Origin: Actinomyces sp.
GTDB lineage: Bacteria > Actinomycetota > Actinomycetes > Actinomycetales > Actinomycetaceae
Reading direction: 5' to 3'
Length of the DNA stretch: 64,000 nt
NCBI RefSeq assembly: GCF_029851875.1
Contig: NZ_JARKVC010000033.1
Location: 1-64,000, forward strand
Below, piece after piece: positions 1 to 64,000 of the stretch (positions are counted from its first letter, which is position 1; the number at the start of each line of letters is the position of its first letter). The position numbers were made by a program, and so were the translations under genes. Below the pieces are notes generated by a model that had not been told where the DNA came from, did not search any database, and saw only the letters and a list, made by a program, of their open reading frames with translations.

Positions 1-712
1 CGTGCTCGGACGCATGTTCGACGGCATCGAGTACCGAGGCAGGCTGCAGGAGCACGTCGAGCAGCTCGCCGAGCTCTCCGGCGTACCGGTGTGGAACGGC
101 CTGACAGACCAGTGGCACCCCACCCAGATGCTGTGCGACAGCCTGACGATGATCGAGCACGCGGGCAAGCCCGCCGGCGAGATCTCCTACGCCTACGTGG
201 GGGACGCCCGCTTTAACATGGGGCGCTCTCTGCTGGTCAACGGAGCCATGATCGGTGCCGACGTGCGTGTCGTCGCCCCCCGGGCCCTGTGGCCGGACGA
301 GGAGTGCGTCGCCCAGGCCCGCCAGGTGGCCGCCCGCACCGGCGCCCGGGTCACGGTGACCGAGTCGGTGGCGCAGGGGGTGGCCGGGGTCGACTTCGTC
401 CACACCGACGTGTGGGTCTCCATGGGTGATCCCAAGGAGGTGTGGGACGAGCGCATCGCCCTGCTGCGGCCCTACCAGGTCAACGCCTCCCTCATGGAGC
501 TGGCCGGCCCCCAGGCCCGCTTCATGCACTGCCTGCCCGCCTACCACAACCGCGAGACCACCGTCGGTGAGGAGGTCTACCAGGCCACCGGCATGGACGG
601 GATCGAGGTGACCGAGGAGGTCTTCGAGTCCGAGCGCTCGATCGTCTTCGACCAGGCCGAGAACCGCATGCACACCATCAAGGCCGTCATGGTCGCCACC
701 CTGGGCGACTAG
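1..712 (+). CDS. argF: Ornithine carbamoyltransferase (5' truncated by window edge)
   Basis: ORF 2..712; OTCase motifs HPTQ and FMHCLPA; N-terminus missing. Catabolic arcB versus anabolic argF cannot be separated from the fragment. Confidence 0.85.
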
Positions 713-747
713 GGCGGGCGGGCCCGGCCTCAGAGCGGGCCGACGGC

Positions 748-753
748 TATCCT
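748..753 (+). promoter_or_regulatory. Putative -10 element of leaderless menC (TATCCT-N7-ATG)
   Basis: TATCCT ends 7 nt before ATG at 761; no Shine-Dalgarno possible. Confidence 0.45.
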
Positions 754-760
754 GACCGGT

Positions 761-1876
761 ATGACGAGCCAGATCCTCCCCAGCGCTGACGCGACTGCGC
801 GTGCGGTCGGCGAGCTCGATCTCGACCTGCTGCGCCGCGCCGACCCGACCGGCCTGCTGGAGGGGATCGACCGGGTCGTGGTGTGGGACCTGCCGATGCG
901 TACCTCCTTCCGAGGCATCGTGCGCCGCGACGGCCTCGCCGTGCACGGGCCGGCCGGGTGGGGGGAGGTCGCTCCCTTCTGGAGCTATGACGCCGCAGCC
1001 AGCGCTGCCTGGATGGCCAGTGGGCTGGAGCAGGCCGTCCGTGGGCTTGCCGACCTGGAGCCTCGCCGTACGAGCATCCCGGTCAACGTCACCGTCCCGC
1101 TTCTGCCGCCTGAGCAGGCCTACGAGCTCGTGGCTCAGTCGGCGGCCACGACCGCCAAGGTCAAGGTCAGCGGCACCACCGACGGCGTGGCGGAGGACCT
1201 GGAGCGCCTGGCGGTGGTCCGTGCTGCCCTGGGCGCGCAGGGACAGGTGCGCATCGACGTCAACGCCGCCTGGGACCTGGAGACCGCCCGCGCCACCTTG
1301 CCGGTGATGGACAAGGCCGCCGGGGGGCTGCAGTACGCCGAGCAGCCCTGTGCCGACGTGGAGGACCTGGCCCGGTTGCGCAGGGCAGTCAGCATCCCGA
1401 TCGCTGCCGACGAGTCCGTGCGCCTGTCCGAGGACCCGCTGGCCGTAGCCAGGCTGGAGGCCGCCGACGTCGCGATCATCAAGGTCGCCCCACTGGGCGG
1501 GGTGCGCCGTGCCCTGGCTCTGACCGAGCGGCTGGGGCTGCCTGTCGTCGTCTCCTCCGCCCTGGACACCTCGATCGGCATCGCGGCGGGGCTGCGGCTC
1601 GCCTCCGCCCTGCCCGAGCTGGCCGGGGCCTGTGGGCTGGGCACCGTGAGCCTGTTCGAGTCCGACCTGGCCGTTCCTGCGCTGACCCCGCGACGCGGCG
1701 AGATGGCCGTGCGGGAGGCCCACGTCTCCCAGACCATGCTGTCGGCCTCCATGGCCGACGAGGAGCTGGCCTTGCGCTGGCAGGCGCGCCTGATCCACAT
1801 GCTGGGAGCCCTGGCCGCCCGCAGGGCCCAGGAGAGCCGGGACCCGGCCACGGCCGTGGCGGGGCTGGCCCTGTGA
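761..1876 (+). CDS. menC: o-succinylbenzoate synthase
   Basis: Enolase-superfamily pattern (KVKVSG, RIDVNAAW, AADES, IIKVAPLGG); overlaps menD by 4 nt. Confidence 0.9.
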   Translation: MTSQILPSADATARAVGELDLDLLRRADPTGLLEGIDRVVVWDLPMRTSFRGIVRRDGLAVHGPAGWGEVAPFWSYDAAASAAWMASGLEQAVRGLADLEPRRTSIPVNVTVPLLPPEQAYELVAQSAATTAKVKVSGTTDGVAEDLERLAVVRAALGAQGQVRIDVNAAWDLETARATLPVMDKAAGGLQYAEQPCADVEDLARLRRAVSIPIAADESVRLSEDPLAVARLEAADVAIIKVAPLGGVRRALALTERLGLPVVVSSALDTSIGIAAGLRLASALPELAGACGLGTVSLFESDLAVPALTPRRGEMAVREAHVSQTMLSASMADEELALRWQARLIHMLGALAARRAQESRDPATAVAGLAL

Positions 1877-3732
1877 GGCCTCAGCACCCGGCCCAGGAAG
1901 GCGCGGGCCAGAGCGTGAGCCGGGCACCCTTGCCTGCCTCGCTCCATGCCGCGCTCCAGGTGGTCCTCAGCCTGGTCCGGCTGGGCGTGCGTGACGTCGT
2001 CCTGGCTCCAGGCTCGCGCAGCGCTCCCTTCGTCCCGGTGCTCGCCGCTGCCGAGCAGGCGGGGCTGGTGCGCGTGCGCGTCGTCGTCGACGAGCGCAGC
2101 GCCGGCTTCGTCGCGCTGGGCATGGCCCGCGCCGCCCTGGTTGACGGCTGGCGTCGCCCGGCTGCCGTCATCACGACCTCCGGCACCGCCGTGGCCAACC
2201 TGCACCCGGCCGTGGCTGAGGCGGACGCGGCCGGGGTGCCCATGCTGGTCATCTCTGCCGACCGCCCCCACGAGCTCGTCGGCACAGGCGCCAGCCAGAC
2301 CACCGAGCAGACCGGCATCTTCGGCCGTGCGGTGCGCACCCTCGTCGACCTTCCCGCGGACCTGAGCGCGGACCTGGGCCAGGAACGGGCGGCAGCGGCC
2401 ATCGGCGGACAGGTGCGCCGCGCCGTCGAGGCCGCGCGCGGGTGGCTCACCAACGACCCCGGCCCGGCGCAGGTCAATATCCGCTTCCGCCCGCCGCTGG
2501 CGCTGCCGGCTGAGGACGAGGGCGAGGCTGCCCACTATCTGCAGACGGCCGTGGCTGCTGCGGCAGCGGGTGAGGGGGAGCAGCGGTGGGGCGGGAGGAG
2601 CGCGCAGCACCCGCTGAGCGAGGCCTGCGGGGCCGGTGCCTACCAGCCCCGGCCTGCACGCCGGCCGCAGGACGACGACGAGGCCACCGAGCGGGGCCTG
2701 GTCGTCGCCGGAGACAGCGTTGACGGCGCGGGACCGCACGCCCGCGAGCTGGCCGAGTACCTGGGCTGGCCCTTGCTGGCCGAACCGACCTCCGGCGCGC
2801 GCGGCGGCCCGCAGGCGCTCACCCGCTACGCCGAGCTGCTGGCCAGCCCTGACGGCGCCGCGCTCGCGGCACGGGCCCAGCACGTCGTCGTCCTGGGCCA
2901 CCCGAGCCTAAGCCGACCGGTCAGCGCGCTGCTGGCGCGTGAGGACCTGCCGGTCGACGTCGTCACCTCCACAGCGCGCTGGAACGACGTGGCCGGGAGC
3001 GCCGCCTGGGTGAGCCCGACCCGGGCCGGAGCCGAGCCCCTGGGCCTGGCCGGGGCCGAGGACCTGGCCCGTGGGCTCGGTCTGCGCCCTGCTCCACCGC
3101 AGTGGTCGCGGCAGTGGCACGAGGCGGTGGCCTGCCTGCCTGCGCCGGGCAGCCGGCAGGTGCTGAGCGCTGAGACGGCCGCGCTGGCCGTGTGGGACTC
3201 CTGCCTGCCGCGAGCGGGTGAGGAGGGCGAGGCCGAGACGGGTACCGTGCCCCGTCTGGTCGTCGGCTCCTCGATGTCCGTCCGGCTGCTGGACCGCTGG
3301 GCTCCTGCGGCCACGGCGGCGGCGCCGCGGGCCGTGGCCAACCGGGGACTGGCGGGGATCGACGGCACGCTGGCGACGGCGACCGGCCTGTGGCACGCCT
3401 GGCGCGAGCCGGTGCGGGCGCTGGTGGGGGACCTGACCTTCCTGCACGACGCCATGAGCCTGGGCCGTGGGGCCGGCGAGGAGGAGCCTGACCTTCAGGT
3501 CGTGGTCCTCGACTCTGGCGGAGGAGCGATCTTCTCCACCCTGGAGTACCCGGCGGTCACGCCTGCGGACCAGATGGAGCGTTTCTTCACCACGCCGCAG
3601 GCCCCGCGGATCCCGGCGCTGGCTGGTGCCCTGGGGGCCCGGGTGCACGAGGTCTCCACGCTGGAGGAGCTGCGCAGCCTCCTGCGCGAGAGCGTGCGCG
3701 GTCTCAGCGTGGTCTACCTCTGCAGCGCCTAG
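1873..3732 (+). CDS. menD: 2-succinyl-5-enolpyruvyl-6-hydroxy-3-cyclohexene-1-carboxylate synthase
   Basis: LAPGSRSAPF, TTSGTAVANLHPAVAEA, ISADRPHEL, NRGLAGIDGT motifs typical of MenD. Confidence 0.95.
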   Translation: MRPQHPAQEGAGQSVSRAPLPASLHAALQVVLSLVRLGVRDVVLAPGSRSAPFVPVLAAAEQAGLVRVRVVVDERSAGFVALGMARAALVDGWRRPAAVITTSGTAVANLHPAVAEADAAGVPMLVISADRPHELVGTGASQTTEQTGIFGRAVRTLVDLPADLSADLGQERAAAAIGGQVRRAVEAARGWLTNDPGPAQVNIRFRPPLALPAEDEGEAAHYLQTAVAAAAAGEGEQRWGGRSAQHPLSEACGAGAYQPRPARRPQDDDEATERGLVVAGDSVDGAGPHARELAEYLGWPLLAEPTSGARGGPQALTRYAELLASPDGAALAARAQHVVVLGHPSLSRPVSALLAREDLPVDVVTSTARWNDVAGSAAWVSPTRAGAEPLGLAGAEDLARGLGLRPAPPQWSRQWHEAVACLPAPGSRQVLSAETAALAVWDSCLPRAGEEGEAETGTVPRLVVGSSMSVRLLDRWAPAATAAAPRAVANRGLAGIDGTLATATGLWHAWREPVRALVGDLTFLHDAMSLGRGAGEEEPDLQVVVLDSGGGAIFSTLEYPAVTPADQMERFFTTPQAPRIPALAGALGARVHEVSTLEELRSLLRESVRGLSVVYLCSA

Positions 3733-3827
3733 TTCACAGAAAACTTCCAGAAGAGCATCGGACACATTCCAGAACGAAGGTGTTGGCTGAGGCCGTTTGT
3801 TGAAGGGTGCGTGTCCAAGGAGGATTC

Positions 3828-5456
3828 ATGAGCACGAACGACCTCACCGGTGCTGGCCAGCCTCAGCCAGGAGGCTCTGACTCTGGGACCCCCCAGCCGC
3901 AGGAGTCGACCGCGGCCTCGCAGCCGACCCAGGACCTAGGTGCGGCGCCGACCTCGCCGCTTCCCGCCGCGCTCCGCGCACCCGCAGCGGCCTCGGAGTC
4001 CCAGGCAGGGACCCCCACCCAGCCGATGAGCCCCTACACCTCGGTGCCGACCACACCGGCTGGCTACTCATTCACCCGCCCGTCCACGGTGGGCGCCTCG
4101 GCTCCTGCGACCGGGGGGTACCCGGCGGCGCCGGCCGGTGACGACGCGGCCACGGCCGCCACCACGGCTGCGGACAGCATCTACGCCACCGCCCCCTACG
4201 GCGGAGGCGCCGGCGGCAACGGTGGCGACGGCAAGACCGCCTTCTCCTACGTCCAGCCCGACGGCAGCCAGCGCGGGCGCCGTCGTGGCCCGGGGTGGGG
4301 TGGTGTCATCGCCGCGACCCTGGCAGCAGCGCTGCTGGCCTCGGGAGGGACCGCCGCCGTCATGCGCTACACAGACTCCTCCGGCTCTCCCACCGCCTCG
4401 GCGCCCACGTCCGTGGCGACCGGCTCGACGACGAAGACCGTCTCCTCGACCGGGACGGCGCCTGACTGGGAGGCCGTGACCAACGCCGTGGCCAACTCGG
4501 TGGTCTCTATCACGGTCAGGACCTCCTCCGGCACCTCCGTCGGCTCCGGCGTCATCTACGACTCTGAAGGTCACGTGGTGACGAACAACCACGTCGTGGC
4601 GGGCGCCTCGCAGATCCAGGTGACGCTGGCTGACGGCCGGATCTACTCCGCCGAGCTGACCGGGACGGACCCGGCCACGGACCTGGCCGTCATCAAGCTC
4701 ACCGGCGCCCCCTCGGACCTCACCGTCGCGCAGTTCGGCGACTCCGACCAGGTGGTCACCGGTGAGGACGTCATGGCCATCGGCAACCCGCTCGGCCTGT
4801 CCTCGACCGTGACCACCGGCATCGTCTCGGCGGTCAACCGTCCGGTGGTCACCACCCAGGAGAAGTCCGAGGACTCCTCGGCCCAGCCTGAGGGGCCCTC
4901 GGGGCTGCCGGAGGGACTGGACCAGTTCCTCCGCCCGCAGACCACCACGACCTCGCAGACCTACACCAACGCCATCCAGATCGACGCCGCGATCAACCCG
5001 GGCAACTCCGGTGGCCCGCTCTTTGACGAGACGGGCAAGGTCATCGGTATCACCAGCTCGATCGCCCAGGTCTCTGAGAGCTCGGGCTCGATCGGGCTGG
5101 GCTTCGCCATCCCGGGCAACCTGGCTACCAAGGTCGCCAACCAGCTCATCGAGTCCGGCAAGGCTACTCACGCCTACCTGGGAGTCTCGATCGGCGACGG
5201 CGCGGCCCAGGTAGGGGACGTCACGCGCGCAGGCGCACAGGTCGGCTCGGTCGAGTCCGGCTCTCCGGCGGCCAAGGCAGGGCTGAAGGAGGGCGACGTC
5301 ATCACCGCGATCGACGGCAAGGCCACGAGCCAGGCGGCGGCGCTGACCGGGTTCGTGCGTCAGTACTCGGCCGGGGACACCGTCACCCTCACGATCGTGC
5401 GGGCTGGTCAGGAGCAGCAGGTCGAGGCCACGCTGGCTGAGCGCGAGGACTCCTGA
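3828..5456 (+). CDS. HtrA/DegP-type trypsin-like serine protease with TM segment and C-terminal PDZ domain
   Basis: VTNNHVV, TDLAVIKL, NPGNSGGPL catalytic motifs; PDZ-like C-terminus; ATG at 3828 preceded by AGGAGG. Confidence 0.93.
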   Translation: MSTNDLTGAGQPQPGGSDSGTPQPQESTAASQPTQDLGAAPTSPLPAALRAPAAASESQAGTPTQPMSPYTSVPTTPAGYSFTRPSTVGASAPATGGYPAAPAGDDAATAATTAADSIYATAPYGGGAGGNGGDGKTAFSYVQPDGSQRGRRRGPGWGGVIAATLAAALLASGGTAAVMRYTDSSGSPTASAPTSVATGSTTKTVSSTGTAPDWEAVTNAVANSVVSITVRTSSGTSVGSGVIYDSEGHVVTNNHVVAGASQIQVTLADGRIYSAELTGTDPATDLAVIKLTGAPSDLTVAQFGDSDQVVTGEDVMAIGNPLGLSSTVTTGIVSAVNRPVVTTQEKSEDSSAQPEGPSGLPEGLDQFLRPQTTTTSQTYTNAIQIDAAINPGNSGGPLFDETGKVIGITSSIAQVSESSGSIGLGFAIPGNLATKVANQLIESGKATHAYLGVSIGDGAAQVGDVTRAGAQVGSVESGSPAAKAGLKEGDVITAIDGKATSQAAALTGFVRQYSAGDTVTLTIVRAGQEQQVEATLAEREDS

Positions 5457-6892
5457 GCGCCCAGGGCGGCGAGCATCGGTCGCATCTTCGCCTCGGTCTC
5501 GGCCAGCTCGTCCTGCGGCTCGGAGTCGGGCATGATCCCGCCCCCACCGAAGACCCGCACGGGTGCCTGGGGGCCGGCCGGGGAGCCGGAGAGCTGGCCT
5601 GAGCGCAGCGCGATGCACCACTCGCCCTCGCCGTGCCAGTCCACCCAGCCCACCGGGCCGGCGTAGCGACCGCGGTCCATGCCCTCCTCCGCCTCGATGA
5701 CGGCCAGGGCGGCAGGCGTGGGGGTGCCTCCGACGGCCGCCGTCGGGTGCAGCGCGCCTACCAGGGACAGGGCGCCGGTGTCCCCGGCCACCACCCCGGT
5801 TACGTCCGAGGCCAGGTGGAGGACGTTGGGCAGCGTGATGACGTGGCGGGGCGGTGCCTGGACCACCGAGCACAAGGGCTCCAGCGCCTCCAGGGCCGAG
5901 GTCCTGGCCAGGGCGTGCTCCCGGTTGTTCTTCTCTGAGCCCTCCAGCCACGCCGCCAGGCGGGCGGCCTCACGCTCGCGCGCTCCCGGCTCGGTGGCGT
6001 GGCGGCGCGCTGTTCCTGCCAGGACCCGGGAGGTCAGGCGGCGCCCGGACAGGCGCACGAGCAGCTCGGGGCTGGCTCCCACCGTGCCGTCCACGGCGAA
6101 GGTCCAGCACGAGGGGTAGGCGCGGGCCAGTCGGCTCAGCAGCGCGGAGGCTCCCAGGCTGGCTGCGGGGCGGACCAGCAGGTCGCGGGCGATGACGACC
6201 TTGTCCACCTCACCTGCCCGCATCCGCGCCTGCACCCGTGACAGGCAGTCCAGGTAGCCCTGGCGGTCGTGGCTGCCGGGCTCGACGACGGCGTGGCTGC
6301 CCTGGGCGTGCAGGCTCTCAGGCGGGGCAGCCTGCGCCGCGGCGATGAGCTCCTCGACGACCGCGGCAGGGTGAGGGTGCTCCTCACCCTGGAGGACCGT
6401 GGTGGTCAGCCAGGCTCCGTCGTCGTCCGTCCCGATGAGGAGGTGGGGGACCAGGAGGAGCGAGTCCTGGCGGGAGGCGGGGGAGAAGGTGAGCGTGCCC
6501 AGGGCCACCGGCCCGGTACCGGGCCGCACGAGCGGGTCGGACCACCAGGAGGCGTAGACCACCTGACGCCAGGCGGCCCGCAGCTGTTCGATGCGGCCGG
6601 CTCCGCGAGCGCGCAGCTCCAGCGTGCGCCCCAGGCCCACCATCCCGCGGCCGTGCCGGACCCAGGAGGTCACGTCCTGACGGCCTGTGGCCAGGCGCAG
6701 CAGGGCGTCAGGCTCGCGGGCGAGGGACGGCACGGGGCCTGTGTCCTGGCCTACCGGACGGGTCGGCGCGGTGGCAGCCAGGCCCAGGCGCGCGGTGTCC
6801 TGGGTGTCGAGCGGTGCGGTACGCACGCTCAGGCGCGGCACAGCGGCTGAGCCGTTGAGGACCTGCGCGGCGTCGAGCCGGAGCCCCGGCAT
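5408..6892 (-). CDS. menF: Isochorismate synthase
   Basis: Chorismate-binding family (KVVIARD, GTARR, SEKNNREH, HPTAAVGGTP, GPVGW, RVFGGGGI); ATG at 6892, one base after the menG stop. Confidence 0.9.
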   Translation of the reverse strand: MPGLRLDAAQVLNGSAAVPRLSVRTAPLDTQDTARLGLAATAPTRPVGQDTGPVPSLAREPDALLRLATGRQDVTSWVRHGRGMVGLGRTLELRARGAGRIEQLRAAWRQVVYASWWSDPLVRPGTGPVALGTLTFSPASRQDSLLLVPHLLIGTDDDGAWLTTTVLQGEEHPHPAAVVEELIAAAQAAPPESLHAQGSHAVVEPGSHDRQGYLDCLSRVQARMRAGEVDKVVIARDLLVRPAASLGASALLSRLARAYPSCWTFAVDGTVGASPELLVRLSGRRLTSRVLAGTARRHATEPGAREREAARLAAWLEGSEKNNREHALARTSALEALEPLCSVVQAPPRHVITLPNVLHLASDVTGVVAGDTGALSLVGALHPTAAVGGTPTPAALAVIEAEEGMDRGRYAGPVGWVDWHGEGEWCIALRSGQLSGSPAGPQAPVRVFGGGGIMPDSEPQDELAETEAKMRPMLAALGAQESSRSASVASTCCS

Positions 6893-6893
6893 C

Positions 6894-7610
6894 TCAGGGC
6901 CTCGGGGCCGGTGCCTGGGCTGGGCGCGTGGCCCGGTGGACGGCGACGATCCCGCCCGAGAGGTTCTTGTAGCCCACCTCGCCCCAGCCGCAGTCCTGGA
7001 TGAGTGCGGCCAGGGTCTGCTGGTCCGGCCAGGCGAGGATCGACTCCCCAAGGTAGCTGTAGGCCTCGGTGTTGGATGAGAGCAGGCGGCCGGCCGCTGG
7101 CAGGGCCGTGCCCAGGTAGAAGCGGTACAGGTCTCGGAAGGGCGCCCAGGTGGGCGTGGAGAACTCAGCGACGACCAGGCGGCCGCCAGGGCGGGTTACG
7201 CGCGCCATCTCTCGCAGGGCGAGGGCGGTGTCCTGGACGTTGCGCAGGCCGTAGGAGATGGTGACGACGTCGAAGGCGGCGTCAGCGAAGGGCAGCGCCA
7301 TGGCGTCTCCGGCCACAAAGGTGATCTCGGGGTGGCGGCGCTTGCCCTCGGCGACCATGCCGGTGGAGAAGTCGCAGGCCACGACGTCGGCGCCCTCGCG
7401 CGCGTACTCGGCCGAGGAGGTGCCGGTACCGGCCGCCAGGTCAAGGACCCTGGTCCCTGGCCTGGCGTCGACGGCGGCGCGCGTGACCGCACGCCACATT
7501 CGCACCTGCCACAGGCTCATGACGTCATTGGTCAGGTCATAACGGTGCGCGACGGCGTCGAACATTCCGGCGACCTCGTTGGGGTCCTTGGCCAGGGTGG
7601 CTCTGCTCAT
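6894..7610 (-). CDS. menG: Demethylmenaquinone methyltransferase
   Basis: UbiE/MenG pattern ([38 protein letters not shown]). Confidence 0.93.
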
Positions 7611-7897
7611 GACCCCATCATGACAGCCCGGGACCAGGTGGCGGTGCCACGGGAGGCGGATCGGCTGTCACCCAGGAGACGGGAGAGATATTTCGTGACG
7701 GAAACTGCGCCTAAATGCCAGGGCCCTTCCTGCGGCCACGGATCTGGGGAGGAGACAGCGGCTGGCGTCATCGCGCGGAAAGGCTGGAGCGATCGGGCCT
7801 TGGTTCGAAGTGGCTGACGGCGTGGGTAGAGTCAGGCGAGGTCCGCTCTGTCCTGGGCGGTCGTCAACCAGCTCTCCCAAGGGATGGTGCCCGAAGC

Positions 7898-8257
7898 ATG
7901 AACCCCTTCGTCTCGCTCCTCATCATGGCGGCGGTCGCGCTCGTCGTGGCCGTCGGCGGTCTCGCCCTGTCCGCCATCGTGAGCCCGAACCGGAAGAACA
8001 AGGTCAAGACCGCCAGCTACGAGTGCGGCATCGACCCCACCCCCTCCAACACGGAGTCCGGTCGCTTCCCCATCGCCTTCTACCTGGTCGGCATGACCTT
8101 CATCATCTTCGACGTCGAGGTCGTCTTCCTCCACCCCTGGGCCACGGCCTTCCACCAGCTGGGTTTCTTCGGCCTGAGCGCGGCCCTGGTCTTCATCGCC
8201 CTCATCACCGTGCCCTACGTCCTGGAGTGGCGTCGCGGCGGGCTGGACTGGGACTGA
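7898..8257 (+). CDS. nuoA: NADH-quinone oxidoreductase subunit A
   Basis: YECGIDP...FPIAFYLVGMTFIIFDVEVVFLHPWA; start chosen at ATG 7898 inside ORF 7715..8257. Confidence 0.95.
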   Translation: MNPFVSLLIMAAVALVVAVGGLALSAIVSPNRKNKVKTASYECGIDPTPSNTESGRFPIAFYLVGMTFIIFDVEVVFLHPWATAFHQLGFFGLSAALVFIALITVPYVLEWRRGGLDWD

Positions 8258-8302
8258 GCCCCGTCCGCGACCCCACCAGTACGAGCAAAGGCAGAAAGCA
8301 GC

Positions 8303-8932
8303 ATGGACAAGACTGAGTACAAGGCCTACCGGGAGAAGATGCTCACCATCCCCTCCAAGCGGGGGGACCTGCAGCTGCAGGCCGAGGAGTCCGTCGAGGG
8401 CCCCGGGTTCCTGCTCACCAGCGTTGAGAGGCTCAGCGCGCTGGCCCAGGCCCGCTCGCTGTGGCCGGTGACCATGGGCCTGGCCTGCTGCGCCATCGAG
8501 ATGATGGCGACGGCGGCCCCGCGCTTCGACCTGTCGCGCTTCGGCTGGGAGGTCTTCCGCGCCTCACCGCGTCACGCCGACGTCATGCTCGTCTCGGGTC
8601 GCGTCTCGCACAAGATGGCCCCGATCGTGCGCAACGTCTACGACGCCATGCCCGAGCCCAAGTGGGTCATCTCCATGGGCGCCTGCGCCTCCTCGGGCGG
8701 CATCTTCAACAACTACGCGATCGTGCAGGGCTGCGACCACATCGTCCCGGTGGACATCTACCTGCCCGGCTGCCCTCCGCGCCCGGAGATGCTCATCAAC
8801 GCCATGCTCGAGCTCACCCGTCAGATCGAGCGCCGTCCCGTCTTCAAGCACCGTGAGGAGATCGCGCGCGCCGTCGAGGCCGCCGCCCTCAAGGCCACCC
8901 CGATCCACGAGATGAAGGGCCAGCTCGCATGA
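8303..8932 (+). CDS. nuoB: NADH-quinone oxidoreductase subunit B
   Basis: [23 protein letters not shown] motifs. Confidence 0.97.
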
Positions 8933-9689
8933 CTGACACCAACCTCCCCGACCCGGGCTCCGAGGTGGAGGCCGCTGCACCGGCCGTGCCCGAGGTGGCC
9001 GGCCAGGCTGTGCGCCCCGAGCTGCGCCTAGAGGTCATCTCCACCCACACCGGCCACTTCGGCGCCTCTGACGCCGGGGACACCACCGGCTACGGCGGCA
9101 CCACGAACGTCGTGACGCTGGCTCCGGCGGCCACGCGCCCTTACGGCGGGTGGTTCGACGAGGTCGTCGACATCCTCATCGAGGACCTTGAGGCCGCCGG
9201 GGTCGCTGCGCCCCAGGCCATTGAGAAGGTCGTCATCGAGCACGGCCAGCTCACCCTCTTCATCACCCGTGAGCACCTGCTCGACGTCGTGCGCCCCCTG
9301 CGCGACGACCAGGACCTGCGTTTCGAGCTGTGCCTGGGGGTCACCGGAGTCCACTACCCCGCCGACGCCGGACGAGAGCTCCACGCCTGCTTCGAGCTGG
9401 TCTCCCTGACCCACGGCGGGCGCCAGCTCCGCCTGGAGGTCACCTGCCCCGAGTCGGACCCGCACGTGCCCTCGATCGTGGCGGTCTATCCCGGCGACGA
9501 CTGGCACGAGCGCGAGACCTGGGACCTGATGGGCATCGTCTTTGACGGTCACCCCAACCTCACCCGCTCGGCCATGCCTGACGACTGGGTCGGGCACCCC
9601 CAGCGCAAGGACTACCCGCTCGGCGGCATCCCGGTCGAGTACAAGGGTGCCACCACCCCGCCCGCAGACACCCGGAGGTCGTACCGCTG

Positions 9690-9690
<1 letters not shown>
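8929..9690 (+). CDS. nuoC: NADH-quinone oxidoreductase subunit C
   Basis: 30-kDa subunit motif [26 protein letters not shown]; position in operon. Confidence 0.95.
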
Positions 9691-11083
<1,393 letters not shown>

Positions 11084-11084
<1 letters not shown>

Positions 11085-11806
11085 TGACAACCCAGCAGAT
11101 TCCTGGCAGCACCGGCCAGGCCGGAGCGTCCGAGGGCGCCTACTCGCCTGAGACCGAGACCCGGCTTCGCACCGACATCGAGCAGATCAAGTCGCGCTAC
11201 CCCGTGGGGCACGAGCGCAGCGCGCTCATCCCGATGCTGCACCTGGTCCAGAGCGAGGACGGCTACGTGGCCCCGCGCGGCATCGCGCTGTGCGCCCAGG
11301 CCCTGGGCCTGACCCTGGCGGAGGTCTCCGCCGTGGCGACCTTCTACAGCCAGTTCCGTCGCCACCCCGCGGGCGAGTACCACGTGGGCGTGTGCACCAA
11401 CGCCCTGTGCGCCGTCATGGGCGGTGACGAGATCTGGCAGGCGGTGGCCGAGCACACGGGCCTGGGCAACGACGAGACCAGCGAGGACGGGCGCATCAGC
11501 CTCGAGCGCATCGAGTGCAACGCCGCCTGCGACTACGCCCCCGTCGTCATGGTCAACTGGGAGTTCTTCGACAACCAGACCCCGGCCTCCGCCGTCGACA
11601 TGATCTCGCGCCTGGAGCGTGGCGAGGACGTGGCCCCCACTCGCGGGCCGGAGACCCTGCCGACCTTCCGCGAGAACGAGCGCGTCCTGGCCGGCTTCGA
11701 GGACGGCCGCGCCGACGAGGGCGTGGGCGCCGGCGAGGCCAGCCTCCTCGGGCTGCGCATCGCGCGAGACAACGGGTGGACCGCCCCGAAGGAGGAGAGC
11801 AAGTGA
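11084..11806 (+). CDS. nuoE: NADH-quinone oxidoreductase subunit E
   Basis: ATFYSQFR, CTNALC, CNAACDYAPV motifs. Confidence 0.95.
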
Positions 11807-13161
11807 GCGACAACGCCACGCCCACCGAGCAGGTGCAGGCTCCCGCCTTCACCGCCCCCAGCCCCCTGACCCCGGTGCTGACGGACATGTGGGACAAGGA
11901 GCGCTCCTGGACCCTGGAGGCATACCGCGCCAACGGCGGCTACGAGGGGCTGGCCAGGGCCAGGACCATGAGCGCTGAGGACCTGGTGAGCTACGTCAAG
12001 TCCTCCAACCTGCGCGGACGCGGCGGTGCCGGCTTCCCCACGGGCCTGAAGTGGTCCTTCCTGCCTGCGCCCGATGGCATGCCCCGCTACCTCGTGGTCA
12101 ACGCCGACGAGTCCGAGCCGGGTACCTGCAAGGACATCCCGACCATCATGGCCAACCCGCAGGCGCTCATCGAGGGCATCGCGATCACCTGCCGTGCCAT
12201 CGGCGGCGACCACGCCTTCGTCTACCTTCGGGGCGAGGTCACCCACGTCTACCGCCGCCTGCTGCACGCCGTGCGTGAGGCCACCGAGTCCGGCCTGCTG
12301 GACACCGGGTTCGGCCTGGACGGCAACCAACCGCTGTGCATCACCGCGCACGCCGGCGCTGGTGCCTACATCTGTGGTGAGGAGACGGCGCTGCTGGACT
12401 CCCTGGAGGGACGCCGCGGCCACCCGCGCCTCAAGCCGCCCTTCCCGGCCGTGGCGGGTCTGTACGCCCGTCCCACCGTGGTCAACAACGTCGAGACCAT
12501 CGCCTCGGTGCCGGGCATCCTGGCCCGCGGCGCCGACTGGTACAACGCGATGGGCACCGAGCGCTCCAAGGGACACGGCATCTTCTCCGTGTCCGGCCAC
12601 GTCCGGCACCCCGGCCAGTTCGAGGCCCCCTTCGGGATCACCATGCGCCAGCTCATCGAGATGGCCGGTGGCATCCGCGAGGGCCACGAGCTGAAGTTCT
12701 GGGTTCCCGGTGGCTCCTCCGTCCCGATCTTCGGTCCTGAGGAGCTTGACGTCCCGCTGGACTACGAGTCGGTGGGAGCCGCCGGCTCGATGCTCGGTAC
12801 CCGCGCCCTGCAGGTCTTTGACGAGACCGTCTCGGTGGTGCGCGTGGTCACGCGCTGGAGCGAGTTCTACCAGCACGAGTCCTGCGGCAAGTGCACCCCC
12901 TGCCGCGAGGGAACCTACTGGATGCGACAGATCATGCTGCGTCTGGAGGCCGGTCAAGGGCTGCCCGGCGACGTCGAGAAGCTGGAGGACATCGCGGGCA
13001 ACATCGCTGGTCGCTCCTTCTGCGCCCTGGGTGACGCCGCGGCCACGCCAGTGCGATCCGGCATCGCCCGCTTCCGCTCCGAGTTCGAGGCCGGTTACAC
13101 CACCGCCGCCAACGTGCTCTTCCCCTACGCGGCCTCCTCCATCGTTGAAAGTGCACGGTGA
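11803..13161 (+). CDS. nuoF: NADH-quinone oxidoreductase subunit F
   Basis: GRGGAGFPTGLKW, NADESEPGT, ESCGKCTPCREGT; GTG start overlapping the nuoE stop by 4 nt. Confidence 0.95.
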   Translation: MSDNATPTEQVQAPAFTAPSPLTPVLTDMWDKERSWTLEAYRANGGYEGLARARTMSAEDLVSYVKSSNLRGRGGAGFPTGLKWSFLPAPDGMPRYLVVNADESEPGTCKDIPTIMANPQALIEGIAITCRAIGGDHAFVYLRGEVTHVYRRLLHAVREATESGLLDTGFGLDGNQPLCITAHAGAGAYICGEETALLDSLEGRRGHPRLKPPFPAVAGLYARPTVVNNVETIASVPGILARGADWYNAMGTERSKGHGIFSVSGHVRHPGQFEAPFGITMRQLIEMAGGIREGHELKFWVPGGSSVPIFGPEELDVPLDYESVGAAGSMLGTRALQVFDETVSVVRVVTRWSEFYQHESCGKCTPCREGTYWMRQIMLRLEAGQGLPGDVEKLEDIAGNIAGRSFCALGDAAATPVRSGIARFRSEFEAGYTTAANVLFPYAASSIVESAR

Positions 13162-13164
13162 GAC

Positions 13165-15891
13165 ATGACTGACACCCACGTGGACATGGTCAACATCACG
13201 ATCGACGGCGTCCCCGTCGAGGTCGCCAAGGGCACGCTCCTCATCCGCGCGGCCGAGAAGATCGGTGTACGGATCCCGCGCTTCTGTGACCACCCGCTGC
13301 TCGCGCCGTCGGCCAACTGCCGCCAGTGCCTGGTGGAGGTGGCCATGCCGGGCCGCGACGGCGTCGTGCGCCCCATGCCCAAGCCCCAGCCCTCCTGCGC
13401 CATGACGGCGACGGAGGGGATGGAGGTCTCCACCCAGGCCACCAGCCCCGTCGCCGCCAAGGCACAGGCCGGCACGATGGAGCTCCTCCTCATCAACCAC
13501 CCGCTGGACTGCCCGGTGTGTGACAAGGGCGGCGAGTGCCCGCTGCAGAACCAGGCCATCGAGCTCATGGGCTCGGGAGCCCAGGCCACCAGCCGCTTCA
13601 CCGACGTCAAGCGCACCTTCCCCAAGCCGCTGCGCCTGACCAGCAACATCCTGCTGGACCGCGACCGCTGCATCCTGTGCCAGCGCTGCGTGCGCTTCGC
13701 CGACCAGATCGCGGGTGACCCCTTCATCGCCCTGCAGGGCCGCGGCGGTGGCCACGTGGGCGGCGAGGTCACCGGCGGGCTGTACGGCGAGCAGATCGGC
13801 CGCTTCGACTCCACGGTCCTGGACTTCTTCGACCCTGAGGGCCTGGCGGACGTGTCCACCCAGACCATCCGCGGTGAGGCCTACCTGGCCCCCGAGTCGG
13901 ACCTGGCTGGTCCCTCCGGCGAGCCGGGCGTGGTCGACGGCGCCGTCTACGGGCCGGGCCGCGAGGACCTGGACGTGTCGGGACGTCCCTTCGCCTCCTA
14001 CTTCTCGGGCAACATCGTCCAGATCTGCCCGGTGGGTGCGCTCACCAGCGCCCGCTACCGCTTCCGCTCCCGCCCGATGGACCTGGTCTCCACCGACTCG
14101 GTCACCGAGCACGACGCCTCCGGGTCCGCGCTGCGCGTGGACATGCGCCGCGGGGTGGTGCTGCGCCGCATGGCCGGCAACGACCCGCAGGTCAACGAGG
14201 AGTGGATCACGGACAAGGACCGCTTCGCCTTCGCCTGGTCCGCCCAGCCTGACCGCCTCACCATGCCGCTCGTGCGTGACGAGGCCACCGGCGAGCTCGT
14301 GGCGACCAGCTGGTCCGAGGCACTCGACGTCGCGGCCCGCGGCCTGGAGGCTGCCAAGGCCGACGGCGGAGTCGGCTTCCTGCCCGGTGGGCGCCTCACG
14401 CTGGAGGACGCCTGGGCCTGGTCGCGCTTCGCGCGCACCGTCGCCCACACCAATGACATCGACCAGCGCGTGCGTCCCCACTCCAAGGAGGAGGACTCCT
14501 TCCTGGCCAAGCGCGTGGCCGGAACCGGCCTGGGCGCGGTGACCTACTCCAGCCTGGAGAAGGCCGGGCAGGTCCTGCTCGTGGCCCTGGAGCCCGAGGA
14601 CGAGTGCGGCTCCCTGTTCCTGCGTCTGCGCAAGGGTGTGCGAGGAAGCGGTCTCAAGGTCGCCACCGTGGCCACCGTGGCCTCGCGCTCGGCACGCAGG
14701 CTCTTGGCCGAGCTCGTCCTGACCGCCCCGGGCCAGGAGGCCCGCGCCGTCGCCACGCTCAGCCAGACCCACCCCGAGCTTGTCGAGGCGCTGAAGAACG
14801 ACGGCGCCACGATCCTCGTGGGTGAGCGCGCCGCTGCGGTTCCTGGTCTGCTCTCCGTCGTTGACGCCCTGGCGACCGCCACCGGTGCCCGCCTGGCATG
14901 GGTACCGCGCCGCGCCGGTGAGCGTGGCGGCATCGAGGCCGGCCTGCTGCCGGGGCTGCTTCCCGGTGGCTTCCCGGTGGCCGACGCCGCTGCCCGCCAG
15001 CGGGTCCAGGAGGCATGGGGCGTGTCCACCACCGGCCTGTACGCCCGCCCGGCCCTGCCGGCCACCCCTGGCCGCGACACCACGCAGATCCTCACGGCCC
15101 TGACCGACGGCGAGCTCGGCGGCCTGGTGGTCGGCGGCGTCGACCTGCGCGACTTCCCGGACCCCGGTCTGGCACGCGTGGCGCTGGCCTCCTCCGGCTT
15201 CACCATCCAGCTGGAGGTGCGCCGCAGCGAGGTCAGCGAGCACGCTGACGTCGTCCTGCCGGTCGCTCCGGCCGTGGAGAAGAACGGCACCTTCGTCAAC
15301 TGGGAGGGGCGCGTGCGTCCCTTCGGCCAGGCTCACGTCTCCCGCGCCCGTACCGACCGCCAGGTCCTGGCCGCCCTGGCCGCGGAGCTGGGGGAGGACC
15401 TGGGCGTGGACTCCCTGGAGACCCTCCACAGCGAGCTGGCTGGCCTGGGGCTGTACGCAGGCCGGCGCGGTGAGGTCACCTTCGTCCCCACCGACGCTCC
15501 TGAGGCTCGCACCGAGGAGACCAGCGCCGAGGGCCGCTCCACCGTCCACGGCCTGGACGCGGTCCTGGCCACCCACAAGCCCATGCTTGACGCCGGCCGT
15601 CTCCAGGACGGTGAGCCCTTCCTGGCGGCCACGGCGCTGCGTCCGGTAGCGCGCGTGGGTGAGGACCTCGCCCAGCGCCTGGGCCTGGCCGGTGGTGAGA
15701 TGGTCAGTGTGGCCACGGCCACTGGCGAGATCACGCTGCCGGCGCTTGTCGGCGGTGTGGCCAGTGGCACGGTGTGGCTGCCGGAGTGCTCGGCCGGCTC
15801 GACCGTGCGTCAGACTCTGGGCGCGGGCCACGGTGACCCCGTCACCCTCTCCCTTGCAGTTACCTCAAGCCACTCGGAGGTGGTCCGGTGA
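13165..15891 (+). CDS. nuoG: NADH-quinone oxidoreductase subunit G
   Basis: CxxC iron-sulfur ligands (CRQCLVEV, CPVCDKGGECPLQ, CILCQRCVRF); molybdopterin-type C-terminus. Confidence 0.95.
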   Translation: MTDTHVDMVNITIDGVPVEVAKGTLLIRAAEKIGVRIPRFCDHPLLAPSANCRQCLVEVAMPGRDGVVRPMPKPQPSCAMTATEGMEVSTQATSPVAAKAQAGTMELLLINHPLDCPVCDKGGECPLQNQAIELMGSGAQATSRFTDVKRTFPKPLRLTSNILLDRDRCILCQRCVRFADQIAGDPFIALQGRGGGHVGGEVTGGLYGEQIGRFDSTVLDFFDPEGLADVSTQTIRGEAYLAPESDLAGPSGEPGVVDGAVYGPGREDLDVSGRPFASYFSGNIVQICPVGALTSARYRFRSRPMDLVSTDSVTEHDASGSALRVDMRRGVVLRRMAGNDPQVNEEWITDKDRFAFAWSAQPDRLTMPLVRDEATGELVATSWSEALDVAARGLEAAKADGGVGFLPGGRLTLEDAWAWSRFARTVAHTNDIDQRVRPHSKEEDSFLAKRVAGTGLGAVTYSSLEKAGQVLLVALEPEDECGSLFLRLRKGVRGSGLKVATVATVASRSARRLLAELVLTAPGQEARAVATLSQTHPELVEALKNDGATILVGERAAAVPGLLSVVDALATATGARLAWVPRRAGERGGIEAGLLPGLLPGGFPVADAAARQRVQEAWGVSTTGLYARPALPATPGRDTTQILTALTDGELGGLVVGGVDLRDFPDPGLARVALASSGFTIQLEVRRSEVSEHADVVLPVAPAVEKNGTFVNWEGRVRPFGQAHVSRARTDRQVLAALAAELGEDLGVDSLETLHSELAGLGLYAGRRGEVTFVPTDAPEARTEETSAEGRSTVHGLDAVLATHKPMLDAGRLQDGEPFLAATALRPVARVGEDLAQRLGLAGGEMVSVATATGEITLPALVGGVASGTVWLPECSAGSTVRQTLGAGHGDPVTLSLAVTSSHSEVVR

Positions 15892-17288
15892 ACTCCGCGA
15901 CTGTGCTGTCCTCGGGCCTTGCCACGGCTCTGTCCACGGCGGGGGGTGTGACCGCGGACTTCTCTGAGGAGACCTGGTGGCTGTCTGTCATCAAGGCCGT
16001 GTTCATCATGGCCTTCCTCATCGTCAGCGTCATCGTCGCGATCTGGGCCGAGCGCAAGGTGCTCGGACGCATCCAGACCCGTCCCGGCCCCAACGTCAAC
16101 GGCCCCTTCGGGCTTCCTCAGCTGATCGCCGACGCCGCCAAGCTCATCATGAAGGAGGACTTCTGGCTCTCGGGGGCCGAGAAGCTCATCTACCTGCTGG
16201 CCCCCTTCATCACGGCCTTCAGCTCCTTCATGATCTACGCGGTCATCCCCTTCGGGCCGGAGGTGTCGATCTTCGGCCACCACACGCCCCTGCAGCTGAC
16301 CGACTTCCCCGTCGCCATCCTCTACGTCCTGGCGATCACCGGCTTCGGCGTCTACGGCCTCATCCTGGGCGGATGGTCCTCCCACTCCACCTACCCGCTG
16401 CTGGGCGCGGTGCGAAGCGCGGCTCAGGTCATCTCCTACGAGCTGAGCATGAGCCTGTCCATCCTCACCGTCTTCCTGGCCTCGGGCACGATGTCTACCT
16501 CCGGGATCGTCTCCGCCCAGGAGCGCCTGTGGTGGGGCCTGGCGATGGTCCCGAGCCTGCTCATCTACGTGGTCTCCATGGTCGGTGAGGTCAACCGCCT
16601 CCCCTTCGACCTGCCCGAGGCCGAGGGTGAGCTCGTGGCCGGTCACATGGTCGAGTACTCCTCGATGAAGTTCGCCTGGTACTACCTGGGCGAGTACATC
16701 AACATGTTCAACGTCTCGGCGGTGTGCGTGACACTGTTCCTCGGAGGCTGGCGCTCCTTCCTCCTGGCCAGCATCTGGGACGGCTTCAACACCGGCTGGT
16801 GGCCGATGCTGTGGTTCATCGCCAAGGTGTGGTGCGTCATGCTCTTCATGATCGTCACCCGAGGCACGCTGGTGCGCATCCGTTACGACCACTTCATGCA
16901 GCTGGGGTGGAAGCTCCTCATCCCGGTCTCGCTGGCCTGGTTCGTCCTGGTGGCGGTGGTCCAGGGCTACCGAGCCTTCACGGACGTCTCCTCCCAGGGC
17001 CTGCTGCTCATCCTGGCGCTGGTCTTCCTGGTGGCGATGCTCATCGTGTTCTTCCTGCCCGCTAAGAGCGAGGGCGCGCCAGAGGGCCACGAGGTGACGG
17101 ACGACGTCGTCGCGCCTGGCGAGGAGGCCGATGCCTTCGCTGGTGGCTTCCCCGTCCCGCCGCTGCCGGGCCAGTCCCTGCCCCTGTCCCCACGTGCCCG
17201 CAGGGTCCCGGCCGCGCCGGTGCTCGCCGGTGGCGTGACGTCAACCCCCAGCACTGAGACGACTGTCCAGGAGGGAACTGATGACTGA
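15888..17288 (+). CDS. nuoH: NADH-quinone oxidoreductase subunit H
   Basis: [32 protein letters not shown]; Pro-rich C-terminal tail. Confidence 0.96.
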
Positions 17289-17979
17289 CCAGACCTCACC
17301 CGCCTCGCACCCGCAGGGGGAGAGCAGGCACGACCAGTGGCTTGCCGACGCCCCCTCGACGCTGGGACGCCTCTTCGCCCCGGTGGCCGGGTACGGGGTG
17401 ACGATCTCCTCGATCTTCCGCCCCACGGTCACCGAGCAGTACCCCTTCGTCCGCCCGGTGCTCATGCCCCGCTACCACGGTCGTCACCAGCTCAACCGCT
17501 ACGACGACGGCCTGGAGCGCTGCATCGGCTGCGAGCTGTGCGCCTGGGCCTGCCCGGCCGACGCCATCTACGTCGAGGCCGCCTCCAACGCCCCGGGTGC
17601 GCAGTACTCACCCGGTGAGCGCTACGGGCGCGTCTACCAGATCAACTACCTGCGCTGCATCTTCTGCGGCATGTGCATCGAGGCCTGCCCCACGCGGGCC
17701 CTGACGATGACCCACGAGATCGACGAGCTCGTCGGCCCCAGCCGCGGCGGGCTCGTCTACGACAAGCAGGACCTGCTCGCCCCGGTCCCGCAGGGCGGCC
17801 TGGACGCACCGCACCCCATGGTCGAGGGCACCGAGGACGGCGACTACTACCGTGGCGCTGTCACGGGCGCGACCCAGGCTCAGATCGACTGGGTCCGCGT
17901 TCACCGTCCGGAGGACCCGACGCTCGCGACCGCCAAGCCCGTGGCCGCGCCTGACCTTGCGAAGGAGGCCGTCCACTGA
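17281..17979 (+). CDS. nuoI: NADH-quinone oxidoreductase subunit I (two 4Fe-4S)
   Basis: [12 protein letters not shown] and [12 protein letters not shown]. Confidence 0.97.
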
Positions 17980-18956
17980 TGACTACCCTGACCGCTCTCC
18001 TGCCAGCGTCCCTGACCGAGACCGGGACGGTGTCCACCGGCGAGACGATCCTCTTCGCCGTCGTCGCCCTGGTCACCGTGGTCTGCGGCATCGGCCTGCT
18101 CACCGCCAGGCGCGCGGTGACCGCGGCCGTCAACATGATCGCGATCATGATCGCCCTGGCGGTCCTCTACATCGCCAACGAGGCCCCCTTCCTCGGCATC
18201 ACGCAGATCGTCGTCTACACCGGCGCGGTGATGACCCTGGTGCTCTTCGTCGTCATGCTCGTGGGCGTGGGCGGTGACGAGCCCGTGGGCTCTGCCGGCT
18301 CGCCGGCCACGCAGTGGGTCATCGCCCTGTTCGGCCTCGGGCTGGCGGTGCTGGTAGCTGGCGTCGTGTGGCGCACGCAGCTGCCCGGCGCCGCCGGGCT
18401 GGACCAGGGACAGGCGGCCGCTCCGGCCAACCTCGCCACCCTGCTCTTTGGCCAGCACGTGGTGGCCATGGAGCTGACCGGTCTGCTGCTCATCGTGGCT
18501 GCTACCGGCGCCCTGACCCTGACCCACCGCCAGCGCATCCGTGCCAAGGTCACCCAGCGCACCACCGCGGACGCGAAGATGCGCGCCTACACCGAGCGCG
18601 GTGCCCACCCGGGCCAGAAGCCCATGAGCGGTGTCTACGCCGCGACCAACACGGCCGCCGCCCCGGCGATCTCCGCCTCCGGCGAGAGCATCGAGGAGTC
18701 GATTCCGCGCGTGCTGCGGGCACGTGGACAGGGCCTGGAGCTCGCCGAGGTCTCGCCCGAGTACGCGGCCGCCCAGCGTGCCGGTCGCGTCCGCAGCCGT
18801 GAGGACGCTGACGTCGCCCGCTCCGGCATGCCCTCGATGCCCGGTGCCGCCGCGCCCGTCGTCGCCCAGCCGCTCGCGCCCGCGGCGCCGCAGGCCGTGG
18901 ACGGCCAGGACGGGGCCGCCCCCGCCATCGCCGAGGAGAAGGAGGAGGAGAAGTGA
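17979..18956 (+). CDS. nuoJ: NADH-quinone oxidoreductase subunit J with long C-terminal tail
   Basis: [47 protein letters not shown]; about 140-aa hydrophilic tail. Confidence 0.94.
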
Positions 18957-19258
18957 CTCTCCCCGTCACCGCCTACGTCATCCTGGCCGGGGTGCTGTTC
19001 ACCCTGGGCGCGCTCACGGTGCTCCTGCGCCGCAACGCGCTCATCGAGCTCATGGGTGTTGAGCTCATGCTCAACGCCGTCAACCTGGTCCTCGTGGCCT
19101 TCTCCCGCGTGCACGGCAACCTCACCGGGCAGGTCTTCGCCTTCTTCGTCATGGTGGTCGCTGCCGCCGAGGTCGTGGTGGGGCTGAGCATCGTCGTGTC
19201 CATCTTCCGAACCCGCAGGTCCACGTCGGTCGACGACGTCAACCTGCTCAAGAACTGA
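18953..19258 (+). CDS. nuoK: NADH-quinone oxidoreductase subunit K
   Basis: [26 protein letters not shown] start overlapping the nuoJ stop. Confidence 0.96.
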
Positions 19259-19271
19259 GAGGGAACAGGAC

Positions 19272-21275
19272 GTGACTACTCCTCTCGCACTTGCCGCGCA
19301 GTCCGTCGTCGGCGCGGGTGAGCCTGCGACGGGCCTGGCCGGCCTGGCCTGGCTCCTCATCGCCGTCCCGGCTGCCTCGGCCGCGATCCTGCTGCTGGCG
19401 GGACGGGCCTCGGACCGCTGGGGACACCTGCTCGGTCTGCTGGCCGCCGCCGTCGACGCCTGCCTGGGCATCGCCCTGCTGGTCCAGGTCCTGGGCCTGC
19501 CTGCTGAGGGCCGGGTCCTGGAGACCGACCTGTGGCGCTGGTTCGGTGCCGGCGACCTTGACGTCACCGTCGGCCTGCGGCTGGACCCGCTGTCCCTGAC
19601 CTTCGTGGTCCTGGTAACCTTCGTCGGCTTCCTCATCCACCTGTACTCGGTGGCCTACATGGAGCACGACCGCGACCGCCGCCGCTTCTTCGCCTACTTG
19701 AACCTCTTCGTCGCCGCGATGCTCACGCTCGTGCTCGCCAGCTCCTACATCGTGCTGTTCGTCGGCTGGGAGGGCGTGGGCCTGGCCTCCTACCTGCTCA
19801 TCGGCTTCTGGAACACCTCCGACGCCCACGCCCCGCAGGCGCAGCAGGCCAAGAGCCGCGAGAACGCCACCGCTGCGAAGAAGGCCTTCGTCATGAACCG
19901 CATCGGTGACGTCGGCCTGCTCCTGGCCATGATGGCTATGGTCTCCCAGGTCGGCTCGGTCGCCTTCAACGACGTCCTGCCCGCCGCGCAGGCGGGGGCC
20001 GTGTCCACCGGCTGGCTGACCGCGATGGGCTTCTTCCTCCTGCTGGCAGCCTGCGGTAAGTCCGCGCAGTTCCCGCTGCAGGCCTGGCTGGGCGACGCCA
20101 TGGCCGGCCCGACCCCGGTCTCCGCCCTCATCCACGCGGCCACGATGGTCACCGCCGGTGTCTACCTCATGGTCCGCTCGGGAGCCGTCTTCGAGGGCGC
20201 TCCTGACGCCCAGCTGGCGGTGGCCGTCATCGGCGCCGTCACGCTGGTGCTCGGTGCCCTCATCGGTATGGCCAAGGACGACATGAAGAAGGTCCTGGCC
20301 GCCTCCACCATGAGCCAGATCGGCTACATGATGCTGGGCGCAGGCCTGGGCCCGATCGGCTACGCCTTCGCGATCTTCCACCTGCTGACCCACGGCTTCT
20401 TCAAGGCCCAGCTCTTCCTGGGCGCCGGCTCGGTCATGCACGCCATGAGCGACCAGGTGGACATGCGCCGCTTCGGTGCCCTGCGCAAGGCTATGAAGGT
20501 CACCTGGGTGACCATGGGCATCGGCTGGCTCGCCATCCTGGGCATCCCGCCCTTCTCGGGCTTCTGGTCCAAGGACAAGATCATCGAGGCTGCCTTCATC
20601 GGCGACGGCGCTCGCCCCTGGGTCCTGGGGACCGTCGCCCTCGTGGGCGCGGGACTGACCGCCTTCTACATGTCGCGCCTGTTCTTCATGATCTTCCACG
20701 GCCAGGCCCGGTGGACCACGGACAAGGACATCGAGGGCGAGGTCCACCCGCACGAGTCGGGCTGGCTCATGACCGCCCCGCTCATCATCCTGTCCGTCTT
20801 CTCCGTCGCCCTGGGTGGCCTGCTGAGCGTCAACGACGCCTTCGTCACCTGGCTGGAGCCCGTGACCGGGCACGCCGAGCACGGCGAGCCCGTCCTCGCG
20901 GTGCCGGTCATCATGGGCCTGACGCTGGCACTGGTCGTCATCGGCGCCCTCGCGGCCTGGGTCATGTACGCCCGGCGCCAGGTGCCCACGGTGGTCCAGC
21001 CCGGACACGTCCTGGTCGAGGCCGCCCGCCACGACATGTACCAGGACACCGTCAACGAGGCCGTGGCCATGCGCCCCGGCCAGGGCCTGGTCATCGCCGC
21101 CTGCGCCTCGGACCGCTACGTGGTCGACGGCGCGGTCGAGTCACTGGCCAAGGGCACGGCTGGCCTGGGCCAGCTGGTGCGTCGCAGCGAGACCGGCAAC
21201 GTCCGCTCCTACGCCTCGTACATGATGATCGGATCCGTGCTTGCTCTCGTCGCCGTCCTGGCGAGCAGGTTCTGA
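19272..21275 (+). CDS. nuoL: NADH-quinone oxidoreductase subunit L
   Basis: Antiporter-like subunit; HLYSVAYMEHD, GWEGVGLASYLLIGFW, PVSALIHAATMVTAGVYL. Confidence 0.96.
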   Translation: MTTPLALAAQSVVGAGEPATGLAGLAWLLIAVPAASAAILLLAGRASDRWGHLLGLLAAAVDACLGIALLVQVLGLPAEGRVLETDLWRWFGAGDLDVTVGLRLDPLSLTFVVLVTFVGFLIHLYSVAYMEHDRDRRRFFAYLNLFVAAMLTLVLASSYIVLFVGWEGVGLASYLLIGFWNTSDAHAPQAQQAKSRENATAAKKAFVMNRIGDVGLLLAMMAMVSQVGSVAFNDVLPAAQAGAVSTGWLTAMGFFLLLAACGKSAQFPLQAWLGDAMAGPTPVSALIHAATMVTAGVYLMVRSGAVFEGAPDAQLAVAVIGAVTLVLGALIGMAKDDMKKVLAASTMSQIGYMMLGAGLGPIGYAFAIFHLLTHGFFKAQLFLGAGSVMHAMSDQVDMRRFGALRKAMKVTWVTMGIGWLAILGIPPFSGFWSKDKIIEAAFIGDGARPWVLGTVALVGAGLTAFYMSRLFFMIFHGQARWTTDKDIEGEVHPHESGWLMTAPLIILSVFSVALGGLLSVNDAFVTWLEPVTGHAEHGEPVLAVPVIMGLTLALVVIGALAAWVMYARRQVPTVVQPGHVLVEAARHDMYQDTVNEAVAMRPGQGLVIAACASDRYVVDGAVESLAKGTAGLGQLVRRSETGNVRSYASYMMIGSVLALVAVLASRF

Positions 21276-21291
21276 GAGGACACGCCATAAC

Positions 21292-22848
21292 ATGCAGACA
21301 CTTGCCGCAAGCTTTCCCGTGCTGACCGTCATGGTCCTCGTTCCCCTCGCGGGAGCGCTCCTCCTGGCCCTCCTCCCGCCGCTGCGGGCCCAGGCACGCG
21401 CCGTCGGGCTCCTGTTCTCCCTGGCCACGCTGGGGGTGGGCGTGTGGGCCGCCGCGCAGTTCGACGTGGCACAGGGCTCCGTCATCCAGCTCGCTGAGAC
21501 CCGCTCCTGGATCGCCTCCATGGGCGTGTCCTGGGCACTGGGGGTCAACGGCCTGGGGCTGGCCATGCTCCTGCTGGCCGCCTTCCTCACCCCGGTCGTC
21601 CTGCTCGCCTCCTGGGGCGAGGTCCCCGCCGACCGCCAGGGGCTGTTCACCGGGCTCGTCCTGGTCCTGGAGGCCTTCGTCGTCGTCATCTTCGCCGCGC
21701 GCGACGTCGTGCTGTTCTACATCTGCTTCGAGGCCATGCTCATCCCGGTGTACTTCCTCATCGGGCGCTTCGGCGGGCCGAACCGCGGTCGGGCGGCTGT
21801 GAAGTTCCTGCTGTACTCCCTGGCCGGCGGACTGGTCATGCTGGTCGGCGTCGTCGCCCTCTACGTCTACGGGCCCGGTGGTGAGGGTGCCTACCTCCTG
21901 GAGAACCTCGTGGGCAACCTCAACGCCTCGACCACGGTGACACGCTGGGTCTTCGTGTCCTTCTTCGTCGCCTTCGCGATCAAGGCCCCGATGGTCCCGC
22001 TGCACACCTGGCTGCCGGACACGGCGGAACAGGCCACCCCGGGCACCTCGGTGCTGCTGATCGGCGTCCTGGACAAGATCGGTACCTACGGCATGATCGC
22101 CCTGGTCCTCCCGCTCTTCCCCGAGGCCTCGCGCTGGGCCGCTCCGGTGGTCCTCGTGCTCGCCGTCATCGGCATCCTCTACGGAGGCCTGGCCGCCATC
22201 GGGCAGGACAACCTCTACCGGCTCATCTCCTACACCTCGATCAGCCACTTCGGCTTCATGGTGCTGGGTATCTTCGTGGGCTCCTCGGTGGCCGCCACCG
22301 GTGCCATGGTCTACATGGTCGCCCACGGCCTGTCGATCGCCGGTCTCTACCTCGTCACCGGCTTCCTCGCCCGACGCACCTCGACCGTCCAGATCAGTGA
22401 GCTGGGAGGAATGGGCCGCGTGCTGCCGCTCGTGGCAGGCACCTGGCTGGTCTCGGGCCTGGCCTCCATCGCGCTGCCCGGTCTGTCCGGCTTCGTTCCT
22501 GAGTGGATGGTGCTCACCGGCACCTTCTCCCAGTCCGTGGCACTGGGCGTCGTGGCCGTCCTGGGCGTCATCATCGCCGCGGTCTACGTGCTGCTGCCCT
22601 ACCAGCGTGTCTTCACCGGTGCCCCGGCTGCGCACCGCGTGGGCAGCACCGACCTGGACGGGCGCGAGAAGCTCGTCCTGGTCCCCGTCATCGCCGCCAT
22701 GCTGGCCCTGGGACTGGCGCCCGCGCTCCTGACGGACTCGCTGGAGAGCGTGGCTGACCAAGTCTCCACGACGATGAGCCAGGCCGGTGCCCCGGTCTCC
22801 GCCTCCGCCGTCGTCGCCCCGACCTTCTCCGAAGGGATCACCAAGTGA
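21292..22848 (+). CDS. nuoM: NADH-quinone oxidoreductase subunit M
   Basis: YICFEAMLIPVYFLIGRFG, KAPMVPLHTWLPD; ATG at 21292 in ORF 21241..22848. Confidence 0.95.
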   Translation: MQTLAASFPVLTVMVLVPLAGALLLALLPPLRAQARAVGLLFSLATLGVGVWAAAQFDVAQGSVIQLAETRSWIASMGVSWALGVNGLGLAMLLLAAFLTPVVLLASWGEVPADRQGLFTGLVLVLEAFVVVIFAARDVVLFYICFEAMLIPVYFLIGRFGGPNRGRAAVKFLLYSLAGGLVMLVGVVALYVYGPGGEGAYLLENLVGNLNASTTVTRWVFVSFFVAFAIKAPMVPLHTWLPDTAEQATPGTSVLLIGVLDKIGTYGMIALVLPLFPEASRWAAPVVLVLAVIGILYGGLAAIGQDNLYRLISYTSISHFGFMVLGIFVGSSVAATGAMVYMVAHGLSIAGLYLVTGFLARRTSTVQISELGGMGRVLPLVAGTWLVSGLASIALPGLSGFVPEWMVLTGTFSQSVALGVVAVLGVIIAAVYVLLPYQRVFTGAPAAHRVGSTDLDGREKLVLVPVIAAMLALGLAPALLTDSLESVADQVSTTMSQAGAPVSASAVVAPTFSEGITK

Positions 22849-24407
22849 GCGTCACCGCCCCGACCATCTCCTGGGCCGGACTTTCACCGGTCATCATCAT
22901 CCTGGGGGCTGCCGTCCTCGGTATCCTCCTGGAGGCCTTCGTCCCCCGCAAGGCGCGTCTGGCCTGCCAGACGGGCCTGGGCGTGCTGGCCGTCGTCGCC
23001 TCGGCCGTCGCCCTGGCGGCTCGCTGGGACGCCGTGCGCGACGGTTCTGGCAGCACGCTCACGCCGGGCTTCAACGAGGACCCCTTCGGCGTCGCGGCCC
23101 AGGGCGTCATGCTCGTCATCGGCCTGCTGGCCCTCCTCGTCATGGCTGACCGCACCAGCGCCGGCGACGGCGCCTTCGCGGCCCAGGCCGCGGACCGTCC
23201 CGGCAGCGCCGAGGAGGCTGAGTCCCTGCACGCCGGCTGGATGGGCACCGAGGTCTTCCCTCTCACGCTCTTCTCGCTGGGTGGCATGATGCTCTTCCCG
23301 ATGGCGAGCGACTTCATCACGCTCTTCGTCATGCTGGAGCTCATCTCCTTGCCGCTGTACATCATGGCCGCGACCGCGCGTCACCGCCGCCTGCTCAGCC
23401 AGGAGGCCGCCATGAAGTACTTCGTGCTCGGTGCCTTCGCCTCAGCCTTCATGCTGCTGGGCTCGGCCTTCCTCTACGGCCTGACAGGCCAGGTCAGCTA
23501 CTCCGCCGTCGCCCAGGCACTGGGCACGGGCGGGGCCAACGGCATGGACTGGCTCGCGCTGGCCGGTGTGGCGCTGGTGACCGTCGGCCTGCTGTTCAAG
23601 ATCGCCGCGGCTCCCTTCCACGCCTGGAGCCCGGACGTCTACCAGGGCTCGCCGACCCCGGTCACGGCCTTCATGGCTGCGGGCGTCAAGGCGGCCGCGT
23701 TCCTGGCGCTGCTGCGCTTCTTCTACGTCGCAGGTGCCGCGCTGTCGTGGGACATGGCGCCCTTCCTGTGGACGGTCTCGGTCCTGACGATGTTCGTGGG
23801 AACCGTCGTCGGCATCGTCCAGGGTGACGTCAAGCGCATGCTCGCCTACTCTGCGATCGCCCACGCCGGGTACATGCTCATTGGCATCGTCGCGCTCAAC
23901 CAGGCCGGCATCCGTGCGCTGCTCTTCTACGCCCTGGCCTACGGCGTGGCGACGGTCGGTGCCTTCGGCGTGGTCACGCTGGTGCGGGTGGACCACGACG
24001 GTGCCGCGGGCCCGGAGGCCACCGACCTGGAGGCCCTGACCGGCCTGGGACGGCGCTCGCCGTGGCTGGCGCTGTCGCTGGCAGTCTTCCTGCTGTCCTT
24101 CGCGGGTATCCCGCTCACGGCAGGCTTCATCGCCAAGTTCGAGCTCTTCGTCGCCGGTGTCGGCGGCGGGGCGACCTGGCTCGTCATTGCCGCGGTCGTC
24201 TCCTCGGCCGCGACCGCCTTCTTCTACATGCGGGTCATCGTGCTCATGTTCTTCCGTGAGCCGGCCCAGGACCACGTGGTCGTCGTGACCTCCAACGGCC
24301 TGTCCTCGACCGCGATCGGCGTGGCGGTCCTGCTGACCATCGCCCTGGGCGTGCTGCCCCAGACGGTGCTGGCCACGCTCGGCAACGCCGCTATGCTCGT
24401 GCCGTGA
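22845..24407 (+). CDS. nuoN: NADH-quinone oxidoreductase subunit N
   Basis: LELISLPLYIMAA, FHAWSPDVYQGSPTPVTAFMA. Confidence 0.95.
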   Translation: MSVTAPTISWAGLSPVIIILGAAVLGILLEAFVPRKARLACQTGLGVLAVVASAVALAARWDAVRDGSGSTLTPGFNEDPFGVAAQGVMLVIGLLALLVMADRTSAGDGAFAAQAADRPGSAEEAESLHAGWMGTEVFPLTLFSLGGMMLFPMASDFITLFVMLELISLPLYIMAATARHRRLLSQEAAMKYFVLGAFASAFMLLGSAFLYGLTGQVSYSAVAQALGTGGANGMDWLALAGVALVTVGLLFKIAAAPFHAWSPDVYQGSPTPVTAFMAAGVKAAAFLALLRFFYVAGAALSWDMAPFLWTVSVLTMFVGTVVGIVQGDVKRMLAYSAIAHAGYMLIGIVALNQAGIRALLFYALAYGVATVGAFGVVTLVRVDHDGAAGPEATDLEALTGLGRRSPWLALSLAVFLLSFAGIPLTAGFIAKFELFVAGVGGGATWLVIAAVVSSAATAFFYMRVIVLMFFREPAQDHVVVVTSNGLSSTAIGVAVLLTIALGVLPQTVLATLGNAAMLVP

Positions 24408-25510
24408 TCGGTACCTTTCCCCTGGATACCCCTGAGCTCGAGGGCCGGATCTCCCCGGCCCTCGAGGCCGTTGAGACCAGGCTCCTCCAGGTCGTCAACA
24501 ACGCCGACGAGACCATCAACCCTCCCACCTCGCACCTGGCTGAGGCCGGCGGCAAGAGGCTGCGGCCGGTGCTGACCCTGCTGACCGCCCAGCTCGGTGA
24601 CCCGCAGGCGTCCACCGGGGAGAAGGTCCGTGACGCCGGCGTGGCGGTGGAGCTGACGCATATCGCCACGCTCTACCACGACGACGTCATGGACGACGCT
24701 CCGCTGCGTCGGGGCGCTCCCAGCGCCCAGACGGTCTGGGGCAACTCCGCGGCGATCCTGACCGGGGACGTCCTCGTGGCGCGTGCCTCTCAGCTGGTGG
24801 CGGCGCTGGGGCCTGAGGCGGTGCTGGCGCACGCCAAGACCTTCGAGCGCCTGTGCATGGGCCAGCTCCACGAGACCCTGCCGCGCCCGGCGGGCACGGA
24901 CCCTGTGGCGCACTACATCCAGGTCCTGGCGGACAAGACCGGATCCCTCATCGCCGTCTCCGCCCGCTACGGCGCCATGCTGACTCACGCCGGTGAGCTG
25001 ACTGAGAGGATCGTCGAGGAGTTCGGCGAGAAGATCGGCGTCGCCTTCCAGCTGGCTGACGACGTCATCGACCTCGCCTCCGACTCCGAAGCCACCGGCA
25101 AGACCCCCGGCACGGACCTGCGCGAAGGCGTGGACACCATGCCCGTCCTCCTCCTGCGTCAGGCGCTGGCTGCCGGTGAGCTCGACGCCGCCGGCCAGTC
25201 CATCCTCTCCACCCTCTCCAGCGGCGACCTCCAGGACGACGCGGTGCTCAGCGACGTCGTCGCCCGCCTGCGTGAGCACCCGGTGCTGGCGCGCACCCGT
25301 GAGATGGCGATGACCTGGGCGGATGAGGCCGTGGCTGTCCTGGGCGGGCTGGAGGAGGCTGTCGTGGTTGGCACGCGTGAGCGTCTGGCGGCGGCTGGGA
25401 CCCAGGGGGCCCAGGCCGAGTCTGCCGTGGCCGACGCGCGGGTGCGCGTGGGGCAGGTGCGCCAGGCCATGGAGCAGTTTGCTCGCCTCCTGGTCGACCG
25501 CGCGGCGTGA
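24404..25510 (+). CDS. Polyprenyl diphosphate synthase, probably for the menaquinone side chain
   Basis: First Asp-rich motif DDVMDD, second DDVIDLASD, GGKRLRP; GTGA overlap with the nuoN stop. Confidence 0.9.
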   Translation: MIGTFPLDTPELEGRISPALEAVETRLLQVVNNADETINPPTSHLAEAGGKRLRPVLTLLTAQLGDPQASTGEKVRDAGVAVELTHIATLYHDDVMDDAPLRRGAPSAQTVWGNSAAILTGDVLVARASQLVAALGPEAVLAHAKTFERLCMGQLHETLPRPAGTDPVAHYIQVLADKTGSLIAVSARYGAMLTHAGELTERIVEEFGEKIGVAFQLADDVIDLASDSEATGKTPGTDLREGVDTMPVLLLRQALAAGELDAAGQSILSTLSSGDLQDDAVLSDVVARLREHPVLARTREMAMTWADEAVAVLGGLEEAVVVGTRERLAAAGTQGAQAESAVADARVRVGQVRQAMEQFARLLVDRAA

Positions 25511-25644
25511 GGTGCGTCCCGTCCCCTGGGTGAGGGCGGCCGTGGTCCGTAGACTGTGCCGTGGCCTGCGCCGTCGTCGTGCCCCGAGGCGGGTCTGACA
25601 CCGCGCCGGCGAGATTCGTACCCGAGGTCAGGAACCAAGTCACC

Positions 25645-27144
25645 GTGAGCACACGTCCGCTGTCTGTCGCTGTTATCGGTGCCGGCCCCGCCGGCATCTA
25701 CGCCTCCGACATCCTGTCCAAGTCCGGGCTGGACGTGAGCATCGACCTCTTTGAGCGCCTGCCTGCGCCTTACGGCCTCGTGCGCTACGGCGTGGCCCCG
25801 GACCACCCGCGCATCAAGCAGATCATCGTGGCCCTGTACAAGATCCTCCAGCGCGGGGACATCCGTCTCATCGGTAACGTCGAGGTGGGGCGAGACCTGT
25901 CGGTGGCCGAGCTCCACGAGCACTACGACGCCCTCATCTTCTCCACCGGCGCGGACACTGACGCGCCCCTGGACATCCCTGGCATTGACGCCCCGGAGTC
26001 CTACGGCGGCGCCGACTTCGTGTCCTGGTACGACGGGCACCCCGACCACCCGCGCACCTGGGACCTGTCCGCACGGGAGGTCGCCGTCATCGGCGTGGGC
26101 AACGTGGGCCTGGACATCGCGCGCGTGCTGGCCAAGCACCCTGAGGACCTCATGACCACCGAGGTGCCCGCCAACGTCGCCGAGATCCTCAAGACCTCCC
26201 CGGTCACTGACGTGCACGTCTTCGGGCGCCGGGGCCCGGCCCAGGTCAAGTTCACCCCGCTGGAGCTGCGAGAGCTCGGCAAGCAGCCGGACGTGGACGT
26301 CACCGTTGACGAGGAGGACTTCGAGTACGACGCCGGAAGTGAGGAGGCGCTGCGCTCCTCCAACCAGCAGCGGCAGGTCGTCAAGGCCCTGGAGGGCTAC
26401 GCCATGCAGGAGCCGGAGGAGCTGACCGCCTCCCGCACCATCCACATCCACCTCTTCCAGGCTCCCCACGAGGTGCTGCTGGACGAGGACGGGCACGTGC
26501 GCGGCCTGCGTACCGAGCGCACGCGCCTGAACGGGGACGGCACCGTCTGCGGCACGGGGGAGTACCGCGACTGGCCTGCCCAGGCTGTCTACCGCGCGGT
26601 GGGCTACGCCGGCAGCCCGATCGAGGGGCTGCCCTTCGACGAGGCGCGTCACGTTATTCCTAACGAGGGCGGGCGCGTTATCGGCGAGGACGGCAGCCCG
26701 CTGACCGGCGTCTACGCCACCGGGTGGATCCGTCGGGGCCCGGTGGGCCTCATCGGCTCGACCAAGTCCGACGCCCAGGAGACGATCTCGCACCTGGTGG
26801 AGGACGCCCACGCCGGCCTGCTGCACGCCACGACCGACGACGAGTCGCAGGTGGGCCACGACGCCTTGCTCGCGCTGCTTGAGGACCGCCAGGTGCCCTA
26901 CACCACCTGGGAGGGGTGGGAGCTGCTGGACGCCTACGAGCGTGAGCTCGGCCAGGCCTATGGCGAGGTCGAGGTCACGGGCGGGGCCATGAGGCCGCGT
27001 GAGCGCGTCAAGGTGGTCTCCCGCGAGGCCATGACGGTGATCTCCCGCCGTGAGGAGGCTCCGGCGGACCTGATCGGGCAGCCTGATCCTGAGCGGGTGC
27101 CGGCCCGGGTGGCTCATCGTCTGCCGCAGAGCTCGCAGGGCTGA
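25645..27144 (+). CDS. FAD-dependent ferredoxin/adrenodoxin-type NADP reductase (FprA-like)
   Basis: VIGAGPAGIYASDIL, PYGLVRYGVAPDHP, VIGVGNVGLDIARVL, GWIRRGPVGLIGSTKSDA; start could alternatively be GTG 25561. Confidence 0.9.
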   Translation: MSTRPLSVAVIGAGPAGIYASDILSKSGLDVSIDLFERLPAPYGLVRYGVAPDHPRIKQIIVALYKILQRGDIRLIGNVEVGRDLSVAELHEHYDALIFSTGADTDAPLDIPGIDAPESYGGADFVSWYDGHPDHPRTWDLSAREVAVIGVGNVGLDIARVLAKHPEDLMTTEVPANVAEILKTSPVTDVHVFGRRGPAQVKFTPLELRELGKQPDVDVTVDEEDFEYDAGSEEALRSSNQQRQVVKALEGYAMQEPEELTASRTIHIHLFQAPHEVLLDEDGHVRGLRTERTRLNGDGTVCGTGEYRDWPAQAVYRAVGYAGSPIEGLPFDEARHVIPNEGGRVIGEDGSPLTGVYATGWIRRGPVGLIGSTKSDAQETISHLVEDAHAGLLHATTDDESQVGHDALLALLEDRQVPYTTWEGWELLDAYERELGQAYGEVEVTGGAMRPRERVKVVSREAMTVISRREEAPADLIGQPDPERVPARVAHRLPQSSQG

Positions 27145-27150
27145 TCGCGC

Positions 27151-27320
27151 CCCGTCTTGGCGGCGTGCATAGCCGCTGAGGGCGTGCCTGTGCCCTGTGG
27201 CGGCGTGTACTGCTGGTGGGGGCGTGCCTGACAACGTCGTCGGGCACGCCCCCACGACATACCCACGCCTTCGCCGAGGGGAAGCACGCCGCCAGCGCCC
27301 AGCCACGCCGCCACGGCGGG
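27151..27320. repeat. Large imperfect intergenic palindrome with phased GGCGTG/CACGCC boxes
   Basis: GGCGTG at 27162, 27181, 27202, 27221; CACGCC at 27245, 27264, 27285, 27304; all four pairs centred on 27235.5; about 59/85 arm positions match by hand alignment. Confidence 0.8.
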
Positions 27321-27363
27321 AGCTGTGCCTGGTCGGACCCAGAGGACTCCCAGGTGGCGTCCA

Positions 27364-27369
27364 TAGAAT
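27364..27369 (+). promoter_or_regulatory. Putative -10 (TAGAAT-N6-ATG) for leaderless htpX
   Basis: Hexamer and spacing to ATG 27376. Confidence 0.5.
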
Positions 27370-27375
27370 CGCCCC

Positions 27376-28239
27376 ATGACCGGTACCGACCACCACAACG
27401 GGCTCAAGACCGCCGTGCTCATGGGCGGGCTGTGGAGCCTCCTGCTGCTTATCGGCTGGTTGCTCGCCCAGGGCACCGGCTCCAGCGTCTGGCTCATCAT
27501 CATGCCGGCGATCGGCGTGGCCCAGACGGCCTACACCTACTGGAACTCTGACAAGCTGGCTGTGCGCTCCATGGGGGCTATCGAGGTCACGCCCGAGCAG
27601 CAGCCGGTGATGTACGCCGTCGTGCGTGAGCTGTCCGCCAAGGCTGGCCAGCCCATGCCGCGCCTGTACGTCGCCCCGACCATGAGCCCCAACGCCTTCG
27701 CCACGGGGCGCAACCCCGAGCACGCTGCGGTGTGCTGCACGCAGGGCATCCTGCAGCTGCTGAACGAGCGCGAGCTGCGAGGCGTGCTGGGGCACGAGCT
27801 CTCCCACGTCTACAACCGCGACATCCTCACCGGCTCCGTGGCGGCCGGGATCGCGGGAGTCATCTCCTCGGTGTCACAGATGGTGCTCTGGTTCGGGGGA
27901 GGCAGGGACAGGCGGGACTCCAACGTCCTGGTCCTGCTGCTCATCTCCGTCCTGGCGCCGCTAGCGGCCGCGCTCACTCAGTTCGCCGTCTCCCGTACCC
28001 GCGAGTACGACGCCGACCACGACGGCGCTGTGCTCACCGGTGACCCGCTCGCGCTGGCCAGCGCGCTGCGCAGGCTGGAGACCGGTGTGGCGGACGCGCC
28101 GATGGCCCAGGAGCCGCGGGTGGAGCCCGTCAGCTCGATGATGATCGCCAACCCCTTCGGGCGTATGCGCAGCCTCTTTGCCACCCACCCGCCGATGGAC
28201 AAGCGCATCGCGCGCCTGGAGCAGATGGCGGGCTACTGA
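27376..28239 (+). CDS. htpX: Zinc metalloprotease HtpX (M48)
   Basis: HELSH motif (VLGHELSHVYNRD), N-terminal TM segments, PRLYVAPTMSPNAFATGRNP. Confidence 0.92.
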   Translation: MTGTDHHNGLKTAVLMGGLWSLLLLIGWLLAQGTGSSVWLIIMPAIGVAQTAYTYWNSDKLAVRSMGAIEVTPEQQPVMYAVVRELSAKAGQPMPRLYVAPTMSPNAFATGRNPEHAAVCCTQGILQLLNERELRGVLGHELSHVYNRDILTGSVAAGIAGVISSVSQMVLWFGGGRDRRDSNVLVLLLISVLAPLAAALTQFAVSRTREYDADHDGAVLTGDPLALASALRRLETGVADAPMAQEPRVEPVSSMMIANPFGRMRSLFATHPPMDKRIARLEQMAGY

Positions 28240-28243
28240 CGCC

Positions 28244-28294
28244 CAAGGCCGCGGCTGCGAGGCACAGCTGGTGCGCCTCGCAGCCGCGGCCTTG
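28244..28294. terminator. Bidirectional hairpin terminator between convergent htpX and yajQ
   Basis: Perfect 20-bp inverted repeat CAAGGCCGCGGCTGCGAGGC / GCCTCGCAGCCGCGGCCTTG, 11-nt loop. Confidence 0.8.
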
Positions 28295-28347
28295 TCACGT
28301 CTCGCTCGTGACGGCCTGGCTGCCCGGGAGGGGGCGAGCTGGCAGAC

Positions 28348-28845
28348 TCAGCGGTAGTTGACGAACTGGAGAGGGACGTCGACGTCGAGCTCCTTGAGCA
28401 GGGCGATCACTGCCTGGAGGTCGTCACGGGACTTGGAGGACACGCGGACCTCATCGCCCTGGATCGTGGCCTTGACGCCCTTGGGGCCTTCGTCACGAAT
28501 AACCTTGGTGACCTTCTTGGCCACCTCCTGCGTCAGGCCCTCCTTGAGCGGGCAGACGAGCTTGTAGACCTTGCCTGAGAGCCTGGGCTCCTTGTCTCCC
28601 AGATCCAGGGCCTTGAGAGAGACCCCATGCCGGAAGAGCCTGGACTGCAGGACGTCGAGCACGGCCAGGACCCGCTCAGCAGAGCTGGCCTGCAGGGTGA
28701 TGGTGTCGCCTGCCAGCTCGACGCCGGCGTCCACGCCGCGGAAGTCGTAGCGCTGGGAGATCTCCTTGGCGGTCTGGTTGACGGCGTTGTCCACCTCCTG
28801 GCGATCCAGCTTGGAGACGACGTCGAAGGAGGAGTCAGAGGCCAT
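28348..28845 (-). CDS. YajQ family (UPF0234) nucleotide-binding protein
   Basis: [46 protein letters not shown]. Confidence 0.93.
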
Positions 28846-29031
28846 GTCCGTCCTGTCCTTTCTGTGGGGCGAGGTGAGCGCGGGCGCGGGGCCGGCTGGC
28901 CTGGCGAGGCGATAGCCGCCGTCGGCCAGGCTGTGAGCAGGGTCCTACACACGCGATTGGCGTCCCGGGTGCCGGGCTTGCTATTCTTCCACGGCACCGA
29001 GCAGCGATCACCTGGTCGATGAGCGGAGCAA

Positions 29032-29113
29032 GGCGGGTTGCCCGAGCGGCCAATGGGAGCTGACTGTAAATCAGCCGCGGAATGCTACGGGGGTTCGAAT
29101 CCCTCACCCGCCA
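29032..29113 (+). tRNA. tRNA-Tyr (GTA)
   Basis: Acceptor GGCGGGT/ACCCGCC, class II variable arm, loop CTGTAAA. Confidence 0.93.
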
Positions 29114-29237
29114 CGGTGATCGCAAGGTCGACGGACCTGGCGATGATCTCCGCCCTCACGGGGCGGGCCGCAGTGAGCGAAGCCACGCGGAACCGGATTG
29201 CGACGGCAAAACGGATCTGCTTAAGATTCCGCTCGTT

Positions 29238-29310
29238 GCCCCGATAGCTCAGTCGGCAGAGCGTCTCCATGGTAAGGAGAAGGTCAAGGGTTCGATTCCC
29301 TTTCGGGGCT
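29238..29310 (+). tRNA. tRNA-Thr (GGT)
   Basis: Acceptor GCCCCGA/TCGGGGC, anticodon loop ATGGTAA, GGTTCGATTCC T-arm. Confidence 0.93.
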
Positions 29311-29319
29311 CTGACACTG

Positions 29320-29339
29320 CGGGGGCCACCAGGCCCCCG
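29320..29339 (+). terminator. Hairpin after tRNA-Thr
   Basis: CGGGGGCC-ACCA-GGCCCCCG followed by TTGTGTTG. Confidence 0.6.
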
Positions 29340-29351
29340 TTGTGTTGATAT

Positions 29352-29425
29352 GGCGAGGTAGCTCAGCTGGTTAGAGCGCACGACTCATAATCGTGAGGTC
29401 GAGGGTTCGAGTCCCTCCCCCGCTA
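29352..29425 (+). tRNA. tRNA-Met (CAT)
   Basis: Anticodon stem CACGA/TCGTG, loop CTCATAA; T-arm GAGGGTTCGAGTCCCTC; acceptor has a 5-68 A-C mismatch and a G-U at 1-72. Confidence 0.9.
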
Positions 29426-29430
29426 CGGAC

Positions 29431-29456
29431 ACCCCGGCACCGACAGGTGCCGGGGT
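29431..29456 (+). terminator. Rho-independent-like terminator after tRNA-Met
   Basis: ACCCCGGCACC-GACA-GGTGCCGGGGT followed by CTTGTC. Confidence 0.7.
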
Positions 29457-29610
29457 CTTGTCGCTCTCAGGCACGTAGGCGGGGTCTCTTGAGCCCGTGC
29501 TTGCGCCTGTGGCGAGGTGCAGGTCGGCCGGCTGTCCTGCTCAAGCGGGTGGGGAAGCGGCCTTGATGCCGTCATGGCCAGGCTGACCGTGTGGCACGTG
29601 TGATGAGGAG

Positions 29611-30993
29611 ATGACGTCGATGCGTGGCCTCGTGCCCCTGAGCGCGCCTGTGGTGCCTCGTGTGCTACGGCTCGCCCGGTGCAGCCCAGCCAGGCTGGTC
29701 CCTGCGGTCTACGCTGCGGCGTGGGCCGCAGGAACCGTGGGGCTGTGGCTTCCGGTGTCCTCCGTGCCCGACGCCCACGTGGGGTGGTGGGAGGCGGCTT
29801 TCACGTCGATGTCGGCCCTGTGCATCACAGGCCTGGGGGTGGTGGACACCGGTACCGCCTGGACCCACACGGGACAGGCCGTCCTGCTCGCGCTCGTGCA
29901 GGTCGGTGGCTTCGGCATCATGACGCTGACCTCAGTCATTCTCTTCACTCTCCTGGGCCGCTCCTCGCACGCGGCCGCGATGGTGGCCCAGACGGAGACG
30001 CGTGCTGACCACCGTGAGATCGCTCAGATCCCGCGGCGTATCCTCTTGCTCACCCTGGTTGTGGAGGCGGGCACCGCCCTGGTTCTGGGCCTGCGTCTCC
30101 TGTGGCTCGGGATGCCTCCCGCCCGCGCCGTCTACCACGGGGTCTTTCACGCGGTCTCCGCGTTCAACAACGCAGGATTCGCCCTCTACCCTGACAGCCT
30201 CGCCTCCTTCGGCGGCGACCCGTGGATCATCGTGCCAGTGTGCGTCGCTGTCGTCGTGGGAGGCATCGGCTTCCCGGTGTGGATGGAGGTCCTGGCACGC
30301 AGGAGCGGACGACGCCGGATGTGGTCGCTGCACGTACGTCTGACGCTGCTGGGTACCGCGATCCTGCTTGCGGTGGGGGCGGTGGCATTCGTCCTCTTCG
30401 AGTGGACGAACCCCGGTACGCTGGGAAAGGAGGCTGTGAGCCAGCGGGTCCTGGGCGTCGTCGGCGGGACGGTCTTCCCGCGTACCGCAGGTTTCAGCAC
30501 CATCGACTACGGGCACGCCGCGACGCCCACCATCCTGGTCAGCGAGATCCTCATGATGGTCGGAGGCGGCTCTGCCGGCACAGCAGGGGGGATCAAGGTA
30601 GCAACCGCGGCGGTGCTCATCGTCGTCGTCGGCTCGCAGGTCATGGGGGAGCGTGACGTGCTCGTCGGCCACCGTCGTCTCTCAGCCTCTGTCATCCGCC
30701 AGGCCCTGTCCGTGACGATCCTGGCCAGCGGGGTGGTCATGGCGGTGACCGTGGTGATGTCCGCGATGGAGCCGTTCTCGCTGGAGGAGGTCAGCTTCGA
30801 GGCCGCCTCGGCGTTCTCCAACACGGGCCTGTCCATGGGGATCACGGCCAAGGTCGGGCACGCCTCGTGGACGCTGCTGATCATCCTCATGTTCCTCGGG
30901 CGGGTCGGGCCGGTGTCAGCGGTGGCGGCGCTGACGCTGCGAGAGCGCGCAAGGAGCCTGACCTACCCGGAGGAGGATCCACTGATCGGATGA
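29611..30993 (+). CDS. TrkH/KtrB-family potassium uptake protein
   Basis: Repeated filter-like segments SALCITGLGVVD, SAFNNAGFALY, GGGSAGTAGGIK, SAFSNTGLSMG; Shine-Dalgarno GAGGAG upstream. Confidence 0.9.
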   Translation: MTSMRGLVPLSAPVVPRVLRLARCSPARLVPAVYAAAWAAGTVGLWLPVSSVPDAHVGWWEAAFTSMSALCITGLGVVDTGTAWTHTGQAVLLALVQVGGFGIMTLTSVILFTLLGRSSHAAAMVAQTETRADHREIAQIPRRILLLTLVVEAGTALVLGLRLLWLGMPPARAVYHGVFHAVSAFNNAGFALYPDSLASFGGDPWIIVPVCVAVVVGGIGFPVWMEVLARRSGRRRMWSLHVRLTLLGTAILLAVGAVAFVLFEWTNPGTLGKEAVSQRVLGVVGGTVFPRTAGFSTIDYGHAATPTILVSEILMMVGGGSAGTAGGIKVATAAVLIVVVGSQVMGERDVLVGHRRLSASVIRQALSVTILASGVVMAVTVVMSAMEPFSLEEVSFEAASAFSNTGLSMGITAKVGHASWTLLIILMFLGRVGPVSAVAALTLRERARSLTYPEEDPLIG

Positions 30994-31315
30994 TCACGGG
31001 CCCGCTGCCCTCCCGGTGAGGAGGCTGCCTGTGGAGGCAGGTCGTGCTGGCCGTGGTGGCCGTGGTGCCGCCCTTGCGCTGGACGCCAGGACGTTTGAGG
31101 GGGCAGGGAGCGTGTGAGGAGGCTCGCGCAGGCAGGCTTGCAGCCGCGGCGCAGGTTCCAGTAAAGTTCCAACTCGGCCCGTTCAGGGCTGAACGGAGAC
31201 GCTGAACCGTGTCATGACTCCTGAAGGAGGCTGATCTTAGCGGTTCGCCTTTCTTCGTCGTGCAAGGTTCGAGCAAGGCACCCACCGGCTCGAGGATCAA
31301 TCAGAGGAGAGACAC

Positions 31316-31486
31316 GTGGCTAGCAAGTCCAGCGACGTTCGCCCCAAGATCACTCTGGCTTGCTCGGAGTGCAAGGAGCGTAACTACATCACCAAGAAGA
31401 ACCGTCGGAACACCCCTGACCGGCTCTCGCTGAAGAAGTTCTGCGCCCGTTGCGGTAAGCACACCGAGCACCGTGAGACCCGCTGA
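31316..31486 (+). CDS. rpmG: 50S ribosomal protein L33 (CxxC zinc-ribbon type)
   Basis: My translation: (M)[58 protein letters not shown] start with AGAGGAGA upstream; below the ORF-track length cut-off. Confidence 0.95.
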
Positions 31487-31505
31487 GTCTTCTCGCTCCA
31501 CCCGG

Positions 31506-31511
31506 TAGCAT
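31506..31511 (+). promoter_or_regulatory. Putative -10 (TAGCAT-N6-ATG), leaderless
   Basis: Hexamer and spacing to ATG 31518. Confidence 0.45.
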
Positions 31512-31517
31512 CCGGGC

Positions 31518-32291
31518 ATGAGCATGAACCCCGTCGACCCTGCGTCGGCGGGGTTTCGTCATGCCGGTGAGGGCGGAGAGTCCGAGCAGGCGTCTGGCGA
31601 GCGCGCGCTGGCGCGGGTGGTGGCCGAGGTCCTGGGCAGCCGCGGGGAGGGGGTGGCGCTACCAGGCGGGGCGGACCGGGCGGCCTGGGACGCAGTGAGA
31701 TACCTGCGCCCCGCCCTGGAGCTGCTGAGCGACCTGCGCGGCGGTGGTCGTCTCGCCTGGGACGGCCTGGTCCACCGGCGTCTGCGGCTTGTCCCTCCGC
31801 CTGCCGGACAGGCTGGGACGACGGCGCAGCCTCAGCTGGCAACGACCTGGCGCGGTGGGTGGGGGCTCACGCAGGCGACGGCGACGGCCGGGGGCTGGCA
31901 GGCTACGGTCTGGCTGGCTCGTCGGGACGGCCCTCACTGCCTGCCGCAGGAGCCGCCTCCTGCTCGCACGGCGCCGAGCGAGGCGAGGAGCTCTCGTCCT
32001 GAGCTCGTCGTTCGCGATGAGGACGTCAGGGCCTGGGCGCGTGCGAGCGGGGATGACAACAGGATCCACCTGGAGCCAGGAGCCGGGCGCCGGATCGGGC
32101 TGACCGCACGCGACGGCGTGGTGGCGCACGGGATGCTCCTGGTGGCCCTGAGCCTGGCTCTCGTCCCCGCCCGCGAGGGGCTGGACGTGCGTCTGCTCGC
32201 CCCGCTCGCCGTCGACGGTGCGGCGGGGCTGTGGTCGCGCGGAGGCGACCTGTACGGGGCGGACGGTCTGGTCCTGCGCCGTCGGTCCTGA
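31518..32291 (+). CDS. MaoC-like (hotdog) dehydratase domain protein
   Basis: C-terminal ARASGDDNRIHLE...GVVAHGML matches the MaoC/HadB pattern; N-terminal half divergent. Confidence 0.75.
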   Translation: MSMNPVDPASAGFRHAGEGGESEQASGERALARVVAEVLGSRGEGVALPGGADRAAWDAVRYLRPALELLSDLRGGGRLAWDGLVHRRLRLVPPPAGQAGTTAQPQLATTWRGGWGLTQATATAGGWQATVWLARRDGPHCLPQEPPPARTAPSEARSSRPELVVRDEDVRAWARASGDDNRIHLEPGAGRRIGLTARDGVVAHGMLLVALSLALVPAREGLDVRLLAPLAVDGAAGLWSRGGDLYGADGLVLRRRS

Positions 32292-32375
32292 CGGAGCGCC
32301 GCAACGGGCGCAAGCTCCTCAGCCGTGGTGAGTGACCGCACAGCGTGTGTGCGTGGACAGTGATATACAGAGACA

Positions 32376-32395
32376 GTCGTTCAATCATGAACGAC
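32376..32395. promoter_or_regulatory. Candidate MarR operator palindrome
   Basis: GTCGTTCA-ATCA-TGAACGAC, perfect 8-bp arms, just downstream of TATACA and 21 nt upstream of the marR start. Confidence 0.65.
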
Positions 32396-32415
32396 CTTGA
32401 GATGAAGGAGTATGC

Positions 32416-33060
32416 ATGGCCAGCGCGCAGGGGGCCTCGGAGCGGGCCTCACAGGGCGGTGCTGGGTCTGTGGCGGTGACCGGCTGCGGTCAGGACCCGG
32501 TCCCTGGCCAGGAGGCACCCGAGACGCTCTCCTGCGGCCAGGGCGTGGCTGAGGAGCCAGCCCACATCGCGTGCGGCCAGGAGAGGGCCGGTGCCTGTGG
32601 ACAGGCCTCCCCCCGTCTGCTCAGCGCCCGGGAGATGGCTGCGTGGCGGGCCTTCCTGGCCGCGTCCGTCGGCGTGACCGCGAGCCTCAACCACGAGCTG
32701 GAGGCCGGGGCCGGTATCTCGATGCACGAGTACGAGATCCTCGTGCGCCTGTCCGAGGCTCCTGGCCACAGCCTGCGGATGTCCGCCCTGGCTGACCACG
32801 TCTCCCACTCCCGCTCGCGCCTGACCCACACGGTGGGACGCCTGGAGAAGGAGGGCTACGTCGAGCGCAGCTCGTGCTCCTCGGACCGGCGCGGCGTCAA
32901 CTGCCACCTGACGCCGGCTGGCCTGAGCTTCCTGCGCACCGCCGCCCCGATCCACCTCGACGGCGTGCGTCGCCACGTCATCGAGAGGCTTGACCCCTCT
33001 GAGCTGGAGCCCTTCACCTCGATGCTCACGGCGCTAGCCGACTCCGACGAGCAGCTGTGA
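32416..33060 (+). CDS. MarR-family transcriptional regulator with Cys-rich N-terminal extension
   Basis: Winged-helix core LRMSALADHVSHSRSRLTHTVGRLEKEGYVERSSCSSDRRGVNCHLTPAG; N-terminus has four CGQ motifs. Confidence 0.88.
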   Translation: MASAQGASERASQGGAGSVAVTGCGQDPVPGQEAPETLSCGQGVAEEPAHIACGQERAGACGQASPRLLSAREMAAWRAFLAASVGVTASLNHELEAGAGISMHEYEILVRLSEAPGHSLRMSALADHVSHSRSRLTHTVGRLEKEGYVERSSCSSDRRGVNCHLTPAGLSFLRTAAPIHLDGVRRHVIERLDPSELEPFTSMLTALADSDEQL

Positions 33061-36000
33061 GCCCGGAGCCGGCAGCAGGGCAGCCAGCTCTGGCCACACC
33101 GCGCTCAGCGCGGGCAGAAGCGGCAGGCTGCCGGCTCCCGGCTCCCGCCAGGACCGGCCGCTCGGCTCCAGCCTGACCCACTCCAGCCGCGCCGACTCGC
33201 CGTCGACGGCGACCAGCCGGTCCCACGCAGGATCGGCCGGCGCCTGGGCGGCGAAGGTCGAGTAGCGCCACGCACCGTGCTCCTGCACCTGCACGTCACC
33301 GAGGCAGAGCACACGTGCCGGCAGGCTGGTCTCCTCCTCGCACTCACGCAAGGCCGCCTCAGCGGCCGTCTCCCCGTCAGCAACAGCGCCCCCTGGCAGC
33401 CCCCAGGTACCGCCCTGGTGGGTCCAGCCGGCGCGCAGCTCAAGCAGGACCTCAAGACCGCCACTGCCTGCCTGGCTGGCAGTCCCCGCCTCGCCTGGAC
33501 CGGGGCCTGCCAGGCGCCAGACCAGGAGTCCGGCCGCCCCGTTCAGGCCCCAGTGCCGCGAGCCGCAGGCGCACTCCACCCAGCCGTCGCCACGGTGGTG
33601 CAGACCGCTGAGCCTCGTCACCCTCAGCACGGCGCCCGCCCCGCCTGGGGCGTTGCCTTGAGAGGTGCCTGGGAGGGCGCCGTCGCCCAGGCCGGAGGGG
33701 CCGTGGTCTGCCTGCCTGGGCCGGTAGGCCGCGTGGTCCAGGCAGCGAGCGATCCAGGAGCGGGTCCGCTCGGGCGTGACCAGCTCATCGACCCACCCCC
33801 GGGACACGGCCGTCTCACCGCTCTGGGAGTCGAGCGTGTGGCGGATCAGCGAGCGCCGCAGCTCCTCGGCGTCCTCCCCCTCCTGGCGCGCCTGGTGCAG
33901 CCGGCGCCGGTGGACGAGGTCGACGGCGCTGGAGGCGTCCATGACGCCGATGCGCGCGCCGGGCCATACCCCGGTGCGTCCGCCAGCCAGTGCCCGGGAG
34001 CCGAGGGCGACGTAGGCACCTCCGTAGGCCCGGCGGGTCACCAGCGTGAGCAGGGGGCCGCCCTGGGCCTCGTAGACGGCGTAGGCGGCCACCACCCGTG
34101 CTCCCAGTCGCACCGTCCCGGCCTCCTCGGCCTGGGTCCCGGGGATGAACCCCGGGGTGTCCACGACGGTGAGCAGCGGCAGAGCGAGCCGGGAGCACAG
34201 CTCAAGGTGCTCGGTCAGCTTCTGCGAGGAGAGCGGGTCAAGCGAGCCGGCCAGGACCGCAGGCTGAGTCGCGACGATGCCGACCGGCACCCCCTCCACA
34301 CGCGCCAGGGCGGTCACCACGTTCGGAGCCCAGGCCTTGCGCAGCTCGGTCAGCTCCCCGCGGTCCGTCAGGCGTCGCAGCAGCAGGCGCACGTCATAGG
34401 GCTCGGCGAGGTCAGCCGGGACAGTCCGGGCGGTCAGACGGTCCCCAGGCGTCACCTGGGTGCCGGCACCCCCTGTGCGTAGCGGCAGCGCCAGTCCCTG
34501 CCCGGTGCTCACCGGGGCCATGCCCACCAGGTGCCGGGCTGCCTGCCAGGCAGCGGACTCGTCCGGGACCGTCAGGTGCGCGGTGCCGGCGCGGCGGGCG
34601 TGGAGACGGGCGCCGCCCAGGTCCTCGGGGGTCGTGCGCTCCCCGGTTGAGGAGGCCAGGACCGCAGGACCGGTGAGGAAGACCTCGCCAGCCCCCTCAA
34701 CCATGATGAGCAGGTCCGTCAGCGCCGGGGCGTACGCCGCCCCTCCAGCCGCCGGCCCCAGGACCAGGCCGACCTGGAGGGTACGACCGCGTGCGCGGGT
34801 CTCGGACGCCAGGATGAGGCCGACTCCGGCCAGGGCGTCCACGCCCTCCTGCACGCGGGCTCCTCCGCCGTCGAGCAGGCTGATGACGGGGACGGCGCGG
34901 CTGGCTGCCTGGTCGATGAGCCGTGCCACCCTGCGGGCCCCGGCCAGGCCGGTAGTGCCTCCCAGGACGCCAGGGTCCTGTGCCCACACGGCCACCTCGC
35001 GCCCCTCCAGCCGCGCCCAGGCGGTGAGGACCGCGTCCTGGTCCACGAGCTCGCGCAGACTGCCGGGATCGACCAGCTTGCCCACGCGCTCGGCGGCGCT
35101 GGGACGACGCCGAGGTGCCGGGGCCGTCCTGAACCGCGCAGCAGCAGAGCCCGCCTTGGTAGCGGGGGAGAGGAGGGTGGCGGGCTCACCCGTGGTCTGG
35201 GAGGCGGAGCCCTCCGGGACCAGCCGGGCCAGGACCTCGCCCGCCCTGACGGCCCGGCCCGCCTCCAGGGCCGGCTCGGCCGGCTCGAGCGTCCCGGCAG
35301 CGGGGGCGGGTACGGGCAGACGCATCTTCATGGCCTCGATGACCGCGACGCTCTGGCCGGCGCTGACGGGACCGGGCTGCGCGGCCATGACCAGGGTCCC
35401 AGCCATGGGTGAGCGCAGCTCGAGCGCGGGCGCGGCAGGGGCGTGGACGGCCTCGGTGAGCACCGGTGCGTTCTCCGGCCACCCGGCACCCGCAGCGTGC
35501 GGGCGCAGGTGCTCCTCGACCCAGCGGGTAGTGACGCGATAGGCCGCGGGGTCGCGCATCTGAGGATCGGCGAGGACCTGTCGCAGCAGCGGGACCAGCG
35601 TGGCCGGCCCCTGGACCTCGACCTTCTCCAGCGCCGCGTCCAGGGCGTCCAGGGCCTCCTCGCGGCAGGTGGCGGCGGCTGAGACCAGGGCCAGCGGCTC
35701 AGAGAAAGCGGGCTGGAGCGCATCGCCCGGGTAGGTCGCGCGCTCCACCCGCAGGCGCGGGAGGCCCGGCGGGCGGCGTGAGGCCACCTGGGCTCTCTCC
35801 GTTCGTGCCGACAGCGGGATCGAGAGGGCCCGCAGCGGCACCTGGGAGGGCAGCAGCGTGTCCGGGTCCTCGGCGTACAGGCGAGCCTCGACGGCGTGCC
35901 CCTTCAGGCGCACGCGCGGCCCGGGACCGCGGCGTGAGGGCAGCAGGCTCCCCCCGCAGGTCGCCAGGACCTCCGCCAGGTCGCCGCCCTGGGCCAGGAC

Positions 36001-36900
36001 GAGCTGGGCGCGCACGAGGTCCATGCCGCTTGCCTCCTCGGTCACCGCGTGCTCGACCTGGAGGCGGGCGTTGACCTCCAGGAGCACGGGCGTGCCAGCC
36101 CGGGGGAGCAGGAACTCGCAGGTCGCCACGCCGCGCACCCCCGCCGAGCGCAGGACCAGGCGCGTCCAGTCCTCCAGCTCCTGGACCAGGCCCTCAGCCA
36201 GGAAGGGAGCGGGGGCCTCCTCCATGATCTTCTGGGCCCGGCGCTGCAGGGAGCACTCGCGTGTGCCCACCGTCATCACCCTGCCTGCGCCGTCGGCCAG
36301 GGCCTGGACCTCGATGTGCCTGGCGCCGGTGACGTCGGCCTGGAGAAGGAGGGGACCCAGGCCTGCCAGGCTCTGCCAGGCCCGTCGCAGCTGGCCGGCA
36401 CCGGAGCCGGGCAGCGGGAGCACGCCGCGCCCGCCCCCGCCGTGGACCGTCTTGACCACGGTCGGCCCTGCTATCTGGGTGGCGGCCTGGATGAGCTCCT
36501 CCAGGCAGGTGACCGGGCCGACAGTCAGCGGCACCGGTACCGAGAGCTCTGTGGCTCGGCGTGAGAGGGCCAGCTTGTCCGTGACCAGCTCCAGCGCCTG
36601 CGGGCTGGGACCCACCCAGGTCAGCCCTGCTTCCAGGCAGGCGTGTGCCAAGGTAGCGGACTCTGCAGCGAAACCGACACCGGGGTGGAGGAGCCGCGCA
36701 CCGCTCTGCCCGGCGGCGGCCAGGATCGCAGGGACGTCGTCGTAGGAGGGGACCTCGACGGCGTCGTCGAGCAGGCCCAGCCACCGGGCGTCGCGCTCGG
36801 CCTGCGTGAAGACCCCGACCGGGCTCAGGCCGTGCCGGCGGGCGCTGCGGGCCACCCGCGCCGCCGTGGTAGCACGAGCCGCGACGAGCAGGCGGGTCAC
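33034..36900 (-). CDS. Single-chain acyl-CoA carboxylase (biotin carboxylase - BCCP - carboxyltransferase) fused to a C-terminal NUDIX domain
   Basis: One open frame, GTG 36900 (GTGA overlap with the maf stop) to TAG 33034: BC (HGGGGRGV, ECSLQRRAQKIMEEAPAP, EVNARLQVEH), BCCP (VIEAMKMRLPVP), CT (LLDGGGARVQEGVDALAG; VVDTPGFIPGTQAE; RRAYGGAYVALGS), NUDIX box GGAVADGETAAEAALRECEEETSL. Confidence 0.9.
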   Translation of the reverse strand: MTRLLVAARATTAARVARSARRHGLSPVGVFTQAERDARWLGLLDDAVEVPSYDDVPAILAAAGQSGARLLHPGVGFAAESATLAHACLEAGLTWVGPSPQALELVTDKLALSRRATELSVPVPLTVGPVTCLEELIQAATQIAGPTVVKTVHGGGGRGVLPLPGSGAGQLRRAWQSLAGLGPLLLQADVTGARHIEVQALADGAGRVMTVGTRECSLQRRAQKIMEEAPAPFLAEGLVQELEDWTRLVLRSAGVRGVATCEFLLPRAGTPVLLEVNARLQVEHAVTEEASGMDLVRAQLVLAQGGDLAEVLATCGGSLLPSRRGPGPRVRLKGHAVEARLYAEDPDTLLPSQVPLRALSIPLSARTERAQVASRRPPGLPRLRVERATYPGDALQPAFSEPLALVSAAATCREEALDALDAALEKVEVQGPATLVPLLRQVLADPQMRDPAAYRVTTRWVEEHLRPHAAGAGWPENAPVLTEAVHAPAAPALELRSPMAGTLVMAAQPGPVSAGQSVAVIEAMKMRLPVPAPAAGTLEPAEPALEAGRAVRAGEVLARLVPEGSASQTTGEPATLLSPATKAGSAAARFRTAPAPRRRPSAAERVGKLVDPGSLRELVDQDAVLTAWARLEGREVAVWAQDPGVLGGTTGLAGARRVARLIDQAASRAVPVISLLDGGGARVQEGVDALAGVGLILASETRARGRTLQVGLVLGPAAGGAAYAPALTDLLIMVEGAGEVFLTGPAVLASSTGERTTPEDLGGARLHARRAGTAHLTVPDESAAWQAARHLVGMAPVSTGQGLALPLRTGGAGTQVTPGDRLTARTVPADLAEPYDVRLLLRRLTDRGELTELRKAWAPNVVTALARVEGVPVGIVATQPAVLAGSLDPLSSQKLTEHLELCSRLALPLLTVVDTPGFIPGTQAEEAGTVRLGARVVAAYAVYEAQGGPLLTLVTRRAYGGAYVALGSRALAGGRTGVWPGARIGVMDASSAVDLVHRRRLHQARQEGEDAEELRRSLIRHTLDSQSGETAVSRGWVDELVTPERTRSWIARCLDHAAYRPRQADHGPSGLGDGALPGTSQGNAPGGAGAVLRVTRLSGLHHRGDGWVECACGSRHWGLNGAAGLLVWRLAGPGPGEAGTASQAGSGGLEVLLELRAGWTHQGGTWGLPGGAVADGETAAEAALRECEEETSLPARVLCLGDVQVQEHGAWRYSTFAAQAPADPAWDRLVAVDGESARLEWVRLEPSGRSWREPGAGSLPLLPALSAVWPELAALLPAPGSQLLVGVG

Positions 36901-37610
36901 GGGTGCGCCCCGCTTGAGGCCGGTGCGTGACCGGCGACCGGCTGCGGGCCCGGCCGGCCGGCCTCCAGGTCCCACAGGTCCGTCCAGACCACGCCCAGCT
37001 CTGTGACCAGGCGGCGCAGCAGCGGCAGGGACAGGCCGACCACGCCGTGCGGATCGCCCTCGACCCCCTCGATGAAGGCTCCTCCCAGGCCGTCGATCGT
37101 GAAGGCGCCGGCGCACCACAGCGGCTCCTCGGAGGCGACGTAGGCCTCGATCTCCGCCTCGGAGGGGAAGGCGAAGCGGACGAGCGTGGAGGAGACCCCC
37201 TCGACTCCCTGCCCGTCGCCAGCGCGGATGACGGTGTGACCGGTGTACAGCGTCCCGCTGCGCCCACGCATGGCCAGCCAGCGCTCGCGGGCTGCCTGCG
37301 GGCTGCGCGGCTTGCCGACCACCTGAGCGTCGATCTCCAGCATGGAGTCGCACCCGACCACGAGCAGCGCCGGGTCGGTCGCCACCTCCTGAGGGCTGAG
37401 CGTGGAGGCCACCGCGTGGGCCTTGGCCCGAGCCAGGGCCTGGACCTGCTCGGCCGGCCCCGGAGCAGGGGCCCCGCTGCGGGTGGCGGCGGCAGCGAGC
37501 TCGGCGAGCACCGCAGGCTCGTCGACCTCGGAGGCCTGGACCCGTGGGGTGATCCCGGCGGCACGCAGGGTGGCGAGGCGGCCGGAGGACTTCGAGGCAA
37601 GGAGAATCAC
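36897..37610 (-). CDS. maf: Maf-family nucleoside triphosphate pyrophosphatase
   Basis: LLASKSSGRLATLRAAGI, CDSMLEID, YTGHTVI, Y(V)ASEEPLWCAGAFTIDGLGGAFIE. Confidence 0.92.
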   Translation of the reverse strand: MILLASKSSGRLATLRAAGITPRVQASEVDEPAVLAELAAAATRSGAPAPGPAEQVQALARAKAHAVASTLSPQEVATDPALLVVGCDSMLEIDAQVVGKPRSPQAARERWLAMRGRSGTLYTGHTVIRAGDGQGVEGVSSTLVRFAFPSEAEIEAYVASEEPLWCAGAFTIDGLGGAFIEGVEGDPHGVVGLSLPLLRRLVTELGVVWTDLWDLEAGRPGPQPVAGHAPASSGAHP

Positions 37611-37616
37611 GGCACC

Positions 37617-37622
37617 AGCCTA
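37617..37622 (-). promoter_or_regulatory. Putative -10 (TAGGCT-N6-GTG) for leaderless maf
   Basis: Hexamer and spacing to GTG 37610. Confidence 0.45.
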
Positions 37623-37664
37623 GTGAGGGGCTGAGACATCCTCAGCGGCGCGAGGGCGGGGCGC

Positions 37665-37670
37665 TAGGGT
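37665..37670 (+). promoter_or_regulatory. Putative -10 (TAGGGT-N6-GTG) for leaderless birA
   Basis: Hexamer and spacing to GTG 37677. Confidence 0.45.
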
Positions 37671-37676
37671 CGGGGC

Positions 37677-38684
37677 GTGCACCACTCCTGCCCGACAGAC
37701 CCGCACGAGGCCGACACCCAGGCGCCGAGCGGGAGGGCCTCAGGGTCTGAGGCCACGGCGCGCGCTCCTCGTCACGTCCTGGTTCCACGCACCGGCTCGA
37801 CCAACGACGACCTGCGCTCCGCGCTGACCGGAGCGGACGGTCTGCTGGACCTGCAGGCGGCCCGTGCCTGGCCGCACCTGTCCTGCCTACGAGCCGTGGA
37901 GCAGACGGCGGGCCGGGGCCGAGGTGGGCACGTGTGGACCACTCCACCGCGTGGCGCGCTGACCATCTCCTTCGTGCTGCGGCCCCTGGTGCCTGTGGAC
38001 CGTCTGGCCTGGCTGCCGCTTCTGGCCGGCCTGGCGGTCCACGACGCCCTGACCGAGGACGACTGCCTCGCCCGGTGCGGCTGGAGGGCTGCCACCAAGT
38101 GGCCCAACGACGTCGTCCTCCTTCCTGCTGCACGCACGCCCTCGTCCGCGAGCCCGTCCACCGGCCTGGAGAAGCTTCCTGGCTGGGGCCGGGCGCGCAA
38201 GGTTGCCGGAGTCCTGACCGAGCTCGTCCTGCCTGCGCAGGCGCTCAGGACCGAGCACGGCTCCTGGCGGCCGGCCGGGCGGGACCAGGCCCCCGCCGTC
38301 GTCCTCGGCATCGGGATCAACGTGGGTCAGCGCCCTGAGCGGCTGCCTGTGGACTGGGCGACCTCCCTGGCCTGTGCCGGTTGGGAGGTGGAGGTCGAGG
38401 AGGTGGCGCAGCGACTGGCTGCTCACCTGGCGCGGCTCGTCGGGCAGTGGGAGGCCGCCGACGGCGACCCGGACCGACATGGTCGGGACACGGGCCTGGG
38501 AGGACGGCTCCGCCAGGTGTGCTGGACCTTGGGCCGGCAGGTGCGTGTGCGTACCCCTGCCGGGGCGGTGGACGGCGAGGTGGTGGACCTGCGTCCAGGC
38601 CTGGTGCTGCGAGGGCCCCGGGGAGAGGTCCTGGTCCAGGCCGGTGACGTGGAGGACCTGCGGGAGGGGGAGTGGCCCGAGTGA
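37677..38684 (+). CDS. birA: Biotin-[acetyl-CoA-carboxylase] ligase (no HTH domain)
   Basis: GSTNDDL, EQTAGRGRGGHVW, KWPNDVV, GIGINV motifs. Confidence 0.92.
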   Translation: MHHSCPTDPHEADTQAPSGRASGSEATARAPRHVLVPRTGSTNDDLRSALTGADGLLDLQAARAWPHLSCLRAVEQTAGRGRGGHVWTTPPRGALTISFVLRPLVPVDRLAWLPLLAGLAVHDALTEDDCLARCGWRAATKWPNDVVLLPAARTPSSASPSTGLEKLPGWGRARKVAGVLTELVLPAQALRTEHGSWRPAGRDQAPAVVLGIGINVGQRPERLPVDWATSLACAGWEVEVEEVAQRLAAHLARLVGQWEAADGDPDRHGRDTGLGGRLRQVCWTLGRQVRVRTPAGAVDGEVVDLRPGLVLRGPRGEVLVQAGDVEDLREGEWPE

Positions 38685-38717
38685 GCCTTCTCATGTGATC
38701 TGCGCTACTGTTGCGTG

Positions 38718-39938
38718 GTGACTGACCAGCTTGAGCCCAGCCAGCCCGGAGGAGGCGGGCCCCGCATGCCTTCCCGTCCGCAGACCTCAGACCTGACGGC
38801 GACACCCCCCGGCGGCCCCGGTGCCTGTGCCCCTGACCGTGTGGTCGTCGAGGCGGCCGCGCCGCCCCCGGCTACCTGGGACACGATCAGCGGCCACGAG
38901 AAGCGGCTGCTGGGGGCCGTGCCCAGCCTCACCTTCCAGCAGGTGGCCCAGGAGGCCGGTACCAGCGTGGAGCTGGCGCGCCGCTTCTGGAGGGCGATGG
39001 GCTTCGCTGACGCCCAGCCTGACGCGGTGCGCTTCACCGAGGCCGACGTCGAGGCGCTGCGGGCCCTGTCCGAGATGGTCGGCCTAGGCGGCCAGGCCTC
39101 GCAGGACGGCCCTGGGAGCGCTGGCGGCCTGGGGGCTGTCGGCGGCCTGGCGACCTCCAGCGCGCTGGAGATGCTGCGCGCCCAGTCCTACACGATGGAC
39201 CGCCTGGTCCTGTGGCAGCTGGAGACCCTCGTCTCCGACGTCGCCCAGCGCTACGACCTCGATGACACCTCAGCCCGCCTCGTGGCACTGGACCGGATCG
39301 AGGAGCTGCTGGAGCCGCTGCGCACCCAGCTCGACTACGTCTGGCGCCGCCACCTGACGTCGCTGCTCTCGCGTACCGAGTCCGAGGTGGCCAAGCGCGG
39401 CAAGGAGGAGACGGGGCCCGACCTGTACCCGCTCACCCGCTCCCTGGGCTTCGTCGACATCGTCTCCTTCACCCAGCGGGCCCAGACCATGGGACGTACC
39501 GAGCTGGAGACGATGCTGACGGACTTCGAGAACACGGCGCGCGACGTCGTGACCTCCCGCGGGGCCCGCGTGGTCAAGACCATCGGTGACGCCGTCATGT
39601 ACATCGCCGACGACGTCACGACCGCCGCTGACGTCGTGACCGCCCTGGTCGAGGAGCTTCAGCGCGGGCCGGAGATGATCCGGGTGCGTGCCTCGCTGGT
39701 GCAGGGGCGGGTTGTCTCGCGCTCGGGCGACGTCTTTGGCCCGCCGGTCAACCTGGCCTCCCGCCTGGTGGACACCGCCGAGCCTGGCGGGATCCGCATG
39801 GATGAGCAGACCGCCCACGCCCTCACGCGGGGGCCGCAGGCGCAGCGCTACGTCGTGCGTGAGTGCCACGAGGTCGTGGCCAAGGGGCTGGGCAACATCG
39901 TGCCCTGGTCCCTGGAGCGGGCTGGTGGCGGGCACTGA
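38718..39938 (+). CDS. Class III adenylate/guanylate cyclase with N-terminal regulatory domain
   Basis: FVDIVSFT, VVKTIGDAVMY, GDVFGPPVNLASRL; N-terminus like the Rv1264 regulatory region; GTG 38718 preceded by TACTGT-N6. Confidence 0.87.
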   Translation: MTDQLEPSQPGGGGPRMPSRPQTSDLTATPPGGPGACAPDRVVVEAAAPPPATWDTISGHEKRLLGAVPSLTFQQVAQEAGTSVELARRFWRAMGFADAQPDAVRFTEADVEALRALSEMVGLGGQASQDGPGSAGGLGAVGGLATSSALEMLRAQSYTMDRLVLWQLETLVSDVAQRYDLDDTSARLVALDRIEELLEPLRTQLDYVWRRHLTSLLSRTESEVAKRGKEETGPDLYPLTRSLGFVDIVSFTQRAQTMGRTELETMLTDFENTARDVVTSRGARVVKTIGDAVMYIADDVTTAADVVTALVEELQRGPEMIRVRASLVQGRVVSRSGDVFGPPVNLASRLVDTAEPGGIRMDEQTAHALTRGPQAQRYVVRECHEVVAKGLGNIVPWSLERAGGGH

Positions 39939-40061
39939 CACCCTGGCGCCAGCCCCGCGCTCGGCCGGGTTCCTGCGCTGCTGAGGACCGTTGGAGGGGT
40001 ACAGCGGGAGACAGCAGTCACAAATCATTCGTCGGGATGATGGCGGGAGGGCTGTCAGTCG

Positions 40062-40076
40062 CCTACGATCCGTAGG
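40062..40076. promoter_or_regulatory. Palindrome overlapping a putative -10 at the response-regulator start
   Basis: CCTACG-ATC-CGTAGG contains TACGAT, 8 nt before ATG 40078. Confidence 0.5.
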
Positions 40077-40077
40077 T

Positions 40078-40746
40078 ATGACGACTGTGCTTCTTGTCGA
40101 AGACGATCCGGCCATCTCCGAGCCGCTGGCTCGCGCCTTCGGGCGTGAGGGCTACGAGGTGCGCGCTCACGGCACCGGCAAGGGCGCCCTCGCCGAGGTC
40201 GCCGACGCCGACATCATCGTGCTGGACCTGGGACTGCCCGACATCGACGGCCTGGACGTGGCCCGGCAGGTGCGCTCCCAGGGGCTGACCACTCCCATCC
40301 TCATGCTCACCGCCCGCTCCGAGGCCACCGACCTCGTCGTCGGCCTGGACGCCGGTGCGGATGACTACGTGACCAAGCCCTTCCGCCTGGCCGAGCTGCT
40401 GGCGCGTGTGCGCGCCCAGGTGCGGCGCGCCTCGGGCGAGCCCACCGAGGAGGACCTGAGCGTCGGGGACGTGCGGGTCGAGGTCGCCCAGCACCGCGCC
40501 GTCGTCGGTTCGCGTGAGCTACAGCTGACCACGCGTGAGTTCGAGCTCTTGCGGGTGCTCGTGCGCGCCGGCGGCGCCGTCATGGCCAGCGAGGACATCC
40601 TCAAGGAGGTCTGGGGCGAGGACCCGACGGCGAGCCAGCAGGCGCTGGACATGCACGTGACCTGGCTGCGTCGCAAGCTCGGCGACGACGTCGAGGCGCC
40701 TGCGCTGCTTGTGGCGGACGCCGGAGGCTACCGACTGTCCGTGTGA
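40078..40746 (+). CDS. OmpR/PhoB-family response regulator
   Basis: VEDD, VLDLGLPDIDGL, LTARSE, KPF receiver motifs; winged-helix C-terminus. Confidence 0.93.
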   Translation: MTTVLLVEDDPAISEPLARAFGREGYEVRAHGTGKGALAEVADADIIVLDLGLPDIDGLDVARQVRSQGLTTPILMLTARSEATDLVVGLDAGADDYVTKPFRLAELLARVRAQVRRASGEPTEEDLSVGDVRVEVAQHRAVVGSRELQLTTREFELLRVLVRAGGAVMASEDILKEVWGEDPTASQQALDMHVTWLRRKLGDDVEAPALLVADAGGYRLSV

Positions 40747-40779
40747 GTCCTGGGCCTGCGGCTCCAGCATGATCGACTC

Positions 40780-40811
40780 AGCGCCCCGGCCCCGGTGGGG
40801 GTCGGGGCGCT
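40780..40811 (+). terminator. Strong intercistronic hairpin between response regulator and kinase
   Basis: AGCGCCCCGGCCCC-GGTG-GGGGTCGGGGCGCT, 14-bp stem with one G-U, no U-tract. Confidence 0.65.
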
Positions 40812-40845
40812 GTGCTCCCACGACCGGAAGGAAGGCTGAGCACCG

Positions 40846-41925
40846 ATGCGACGCCGTGCCATGCAGATGACCATGGGGGCGGTCCTTGTCGCCGTCCTCA
40901 TCCTCGGTGTGCCCCTGGGCGGGGCCTGGGTCTCCCTGGCCATGGGCTCGACCCGGGACTCTGAGGACCGCGTGCAGGTGGTCGCCACCGTGATCCTCAC
41001 GATCGTGGCGCTCACGGCCCTGGCCCTCGTCGCGGCCTACATCGTGGCCGCACGGGCCTCGCGCAGGATCTCGGCGCCACTGATCTACCTGGCGGCGGAG
41101 GCCGAGCAGCTGGGCAGCGGCCAGGTGCGTCCGCGCCTGCGACGCTCAGGTATCGAGGAGATCGACCTGGTCCAGGCTGAGCTCGTGCGCTCGGCGGAGC
41201 GCGTGGCCGGGCGCCTGGCGGCAGAGAGGCAGTTCGCCTCGGACGCCTCTCACCAGCTGCGCACGCCCCTGACCTCGCTGAGCCTGCGCCTGGAGGAGAT
41301 GGAGCTGCTGGCGGGGGACGAGGAGACCCGGGCGGAGGCGCGTGCCTGCATCGAGCAGGTCGACCGGCTCACCGGGGTCGTCCAGGACCTCCTGCGAGTC
41401 TCGCGGCGCACCGGCGGAGGGAGCACGGAGGCGCTGCACCTCAGTGACGTCTTCGAGCAGCAGCGAGAGGAGTGGGAACCGGCCTTTGAGGCTGCCGGGC
41501 GCCAGATCGTGCTGCAGGACGAGGTAGGCCTACCGGTCCTGGCGACCCCCGGCTCCCTGGCGCAGGTCCTGGCGACGGTGATCGAGAACTCGCTGCGCTA
41601 CGGGGCGGGGACGACCTCGGTCCGCGTGCGCAGCGCCAAGGGTGGGCACGGTGTCTTCATCGACGTCGCTGACGAGGGAGAAGGCGTCAGCGACGAGCTT
41701 GCTCCCACCGTCTTCGAGCGCTCCGTCTCTGGTCACGGCTCCACGGGGGTCGGTCTGGCGCTGGCGAAGGACCTGGTTGAGGCCGACGGCGGACGGATCG
41801 AGCTGTCCCAGCGTCGCCCGCCGGTCTTCTCGGTCCTGCTCAACGTGGTGCCCAGGAGCCTGGATCCCAACAAGGTCCTGCCGCAGGGGGCCTTGGTGAG
41901 CGTGGGACGCCGTCGTCGCTTCTAG
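40846..41925 (+). CDS. Sensor histidine kinase
   Basis: Two TM segments, DASHQLRTPLTSL H-box, N-box VIENSLRYG, G-boxes. Confidence 0.92.
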   Translation: MRRRAMQMTMGAVLVAVLILGVPLGGAWVSLAMGSTRDSEDRVQVVATVILTIVALTALALVAAYIVAARASRRISAPLIYLAAEAEQLGSGQVRPRLRRSGIEEIDLVQAELVRSAERVAGRLAAERQFASDASHQLRTPLTSLSLRLEEMELLAGDEETRAEARACIEQVDRLTGVVQDLLRVSRRTGGGSTEALHLSDVFEQQREEWEPAFEAAGRQIVLQDEVGLPVLATPGSLAQVLATVIENSLRYGAGTTSVRVRSAKGGHGVFIDVADEGEGVSDELAPTVFERSVSGHGSTGVGLALAKDLVEADGGRIELSQRRPPVFSVLLNVVPRSLDPNKVLPQGALVSVGRRRRF

Positions 41926-41946
41926 GAACCTTCCGTGAGCACGACG

Positions 41947-41991
41947 ACGAGGCCTCGCCTCCCACGGTTGGCGTGGGGGACGAGGCCTCGT
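41947..41991. terminator. Bidirectional terminator between convergent kinase and DedA genes
   Basis: ACGAGGCCTCGCCTCCCACG ... CGTGGGGGACGAGGCCTCGT inverted repeat. Confidence 0.75.
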
Positions 41992-42003
41992 GGTGAGTCG
42001 GTG

Positions 42004-42738
42004 TCAGGCGTCCGCGCGGCTGGCCCTGAGCCTGCTGAGCAGGCCGGAGATGATCATGGGCAGCAGGGAGACGAAGACGATCGCCAGGATCATCATGTCG
42101 ATGTTCTCCTGGATCCAGGTGATGTTGCCCAGGAAGTAGCCCAGCCACGTGATGCCGAAGGCCCAGAAGGTCGCTCCCAGGAGGTTGAAGCCGAGGAAGT
42201 GGCGGTAGTGCATCTTGCCCACGCCCGCCATGACGGGGGTGAAGGTGCGCACGATCGGCACGAACTGCGCCAGGGTGACCGCCTTGCCGCCGTGGCGGGC
42301 GAAGAAGGCGCTGGTGCGCTCGACGTACTCCTGCTTGAACAGGCGCGAGTCCGGCTTGTTGAAGATCGCTGGGCCGGCCTTGTGGCCGATGAGGTAGCCC
42401 GTCTGGTTGCCTGCGATGGCCGCCAGCCACACCAGCGGCGCAGCGATCCAGATGTGGACCGGCACGCCCTTGGACGGGTCGGTCTCGCCCATGGCCACGA
42501 ACATCCCCAGCGTGAACAGCAGGGAGTCGCCGGGCAGGAAGAATCCGACGAGCAGCCCGGTCTCGGCGAAGATGACGAGCATGACGCCCAGGATCGCCCA
42601 CGGGCCGATCCACCCGACGAAGGTGGTGATGATATTCGCCGGGTCCAGCCACTGCGGCCCGAGGGCGGGAGCAGGCATGGCAGGCAGGGACGAGGCGAGG
42701 TCGGTGGCCAGGGCTGTGGCGGCTGCGAGTGAGGTCAC
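42004..42738 (-). CDS. DedA-family membrane protein
   Basis: FFLPGDSLLF, GNQTGYLIG, F(A)RHGGKAVTLAQFVPIVRTFTPVMAGVGKM. Confidence 0.93.
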   Translation of the reverse strand: MTSLAAATALATDLASSLPAMPAPALGPQWLDPANIITTFVGWIGPWAILGVMLVIFAETGLLVGFFLPGDSLLFTLGMFVAMGETDPSKGVPVHIWIAAPLVWLAAIAGNQTGYLIGHKAGPAIFNKPDSRLFKQEYVERTSAFFARHGGKAVTLAQFVPIVRTFTPVMAGVGKMHYRHFLGFNLLGATFWAFGITWLGYFLGNITWIQENIDMMILAIVFVSLLPMIISGLLSRLRASRADA

Positions 42739-42744
42739 GGGGTC

Positions 42745-42750
42745 AGGCTA
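42745..42750 (-). promoter_or_regulatory. Putative -10 (TAGCCT-N6-GTG) for leaderless dedA
   Basis: Hexamer and spacing to GTG 42738. Confidence 0.45.
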
Positions 42751-43488
42751 GGGAAGGACTTCGTCGCTCGCCTGACCGGCACGTCGCGTCTGTCCTGTGC
42801 GATCGGGCACGTTTGCGGGGGAGAGGGCCGGGTTCGCCTCAGGGCGCTCGTCCTGGTGGCCGTCACCTGCGTGTGTGGCGGGCACCCCGCCGACGACGGC
42901 GCCGAGGACCGCGGTGGGGGAGGCCGGCTGGTCCGGGGCGCCGGTAAAGACGATGTAGTGGTAGAAGACGAAGCGGAAGGCCGTGCCTAGGGCGAAGCCG
43001 ACGACGTAGGCCGCCACGTTGTCCGCCAGCGGCGAGTGCAGGCCCAGGACCTCGTGGCTGAAGAAGAGGCAGAACTGGGTGATGAGCACTCCACCGATGT
43101 TGGCGAAGGCGAACAGGAGAGCCTCGCGAGCCACGTTGGCCTGGGTCCGTCCCCGGTAGGTCCACAAGCGGTTGGCGACCCAGGAGAAGATCGTGGCGAT
43201 CGTCGCGCTCACGACGTTGGCCGTGTTCGGGTGCCCGGCCAGGACCGCGAGCGGGCCGTGCTGCAGGAGGTTGAACAGTCCCATGTCGATGACGAAGGAC
43301 AGTGCTCCAACCGTCCCGAACTGGATCAGCTCGCGCACCCAAGCGACCACGCGCTCACGGAGGCGGGCCGGTGGTGCGGACTGGGGTGAGGAGCTGGTCT
43401 CGGCACTGGGCACGGGGGTGATCCTAAGCCGCGGCGCCGTGGGTGCGGTGTCTGCGTGGATGGCTGCCCGGTGCTGTATGACGGTCAC
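42748..43488 (-). CDS. GtrA-family membrane protein
   Basis: FGTVGALSFVIDMGLFNLL, SWVANRLWTYRG, FRFVFYHYIVF. Confidence 0.9.
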   Translation of the reverse strand: MTVIQHRAAIHADTAPTAPRLRITPVPSAETSSSPQSAPPARLRERVVAWVRELIQFGTVGALSFVIDMGLFNLLQHGPLAVLAGHPNTANVVSATIATIFSWVANRLWTYRGRTQANVAREALLFAFANIGGVLITQFCLFFSHEVLGLHSPLADNVAAYVVGFALGTAFRFVFYHYIVFTGAPDQPASPTAVLGAVVGGVPATHAGDGHQDERPEANPALSPANVPDRTGQTRRAGQASDEVLP

Positions 43489-43664
43489 TCATCCGGTAGA
43501 GAGAGTCTCTTGTGCCCCGTGCGAGGGGGAGCGAGCCGCCGCGTCACCCATGTCTTTGAGGCGGATCGGCACGTGGTGACCCTGACGGCTTGTCGTCAAC
43601 AGCGACACAACGAACGCGCGGAGACTCTCCGTGGGGGGGGGCGAGGCCAGGCGCGGCTGTGCGA

Positions 43665-43967
43665 CGTCGTTTGAGGTTCGTCACCGTCTGTGTCTCGTCG
43701 CTTCAGGTTCGTCACTGTCTGTGTCTCGTCGCTTCGGGTTCGTCACCGTCCGTGTCCACCTGGCTGGTTCCGTAAGTTCGTCGCTTTAGGTGCTTGACAG
43801 TCGGTTCCCATGGTTGCCGCGACCGAACCGACTGTTGGGGGCCTGAAGCGACGATCCGCGCCAACCTGGGACCTCTGAGCCGACTGTCCGGGGCCTGAAG
43901 CGACGTCCCTAGGTCAGCCCGTCTTCCCTGGACCGACTGTCCGCGGCCTGACCGGTACTCGCTTTAG
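43665..43967. repeat. Intergenic array of direct and inverted ~26-nt units (CGTCGCTTCAGG-N6-ACAGTCGG family)
   Basis: Forward units at 43665, 43696, 43727, 43779; reverse units 43828-43853, 43880-43905 and a partial one from 43933; inner pairs share dyad centre 43816. Confidence 0.8.
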
Positions 43968-45283
43968 GGCACCCACAGGATCGAGACGCTGGAGTAGTCC
44001 CACACCCAGCTGATCCAGACGGCCTGGCCGGCCAGGCACGCGCAGGCCAGCGCCAGGCGCCCTCGCCTGGTGCACGCTGAGGCCAGCGCCCAGGCCATGG
44101 GCGTGAGCGGCAGGAGCAGACGGAACAGGGAGGTCGTGGGGTCAAAGAACGCCAGGAGGTAGAGCACGTAGCCCAGGCACCACGTCCAGGCCTCCGGTCC
44201 CAGGGCGCGCAGCGCACGCGAGCTCAGCGCCAGCGCGGTCAGGGCCAGGACAGCCGTCAGCAGTGCCCAGCCCAGGTGGTCGCCGACCCACCAGCCCGCA
44301 CGCGTGACCCAGGGCTCGAAGGGGACCAGGTGGCTGCCCCGCCACGCGGTCTCGGTCGCGGTGTAGGCATCTGCCCGTCCCGTCACCGCCCAGGCCACGA
44401 CGGGCCAGGCCAGGGCGCAGGCACCGCTCCACACGGTCAGGGCCGCCAGCCGCACCCGCTCATCGGCTGTCAGGGGCGAGGGCGCACCAGCGCTCCGGAC
44501 CACCTCGGCACTGACCGGGCCCAGTCGGGCTGGCACCCAGCGCCAGCCACGTGTGCTGGCCGTCTCCCACAGCCACCACAGCCCGAGACCGGCTGCCAGA
44601 GGCAGCCCGACGGGACGGCAGATCGCGGCCAGCGCCACGAGCGGAGCAGCCAGGAGGAAACGGCGTCGGCTCACGGCCAGCAAGGCTCCTGTGGCCAGGG
44701 CCAGCGCCAGGGACTCGGCATAGGGAGTCTGCAGGACAAGGGCGCAGGGACCGGACCAGACCAGCACCACGGCCCACAGCGAGGTCCCCGCTCCCACGCG
44801 CGGGGCGAGCCAGCGGTCCGTCAGCACGGCTGCCGTCGCCGAGGACAGCAGGCTCACCACCGTCGCGCTGACGGCGAAGGACAGGCCGGTCCAGGTCAGC
44901 AGGTCGGCGAGCATCGGTAGCAGGGGCATGAAGGCCCAGGCGTTCTGAGCCACGTTGCCCGACTCGTCCAGCGGCAGCTCGGTGGGGTACCCCTCCTCAA
45001 GGATCCTCTGGTACCACCCCGAGTCCCAGAAGGACACGTGCGTGCTCCACGACGGCGCCGCCTGCCCCCAGGCCGTGGCGGGAGTGTCCTGCGCGCCCAG
45101 ACGGGCCAGCACAGCGGTGAGCGCCGAGGCGCAGACCCAGATGATGAGGACCTGCGCGGTGCGCGGCAGGCGGGAGAAGGCGGAGGCCAGTCGTGGCCCG
45201 GCCGGTGTCAGGGCCACGGGGACGCTCCAGGCGGGTGGGCCCGAGGAGGCCTGGGTGGCGTCGGCATGAGACGTGGTGGGCAC
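43964..45283 (-). CDS. PIG-V-like integral membrane mannosyltransferase family protein
   Basis: WDSGWYQRILEEGYP, AFMPLLPML, many TM segments; stop codon lies in the adjoining repeat array. Confidence 0.78.
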   Translation of the reverse strand: MPTTSHADATQASSGPPAWSVPVALTPAGPRLASAFSRLPRTAQVLIIWVCASALTAVLARLGAQDTPATAWGQAAPSWSTHVSFWDSGWYQRILEEGYPTELPLDESGNVAQNAWAFMPLLPMLADLLTWTGLSFAVSATVVSLLSSATAAVLTDRWLAPRVGAGTSLWAVVLVWSGPCALVLQTPYAESLALALATGALLAVSRRRFLLAAPLVALAAICRPVGLPLAAGLGLWWLWETASTRGWRWVPARLGPVSAEVVRSAGAPSPLTADERVRLAALTVWSGACALAWPVVAWAVTGRADAYTATETAWRGSHLVPFEPWVTRAGWWVGDHLGWALLTAVLALTALALSSRALRALGPEAWTWCLGYVLYLLAFFDPTTSLFRLLLPLTPMAWALASACTRRGRLALACACLAGQAVWISWVWDYSSVSILWVP

Positions 45284-45289
45284 CTGTCC

Positions 45290-45295
45290 AGCCTA
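45290..45295 (-). promoter_or_regulatory. Putative -10 (TAGGCT-N6-GTG) for the PIG-V-like gene
   Basis: Hexamer and spacing to GTG 45283. Confidence 0.45.
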
Positions 45296-45304
45296 CGGGG
45301 CAGG

Positions 45305-45310
45305 TAGCCT
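45305..45310 (+). promoter_or_regulatory. Putative -10 (TAGCCT-N6-GTG) for purK
   Basis: Hexamer and spacing to GTG 45317. Confidence 0.45.
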
Positions 45311-45316
45311 GGGCCT

Positions 45317-46672
45317 GTGAGCGCTCCACGCACCGTGTCCCCCGCTGTCACCGACCGTGAGCCCGTCGTGGCCGTCGTCGGAGGAGGCCAGCTGGCACGC
45401 ATGATGCAGGAGGAGGCCAGCGCGCTGGGCATCCACCTGCGTGCCCTCGTCGAGGCTCCGGACGGCTCAGCCGCCCAGGTCACCGTGGACGCACCAGTGG
45501 GACAGGCCGACGACGCCGCAGCACTCCGCCGGGTCGTGGCCGGGCAGGAGCAGCCGGGCGGTGACGCCGCCAGCCTGCAGGCCGGCGCGCCCGCTGACGT
45601 CCTCACCTTCGAGCACGAGCACCAGGACGCTGGCCTGCTGCGTGAGCTGGAGGACGACGGCGTCGCTGTCCACCCCACCCCGGCTGCCCTGGAGCTGGCG
45701 CGTGACAAGCTGGCGATGCGCCGCGCCATGGCGGGGGCCGGACTGCCTCAGCCGCGCTGGTGCGAGGCCACCGGCAGCCAGGAGGAGATGCGCGCTCAGG
45801 TCCTCGCCTTCGGCCAGGCCACGGGCTGGCCCCTGGTCGTCAAGACCCCGCGAGGCGGGTACGACGGTCACGGGGTCCTGCTGGTGCGCTCGCCGGCTGA
45901 GCTGGACGACGGCGAGGCCGCTGAGTGGATCGCCCAGACGGCTGCCGCGCGTGAGGGACGACAGACGGCTCAGACCGGAGGGGGCGGAAGCCTGGGAGGC
46001 GCGGCCGTGACCAGCCTGCTGCTGGAGGAGGCCGTGGCCTTCACCCGCGAGCTGGCCGTTGTGCTGGCCCGTAGCCCCAGCGGTGAGGTCGCCTGCTGGC
46101 CAGTGGTCGAGTCCGTCCAGGCTGACGGCGTGTGCTCCGAGGTCCTCGCCCCGGCCCCGGGCCTTGACGAGGCCGCTGCCCAGGAGGCCGAGAGCATCGG
46201 CCGTGCGGTGGCCGCCGGCTTCGGGGTGACCGGGGTGCTGGCCGTCGAGCTCTTCGCCGTCGAGAAGCCGGGCCAGCCCACCGCGCTGTACGTCAACGAG
46301 CTGGCCATGCGCCCGCACAACTCCGGCCACTGGACCCAGGACGGGGCCGTGACCAGCCAGTTCGCCCAGCACCTGCGGGCCGTGGCCGACCTTCCGCTGG
46401 GCTCCAGCGCACCGGTGGCCCGTGCCACCGTCATGGTCAACTACCTCGGGGGCGAGCACGAGCCCGCTCCCGGCATCCTGGCGCGCGCGCTCGCGGTCGA
46501 CCCACAGGCCCGTATCCACCTCTACGGCAAGCAGTGGCGTCCAGGTCGCAAGCTGGGCCACGTCAACCTCACCCTGCCAGGGGACCCGGCCCAGCCAGCC
46601 ACCGTGGAGGAGGCTCAGGCGCTGCGCGAGCGTGCGCGCGCCGTGGTCGCCGTCCTGCGCGGGGAGGCCTGA
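45317..46672 (+). CDS. purK: 5-(carboxyamino)imidazole ribonucleotide synthase
   Basis: VAVVGGGQLARMM, VVKTPRGGYDGHGV, NELAMRPHNSGHWT. Confidence 0.95.
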   Translation: MSAPRTVSPAVTDREPVVAVVGGGQLARMMQEEASALGIHLRALVEAPDGSAAQVTVDAPVGQADDAAALRRVVAGQEQPGGDAASLQAGAPADVLTFEHEHQDAGLLRELEDDGVAVHPTPAALELARDKLAMRRAMAGAGLPQPRWCEATGSQEEMRAQVLAFGQATGWPLVVKTPRGGYDGHGVLLVRSPAELDDGEAAEWIAQTAAAREGRQTAQTGGGGSLGGAAVTSLLLEEAVAFTRELAVVLARSPSGEVACWPVVESVQADGVCSEVLAPAPGLDEAAAQEAESIGRAVAAGFGVTGVLAVELFAVEKPGQPTALYVNELAMRPHNSGHWTQDGAVTSQFAQHLRAVADLPLGSSAPVARATVMVNYLGGEHEPAPGILARALAVDPQARIHLYGKQWRPGRKLGHVNLTLPGDPAQPATVEEAQALRERARAVVAVLRGEA

Positions 46673-46717
46673 GCGCCGTACCGCCAGTCACCGACCACCT
46701 ACGGAAGAAGGAGTCTC

Positions 46718-47242
46718 ATGAGCGCCACCACCCAGCCCGTCGTCGGCATCGTCATGGGGTCAGACTCGGACTGGCCCACGATGGAGGCCGCGGCCCAGGC
46801 CCTGGACGAGCTCGGTATCAGCTACGAGGCTGACGTCGTCTCTGCCCACCGCATGCCCACCGAGATGATCGACTACGGCCGCACCGCCTCCAGCCGGGGC
46901 CTGCGCGTCATCATCGCCGGAGCGGGCGGCGCGGCGCACCTGCCAGGCATGCTCGCCGCCGTCACCGAGCTGCCGGTCATCGGCGTGCCGGTGCCGCTGA
47001 AGTACCTCGACGGGATGGACTCCCTGCTCTCCATCGTCCAGATGCCTGCAGGCGTGCCGGTCGCCACCGTCTCGATCGGCGGGGCCCGTAATGCCGGGCT
47101 CCTGGCAGCACGGGTGCTGGGAGCAGGTGAGGGCCCTGAGGCTGAGCGGATCCGTGCCGCCGTGCGGGACCTCCAGGCCGAGCTGGCGCAGGTGGCTCAC
47201 GCCAAGGGCGCTCGTCTGCGCCAGCGCCGTGCCCAGGCCTGA
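46718..47242 (+). CDS. purE: 5-(carboxyamino)imidazole ribonucleotide mutase
   Basis: [33 protein letters not shown]. Confidence 0.97.
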
Positions 47243-47294
47243 GGGGCCAGCGAGGTCAGCCCCTCCAAGCCACCTGCGAGGAGGCCTGTGCCAC

Positions 47295-47300
47295 TAGGAT
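47295..47300 (+). promoter_or_regulatory. Putative -10 (TAGGAT-N6-ATG) for leaderless galE
   Basis: Hexamer and spacing to ATG 47307. Confidence 0.5.
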
Positions 47301-47306
47301 GGCCTC

Positions 47307-48296
47307 ATGAGCATTCTCGTTGCCGGAGGCGCCGGGTACATCGGCGCCCACGTCGTCCGTCTTCTCCTCGAGCGTGGGGACGAGGTGATCGTGGTCGACG
47401 ACCTGTCCTACGGCACACCCGAGAGGGTCGAGGGGGCAGACCTTCTCCAGCTCGACGTCGCCTCCGACGAGGCCGTCCAGGAGCTGTCGGACGTCATGGA
47501 GGCCCGAGGGGTCACCGCCGTCATCCACTTCGCGGCCCGCAAGCAGGTGGGCGAGTCCGTGGCGCGCCCGGCCTGGTACTACCAGCAGAACGTGGGCGGC
47601 CTGGCCAACATGATGCTCGCCATGGAGCGCGCACGTGTGGACCAGATGATCTTCTCCTCCTCCGCGGCCGTCTACGGCATGCCTCCGGTGGAGGTCGTGC
47701 CCGAGGACATCGAGTGCCACCCCATCAACCCCTACGGCGAGACCAAGCTCATCGGTGAGTGGATGATGGCTGACGCCGAGCGCGCCTGGGGCCTGCGCTG
47801 GGCGGGCCTGCGCTACTTCAACGTCGCTGGCGCTGGCTGGGACGACCTGGGCGACATGGCCACCCTCAACCTCATCCCCATGGTCCTGGAGCGCCTGGCC
47901 GAGGGAGACACCCCCAAGATCTTCGGTACCGACTACCCCACGCCGGACGGCACCTGCATCCGCGACTACATCCACGTGCGCGACCTGGCAGCGGCGCACA
48001 TCGCCGCGCTGGACTACCTGGCCAGCGGTGAGGAGATGAGTGAGCACGTGTTCAACGTGGGCACCGGGCAGGGCGCGAGCGTGCGTGAGGTCGTCTCGAA
48101 GGTCATCGCGGCCACCGGGCTCGCGGTGGAGCCGGAGGAGCTGCCGCGTCGCGCCGGCGACCCGCCTCAGCTCATCGGCAACGCCACCCGCATCGGCACG
48201 GTCCTGGGCTGGAAGGCCGAGCACGACCTCGACGACATCGTCACCTCCTCCTTCACCTCCTGGCAGGCGGATCCCAGCCGTCCGCACTTCGGCTGA
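47307..48296 (+). CDS. galE: UDP-glucose 4-epimerase
   Basis: VAGGAGYIGAHV, SSSAAVYG, NPYGETKL, GTCIRDYIHVRDLA. Confidence 0.94.
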   Translation: MSILVAGGAGYIGAHVVRLLLERGDEVIVVDDLSYGTPERVEGADLLQLDVASDEAVQELSDVMEARGVTAVIHFAARKQVGESVARPAWYYQQNVGGLANMMLAMERARVDQMIFSSSAAVYGMPPVEVVPEDIECHPINPYGETKLIGEWMMADAERAWGLRWAGLRYFNVAGAGWDDLGDMATLNLIPMVLERLAEGDTPKIFGTDYPTPDGTCIRDYIHVRDLAAAHIAALDYLASGEEMSEHVFNVGTGQGASVREVVSKVIAATGLAVEPEELPRRAGDPPQLIGNATRIGTVLGWKAEHDLDDIVTSSFTSWQADPSRPHFG

Positions 48297-48328
48297 GGCA
48301 CGGGCTGGCGCGAGGCCAGCGCACTGAG

Positions 48329-48386
48329 GACACGGGCCTGACGTCCTACGAGGCAGTACGAGCCGGTAGGACATCAGGCCCGTGTC
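48329..48386. terminator. Long inverted repeat downstream of galE
   Basis: GACACGGGCCTGACGTCCTAC ... GTAGGACATCAGGCCCGTGTC, 20/21 matching arms, 16-nt loop. Confidence 0.7.
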
Positions 48387-48536
48387 TGTGCGCAGAAGGG
48401 CCAGGAGCGCCGCCGGGGCCAGGCGGCGCCGGTGACGTTAACGCTGTCGTTATGCGCCGCTCGCCTAGGGTGGCTGGGCCGCCCGGAGGCCGGGGGTGGT
48501 GCCACCGGTTCACGAGGCGAACGGCACCGTCGAGAC

Positions 48537-49214
48537 ATGATGGAGGTCACGCACGTGCGCATTCTGCTCGCCGAGGACGAGGCCCACCTGGCCAAGGCGA
48601 TCGCTACGGGCCTGCGTGGTCAGGCCATGGCCGTCGACGTCGTCTCTGACGGCGCGCAGGTCCTGGAGCAGGTCGAGATCAACGACTACGACGTCGTCGT
48701 CCTGGACCGCGACCTGCCCATCGTCCACGGTGACACGGTCTGCGCCGCCCTGTCTCGCACCCACCCTGAGGTCCGCATCCTGATGCTCACGGCCGCCCGC
48801 TCCCTGGAGGACCGGGTCGCCGGGTTCCGGCTCGGGGCGGACGACTACCTCACCAAGCCCTTCGAGTTCCCCGAGCTCGTGGTGCGCCTGCGGGCGCTGG
48901 GCAGGCGCACGCCCCTGGCCCAGGGGCCGGTTCTGGAGTCTCACGGCGTTCGGCTTGACCCCTTCAAGAGGGAGGTCCTGCGGGACGGCAGGAACGTGCG
49001 GCTCAGCCCCAAGGAGTTCGCGGTGCTCCAGCTCCTCATGGAGGCCGACGGCGGAGTCCTGTCCGCCGAGACCCTGCTGGAGAAGGCCTGGGACGAGAAC
49101 ATCGACCCCTTCACCAACACGGTCAGGGTCACGATCTCCAAGCTGCGCAAGAGGCTCGGGGAACCACCCGTCATCCACACGATTGCCGGCGTCGGCTACT
49201 GCTTCGGTGAGTGA
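48537..49214 (+). CDS. OmpR-family response regulator
   Basis: ILLAEDEAHLAKAI, VVVLDRDLPIVHGD, KPFEFPELVVRLRAL; winged helix. Confidence 0.92.
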   Translation: MMEVTHVRILLAEDEAHLAKAIATGLRGQAMAVDVVSDGAQVLEQVEINDYDVVVLDRDLPIVHGDTVCAALSRTHPEVRILMLTAARSLEDRVAGFRLGADDYLTKPFEFPELVVRLRALGRRTPLAQGPVLESHGVRLDPFKREVLRDGRNVRLSPKEFAVLQLLMEADGGVLSAETLLEKAWDENIDPFTNTVRVTISKLRKRLGEPPVIHTIAGVGYCFGE

Positions 49215-49229
49215 GCCGGAGGCCCACGG

Positions 49230-50435
49230 TTGCGACACCGCACAGATGACGCCCACGACGAGCCCGACCAGCACCCGCAGGACACGACACCACCGGCTCG
49301 CCCCAGGCGGCCGGCGATCCGCACCAGGCTCACGCTGACCTACGTCGCGCTGGTCACGGGTGCGGGGGCGATCCTCATCGCGATGGTGGGCCTCTACGCC
49401 TCCCTGGCCTCGGTCCAGATCAGCTTGGGCGGGAGCGGGCACACACCCGCCGGCATCGCGCTCGACCTCGCCGTCATGCGCGAGCTGCTCCTGTCGATCC
49501 TGGGCGTGTCCGTCGTGGTCCTGGCCGCCCTCGCCCTGGCCTCGGGACTGATCGGCTGGGTCGTGGCGGGAAGGGTCCTAGCGCCTCTGGCGACCATGAG
49601 CGCTGCTGCCCGAGAGGCCGCGCGCGGCGACCTCAGCCAGCGGCTGGACCTCGGCGGCCCGCGCGACGAGATCCGGGAGCTGGCAGACGTCTTTGACACC
49701 ATGCTCGACTCACTGGAGCAGTCCCTGAGCTCCTACCAGCGCTTCGCGGCCAACACCTCTCACGAGCTGCGTACCCCGCTGGCCACCATCCAGACCATGA
49801 TCGACGTCACGCTGGCCAACCCGCAGGCCGACGCCCAGGAGCTGCGTGACCTGCTGGAGCGGGTGAGAGCCACCAACGCCCGCAACGCCAGGATCGTGGA
49901 CGCGATGCTGGACCTGGCCCAGGCGCAGTCAGCGAGACTGCGGCGGCGTCCGTGCGACCTGGAGGCGCTGGTGCACGAGGCGGTGGAGGACGTCGCCGCT
50001 GAGGCTCGGGAGGCCGGGGTCAGGCTGGACGTGCGAGCCCACCCTGACCGGGCGTCCAGGACGGGCCAGGACAAGGAGGGGCCCTGGGCCTTGATCCTGG
50101 GGGACTCCCGCCTCCTGCGGCAGGCGGTGCTCAACGTGCTGCGCAACGCGGTGCGTCACAACACGGTGGGCGGCGTCGTGGAGATCGTGCTGGAGGCCCA
50201 GGGCTGCGATCTCGTGCTCACGGTGACCAACACCGGCCCCGTGGTCGACGCCGAGAGCCTGGCCTCCCTGACCGAGCCCTTTGTCCGGGGCCGGGATCGT
50301 GCCGCGGGAAGCGGCTACGGACTGGGACTGGCCATCGTGGACGCGGTGGTGCGGGCGCATGACGGCACGCTCAGCCTGCGTGCACGTGAGCGCGGCGGGC
50401 TGGTCACGACGCTGCGGGTACCTGCCCAGTCCTGA
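49230..50435 (+). CDS. Sensor histidine kinase (HAMP plus HisKA/HATPase)
   Basis: NTSHELRTPLATIQTM H-box, NVLRNAVRHN N-box, GYGLGLAIV; TTG start proposed. Confidence 0.92.
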   Translation: MRHRTDDAHDEPDQHPQDTTPPARPRRPAIRTRLTLTYVALVTGAGAILIAMVGLYASLASVQISLGGSGHTPAGIALDLAVMRELLLSILGVSVVVLAALALASGLIGWVVAGRVLAPLATMSAAAREAARGDLSQRLDLGGPRDEIRELADVFDTMLDSLEQSLSSYQRFAANTSHELRTPLATIQTMIDVTLANPQADAQELRDLLERVRATNARNARIVDAMLDLAQAQSARLRRRPCDLEALVHEAVEDVAAEAREAGVRLDVRAHPDRASRTGQDKEGPWALILGDSRLLRQAVLNVLRNAVRHNTVGGVVEIVLEAQGCDLVLTVTNTGPVVDAESLASLTEPFVRGRDRAAGSGYGLGLAIVDAVVRAHDGTLSLRARERGGLVTTLRVPAQS

Positions 50436-50495
50436 CCCCCTCTGTCCTCTCTCAAGCGGGGAAAGCCGGGGAGGCCCGCTGATACCTGCCCGGGA

Positions 50496-52112
50496 TCAGC
50501 CCGTCGCGAGCTGGTTGAGGTCGGCCGTGGTCAGGGAGCCGGAGCGCACCTTGGAGAAGAAGTCTGGCGCGGTGGTGTCCTGAAGCAGGACCGCCGAGCC
50601 GATGCCGCCAGGACGATAGTCCAGGGAGGCGATGGGCGGCGCCCCGGTCAGGCCCTGGGACGAGGCGGAGCGGAAGGCCATCATCATCTGGGCCAGGTCC
50701 GTGGTGCCCGTCTCCTGGTCTACCGTCAGGGCGTGCGTGCCGGCCTCCACCAGGGCGTCCTGGCGCGAGAAGCTGGTCAGTGTCTTCAGGGAGGCGGCCT
50801 CGGAGACGACGGCGGAGATCACCGCGCGCTGACGCAGCCCACGGCCGATGTCTCCGGTGGGGTCCGACTTGCGCATCCGGGAGTACGCCAGGGCCTTGGT
50901 GCCGTCGACCCGCTGGCAGGTGCCCTGGGAGGTGTCCCAGACCAGCCCGGAGTCGGGGTCGACGACGTCATAGTCCAGGCAGACCTCGACCCCTCCCACG
51001 GCGTCAACCACCTGCTCCACGGCGCCCATGCCGACCTCGGTGTAGTGGTCCACGGTCAGGCCAGTGAGGTCCTGGACCGTGCGGACCAGGAGCGGGGCGC
51101 CGCCGAAGGAGTAGGAGGCGTTGATCTTGTTGCCGTCGTAGCCCGGGATCGTCACGTAGGTGTCACGCGGCAGGGAGATGAGTGAGGTCTGGCCGTTGGG
51201 GGCCTTGTTGAGCACCATGATCGAGTCCGCGCGGGCCCCGGAGGTCTCGTCCTGGACGGTGCCGGAGCCGGCGCCACGGGCGTCGGAGCCGACGATGAGC
51301 CAGGTCTCGCCGTCGGAGGTGTCCGGGGTGGAGACCAGGGCCTCCACGCGCCCGAGCCCGGAGCTGATCTCGTGGGCGAGCCATCCCACCCGGGCGACCA
51401 CGAGGACCAGCGCCAGCACGAGGACGGCTGCCACCCACCGCAGCGGGTGACGGCGACGGCGTCGAGGTGAGGGACGCGGCGACGGCTGCGCAGGGAGAGG
51501 ACCGTGGGGACCCGCAGGGCCGTCAGGCGAGTGGGAGCCCCCCGGGGTGAGCGGGCGCGGTTGGAGAGCAGGGCGTGAGGGAGCCTGAGCTGGGTAGGAG
51601 GCTCGTGGCGGGTAGGAGGTGGGCTGCGGGCGGGCTCCGGCGCGCTGGGAGCCGGCAGGCATGACCCGGGTAGGGCGGGGCGCTGCCTGCGCAGGTGAGT
51701 CCAGGGGGACGGCGGAGGAGCCGGGACGGGCGTGGCTGTGGCCGGTGGCCGACGGGCGGCGCGGTGCTCCTGAGCGCGGGTCCTGGCGGGAGGGGCGGCT
51801 GGCCTGACCTCCCGCGGCCGAGGCTGGAGCGGCCGTGCCCGCCTGCCTGCGAGATCCGTCCCGGCCTGCCTGTGAACCTCGTGAGGACGCGGGTTGACGG
51901 CGGGAGGGCGCGGCGGCCTGCCGTGAGCGCGCGGAGGAGGGTGGTGACGGTCGCACGGGCCGGAAGGAGGGCGGTACCGACGGCGGCTGGGCCCCGGCAC
52001 CGGCGTGCGGGGCTGGCGGGACGTGATCGTCCTGGCCTGAGCGGCGACGGCGTGGTCGACCGGAGCCGGGGGCGAAGGACGGGGGCAGGTCGCCGGAGTC
52101 GGTCGGAGTCAC
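50496..52112 (-). CDS. LytR-CpsA-Psr (LCP) family protein with long disordered N-terminus
   Basis: WLIVGSDARG, ADSIMVLNKAP, SLPRDTYVTIPGY, INASYSFGG, YSRMRKSDPTGDIGRGLRQR. Confidence 0.93.
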   Translation of the reverse strand: MTPTDSGDLPPSFAPGSGRPRRRRSGQDDHVPPAPHAGAGAQPPSVPPSFRPVRPSPPSSARSRQAAAPSRRQPASSRGSQAGRDGSRRQAGTAAPASAAGGQASRPSRQDPRSGAPRRPSATGHSHARPGSSAVPLDSPAQAAPRPTRVMPAGSQRAGARPQPTSYPPRASYPAQAPSRPALQPRPLTPGGSHSPDGPAGPHGPLPAQPSPRPSPRRRRRHPLRWVAAVLVLALVLVVARVGWLAHEISSGLGRVEALVSTPDTSDGETWLIVGSDARGAGSGTVQDETSGARADSIMVLNKAPNGQTSLISLPRDTYVTIPGYDGNKINASYSFGGAPLLVRTVQDLTGLTVDHYTEVGMGAVEQVVDAVGGVEVCLDYDVVDPDSGLVWDTSQGTCQRVDGTKALAYSRMRKSDPTGDIGRGLRQRAVISAVVSEAASLKTLTSFSRQDALVEAGTHALTVDQETGTTDLAQMMMAFRSASSQGLTGAPPIASLDYRPGGIGSAVLLQDTTAPDFFSKVRSGSLTTADLNQLATG

Positions 52113-52167
52113 AGGTGGAGGGCCTCGCAGAGCTCGGGGTCAGGGCGATGGACGGGCAGAGAGCGGC

Positions 52168-53448
52168 TCATGAGCCGGAGGCGTAGCACTGGGCGGCCGG
52201 GTCCTGGCTCGCTTCACCGGTCGTGGTGGTGTCGGTGGACTGCTGGGGCTCCTGCTCGCCCTCCTCGCCAGCGGGCTGGTCCTGGGGTGCGGTGCCGGCC
52301 TCGTCAGCCGACGGCGTGGCGCCGGTTCCCTGGAGCGAGACGTTCTCGGAGCCGACGGGGACGTCGTTGATCAGGGCGCTCCACACGTCCTGCGCCTCGT
52401 AGGTGGGGACCACACGGGCGCCGACCAGGGCGTTGGGCATCGTGATGAAGCTGACCTTCTCCATCCCGATGGCCTGCAGCGACTGGGCCAGGCCCGCCAG
52501 GGTCGTCAGGCTGCCGATGCGTGGTGAGGTGGTCAGGGTGGACAGCGCCGAGCGGGCGAAGGAGTACAGGTCGTCGGCATTGGACAGCAGGCTCTTGGAC
52601 TGGGCTGTGCGCAGCATGGCGCCCATGAGGTTCTGCTGACGCTCGATGCGGCTGAGGTCCGATCCGTCACCGGCGCCGTAGCGTGCGCGCGCGTACTGCA
52701 GGGCCGTGAAGCCGTCGAAGTGGTAGCAGCCGGCGTCGAGCACCAGGCCGGTGTGCGCGGCGTCGTTGATGTCGTCGCTGACGTAGACGGTGACGCCGCC
52801 CAGGGCGTCCACCATCCGCTGGAGCCCGGCGAAGTCGACGACGACGAACTCGTCGATGTGGATGCCGGTGAGCTGCTCGACCGTCTTGAGGGTGCAGGCC
52901 GCACCGGCGGCCACGTCCTCAGCGCTGGTGCCCTCGCCGGCCCCGTTGGAGAAGGCGGAGTTGAACATGGCGCTGGACTGGGCGTAGGTCGTGGTCCCGT
53001 CAGCCCGGGTGCACGAGGGGATCTCCAGCAGCGTGTCACGAGGGATGGAGACAACCTCGATCCGCGAGCGGTCGGCGGACACGTGCATGATCATCGCGGT
53101 GTCCGAGCGGGCCCCGGCGACCTCGTCGCTGCCGGCGGAGCCGTCGACGTTGTTGTCGCCGCCGCGGGTGTCAGAGCCCACGACCAGGATGTTGACGGCC
53201 ACTCCCGCGTAGTCGTCAGTCACCTTCTCCGCGTCCGTGCGCGTCGGCCGCGCGGTACCGATCATGCTGGCCACGTCGACCCGCGTGACCTGGCTCTGCA
53301 GGTCGTGGTAGGCGATCGCCACGAAGGAGGTGGCGAAGAGGACGACGGCGAGGACTGCCGCCATGACGGTGCGTCCGCCGTGGCGGCTCAGGTCCTTGAC
53401 GGAGTGGCGCGCGGGAGGCCTAGGTCGTGAAGACACGAACATGATCAT
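52168..53448 (-). CDS. LytR-CpsA-Psr (LCP) family protein
   Basis: ILVVGSDTRGG, SDTAMIMHVSADRS, SIPRDTLLEIP, YARARYGAGDGSDLSRIERQQ; GTG 53436 is an alternative start (TATGAT-N7-GTG). Confidence 0.93.
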   Translation of the reverse strand: MIMFVSSRPRPPARHSVKDLSRHGGRTVMAAVLAVVLFATSFVAIAYHDLQSQVTRVDVASMIGTARPTRTDAEKVTDDYAGVAVNILVVGSDTRGGDNNVDGSAGSDEVAGARSDTAMIMHVSADRSRIEVVSIPRDTLLEIPSCTRADGTTTYAQSSAMFNSAFSNGAGEGTSAEDVAAGAACTLKTVEQLTGIHIDEFVVVDFAGLQRMVDALGGVTVYVSDDINDAAHTGLVLDAGCYHFDGFTALQYARARYGAGDGSDLSRIERQQNLMGAMLRTAQSKSLLSNADDLYSFARSALSTLTTSPRIGSLTTLAGLAQSLQAIGMEKVSFITMPNALVGARVVPTYEAQDVWSALINDVPVGSENVSLQGTGATPSADEAGTAPQDQPAGEEGEQEPQQSTDTTTTGEASQDPAAQCYASGS

Positions 53449-53577
53449 AGGGAAAGGTGCTGTCTCTTCGGCTGTGATCCCGTCCTTCTCCAGGAGGAAG
53501 GTGGCGAGAGGAGCGTGGTGTGAGCCTCATCGACCGGCCTCCTGACTCCCTGCGAGGCGGTGGGTGGGTGGGTCGGC

Positions 53578-53583
53578 TAGTCT
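53578..53583 (+). promoter_or_regulatory. Putative -10 (TAGTCT-N6-GTG), leaderless GT2
   Basis: Hexamer and spacing to GTG 53590. Confidence 0.45.
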
Positions 53584-53589
53584 CCTGGC

Positions 53590-54456
53590 GTGACCTCCTC
53601 CAGCCCTGGAACCGTCAGGATCGTGACCGTCGCCTACAATCCGGGGGACGAGCTCGAGCGCTTCCTCGACTCCGTGCCGGCAGCCACGAGCCGCGACGTG
53701 AGCATCGTCATTGCGGACAACGGCACCGAGCATGAGCGTGTCCGTGCGGCTGCCGCCCGGCACGGGGCCCGCGTCGTGGGGGACGGGACGAATCTCGGCT
53801 ACGGTCGCGGGGCCAACCTGGCGGCGGACGGGCTCACTGAGGACTGGGTGGTGGTAGCCAACCCGGACATCGTGTGGCGTCCCGGCAGCCTTGACGCCCT
53901 TGTCGACGCCTCCCTGGCCGATCCCACCGCAGGGTGCCTGGGGCCGCGCCTGCTGGGGACCGATGGCAGCGTCTACCCCTCTGGCCGGGCTCTTCCCACC
54001 CTGGTCAAGGGCACGGGTCACGCCCTGCTGACCCGGGTGTGGCCCTCCAACCCCTTCTCTGCGGCCTACCACGACCAGGCGGGATCCGACCAGCTGCGTG
54101 AGGTGGGCTGGCTCTCCGGGGCCTGCCTGCTGCTGCCTCGCGCGGTGTGGCTCAGGCTCGGAGGCTTTGACGAGAGCTACTTCATGTTCTTTGAGGACGT
54201 GGACCTGGGAGCCAGGGTGAGCCAGGCGGGCTGGCGCAGCGTGCAGGTGCCCTCCGCCGTCGTCGTCCACGAGCAGGGAGCCAGCTGGAAGGCGCGGCCG
54301 GAGCGGATGATTCGCGCCCACCACGCCTCGGCGCGCCACTACCTGGACGGCGTCTACGGCGCGCCCTGGCAGGCGCCGCTGCGCTGGGCGGTCAGTGCTG
54401 GCCTGCGCCTGCACGAGGAGGCTGAGGTGCGGCGGGCGGCTCGGGCGCCTCGCTGA
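53590..54456 (+). CDS. Glycosyltransferase family 2 (rhamnosyltransferase-like)
   Basis: VTVAYNPGDELERFLDS, VVVANPDIVWRPGSL, GGFDESYFMFFEDVDLGARV. Confidence 0.88.
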   Translation: MTSSSPGTVRIVTVAYNPGDELERFLDSVPAATSRDVSIVIADNGTEHERVRAAAARHGARVVGDGTNLGYGRGANLAADGLTEDWVVVANPDIVWRPGSLDALVDASLADPTAGCLGPRLLGTDGSVYPSGRALPTLVKGTGHALLTRVWPSNPFSAAYHDQAGSDQLREVGWLSGACLLLPRAVWLRLGGFDESYFMFFEDVDLGARVSQAGWRSVQVPSAVVVHEQGASWKARPERMIRAHHASARHYLDGVYGAPWQAPLRWAVSAGLRLHEEAEVRRAARAPR

Positions 54457-54775
54457 GGGCGATACGGCGGGCGAGCTGGGTGATCTGGCGCTCGCGGGCC
54501 GCGTTGCGCCGGAAGGAGGAGAGGACCTGGGCCAGGAAGGCGATGACGAGCGCGTAGAGCAGCAGGTCCGTCCCGCGCCCGACGCCCAGCACGTGCGCGA
54601 TCCGTGTGACCAGCCCGGGGGTGATGATCGCGACGATCGCGAAGAGCACGAACAGCAGCGTCGTCAGACGCCGAGCGGCTTGGTGGCGCGCGCCTGCGGG
54701 CGAGCGCAGCATCATCCAGCCCAGAGCCGCCACCGCGACGATGAGCAGAGCCTGAATGAGGAACTGGGAGCTCAT
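54392..54775 (-). CDS. DUF2304 family membrane protein
   Basis: Small three-TM protein paired with a DPM1-like GT2; RRLTTLLFVLFAIVAIITPGL...RGTDLLLYALVIAFL. Confidence 0.82.
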   Translation of the reverse strand: MSSQFLIQALLIVAVAALGWMMLRSPAGARHQAARRLTTLLFVLFAIVAIITPGLVTRIAHVLGVGRGTDLLLYALVIAFLAQVLSSFRRNAARERQITQLARRIALSEAPEPPAAPQPPRAGAGQH

Positions 54776-54787
54776 GGTGGTCCTTGG

Positions 54788-55504
54788 TCAGCTGAAGAGC
54801 AGGTCGACGAGGATGTTGACCGAGTTCCACAGTGACTGGCCCTTGGCCATGGAGTACTCGGTGTAGGCGATGCGGACCGGGTGCTCGGCCCACGGCAGGC
54901 CGGTGGCGCCCAGCTGACGCACGATCTGGGAGGCGTGGGCCATCCGGTTCTGGGTCAGTCGCAGCCGGCTGGCGGCGTCGCGGCGGATGACGCGCAGGCC
55001 GTTGTGGGCGTCCGACAGCTGCATGCCGGAGGTTCGTGAGGCGACCGTCGCTGCGGTGCGCAGCACCAGCCGCTTGAGCCGTCCCACCTGCGTGGACCCG
55101 TCAAGAAAGCGTGAGCCCAGGACGAAGGCCAGGTCCTCACGGCTGGCCCGGGTCACCATCGCCGCCGCGTCGGCAGGTGAGTGCTGACCGTCGGCGTCAA
55201 AGGTCACGAGGTAGCGTGCCCGGGTGCGTTCCAGGACGTAGTCGATGCCGGTCTGCAGCGCCGCGCCCTGGCCCAGGTTGACAGGGTGCTGGACGACGAC
55301 GGCGCCCGCGGCCTCGGCCTGGGAGGCGGAGTCGTCCTTGGAGCCGTCGTCGACGACCACGACGTAGGGGAAGGTCTGGCGTGCCTGTGTGATGACCTCG
55401 CGCACGACCTGGGCCTCGTTGTACAGCGGGACGACGAGCCAGGTGGTCTCGGCCAGGTCGTGCCACGCCGGGGCAGGCCGGTCTGAGCTTCTCGTCTGAG
55501 TCAC
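54788..55504 (-). CDS. Glycosyltransferase family 2 (dolichyl-/polyprenyl-phosphate sugar synthase-like)
   Basis: VVPLYNEAQVVREVI, VVVVDDGSKDDSA, HPVNLGQGAALQTGIDY, TFDADGQHSPAD; GTG 55504 start proposed. Confidence 0.88.
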   Translation of the reverse strand: MTQTRSSDRPAPAWHDLAETTWLVVPLYNEAQVVREVITQARQTFPYVVVVDDGSKDDSASQAEAAGAVVVQHPVNLGQGAALQTGIDYVLERTRARYLVTFDADGQHSPADAAAMVTRASREDLAFVLGSRFLDGSTQVGRLKRLVLRTAATVASRTSGMQLSDAHNGLRVIRRDAASRLRLTQNRMAHASQIVRQLGATGLPWAEHPVRIAYTEYSMAKGQSLWNSVNILVDLLFS

Positions 55505-55613
55505 CTCGGCATTCTCGCACGCGCGGGCCGTAGGATAGGCCTGCGCTGGCTCACACCTGGGACGCTCCCGGGTCAGCACGCGGAGCCGGTGCCACGACCA
55601 CACGAGGAGAGCG

Positions 55614-56237
55614 ATGACCGTACGGGTTCAAGACTCCGCCGACGTGTCCCCGGACGCGGTGATCGGCGAGGGCTCGAGCATCTGGCACCTGGCACAGGTT
55701 CGTGAGCACGCGGTCCTCGGCAGCCAGTGCGTGGTGGGTCGCGGGGCCTACATCGGTGAGGGGGTGGTCATGGGCCAGCGCTGCAAGGTCCAGAACTACG
55801 CCCTGGTCTACGAGCCCGCGAGGCTGGGGGACGGGGTGTTCATCGGTCCGGCCGCGGTGCTCACCAACGACCACTTCCCCCGCGCCGTCAACCCGGACGG
55901 CTCGCTCAAGTCCGCCTCGGACTGGGAGCCGGTGGGCGTGAGCGTCGAGGAGGGTGCCTCGGTCGGTGCCCGGGCGGTGTGCGTGGCTCCCGTGCGTATC
56001 GGTGCCTGGGCCACGGTGGCCGCCGGCGCCGTCGTCACCAGGGACGTGCCCGCCCACGCGCTGGTGGCCGGGGTCCCTGCGCGGCGCATCGGCTGGGTCG
56101 GTCGTGCGGGCGAGCCCCTGGTAGCCGTGAGCGCGGGCGAGGAGGGTTATCTCGCCGGTGCCACGAGGTGGCGCTGCCCGGTGACAGGTACTGTGTTCGA
56201 CGAGTCCAACGACACGATCCGAGAGGTGACCCGCTGA
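55614..56237 (+). CDS. Left-handed beta-helix N-acetyltransferase (WbpD-like)
   Basis: Hexapeptide repeats, IWHLAQVREHAVLGSQCVVGRGAYIGEGV; GAGGAG upstream. Confidence 0.87.
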   Translation: MTVRVQDSADVSPDAVIGEGSSIWHLAQVREHAVLGSQCVVGRGAYIGEGVVMGQRCKVQNYALVYEPARLGDGVFIGPAAVLTNDHFPRAVNPDGSLKSASDWEPVGVSVEEGASVGARAVCVAPVRIGAWATVAAGAVVTRDVPAHALVAGVPARRIGWVGRAGEPLVAVSAGEEGYLAGATRWRCPVTGTVFDESNDTIREVTR

Positions 56238-57376
56238 TGTCACGCGAATTCATCCCCGCTGCCAAGCCGGTCCTCGGGCAGGAGGAGCGCGCGGCCGTTG
56301 ACGCGGTCCTCGCCTCCGGCATGGTGGTCCAGGGCCCGCAGGTGGCTGCCTTCGAGGAGGAGTTCTCCGCCCAGGTGGTCGCCGGGGCCCACGCGGTGGC
56401 CGTCAACTCCGGGACCTCCGCCCAGCACCTGGCCACCCTGGCTGCCCTGAGTGACTCCGGTCGCCCGGTGGATCCCGAGGCCGAGGTCATCGTCCCCTCC
56501 TTCACCTTCGCCGCCACCGGTAACTCCGTGGCCGCGGCCGGCGCCCGCCCCGTCTTCGCGGACATCGACCCGGTGACCTTCACCCTGGACCCGGCCAGCG
56601 TCGAGGCTGCGATCACGGACAAGACCGTGGCCATCGAGGTCGTCCACCTCTACGGTCTGCCCGCCAGCATGCCCGCGATCATGGAGATCGCCCGGCGTCA
56701 CGAGCTGGCCGTGTGGGAGGACTGCGCCCAGGCCCACGCCGCCGCGATCGGCTCCACGCCCGTGGGCACCTTCGGGCAGTGGGGCTCCTTCTCCTTCTAC
56801 CCCACTAAGAACATGACCGCCCTGGAGGGCGGCATGGTGACGACGGCGGACGCCGAGCTGGCCCGCAAGGTACGCCTGCTGCGCAACCAGGGGATGGAGA
56901 AGCAGTACGCCAACGAGCTGGTGGGCTTCAACAACCGCATGACGGACGTCAACGCCTCGGTCGGCCGTGTCCAGCTGGGCAGGCTGGAGGGCTGGACCGC
57001 GCAGCGTCAGGCCAACGCCGCGACCCTCAACGAGGGCCTGGCCGGTGTGGCCGGGGTGGTGACACCGTTCGTGCCCGAGGGCTACACCCACGTCTACCAC
57101 CAGTACACGGTCCGCTTCGAGGGTGCCAGCGGCGAGGAGCGCAGCCGTATCCAGTCCTTCCTCAGGGACGAGTGGCAGGTCGGCTCGGGCGTCTACTACC
57201 CGATCCCCAACCACCGTCTGTCCTCGCTGGCTCCCTTCGCCCCGGGCCTGGAGCTGCCCGGCACGGAGAAGGCGGCGCGCGAGTGCCTGTCCCTGCCGGT
57301 CCACCCCTCCCTCAGCGAGGCTGACCTGGAGCGGGTCGTCGAGGCCGTGAGCGCCGCGGTCAAGGCAGGTGCCTGA
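56237..57376 (+). CDS. DegT/DnrJ/EryC1 PLP-dependent aminotransferase (WbpE-like)
   Basis: FIPAAKPVLGQEE, VAVNSGTSAQHLA, FTFAATGNSV, WEDCAQAHAA, SFYPTKNMTALEGGM. Confidence 0.92.
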   Translation: MSREFIPAAKPVLGQEERAAVDAVLASGMVVQGPQVAAFEEEFSAQVVAGAHAVAVNSGTSAQHLATLAALSDSGRPVDPEAEVIVPSFTFAATGNSVAAAGARPVFADIDPVTFTLDPASVEAAITDKTVAIEVVHLYGLPASMPAIMEIARRHELAVWEDCAQAHAAAIGSTPVGTFGQWGSFSFYPTKNMTALEGGMVTTADAELARKVRLLRNQGMEKQYANELVGFNNRMTDVNASVGRVQLGRLEGWTAQRQANAATLNEGLAGVAGVVTPFVPEGYTHVYHQYTVRFEGASGEERSRIQSFLRDEWQVGSGVYYPIPNHRLSSLAPFAPGLELPGTEKAARECLSLPVHPSLSEADLERVVEAVSAAVKAGA

Positions 57377-57378
57377 GC

Positions 57379-58371
57379 ATGAGCGAGAAGAACCTGCGCG
57401 TGGGGCTCATCGGCCTGGGCTCGATGGGCCGCCACCACGCCCGTGTCATCCGTGCGACGCCGGGCACGGACCTGGTCGCCGTCGCGGACCCGGCTGGTGA
57501 CAAGTTCGGTGTGGCGGGCGAGCTGCCGGTCCTGCCGGACGTGGCTGGGCTCATCGACGCCGGTATCGAGGCCGCCATGGTCGCGGTGCCCACGATCTAC
57601 CACGAGGACGTGGCCCTGGCCCTGGCCGAGGCCGGCGTCCACACCATGGTGGAGAAGCCTATCGCCGCCACGGCGGCCTCGGGGCGCCGGGTGGCTGAGG
57701 CCTTTGACAAGGCGGGCCTGGTGGGCGCCGTCGGCTACGTCGAGCGCTGCAACCCGGCGCTGCGGGCGCTGCGCGAGCGCCTGGACGCCGGCGAGCTGGG
57801 GCAGGTCTACCAGGTGCTGACCCGCCGCCAGGGGCCCTTCCCGGCGCGTATCAGTGACGTCGGCGTGGTCAAGGACCTGGCCACCCACGACATCGACCTC
57901 ACTGCCTGGGTGGCCGGCGCTCCCTACGAGAGCGTCTCAGCCCAGGTGGCTTACCGCTCTGGGCGCCACAACGAGGACATGGTGGTGGCCACTGGACGGC
58001 TCACCAACGGCGTCATCGTCTCCCACACGGTTAACTGGCTCACCCCCTTCAAGGAGCGCGTCACGATCGTCACGGGTGAGAAGGGCGCCTTCGTCGCCGA
58101 CACCCTGACCGGGGACCTGACCTTCTACGCCAACGGCACGGTCGAGTCCACCTGGGACCAGATCGCGAACTTCCGCGGCGTGAGCGAGGGCGACGTCATC
58201 CGCTACGCCATCCCCAAGCGCGAGCCCCTGGCCCTGGAGCAGGAGCACTTCCGCGACGCCGTGCGCGGGGACGCCTCCGGCATCGTCACGATGGCTGAGG
58301 GCGTGGCCACGCTCGACGTCATCGACGCCGTGCTGACCTCCGCGGCCGAGAACCGGACGGTCACGCTCTGA
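57379..58371 (+). CDS. Gfo/Idh/MocA oxidoreductase (WbpB-like)
   Basis: VGLIGLGSMGRHHARV, MVEKPIAAT, VGYVERCNPA, DLATHDIDL. Confidence 0.92.
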   Translation: MSEKNLRVGLIGLGSMGRHHARVIRATPGTDLVAVADPAGDKFGVAGELPVLPDVAGLIDAGIEAAMVAVPTIYHEDVALALAEAGVHTMVEKPIAATAASGRRVAEAFDKAGLVGAVGYVERCNPALRALRERLDAGELGQVYQVLTRRQGPFPARISDVGVVKDLATHDIDLTAWVAGAPYESVSAQVAYRSGRHNEDMVVATGRLTNGVIVSHTVNWLTPFKERVTIVTGEKGAFVADTLTGDLTFYANGTVESTWDQIANFRGVSEGDVIRYAIPKREPLALEQEHFRDAVRGDASGIVTMAEGVATLDVIDAVLTSAAENRTVTL

Positions 58372-58436
58372 CCACCGAGCAGGACGCCCCCACGCGCCAC
58401 GAGGACGAGGCGACCACGCCGGTCGCCGTCGGCCTC

Positions 58437-59777
58437 GTGGCGCGAGCGCGCACGTGGACGGCCTCCGTCATGGCCTCCTCGCCCTTCCTGCGTCACGTGC
58501 TCACCCTCGTGACAGGTACGGCCGTGGCCCAGGCGGTCTCCTTCCTCATGACCATGGTGCTGGCGCGTGTCTACAGCCCGCACGACATGGGGATGCTGGC
58601 CACCTACACCTCCGTGGCTGGGATCGTGGTGGCGGTCGCCGCCCTGCGTTACGACATGGCGGTCATGCTGCCGCGCAGGGACACCGAGGCGCTGGCGGTG
58701 GCCCGTCTGGCCCTGTGGTGCATCGTCGCCGTCTCCGTCACCGCCACGGTCGCCGCCTTCCCCCTGCGTGCGGTGGTGGCACGGCACTGGGGGCAGGAGG
58801 TCGCCACCTGGATGCCGATGGTCGGGCTGACCACCCTGCTCATGGCGGGCATCGAGCTGGCCAAGTACTGGTTCAACCGGCACTCCGACTACCGGGTGAT
58901 CGCTGTCAACCAGGCCGAGCAGCAGATCGGTCTCACCGGTGGCCAGCTCCTCCTCGGGGTCGCCGGCCTGGGAGGGCTCCCAGGCCTCGTCATCGGCCAC
59001 ACCCTCGGCCAGCTCTACGCCTTCTGCAACCTGGGACGCCAGGCCCCCGCCCTGCGCCGTCGGCTGCCCCAGGACGCGCCGAGCCTGCGCGAGGTCGCCA
59101 GCCGCTACCGGCGCATGCCGCTGCTCAACGCCCCCAACGCCCTGGTGGACGCCATCCGGCTGTCGGGGATCCAGCTGCTCATCGCCGGCTACTCGGTGGC
59201 TGACCTCGGCCAGTTCCAGCTGGCGTGGCGCGTGCTCGACGCGCCGCTCATCCTCATCAACGGGGCCGTCTCACGCGTGTTCTTCCAGAAGCTCTCCGTC
59301 ATCGAGCCAGGCCAGATGCGTCCGGCCGTGCGGGGCCTGATCAAGCGGGCCCTGGTCATCGGCGTCATCCCCTTCGGCGCGATCTACGCCCTGGCTCCGT
59401 GGATCTTCCCCTTCTTCTTCGGCGGGCAGTGGGACAGCGCCGGAGGATTCGCCAGGGCACTGACTCCCTGGCTGTTCATGCTGCTCATCACCTCTCCGGT
59501 CTCCAACCTGTTCGTGGTCACCGGTCACCAGGACTGGATGCTCGGCTTCTCCCTCGTCTACGCCGCCGCCCCCCTGGCATGGCTCGCCTGGTCCCCGCTG
59601 GACCTGCTGCCCACCACCTACGTCCTGGGCGTCGGGATGGCCGTCCTGCTGGTCGGCATGACCCTCATGGCCGACTACGCCGCCCGGCGCTTTGACACCG
59701 ACGGGCCCCGCGAGTCAGACGGCGCGCCACCCCAGGACGAGACCACCACGACCGGCACGACGAAGGAGCAGGGATGA
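58437..59777 (+). CDS. Polysaccharide flippase/lipopolysaccharide biosynthesis membrane protein (Wzx-like)
   Basis: Multi-TM; ALVTGTAVAQAVSFLMTMVLARVYSPHDMGMLATYTSV-type N-terminus; cluster position. Confidence 0.85.
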   Translation: MARARTWTASVMASSPFLRHVLTLVTGTAVAQAVSFLMTMVLARVYSPHDMGMLATYTSVAGIVVAVAALRYDMAVMLPRRDTEALAVARLALWCIVAVSVTATVAAFPLRAVVARHWGQEVATWMPMVGLTTLLMAGIELAKYWFNRHSDYRVIAVNQAEQQIGLTGGQLLLGVAGLGGLPGLVIGHTLGQLYAFCNLGRQAPALRRRLPQDAPSLREVASRYRRMPLLNAPNALVDAIRLSGIQLLIAGYSVADLGQFQLAWRVLDAPLILINGAVSRVFFQKLSVIEPGQMRPAVRGLIKRALVIGVIPFGAIYALAPWIFPFFFGGQWDSAGGFARALTPWLFMLLITSPVSNLFVVTGHQDWMLGFSLVYAAAPLAWLAWSPLDLLPTTYVLGVGMAVLLVGMTLMADYAARRFDTDGPRESDGAPPQDETTTTGTTKEQG

Positions 59778-61069
59778 GCCCGACCTCCCTCAGCGCCCCC
59801 CAGGGGCCCTCGACCCTCCTGCTGCTGACCGACTTCTACCCCTACGAGGTAGGGGAGGAGTTCCTCGAGCAGGAGATCGAGACGCTTGCCGCAGCCTTTG
59901 ACGAGGTCGTCGTCGTGCCGGTGCGTCTGTCTGAAGCTGCCCGTCAGACACGGACCCTGCCGGCCAACGCCCGGTGCGCCCTGCTGCCCGCCTCCCGCTT
60001 CCCCGACTGGCGCTGGCAGGCGCTGGGGCGTGCCGGCCAGATCCTCCTGGGCCGTGAACGGATGGTCGAGACCCCGCCGTGGCGCTCCTTCGGACGCTTC
60101 GGGATGGACGTGCGCTTCGCCGCCATCGCCCTGAGCGCGCGCGCACGCCTGCGCCGTCTCCTGCCGGCCCTGGGGCTGGAGGGAGACGGCCGGATCACGA
60201 TCTACTCCTACTGGTTCTTCACCGGAGCGGCCCTGGGCGGGATGCTGCGCCGACGCGAGCTGGCGGGGCGAGACGTGCGGGTCGTCTCGCGCGCCCACGC
60301 CTACGACGTCGACGAGGCTGACGCCCCGCGCGGCTACGTCCCCTCGCGCCGCTTCGTCATGGACGCGGTCGACAAGGTCTACCCCATCTCCGACTACGCC
60401 GCCGGCTTCCTACGCCGGCGCTTCCCGCAGGCTTCGGACAAGATCGAGGTCCGACGCCTCGGGGTCCCGCAGGCCACCTACCGCCAGCGCCGCCCCAGCG
60501 AGCCCTTCAGCCTGGTCTCCTGCTCCCACATGGCCCCCTACAAGCGGGTGGATCTCATCCTCGATGCCGTCACCGAGCTGCACCGCCGAGGTCGGAAGGT
60601 GCGCTGGACGCATGTCGGCGAGTTCAGTACCGAGCGCCTGGAGGCCATGCGCGAGCGTGCCCGCACCCAGGCCCCGGACGCTGACATCACCTTCACCGGG
60701 CACCTCACCAACGCCCAGGTCAGGCAGCTGTACGCGACGCAGGACTTCTCCTGCTTCCTCAACTGCTCGGACGGCGAGGGCGTGCCCGTCTCCGTCATGG
60801 AGGCGCAGGCCACCGGCCTGCCGGTGGTCGCCACCGCCGCCGGCGGCACCGGGGAGATCGTGCACGACGGCGTCAACGGCCGCCTGCTTCCGGTCGAGGT
60901 CACGGCTGCGCAGGTCGCCGACGCGATCGAGTCCGTCATGGACGTGGGAGAGGACACGTACGCCCAGATGAGCCAGCAGGCCCGAGACACCTGGGCGCGC
61001 ATGAGCGACGCGCGCCGCCAGTACGAGGACTTCGTCGCCGGGCTCGCAGCCCTGTGGCAGTCTCGGTGA
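59774..61069 (+). CDS. Glycosyltransferase (GT4/GT1 family)
   Basis: LVSCSHMAPYKRVDLILDAV, FLNCSDGEGVPVSVMEAQATGLPVVATAAGGTGEIV. Confidence 0.92.
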   Translation: MSPTSLSAPQGPSTLLLLTDFYPYEVGEEFLEQEIETLAAAFDEVVVVPVRLSEAARQTRTLPANARCALLPASRFPDWRWQALGRAGQILLGRERMVETPPWRSFGRFGMDVRFAAIALSARARLRRLLPALGLEGDGRITIYSYWFFTGAALGGMLRRRELAGRDVRVVSRAHAYDVDEADAPRGYVPSRRFVMDAVDKVYPISDYAAGFLRRRFPQASDKIEVRRLGVPQATYRQRRPSEPFSLVSCSHMAPYKRVDLILDAVTELHRRGRKVRWTHVGEFSTERLEAMRERARTQAPDADITFTGHLTNAQVRQLYATQDFSCFLNCSDGEGVPVSVMEAQATGLPVVATAAGGTGEIVHDGVNGRLLPVEVTAAQVADAIESVMDVGEDTYAQMSQQARDTWARMSDARRQYEDFVAGLAALWQSR

Positions 61070-61090
61070 CCCCCTGCAGGGCGGCCCGGC

Positions 61091-62173
61091 TCAGGCGGGG
61101 CAGCGGGCGCTGAGGACCTCAGCCACCGCACGGGCCGCGTGCCCGTCCCCGTAAGGGTGAGCCACCTGGGCACCCGGCTCGGCCGGGCGCGGGCGGGAGA
61201 CCGCCTCGAGCAGGGCGGAGCCGGGCTCGACCAGCACGTTCCAGCCCAGCTCGACGGTCTCGACCCACTCCGTCTGCGGGCGCACCGTCGTGCACGGCAC
61301 CCGCAGCAGGAACGCCTCCTTCTGCAGGCCGCCGGAGTCGGTGACGATACCGCGGGCGTGAACCGCTGAGGCGATGAGAGCGGGGTAGGCCAGCGGCGGA
61401 TGGACCCGCAGCGACCCGCGGTCGGTGAGGTCGATGCCGTGCTGGGCGCACTTGGCGACCAGGCGGGGGTGAGCCAGCAGCACGACCGGGTGGTCCACCG
61501 CGGCCAGGGAGTCCAGCACCGCGCGCAGGCGCTCAGGGTCGTCGGTGTTCTCCGCACGGTGGATCGTGGCCAGGCAGTACCCGCCGTCCTCCACCCCCAG
61601 CTCCTCCATGACCGGTGAGGGAGAGCCGGCGACCTCGTCGCGGACCTGGAGCAGCACGTCGGTCATGACGTCACCGACCACGACGGTACGCCCGGCCAGG
61701 CCCTCCTGCGCCAGGTGAGAGGCTGCGACCTGGGTGGGGGCCAGCAGCAGGTCCGCCGCGTGGTCCGTGAGCACCCGGTTGATCTCCTCAGGCATCGCCC
61801 GGATGAAGGAACGCAGCCCCGCCTCCAGGTGGGCGACCGGGACATGGAGCTTGACCGCGGCGAGGGCCCCCGCAAGCGTCGAGTTCGTGTCCCCGTAGAC
61901 CAGCACCCAGTCGGGACGGTGCTCGGCGAGCACCGAGTCCATCGCGGCAAGCATCGCCCCGGTCTGGACCCCGTGGGAACCCGAGCCCACTCCCAGGTGG
62001 ACGTCAGGGGAGGAGATGCCCAGGTCGGAGAAGAAGACGTCGGAGAGCATCGGGTCGTAGTGCTGCCCGGTGTGGACGATGACGTGCTCGGTCCCTGCGG
62101 CCCGGAAGGCCGCGTCCACAGGAGCCAGCTTGACGAACTGGGGGCGGGCACCGACGATCGACATCACGCGCAT
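61091..62173 (-). CDS. UDP-N-acetylglucosamine 2-epimerase family (WecB/WbpI-like)
   Basis: IVGARPQFVKLAPV, HTGQHYDPMLSDVFF, VYGDTNSTLAGALAAVKLHVPVAHLEAGLRSF, MPEEINRVLTDH; true start ATG 62173. Confidence 0.93.
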   Translation of the reverse strand: MRVMSIVGARPQFVKLAPVDAAFRAAGTEHVIVHTGQHYDPMLSDVFFSDLGISSPDVHLGVGSGSHGVQTGAMLAAMDSVLAEHRPDWVLVYGDTNSTLAGALAAVKLHVPVAHLEAGLRSFIRAMPEEINRVLTDHAADLLLAPTQVAASHLAQEGLAGRTVVVGDVMTDVLLQVRDEVAGSPSPVMEELGVEDGGYCLATIHRAENTDDPERLRAVLDSLAAVDHPVVLLAHPRLVAKCAQHGIDLTDRGSLRVHPPLAYPALIASAVHARGIVTDSGGLQKEAFLLRVPCTTVRPQTEWVETVELGWNVLVEPGSALLEAVSRPRPAEPGAQVAHPYGDGHAARAVAEVLSARCPA

Positions 62174-62180
62174 AGGGGAA

Positions 62181-62186
62181 AGCCTA
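62181..62186 (-). promoter_or_regulatory. Putative -10 (TAGGCT-N7-ATG) for the epimerase gene
   Basis: Hexamer and spacing to ATG 62173. Confidence 0.45.
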
Positions 62187-62197
62187 CCGGTGGCCTC

Positions 62198-62203
62198 TAG
62201 ACT
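62198..62203 (+). promoter_or_regulatory. Putative -10 (TAGACT-N6-ATG) for the glycosyltransferase gene
   Basis: Hexamer and spacing to ATG 62210. Confidence 0.5.
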
Positions 62204-62209
62204 CGCACC

Positions 62210-63337
62210 ATGCGCGTCACCGTCGTCACCACGTGGTTGCCTACCGTCGTCGCCCCCTCCTCCGGCAGCTTCGTGCTGCGTGACTGCACGGCCATCCGCG
62301 ACGCCGGCGCGCAGCTGCGCATCGTCCACCTCGTCCCGCCCCACCAGGACGACGGCACGCGCCACCTGGTCATGAACGGTATCCCGGTCCTGCGCCTGCC
62401 TATGGCGCCCGCCAGCCCACTGTCCGTGGCTGGCGCGGCCAGGCGCCTGCCGTCGCTGCTCAAGGGAGCAGACGTCCTGCACTCGATGGCGATGAGCTCC
62501 CTGCTGCCGCTGTCCGCCGCCGACCTGGCGGGCCGGCTGACCACGCCGTGGGTCCACACCGAGCACTGGTCGGGGCTGACCAACCCCGGCACGCTCTCGG
62601 CGCCGCTGCGGGCCGGACGCCTCGTCATCGGCCAGGCGCTGCGGCGCCCCGACGTCGTGACGGCCGTGTGCGAGTACCTGGCCGAGCCGATCCGTCGCTT
62701 CCGGGCCGAGGCCCCCACCCTCGTCGTGCCCTGCATCGTGGACCCCGACGGCGAGGCAGCTCCCCGGCGCTGGGAGGAGCGCAGCGACGACGGCGTCATC
62801 CGCCTGGTGACGGTCGGTGGCCTGGTCGAGCGCAAGGACCCGCTGGCGTGCCTGGAGATCGTCGCCGAGCTCACCTCGCGCGGTGAGCAGGCGACCCTCA
62901 CCTTCGTGGGGGAGGGGCCGATGCGTGAGCAGGTCACTCGCCGTGCCAGCGAGCTCGGGATCACCGAGCAGGTGCGGCTGACCGGCAACCTCGACGCCGC
63001 GGGCGTGCGTGAGGAGCTGGCGCGAGCCGACCTCTTCCTCGGCCCCACCCGCGGCGACAACTTCTTCGTCTCCGCCGCGGAGTCGATCGTGGCCGGGCGT
63101 CCCGTCGTCGTCTCCGACGCAGGAGGCCAGAGCGAGTACGTCCAGGAGACCAGCGGCACGGTCGTGCCGGCTGGCACCAGCCCGGCGGGCTGGGCGCAGG
63201 CGGTGCTCGCCACCCGCGAGCGGCTGGCACGGGTCAGCGCCGCGCAGGTGGCCGCCACGATCGGGAACAGCTTCTCCTCACCGGTGGTGGGCGCCGGCTA
63301 CCACGAGGTCTACGCCGGCCTCCTGGCCGGGGCCTGA
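62210..63337 (+). CDS. Glycosyltransferase (GT4 family)
   Basis: VTVVTTWLPTVVAPSSGSFV, VTVGGLVERKDPLACLEIV, ADLFLGPTRGDNFFVSAAESIVAGRPVVVSDAGGQSEYV. Confidence 0.92.
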   Translation: MRVTVVTTWLPTVVAPSSGSFVLRDCTAIRDAGAQLRIVHLVPPHQDDGTRHLVMNGIPVLRLPMAPASPLSVAGAARRLPSLLKGADVLHSMAMSSLLPLSAADLAGRLTTPWVHTEHWSGLTNPGTLSAPLRAGRLVIGQALRRPDVVTAVCEYLAEPIRRFRAEAPTLVVPCIVDPDGEAAPRRWEERSDDGVIRLVTVGGLVERKDPLACLEIVAELTSRGEQATLTFVGEGPMREQVTRRASELGITEQVRLTGNLDAAGVREELARADLFLGPTRGDNFFVSAAESIVAGRPVVVSDAGGQSEYVQETSGTVVPAGTSPAGWAQAVLATRERLARVSAAQVAATIGNSFSSPVVGAGYHEVYAGLLAGA

Positions 63338-63383
63338 GCCAGGGCGCGCTCGGTCCAGGCCCCGGCCGGGCCGGCAGGCGGGG

Positions 63384-64000
63384 TCACTCCCCCTCGACCA
63401 CCGGCAGGTCGCAGAAGAGGCGGGCGCTGCGTGACCACGAGTCCGCCAGGAAGGCGCGCGTCCAGAACCCCAGGGTCTTGCGCCCGGCCATGAGCTCAAT
63501 CGCGGCGCGCGGGCGCGAGGTGTCGGTGATGAGGGCGTCGAAGGCCATCGAGGAGTGCAGCGAGGACCAGGTGGAGAAGCTCCGCTCTGCCGCGCCCAGC
63601 AGGTGCGTGGCGGCCAGGGCCTGCTTGAGGCGCGAACGCGTGGCCTGGGACACCTGCGTGACCTCGTAGTAGTCGTCCTGCCCGCTGGTGGCGGAGCCAG
63701 TAGCCTCAGCCCACAGTCGGTCGATGAGCGCGCGGTACAGGTTGCGGTCCGCGGTCAGGCGGGCCGAGCCGGAGGACCAGGCCTGCCACACCTCGTGGTC
63801 GAGCATGGGCAGGGCCCAGTCCATCCCCAGGTGCTCGTAGGTGCGCATCGAGTTGTTGATGTACTTCGTCTGGCGCTCACGCAGGTTGTAGCCCTCCACG
63901 GCACTGCGCAGGCTCCGCTCGCTGGTGTCGTAGCCGGCCAGCGTGAGGGCCTCACGTACTCCCTGGGTGACCCAGTGGTCGTGCCAGGCACGCTGCGGGT
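63384..64000 (-). CDS. Asparagine-synthase-like protein (C-terminal part; continues past window end)
   Basis: YNLRERQTKYINNSMRTYEHLGMDWALPMLDHEVWQAW; frame stays open to 64000 (PQRAWHDHWVTQGVREAL...). Confidence 0.72.
   Translation of the reverse strand, partial: PQRAWHDHWVTQGVREALTLAGYDTSERSLRSAVEGYNLRERQTKYINNSMRTYEHLGMDWALPMLDHEVWQAWSSGSARLTADRNLYRALIDRLWAEATGSATSGQDDYYEVTQVSQATRSRLKQALAATHLLGAAERSFSTWSSLHSSMAFDALITDTSRPRAAIELMAGRKTLGFWTRAFLADSWSRSARLFCDLPVVEGE

Follow-up and report, generated by a model that had tools for sequence, protein, structure and literature searches.

A conserved single-chain acyl-CoA carboxylase carrying a RenU-like NUDIX domain in Actinomyces

INTRODUCTION

Why should an acyl-CoA carboxylase and a NUDIX domain be encoded as one protein, how did such a protein come about, and what does the NUDIX domain do in it? 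These questions are raised by a gene in the window, the stretch of 64,000 nucleotides of Actinomyces DNA analysed here, in which the initial annotation had read a carboxylase and a NUDIX domain in one uninterrupted frame. The best explanation that we can offer, and one that we hold with moderate confidence, is a single-chain short-chain acyl-CoA carboxylase with a tethered RenU-type Nudix enzyme, which would have originated by stop loss and whose activities would be independent of each other. No description of a Nudix–carboxylase fusion was found in the literature searched, which comprised open-licence papers only. The protein is a conserved new architecture built of known parts.

RESULTS

The fusion gene and its surroundings

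The frame runs from 36900 to 33034 on the minus strand without interruption and encodes 1288 amino acids and a stop codon (133.7 kDa), so the continuity of carboxylase and NUDIX was confirmed. Pfam domains, each above its curated cut-off, follow in the order biotin carboxylase (BC), BCCP, carboxyltransferase (CT) and NUDIX (Table 1). The BC part comprises Biotin_carb_N (residues 2–103), CPSase_L_D2 (108–310) and Biotin_carb_C (338–463), and the rest comprises Biotin_lipoyl (494–560), Carboxyl_trans (617–1062) and NUDIX (1151–1245). The GTG start of the fusion shares the bases GTGA with the stop codon of maf, and joint translation of the two genes is therefore likely. BirA and a nucleotide cyclase gene lie on the far side of maf and point away from the fusion, whose 3′ end is approached convergently by the genes of a MarR regulator and a MaoC-like protein. 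The position of MarR is kept in most Actinomyces loci, even in those without the carboxylase.

Table 1. Coordinates of the fusion gene, its predicted domains and its neighbours in the window
Feature	Position	Strand	Remarks
Whole fusion gene, BC-BCCP-CT-NUDIX	33034..36900	(-)	GTG start, 1288 aa; same architecture in 11/49 Actinomyces genomes
Biotin carboxylase domain, residues 2-463	35512..36897	(-)	AccA3-like; Pfam, PDB search, alignment; active-site motifs intact
BCCP domain, residues 494-560	35221..35421	(-)	Biotin site EAMKM; Lys525 at 35326-35328
Carboxyltransferase domain, N and C halves, residues 617-1062	33715..35052	(-)	PccB/AccB type
CT-NUDIX linker	33595..33714	(-)	Length and sequence variable; dN/dS ~0.8-0.9
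RenU-like NUDIX domain	33037..33594	(-)	Pfam, sequence match, AlphaFold model, fold match
Nudix box GAVADGETAAEAALRECEEETSL, residues 1171-1193	33322..33390	(-)	
Maf nucleotide pyrophosphatase gene	36897..37610	(-)	Pfam; stop overlaps fusion start (GTGA)
Biotin protein ligase (BirA)	37677..38684	(+)	Divergent; member of conserved cluster; synteny
Nucleotide cyclase gene beside BirA	38715-39938		Kept in cluster across families, also in L121 and L218
MarR-family regulator	32416-33060		Converges on fusion; 3′ end overlaps NUDIX end by 27 bases

Conservation of the fusion in Actinomyces

A search of 49 genomes of the genus Actinomyces found a close relative of the fusion CT in 11, and the remaining genomes had an ordinary AccB-type CT alone. 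At the same locus, BC, BCCP, CT and NUDIX are in frame in 11/11 of these single-chain carboxylases. A. urogenitalis DSM 15434 (L013) and A. haliotis (L012) are among the named carriers. The most divergent member (G002) has 48% identity. From the last CT motif to the start of NUDIX, the linker measures 23–85 residues and is stop-free in all 11 genomes. Moreover, this single-chain carboxylase was seen without NUDIX in none of the 49 genomes: NUDIX is present in 11/11 genomes that bear the carboxylase versus 5/38 that lack it (Fisher p 1.5e-7, without correction for relatedness). Such strict co-occurrence could mean that the two parts work together, and it therefore leaves room for functional coupling.

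Type of carboxylase

The CT is most similar to 1vrg (327 bits) and S. coelicolor PccB (317 bits), compared with 123 bits for LCC (4rcn), and in a PDB search the BC was nearest to mycobacterial AccA3 (241 bits versus 177 for LCC). By sequence, the CT is thus of PccB/AccB type and not LCC. The protein had earlier been filed with the mycobacterial LCC; its domain order agrees with that assignment, but the bit scores of both CT and BC rule it out. In addition, the window genome holds an ordinary AccA and CT pair on another contig (G000:C41), which makes the fusion a second carboxylase.

The residue aligned with D422 of ScPccB and I420 of ScAccB is Val in the window CT. In S. coelicolor and T. fusca CTs, an Asp in this place gives a preference for propionyl-CoA, and an Ile a broader range or better use of acetyl-CoA (PMC7835884). 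Val is closer to the broad acetyl/propionyl/butyryl type, which makes it likely that the fusion carboxylase accepts a wide range of short-chain substrates.

Active sites and selection

In an alignment of the fusions, the BC active-site motifs are kept, apart from minor departures in the most divergent member; we take these motifs to correspond to K116, K159, H209, K238, E276, E288–E296 and R338 of the E. coli enzyme. The same holds for the biotin site EAMKM and, in CT, for the motifs GGARVQEG and DTPGF.PG, again with slight deviations in the most divergent of the aligned members. Every fused member retains the Nudix acids, and among the wider set of orthologues the acids of the Nudix box (RECEEE in the window protein) are kept in 87 of 88. 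An invariant Glu follows ~43 residues beyond the box. The substitution of Ser for the usual Gly in the box, pointed out in the initial annotation, is real, and this position is variable: across the 88 orthologues it is Gly in 69 and Asn in 9, and Ser occurs in the window genome only.

Two further features concern BC. Residue 221 of the window protein (in RRAQK) presumably corresponds to His236 of E. coli BC. Fused BCs have Ala, Ser or Trp there, and the window genome's ordinary AccA has Asn. The G002 protein (locus L118) has a loop of ~55 residues inserted between the motifs equivalent to Glu276 and Glu288.

Ratios of dN/dS (Nei–Gojobori) were calculated for the window fusion against A. urogenitalis (G060) and against G008. 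These were, respectively, 0.22 and 0.22 for CT, 0.30 and 0.24 for NUDIX, 0.09 and 0.18 for the Nudix box, and 0.78 and 0.89 for the linker. Judged by these ratios, purifying selection acts on the protein sequence of NUDIX but hardly at all on the linker, which behaves as a free tether. Low values in the domains and high values in the linker make the fusion look like two active enzymes that are loosely tethered. A pseudogene or dead enzyme was considered and is unsupported, as motifs are intact and dN/dS is constrained; even G002 retains nearly all key residues.

Relationship of the NUDIX domain

Substrates of Nudix enzymes are hard to predict from sequence. The best sequence match of NUDIX is RenU (6uuf, E 4e-16; the next has 1e-7), and RenU is also the best fold match of an AlphaFold model of the domain (pLDDT 87, pTM 0.83), with E 1e-10 and 36% identity compared with 2e-7 for the next entry. 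The CoA pyrophosphatase 1nqz appears among the fold matches (E 4e-7), with 1nqz/1nqy below RenU by both sequence and fold, and no CoA-specific NCBIfam model matched NUDIX. Inspection by eye found neither the ADP-ribose signature proline nor the NADH motif SQPWPFP in NUDIX; the printed sequence of RenU also lacks the proline there, so the comparison carries no weight either way. A model of CT and NUDIX together (714 aa, from an alignment of 3 sequences) had a mean pLDDT of 39.5, too low to speak for or against an interface.

The preferred substrates of M. smegmatis RenU are ADP-ribose, FAD and NADH, and its hydrolysis of CoA is poor (PMC4401782); Maf proteins are nucleotide pyrophosphatases (PMC3899018). 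Because of the homology to RenU and the genome context, NUDIX most likely acts apart from carboxylation, in cleaning up nucleotides or turning over cofactors.

Gene cluster and origin of the fusion

Separate genes in the order cyclase–BirA and, divergently, CT–Maf–AccA3–NUDIX occur in L218, which belongs to another genus of the family of Actinomyces, and in L121, which belongs to another family of the order. Maf, AccA3 and NUDIX also lie side by side in Cellulomonas, Sanguibacter and others, where the NUDIX match often begins no more than a few dozen bases from the AccA3 stop. Upstream sequence of at least 3 kb was available for 63 NUDIX loci; Maf is found upstream in 40 of these, and Maf together with a BC gene in 32. 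At the Actinomyces locus, cyclase and BirA are divergent from Maf, and MarR converges in most. There, Maf is followed by the fusion (11 genomes), by a lone NUDIX (5) or by neither, as seen directly in two genomes of the last kind. In all five carboxylase-free Actinomyces genomes with NUDIX, this gene comes directly after Maf. In Bifidobacteriaceae, one ORF encodes both Maf and the orthologous NUDIX in 25/25 loci (among them L047:5080-6489; one locus was analysed with Pfam), so that two nucleotide-cleaving enzymes share a chain.

Thus, NUDIX has been fused at least twice, each time to the gene directly upstream. Repeated fusion with whichever gene lies upstream favours simple stop loss in a tight cluster and speaks against any particular requirement for a carboxylase as partner; the fusion probably arose by two neighbouring genes running together. 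In trees, the fused BCs form one clade and so do the fused CTs (100/100 each), and a single origin of the chain is therefore probable. Fused CT branches are longer than those of the ordinary Actinomyces CT, and in the BC and CT trees, where branches are long, the nearest unfused lineage takes no firm placement. The backbone of the Actinomyces tree likewise gives no firm order for gain and loss of NUDIX and carboxylase. The longest branch in both the BC and the CT tree is that of the G002 protein.

DISCUSSION

According to the explanation that we favour, an ancestral actinobacterial cluster would have consisted of BirA and, divergently, CT, Maf, AccA3 and NUDIX. In Actinomyces, CT would have come between AccA3 and NUDIX, and the intervening stop codons would have been lost. 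In the resulting protein, biotin on BCCP would be carboxylated by BC and then brought to CT, which would carboxylate acetyl-, propionyl- or butyryl-CoA. NUDIX would on its own cleave nucleoside-diphosphate compounds, for example ADP-ribose, FAD or NADH, and may form a clean-up pair with Maf. Hence, the two activities would have expression and copy number in common and no common reaction path.

A more intimate relation was proposed in the initial annotation, in which NUDIX proofreads or limits the acyl-CoA product. If NUDIX served the carboxylase in this way, it would cleave CoA esters or a side product and thereby limit or proofread the malonyl- or methylmalonyl-CoA pool. The constant company of NUDIX with the Actinomyces carboxylase, the presence of a BC gene and NUDIX at one locus (32/63) and the CoA pyrophosphatase among the fold matches all speak for such a service. 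However, RenU is a much closer match and poor on CoA (PMC4401782), no CoA-specific NCBIfam model matched, and orthologues occur without carboxylase, next to Maf or joined to it instead. We consider this service unlikely; sequence and context agree better with a nucleotide clean-up that is independent of the carboxylase than with proofreading of acyl-CoA.

A little less likely still is that the RenU-like NUDIX couples acyl-CoA carboxylation to the state of the redox or nucleotide pool (NADH, FAD, ADP-ribose). If this were true, the fusion would be a bifunctional enzyme joining the supply of fatty-acid precursors to cofactor turnover. NUDIX could also be a sensor or regulatory domain, in which binding of NADH, FAD or ADP-ribose alters carboxylase activity. 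The fusion has been maintained over divergence as deep as that of G002, and in mycobacteria the PknG–L13–RenU system ties RenU to NADH levels (PMC4401782). Against this, the linker is almost without constraint at 23–85 residues, and retention of all catalytic glutamates indicates that NUDIX is no binding-only relic, so that we regard a sensor as improbable.

We give slightly less credence to two proteins, produced either by cleavage of the chain in the linker or by additional translation of NUDIX from an internal GTG (33628–33630). Linkers are variable and look disordered, and GTG codons are present in that of the window and in most others. Those of the window are at 33628–33630 and 33619–33621, a small correction to the internal GTG placed near 33632 in the initial annotation. 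However, CT lacks a terminating stop in 11/11 genomes, the L113 linker contains no ATG, GTG or TTG, and neither a conserved start nor a conserved cleavage site was seen in the linkers. An assembly or sequencing artefact that joined two genes, conceivable in a draft genome of 47 contigs and 90% completeness, has practically no chance and was ruled out, as ten further genomes, single-contig ones among them, carry the same in-frame fusion.

Returning to independent activities on one chain, the neighbour signal and the two separate fusions place a RenU-like Nudix with Maf and acyl-CoA carboxylase in Actinomycetes. The role of this Nudix can be tested in culturable species, for example A. urogenitalis and A. 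haliotis. Our results also suggest more than one origin of bacterial single-chain carboxylases, with a pair of AccA3/PccB type as the starting material in this case.

Several known systems can be compared with the fusion. The mycobacterial LCC shares the BC–BCCP–CT order in a single chain, but it has no NUDIX and its CT and BC match those of the fusion less well than PccB-type CT and AccA3 do; the two single chains were likely assembled independently. SACE_4237 of Saccharopolyspora, a eukaryote-like multidomain ACC of ~200 kDa with a central region and a CT related to that of eukaryotic ACC, is another actinobacterial single chain holding all carboxylase domains, but no NUDIX is described in it (PMC6491548). 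The AccA3 plus PccB/AccB carboxylase resembles the fusion in its parts: BC–BCCP is nearest to AccA3 and CT to PccB/AccB, active sites are intact, and the locus is shared with BirA and Maf. It has separate alpha and beta subunits, whereas the Actinomyces protein is one chain in 11/11 genomes, with NUDIX added and no epsilon subunit noticed at its locus. For the NUDIX part, RenU (formerly MutT3; Rv0413/MSMEG_0790; PDB 6uuf) is closest in sequence and fold and has the start GDGWV...WG..GAAGLL in common; unlike the NUDIX of the fusion, which is 36% identical and joined to a carboxylase, RenU is a free-standing protein whose gene adjoins pknG. The Maf–NUDIX proteins of Bifidobacteriaceae also have an orthologous NUDIX joined to the immediate upstream gene, but there the partner is Maf and not a carboxylase.
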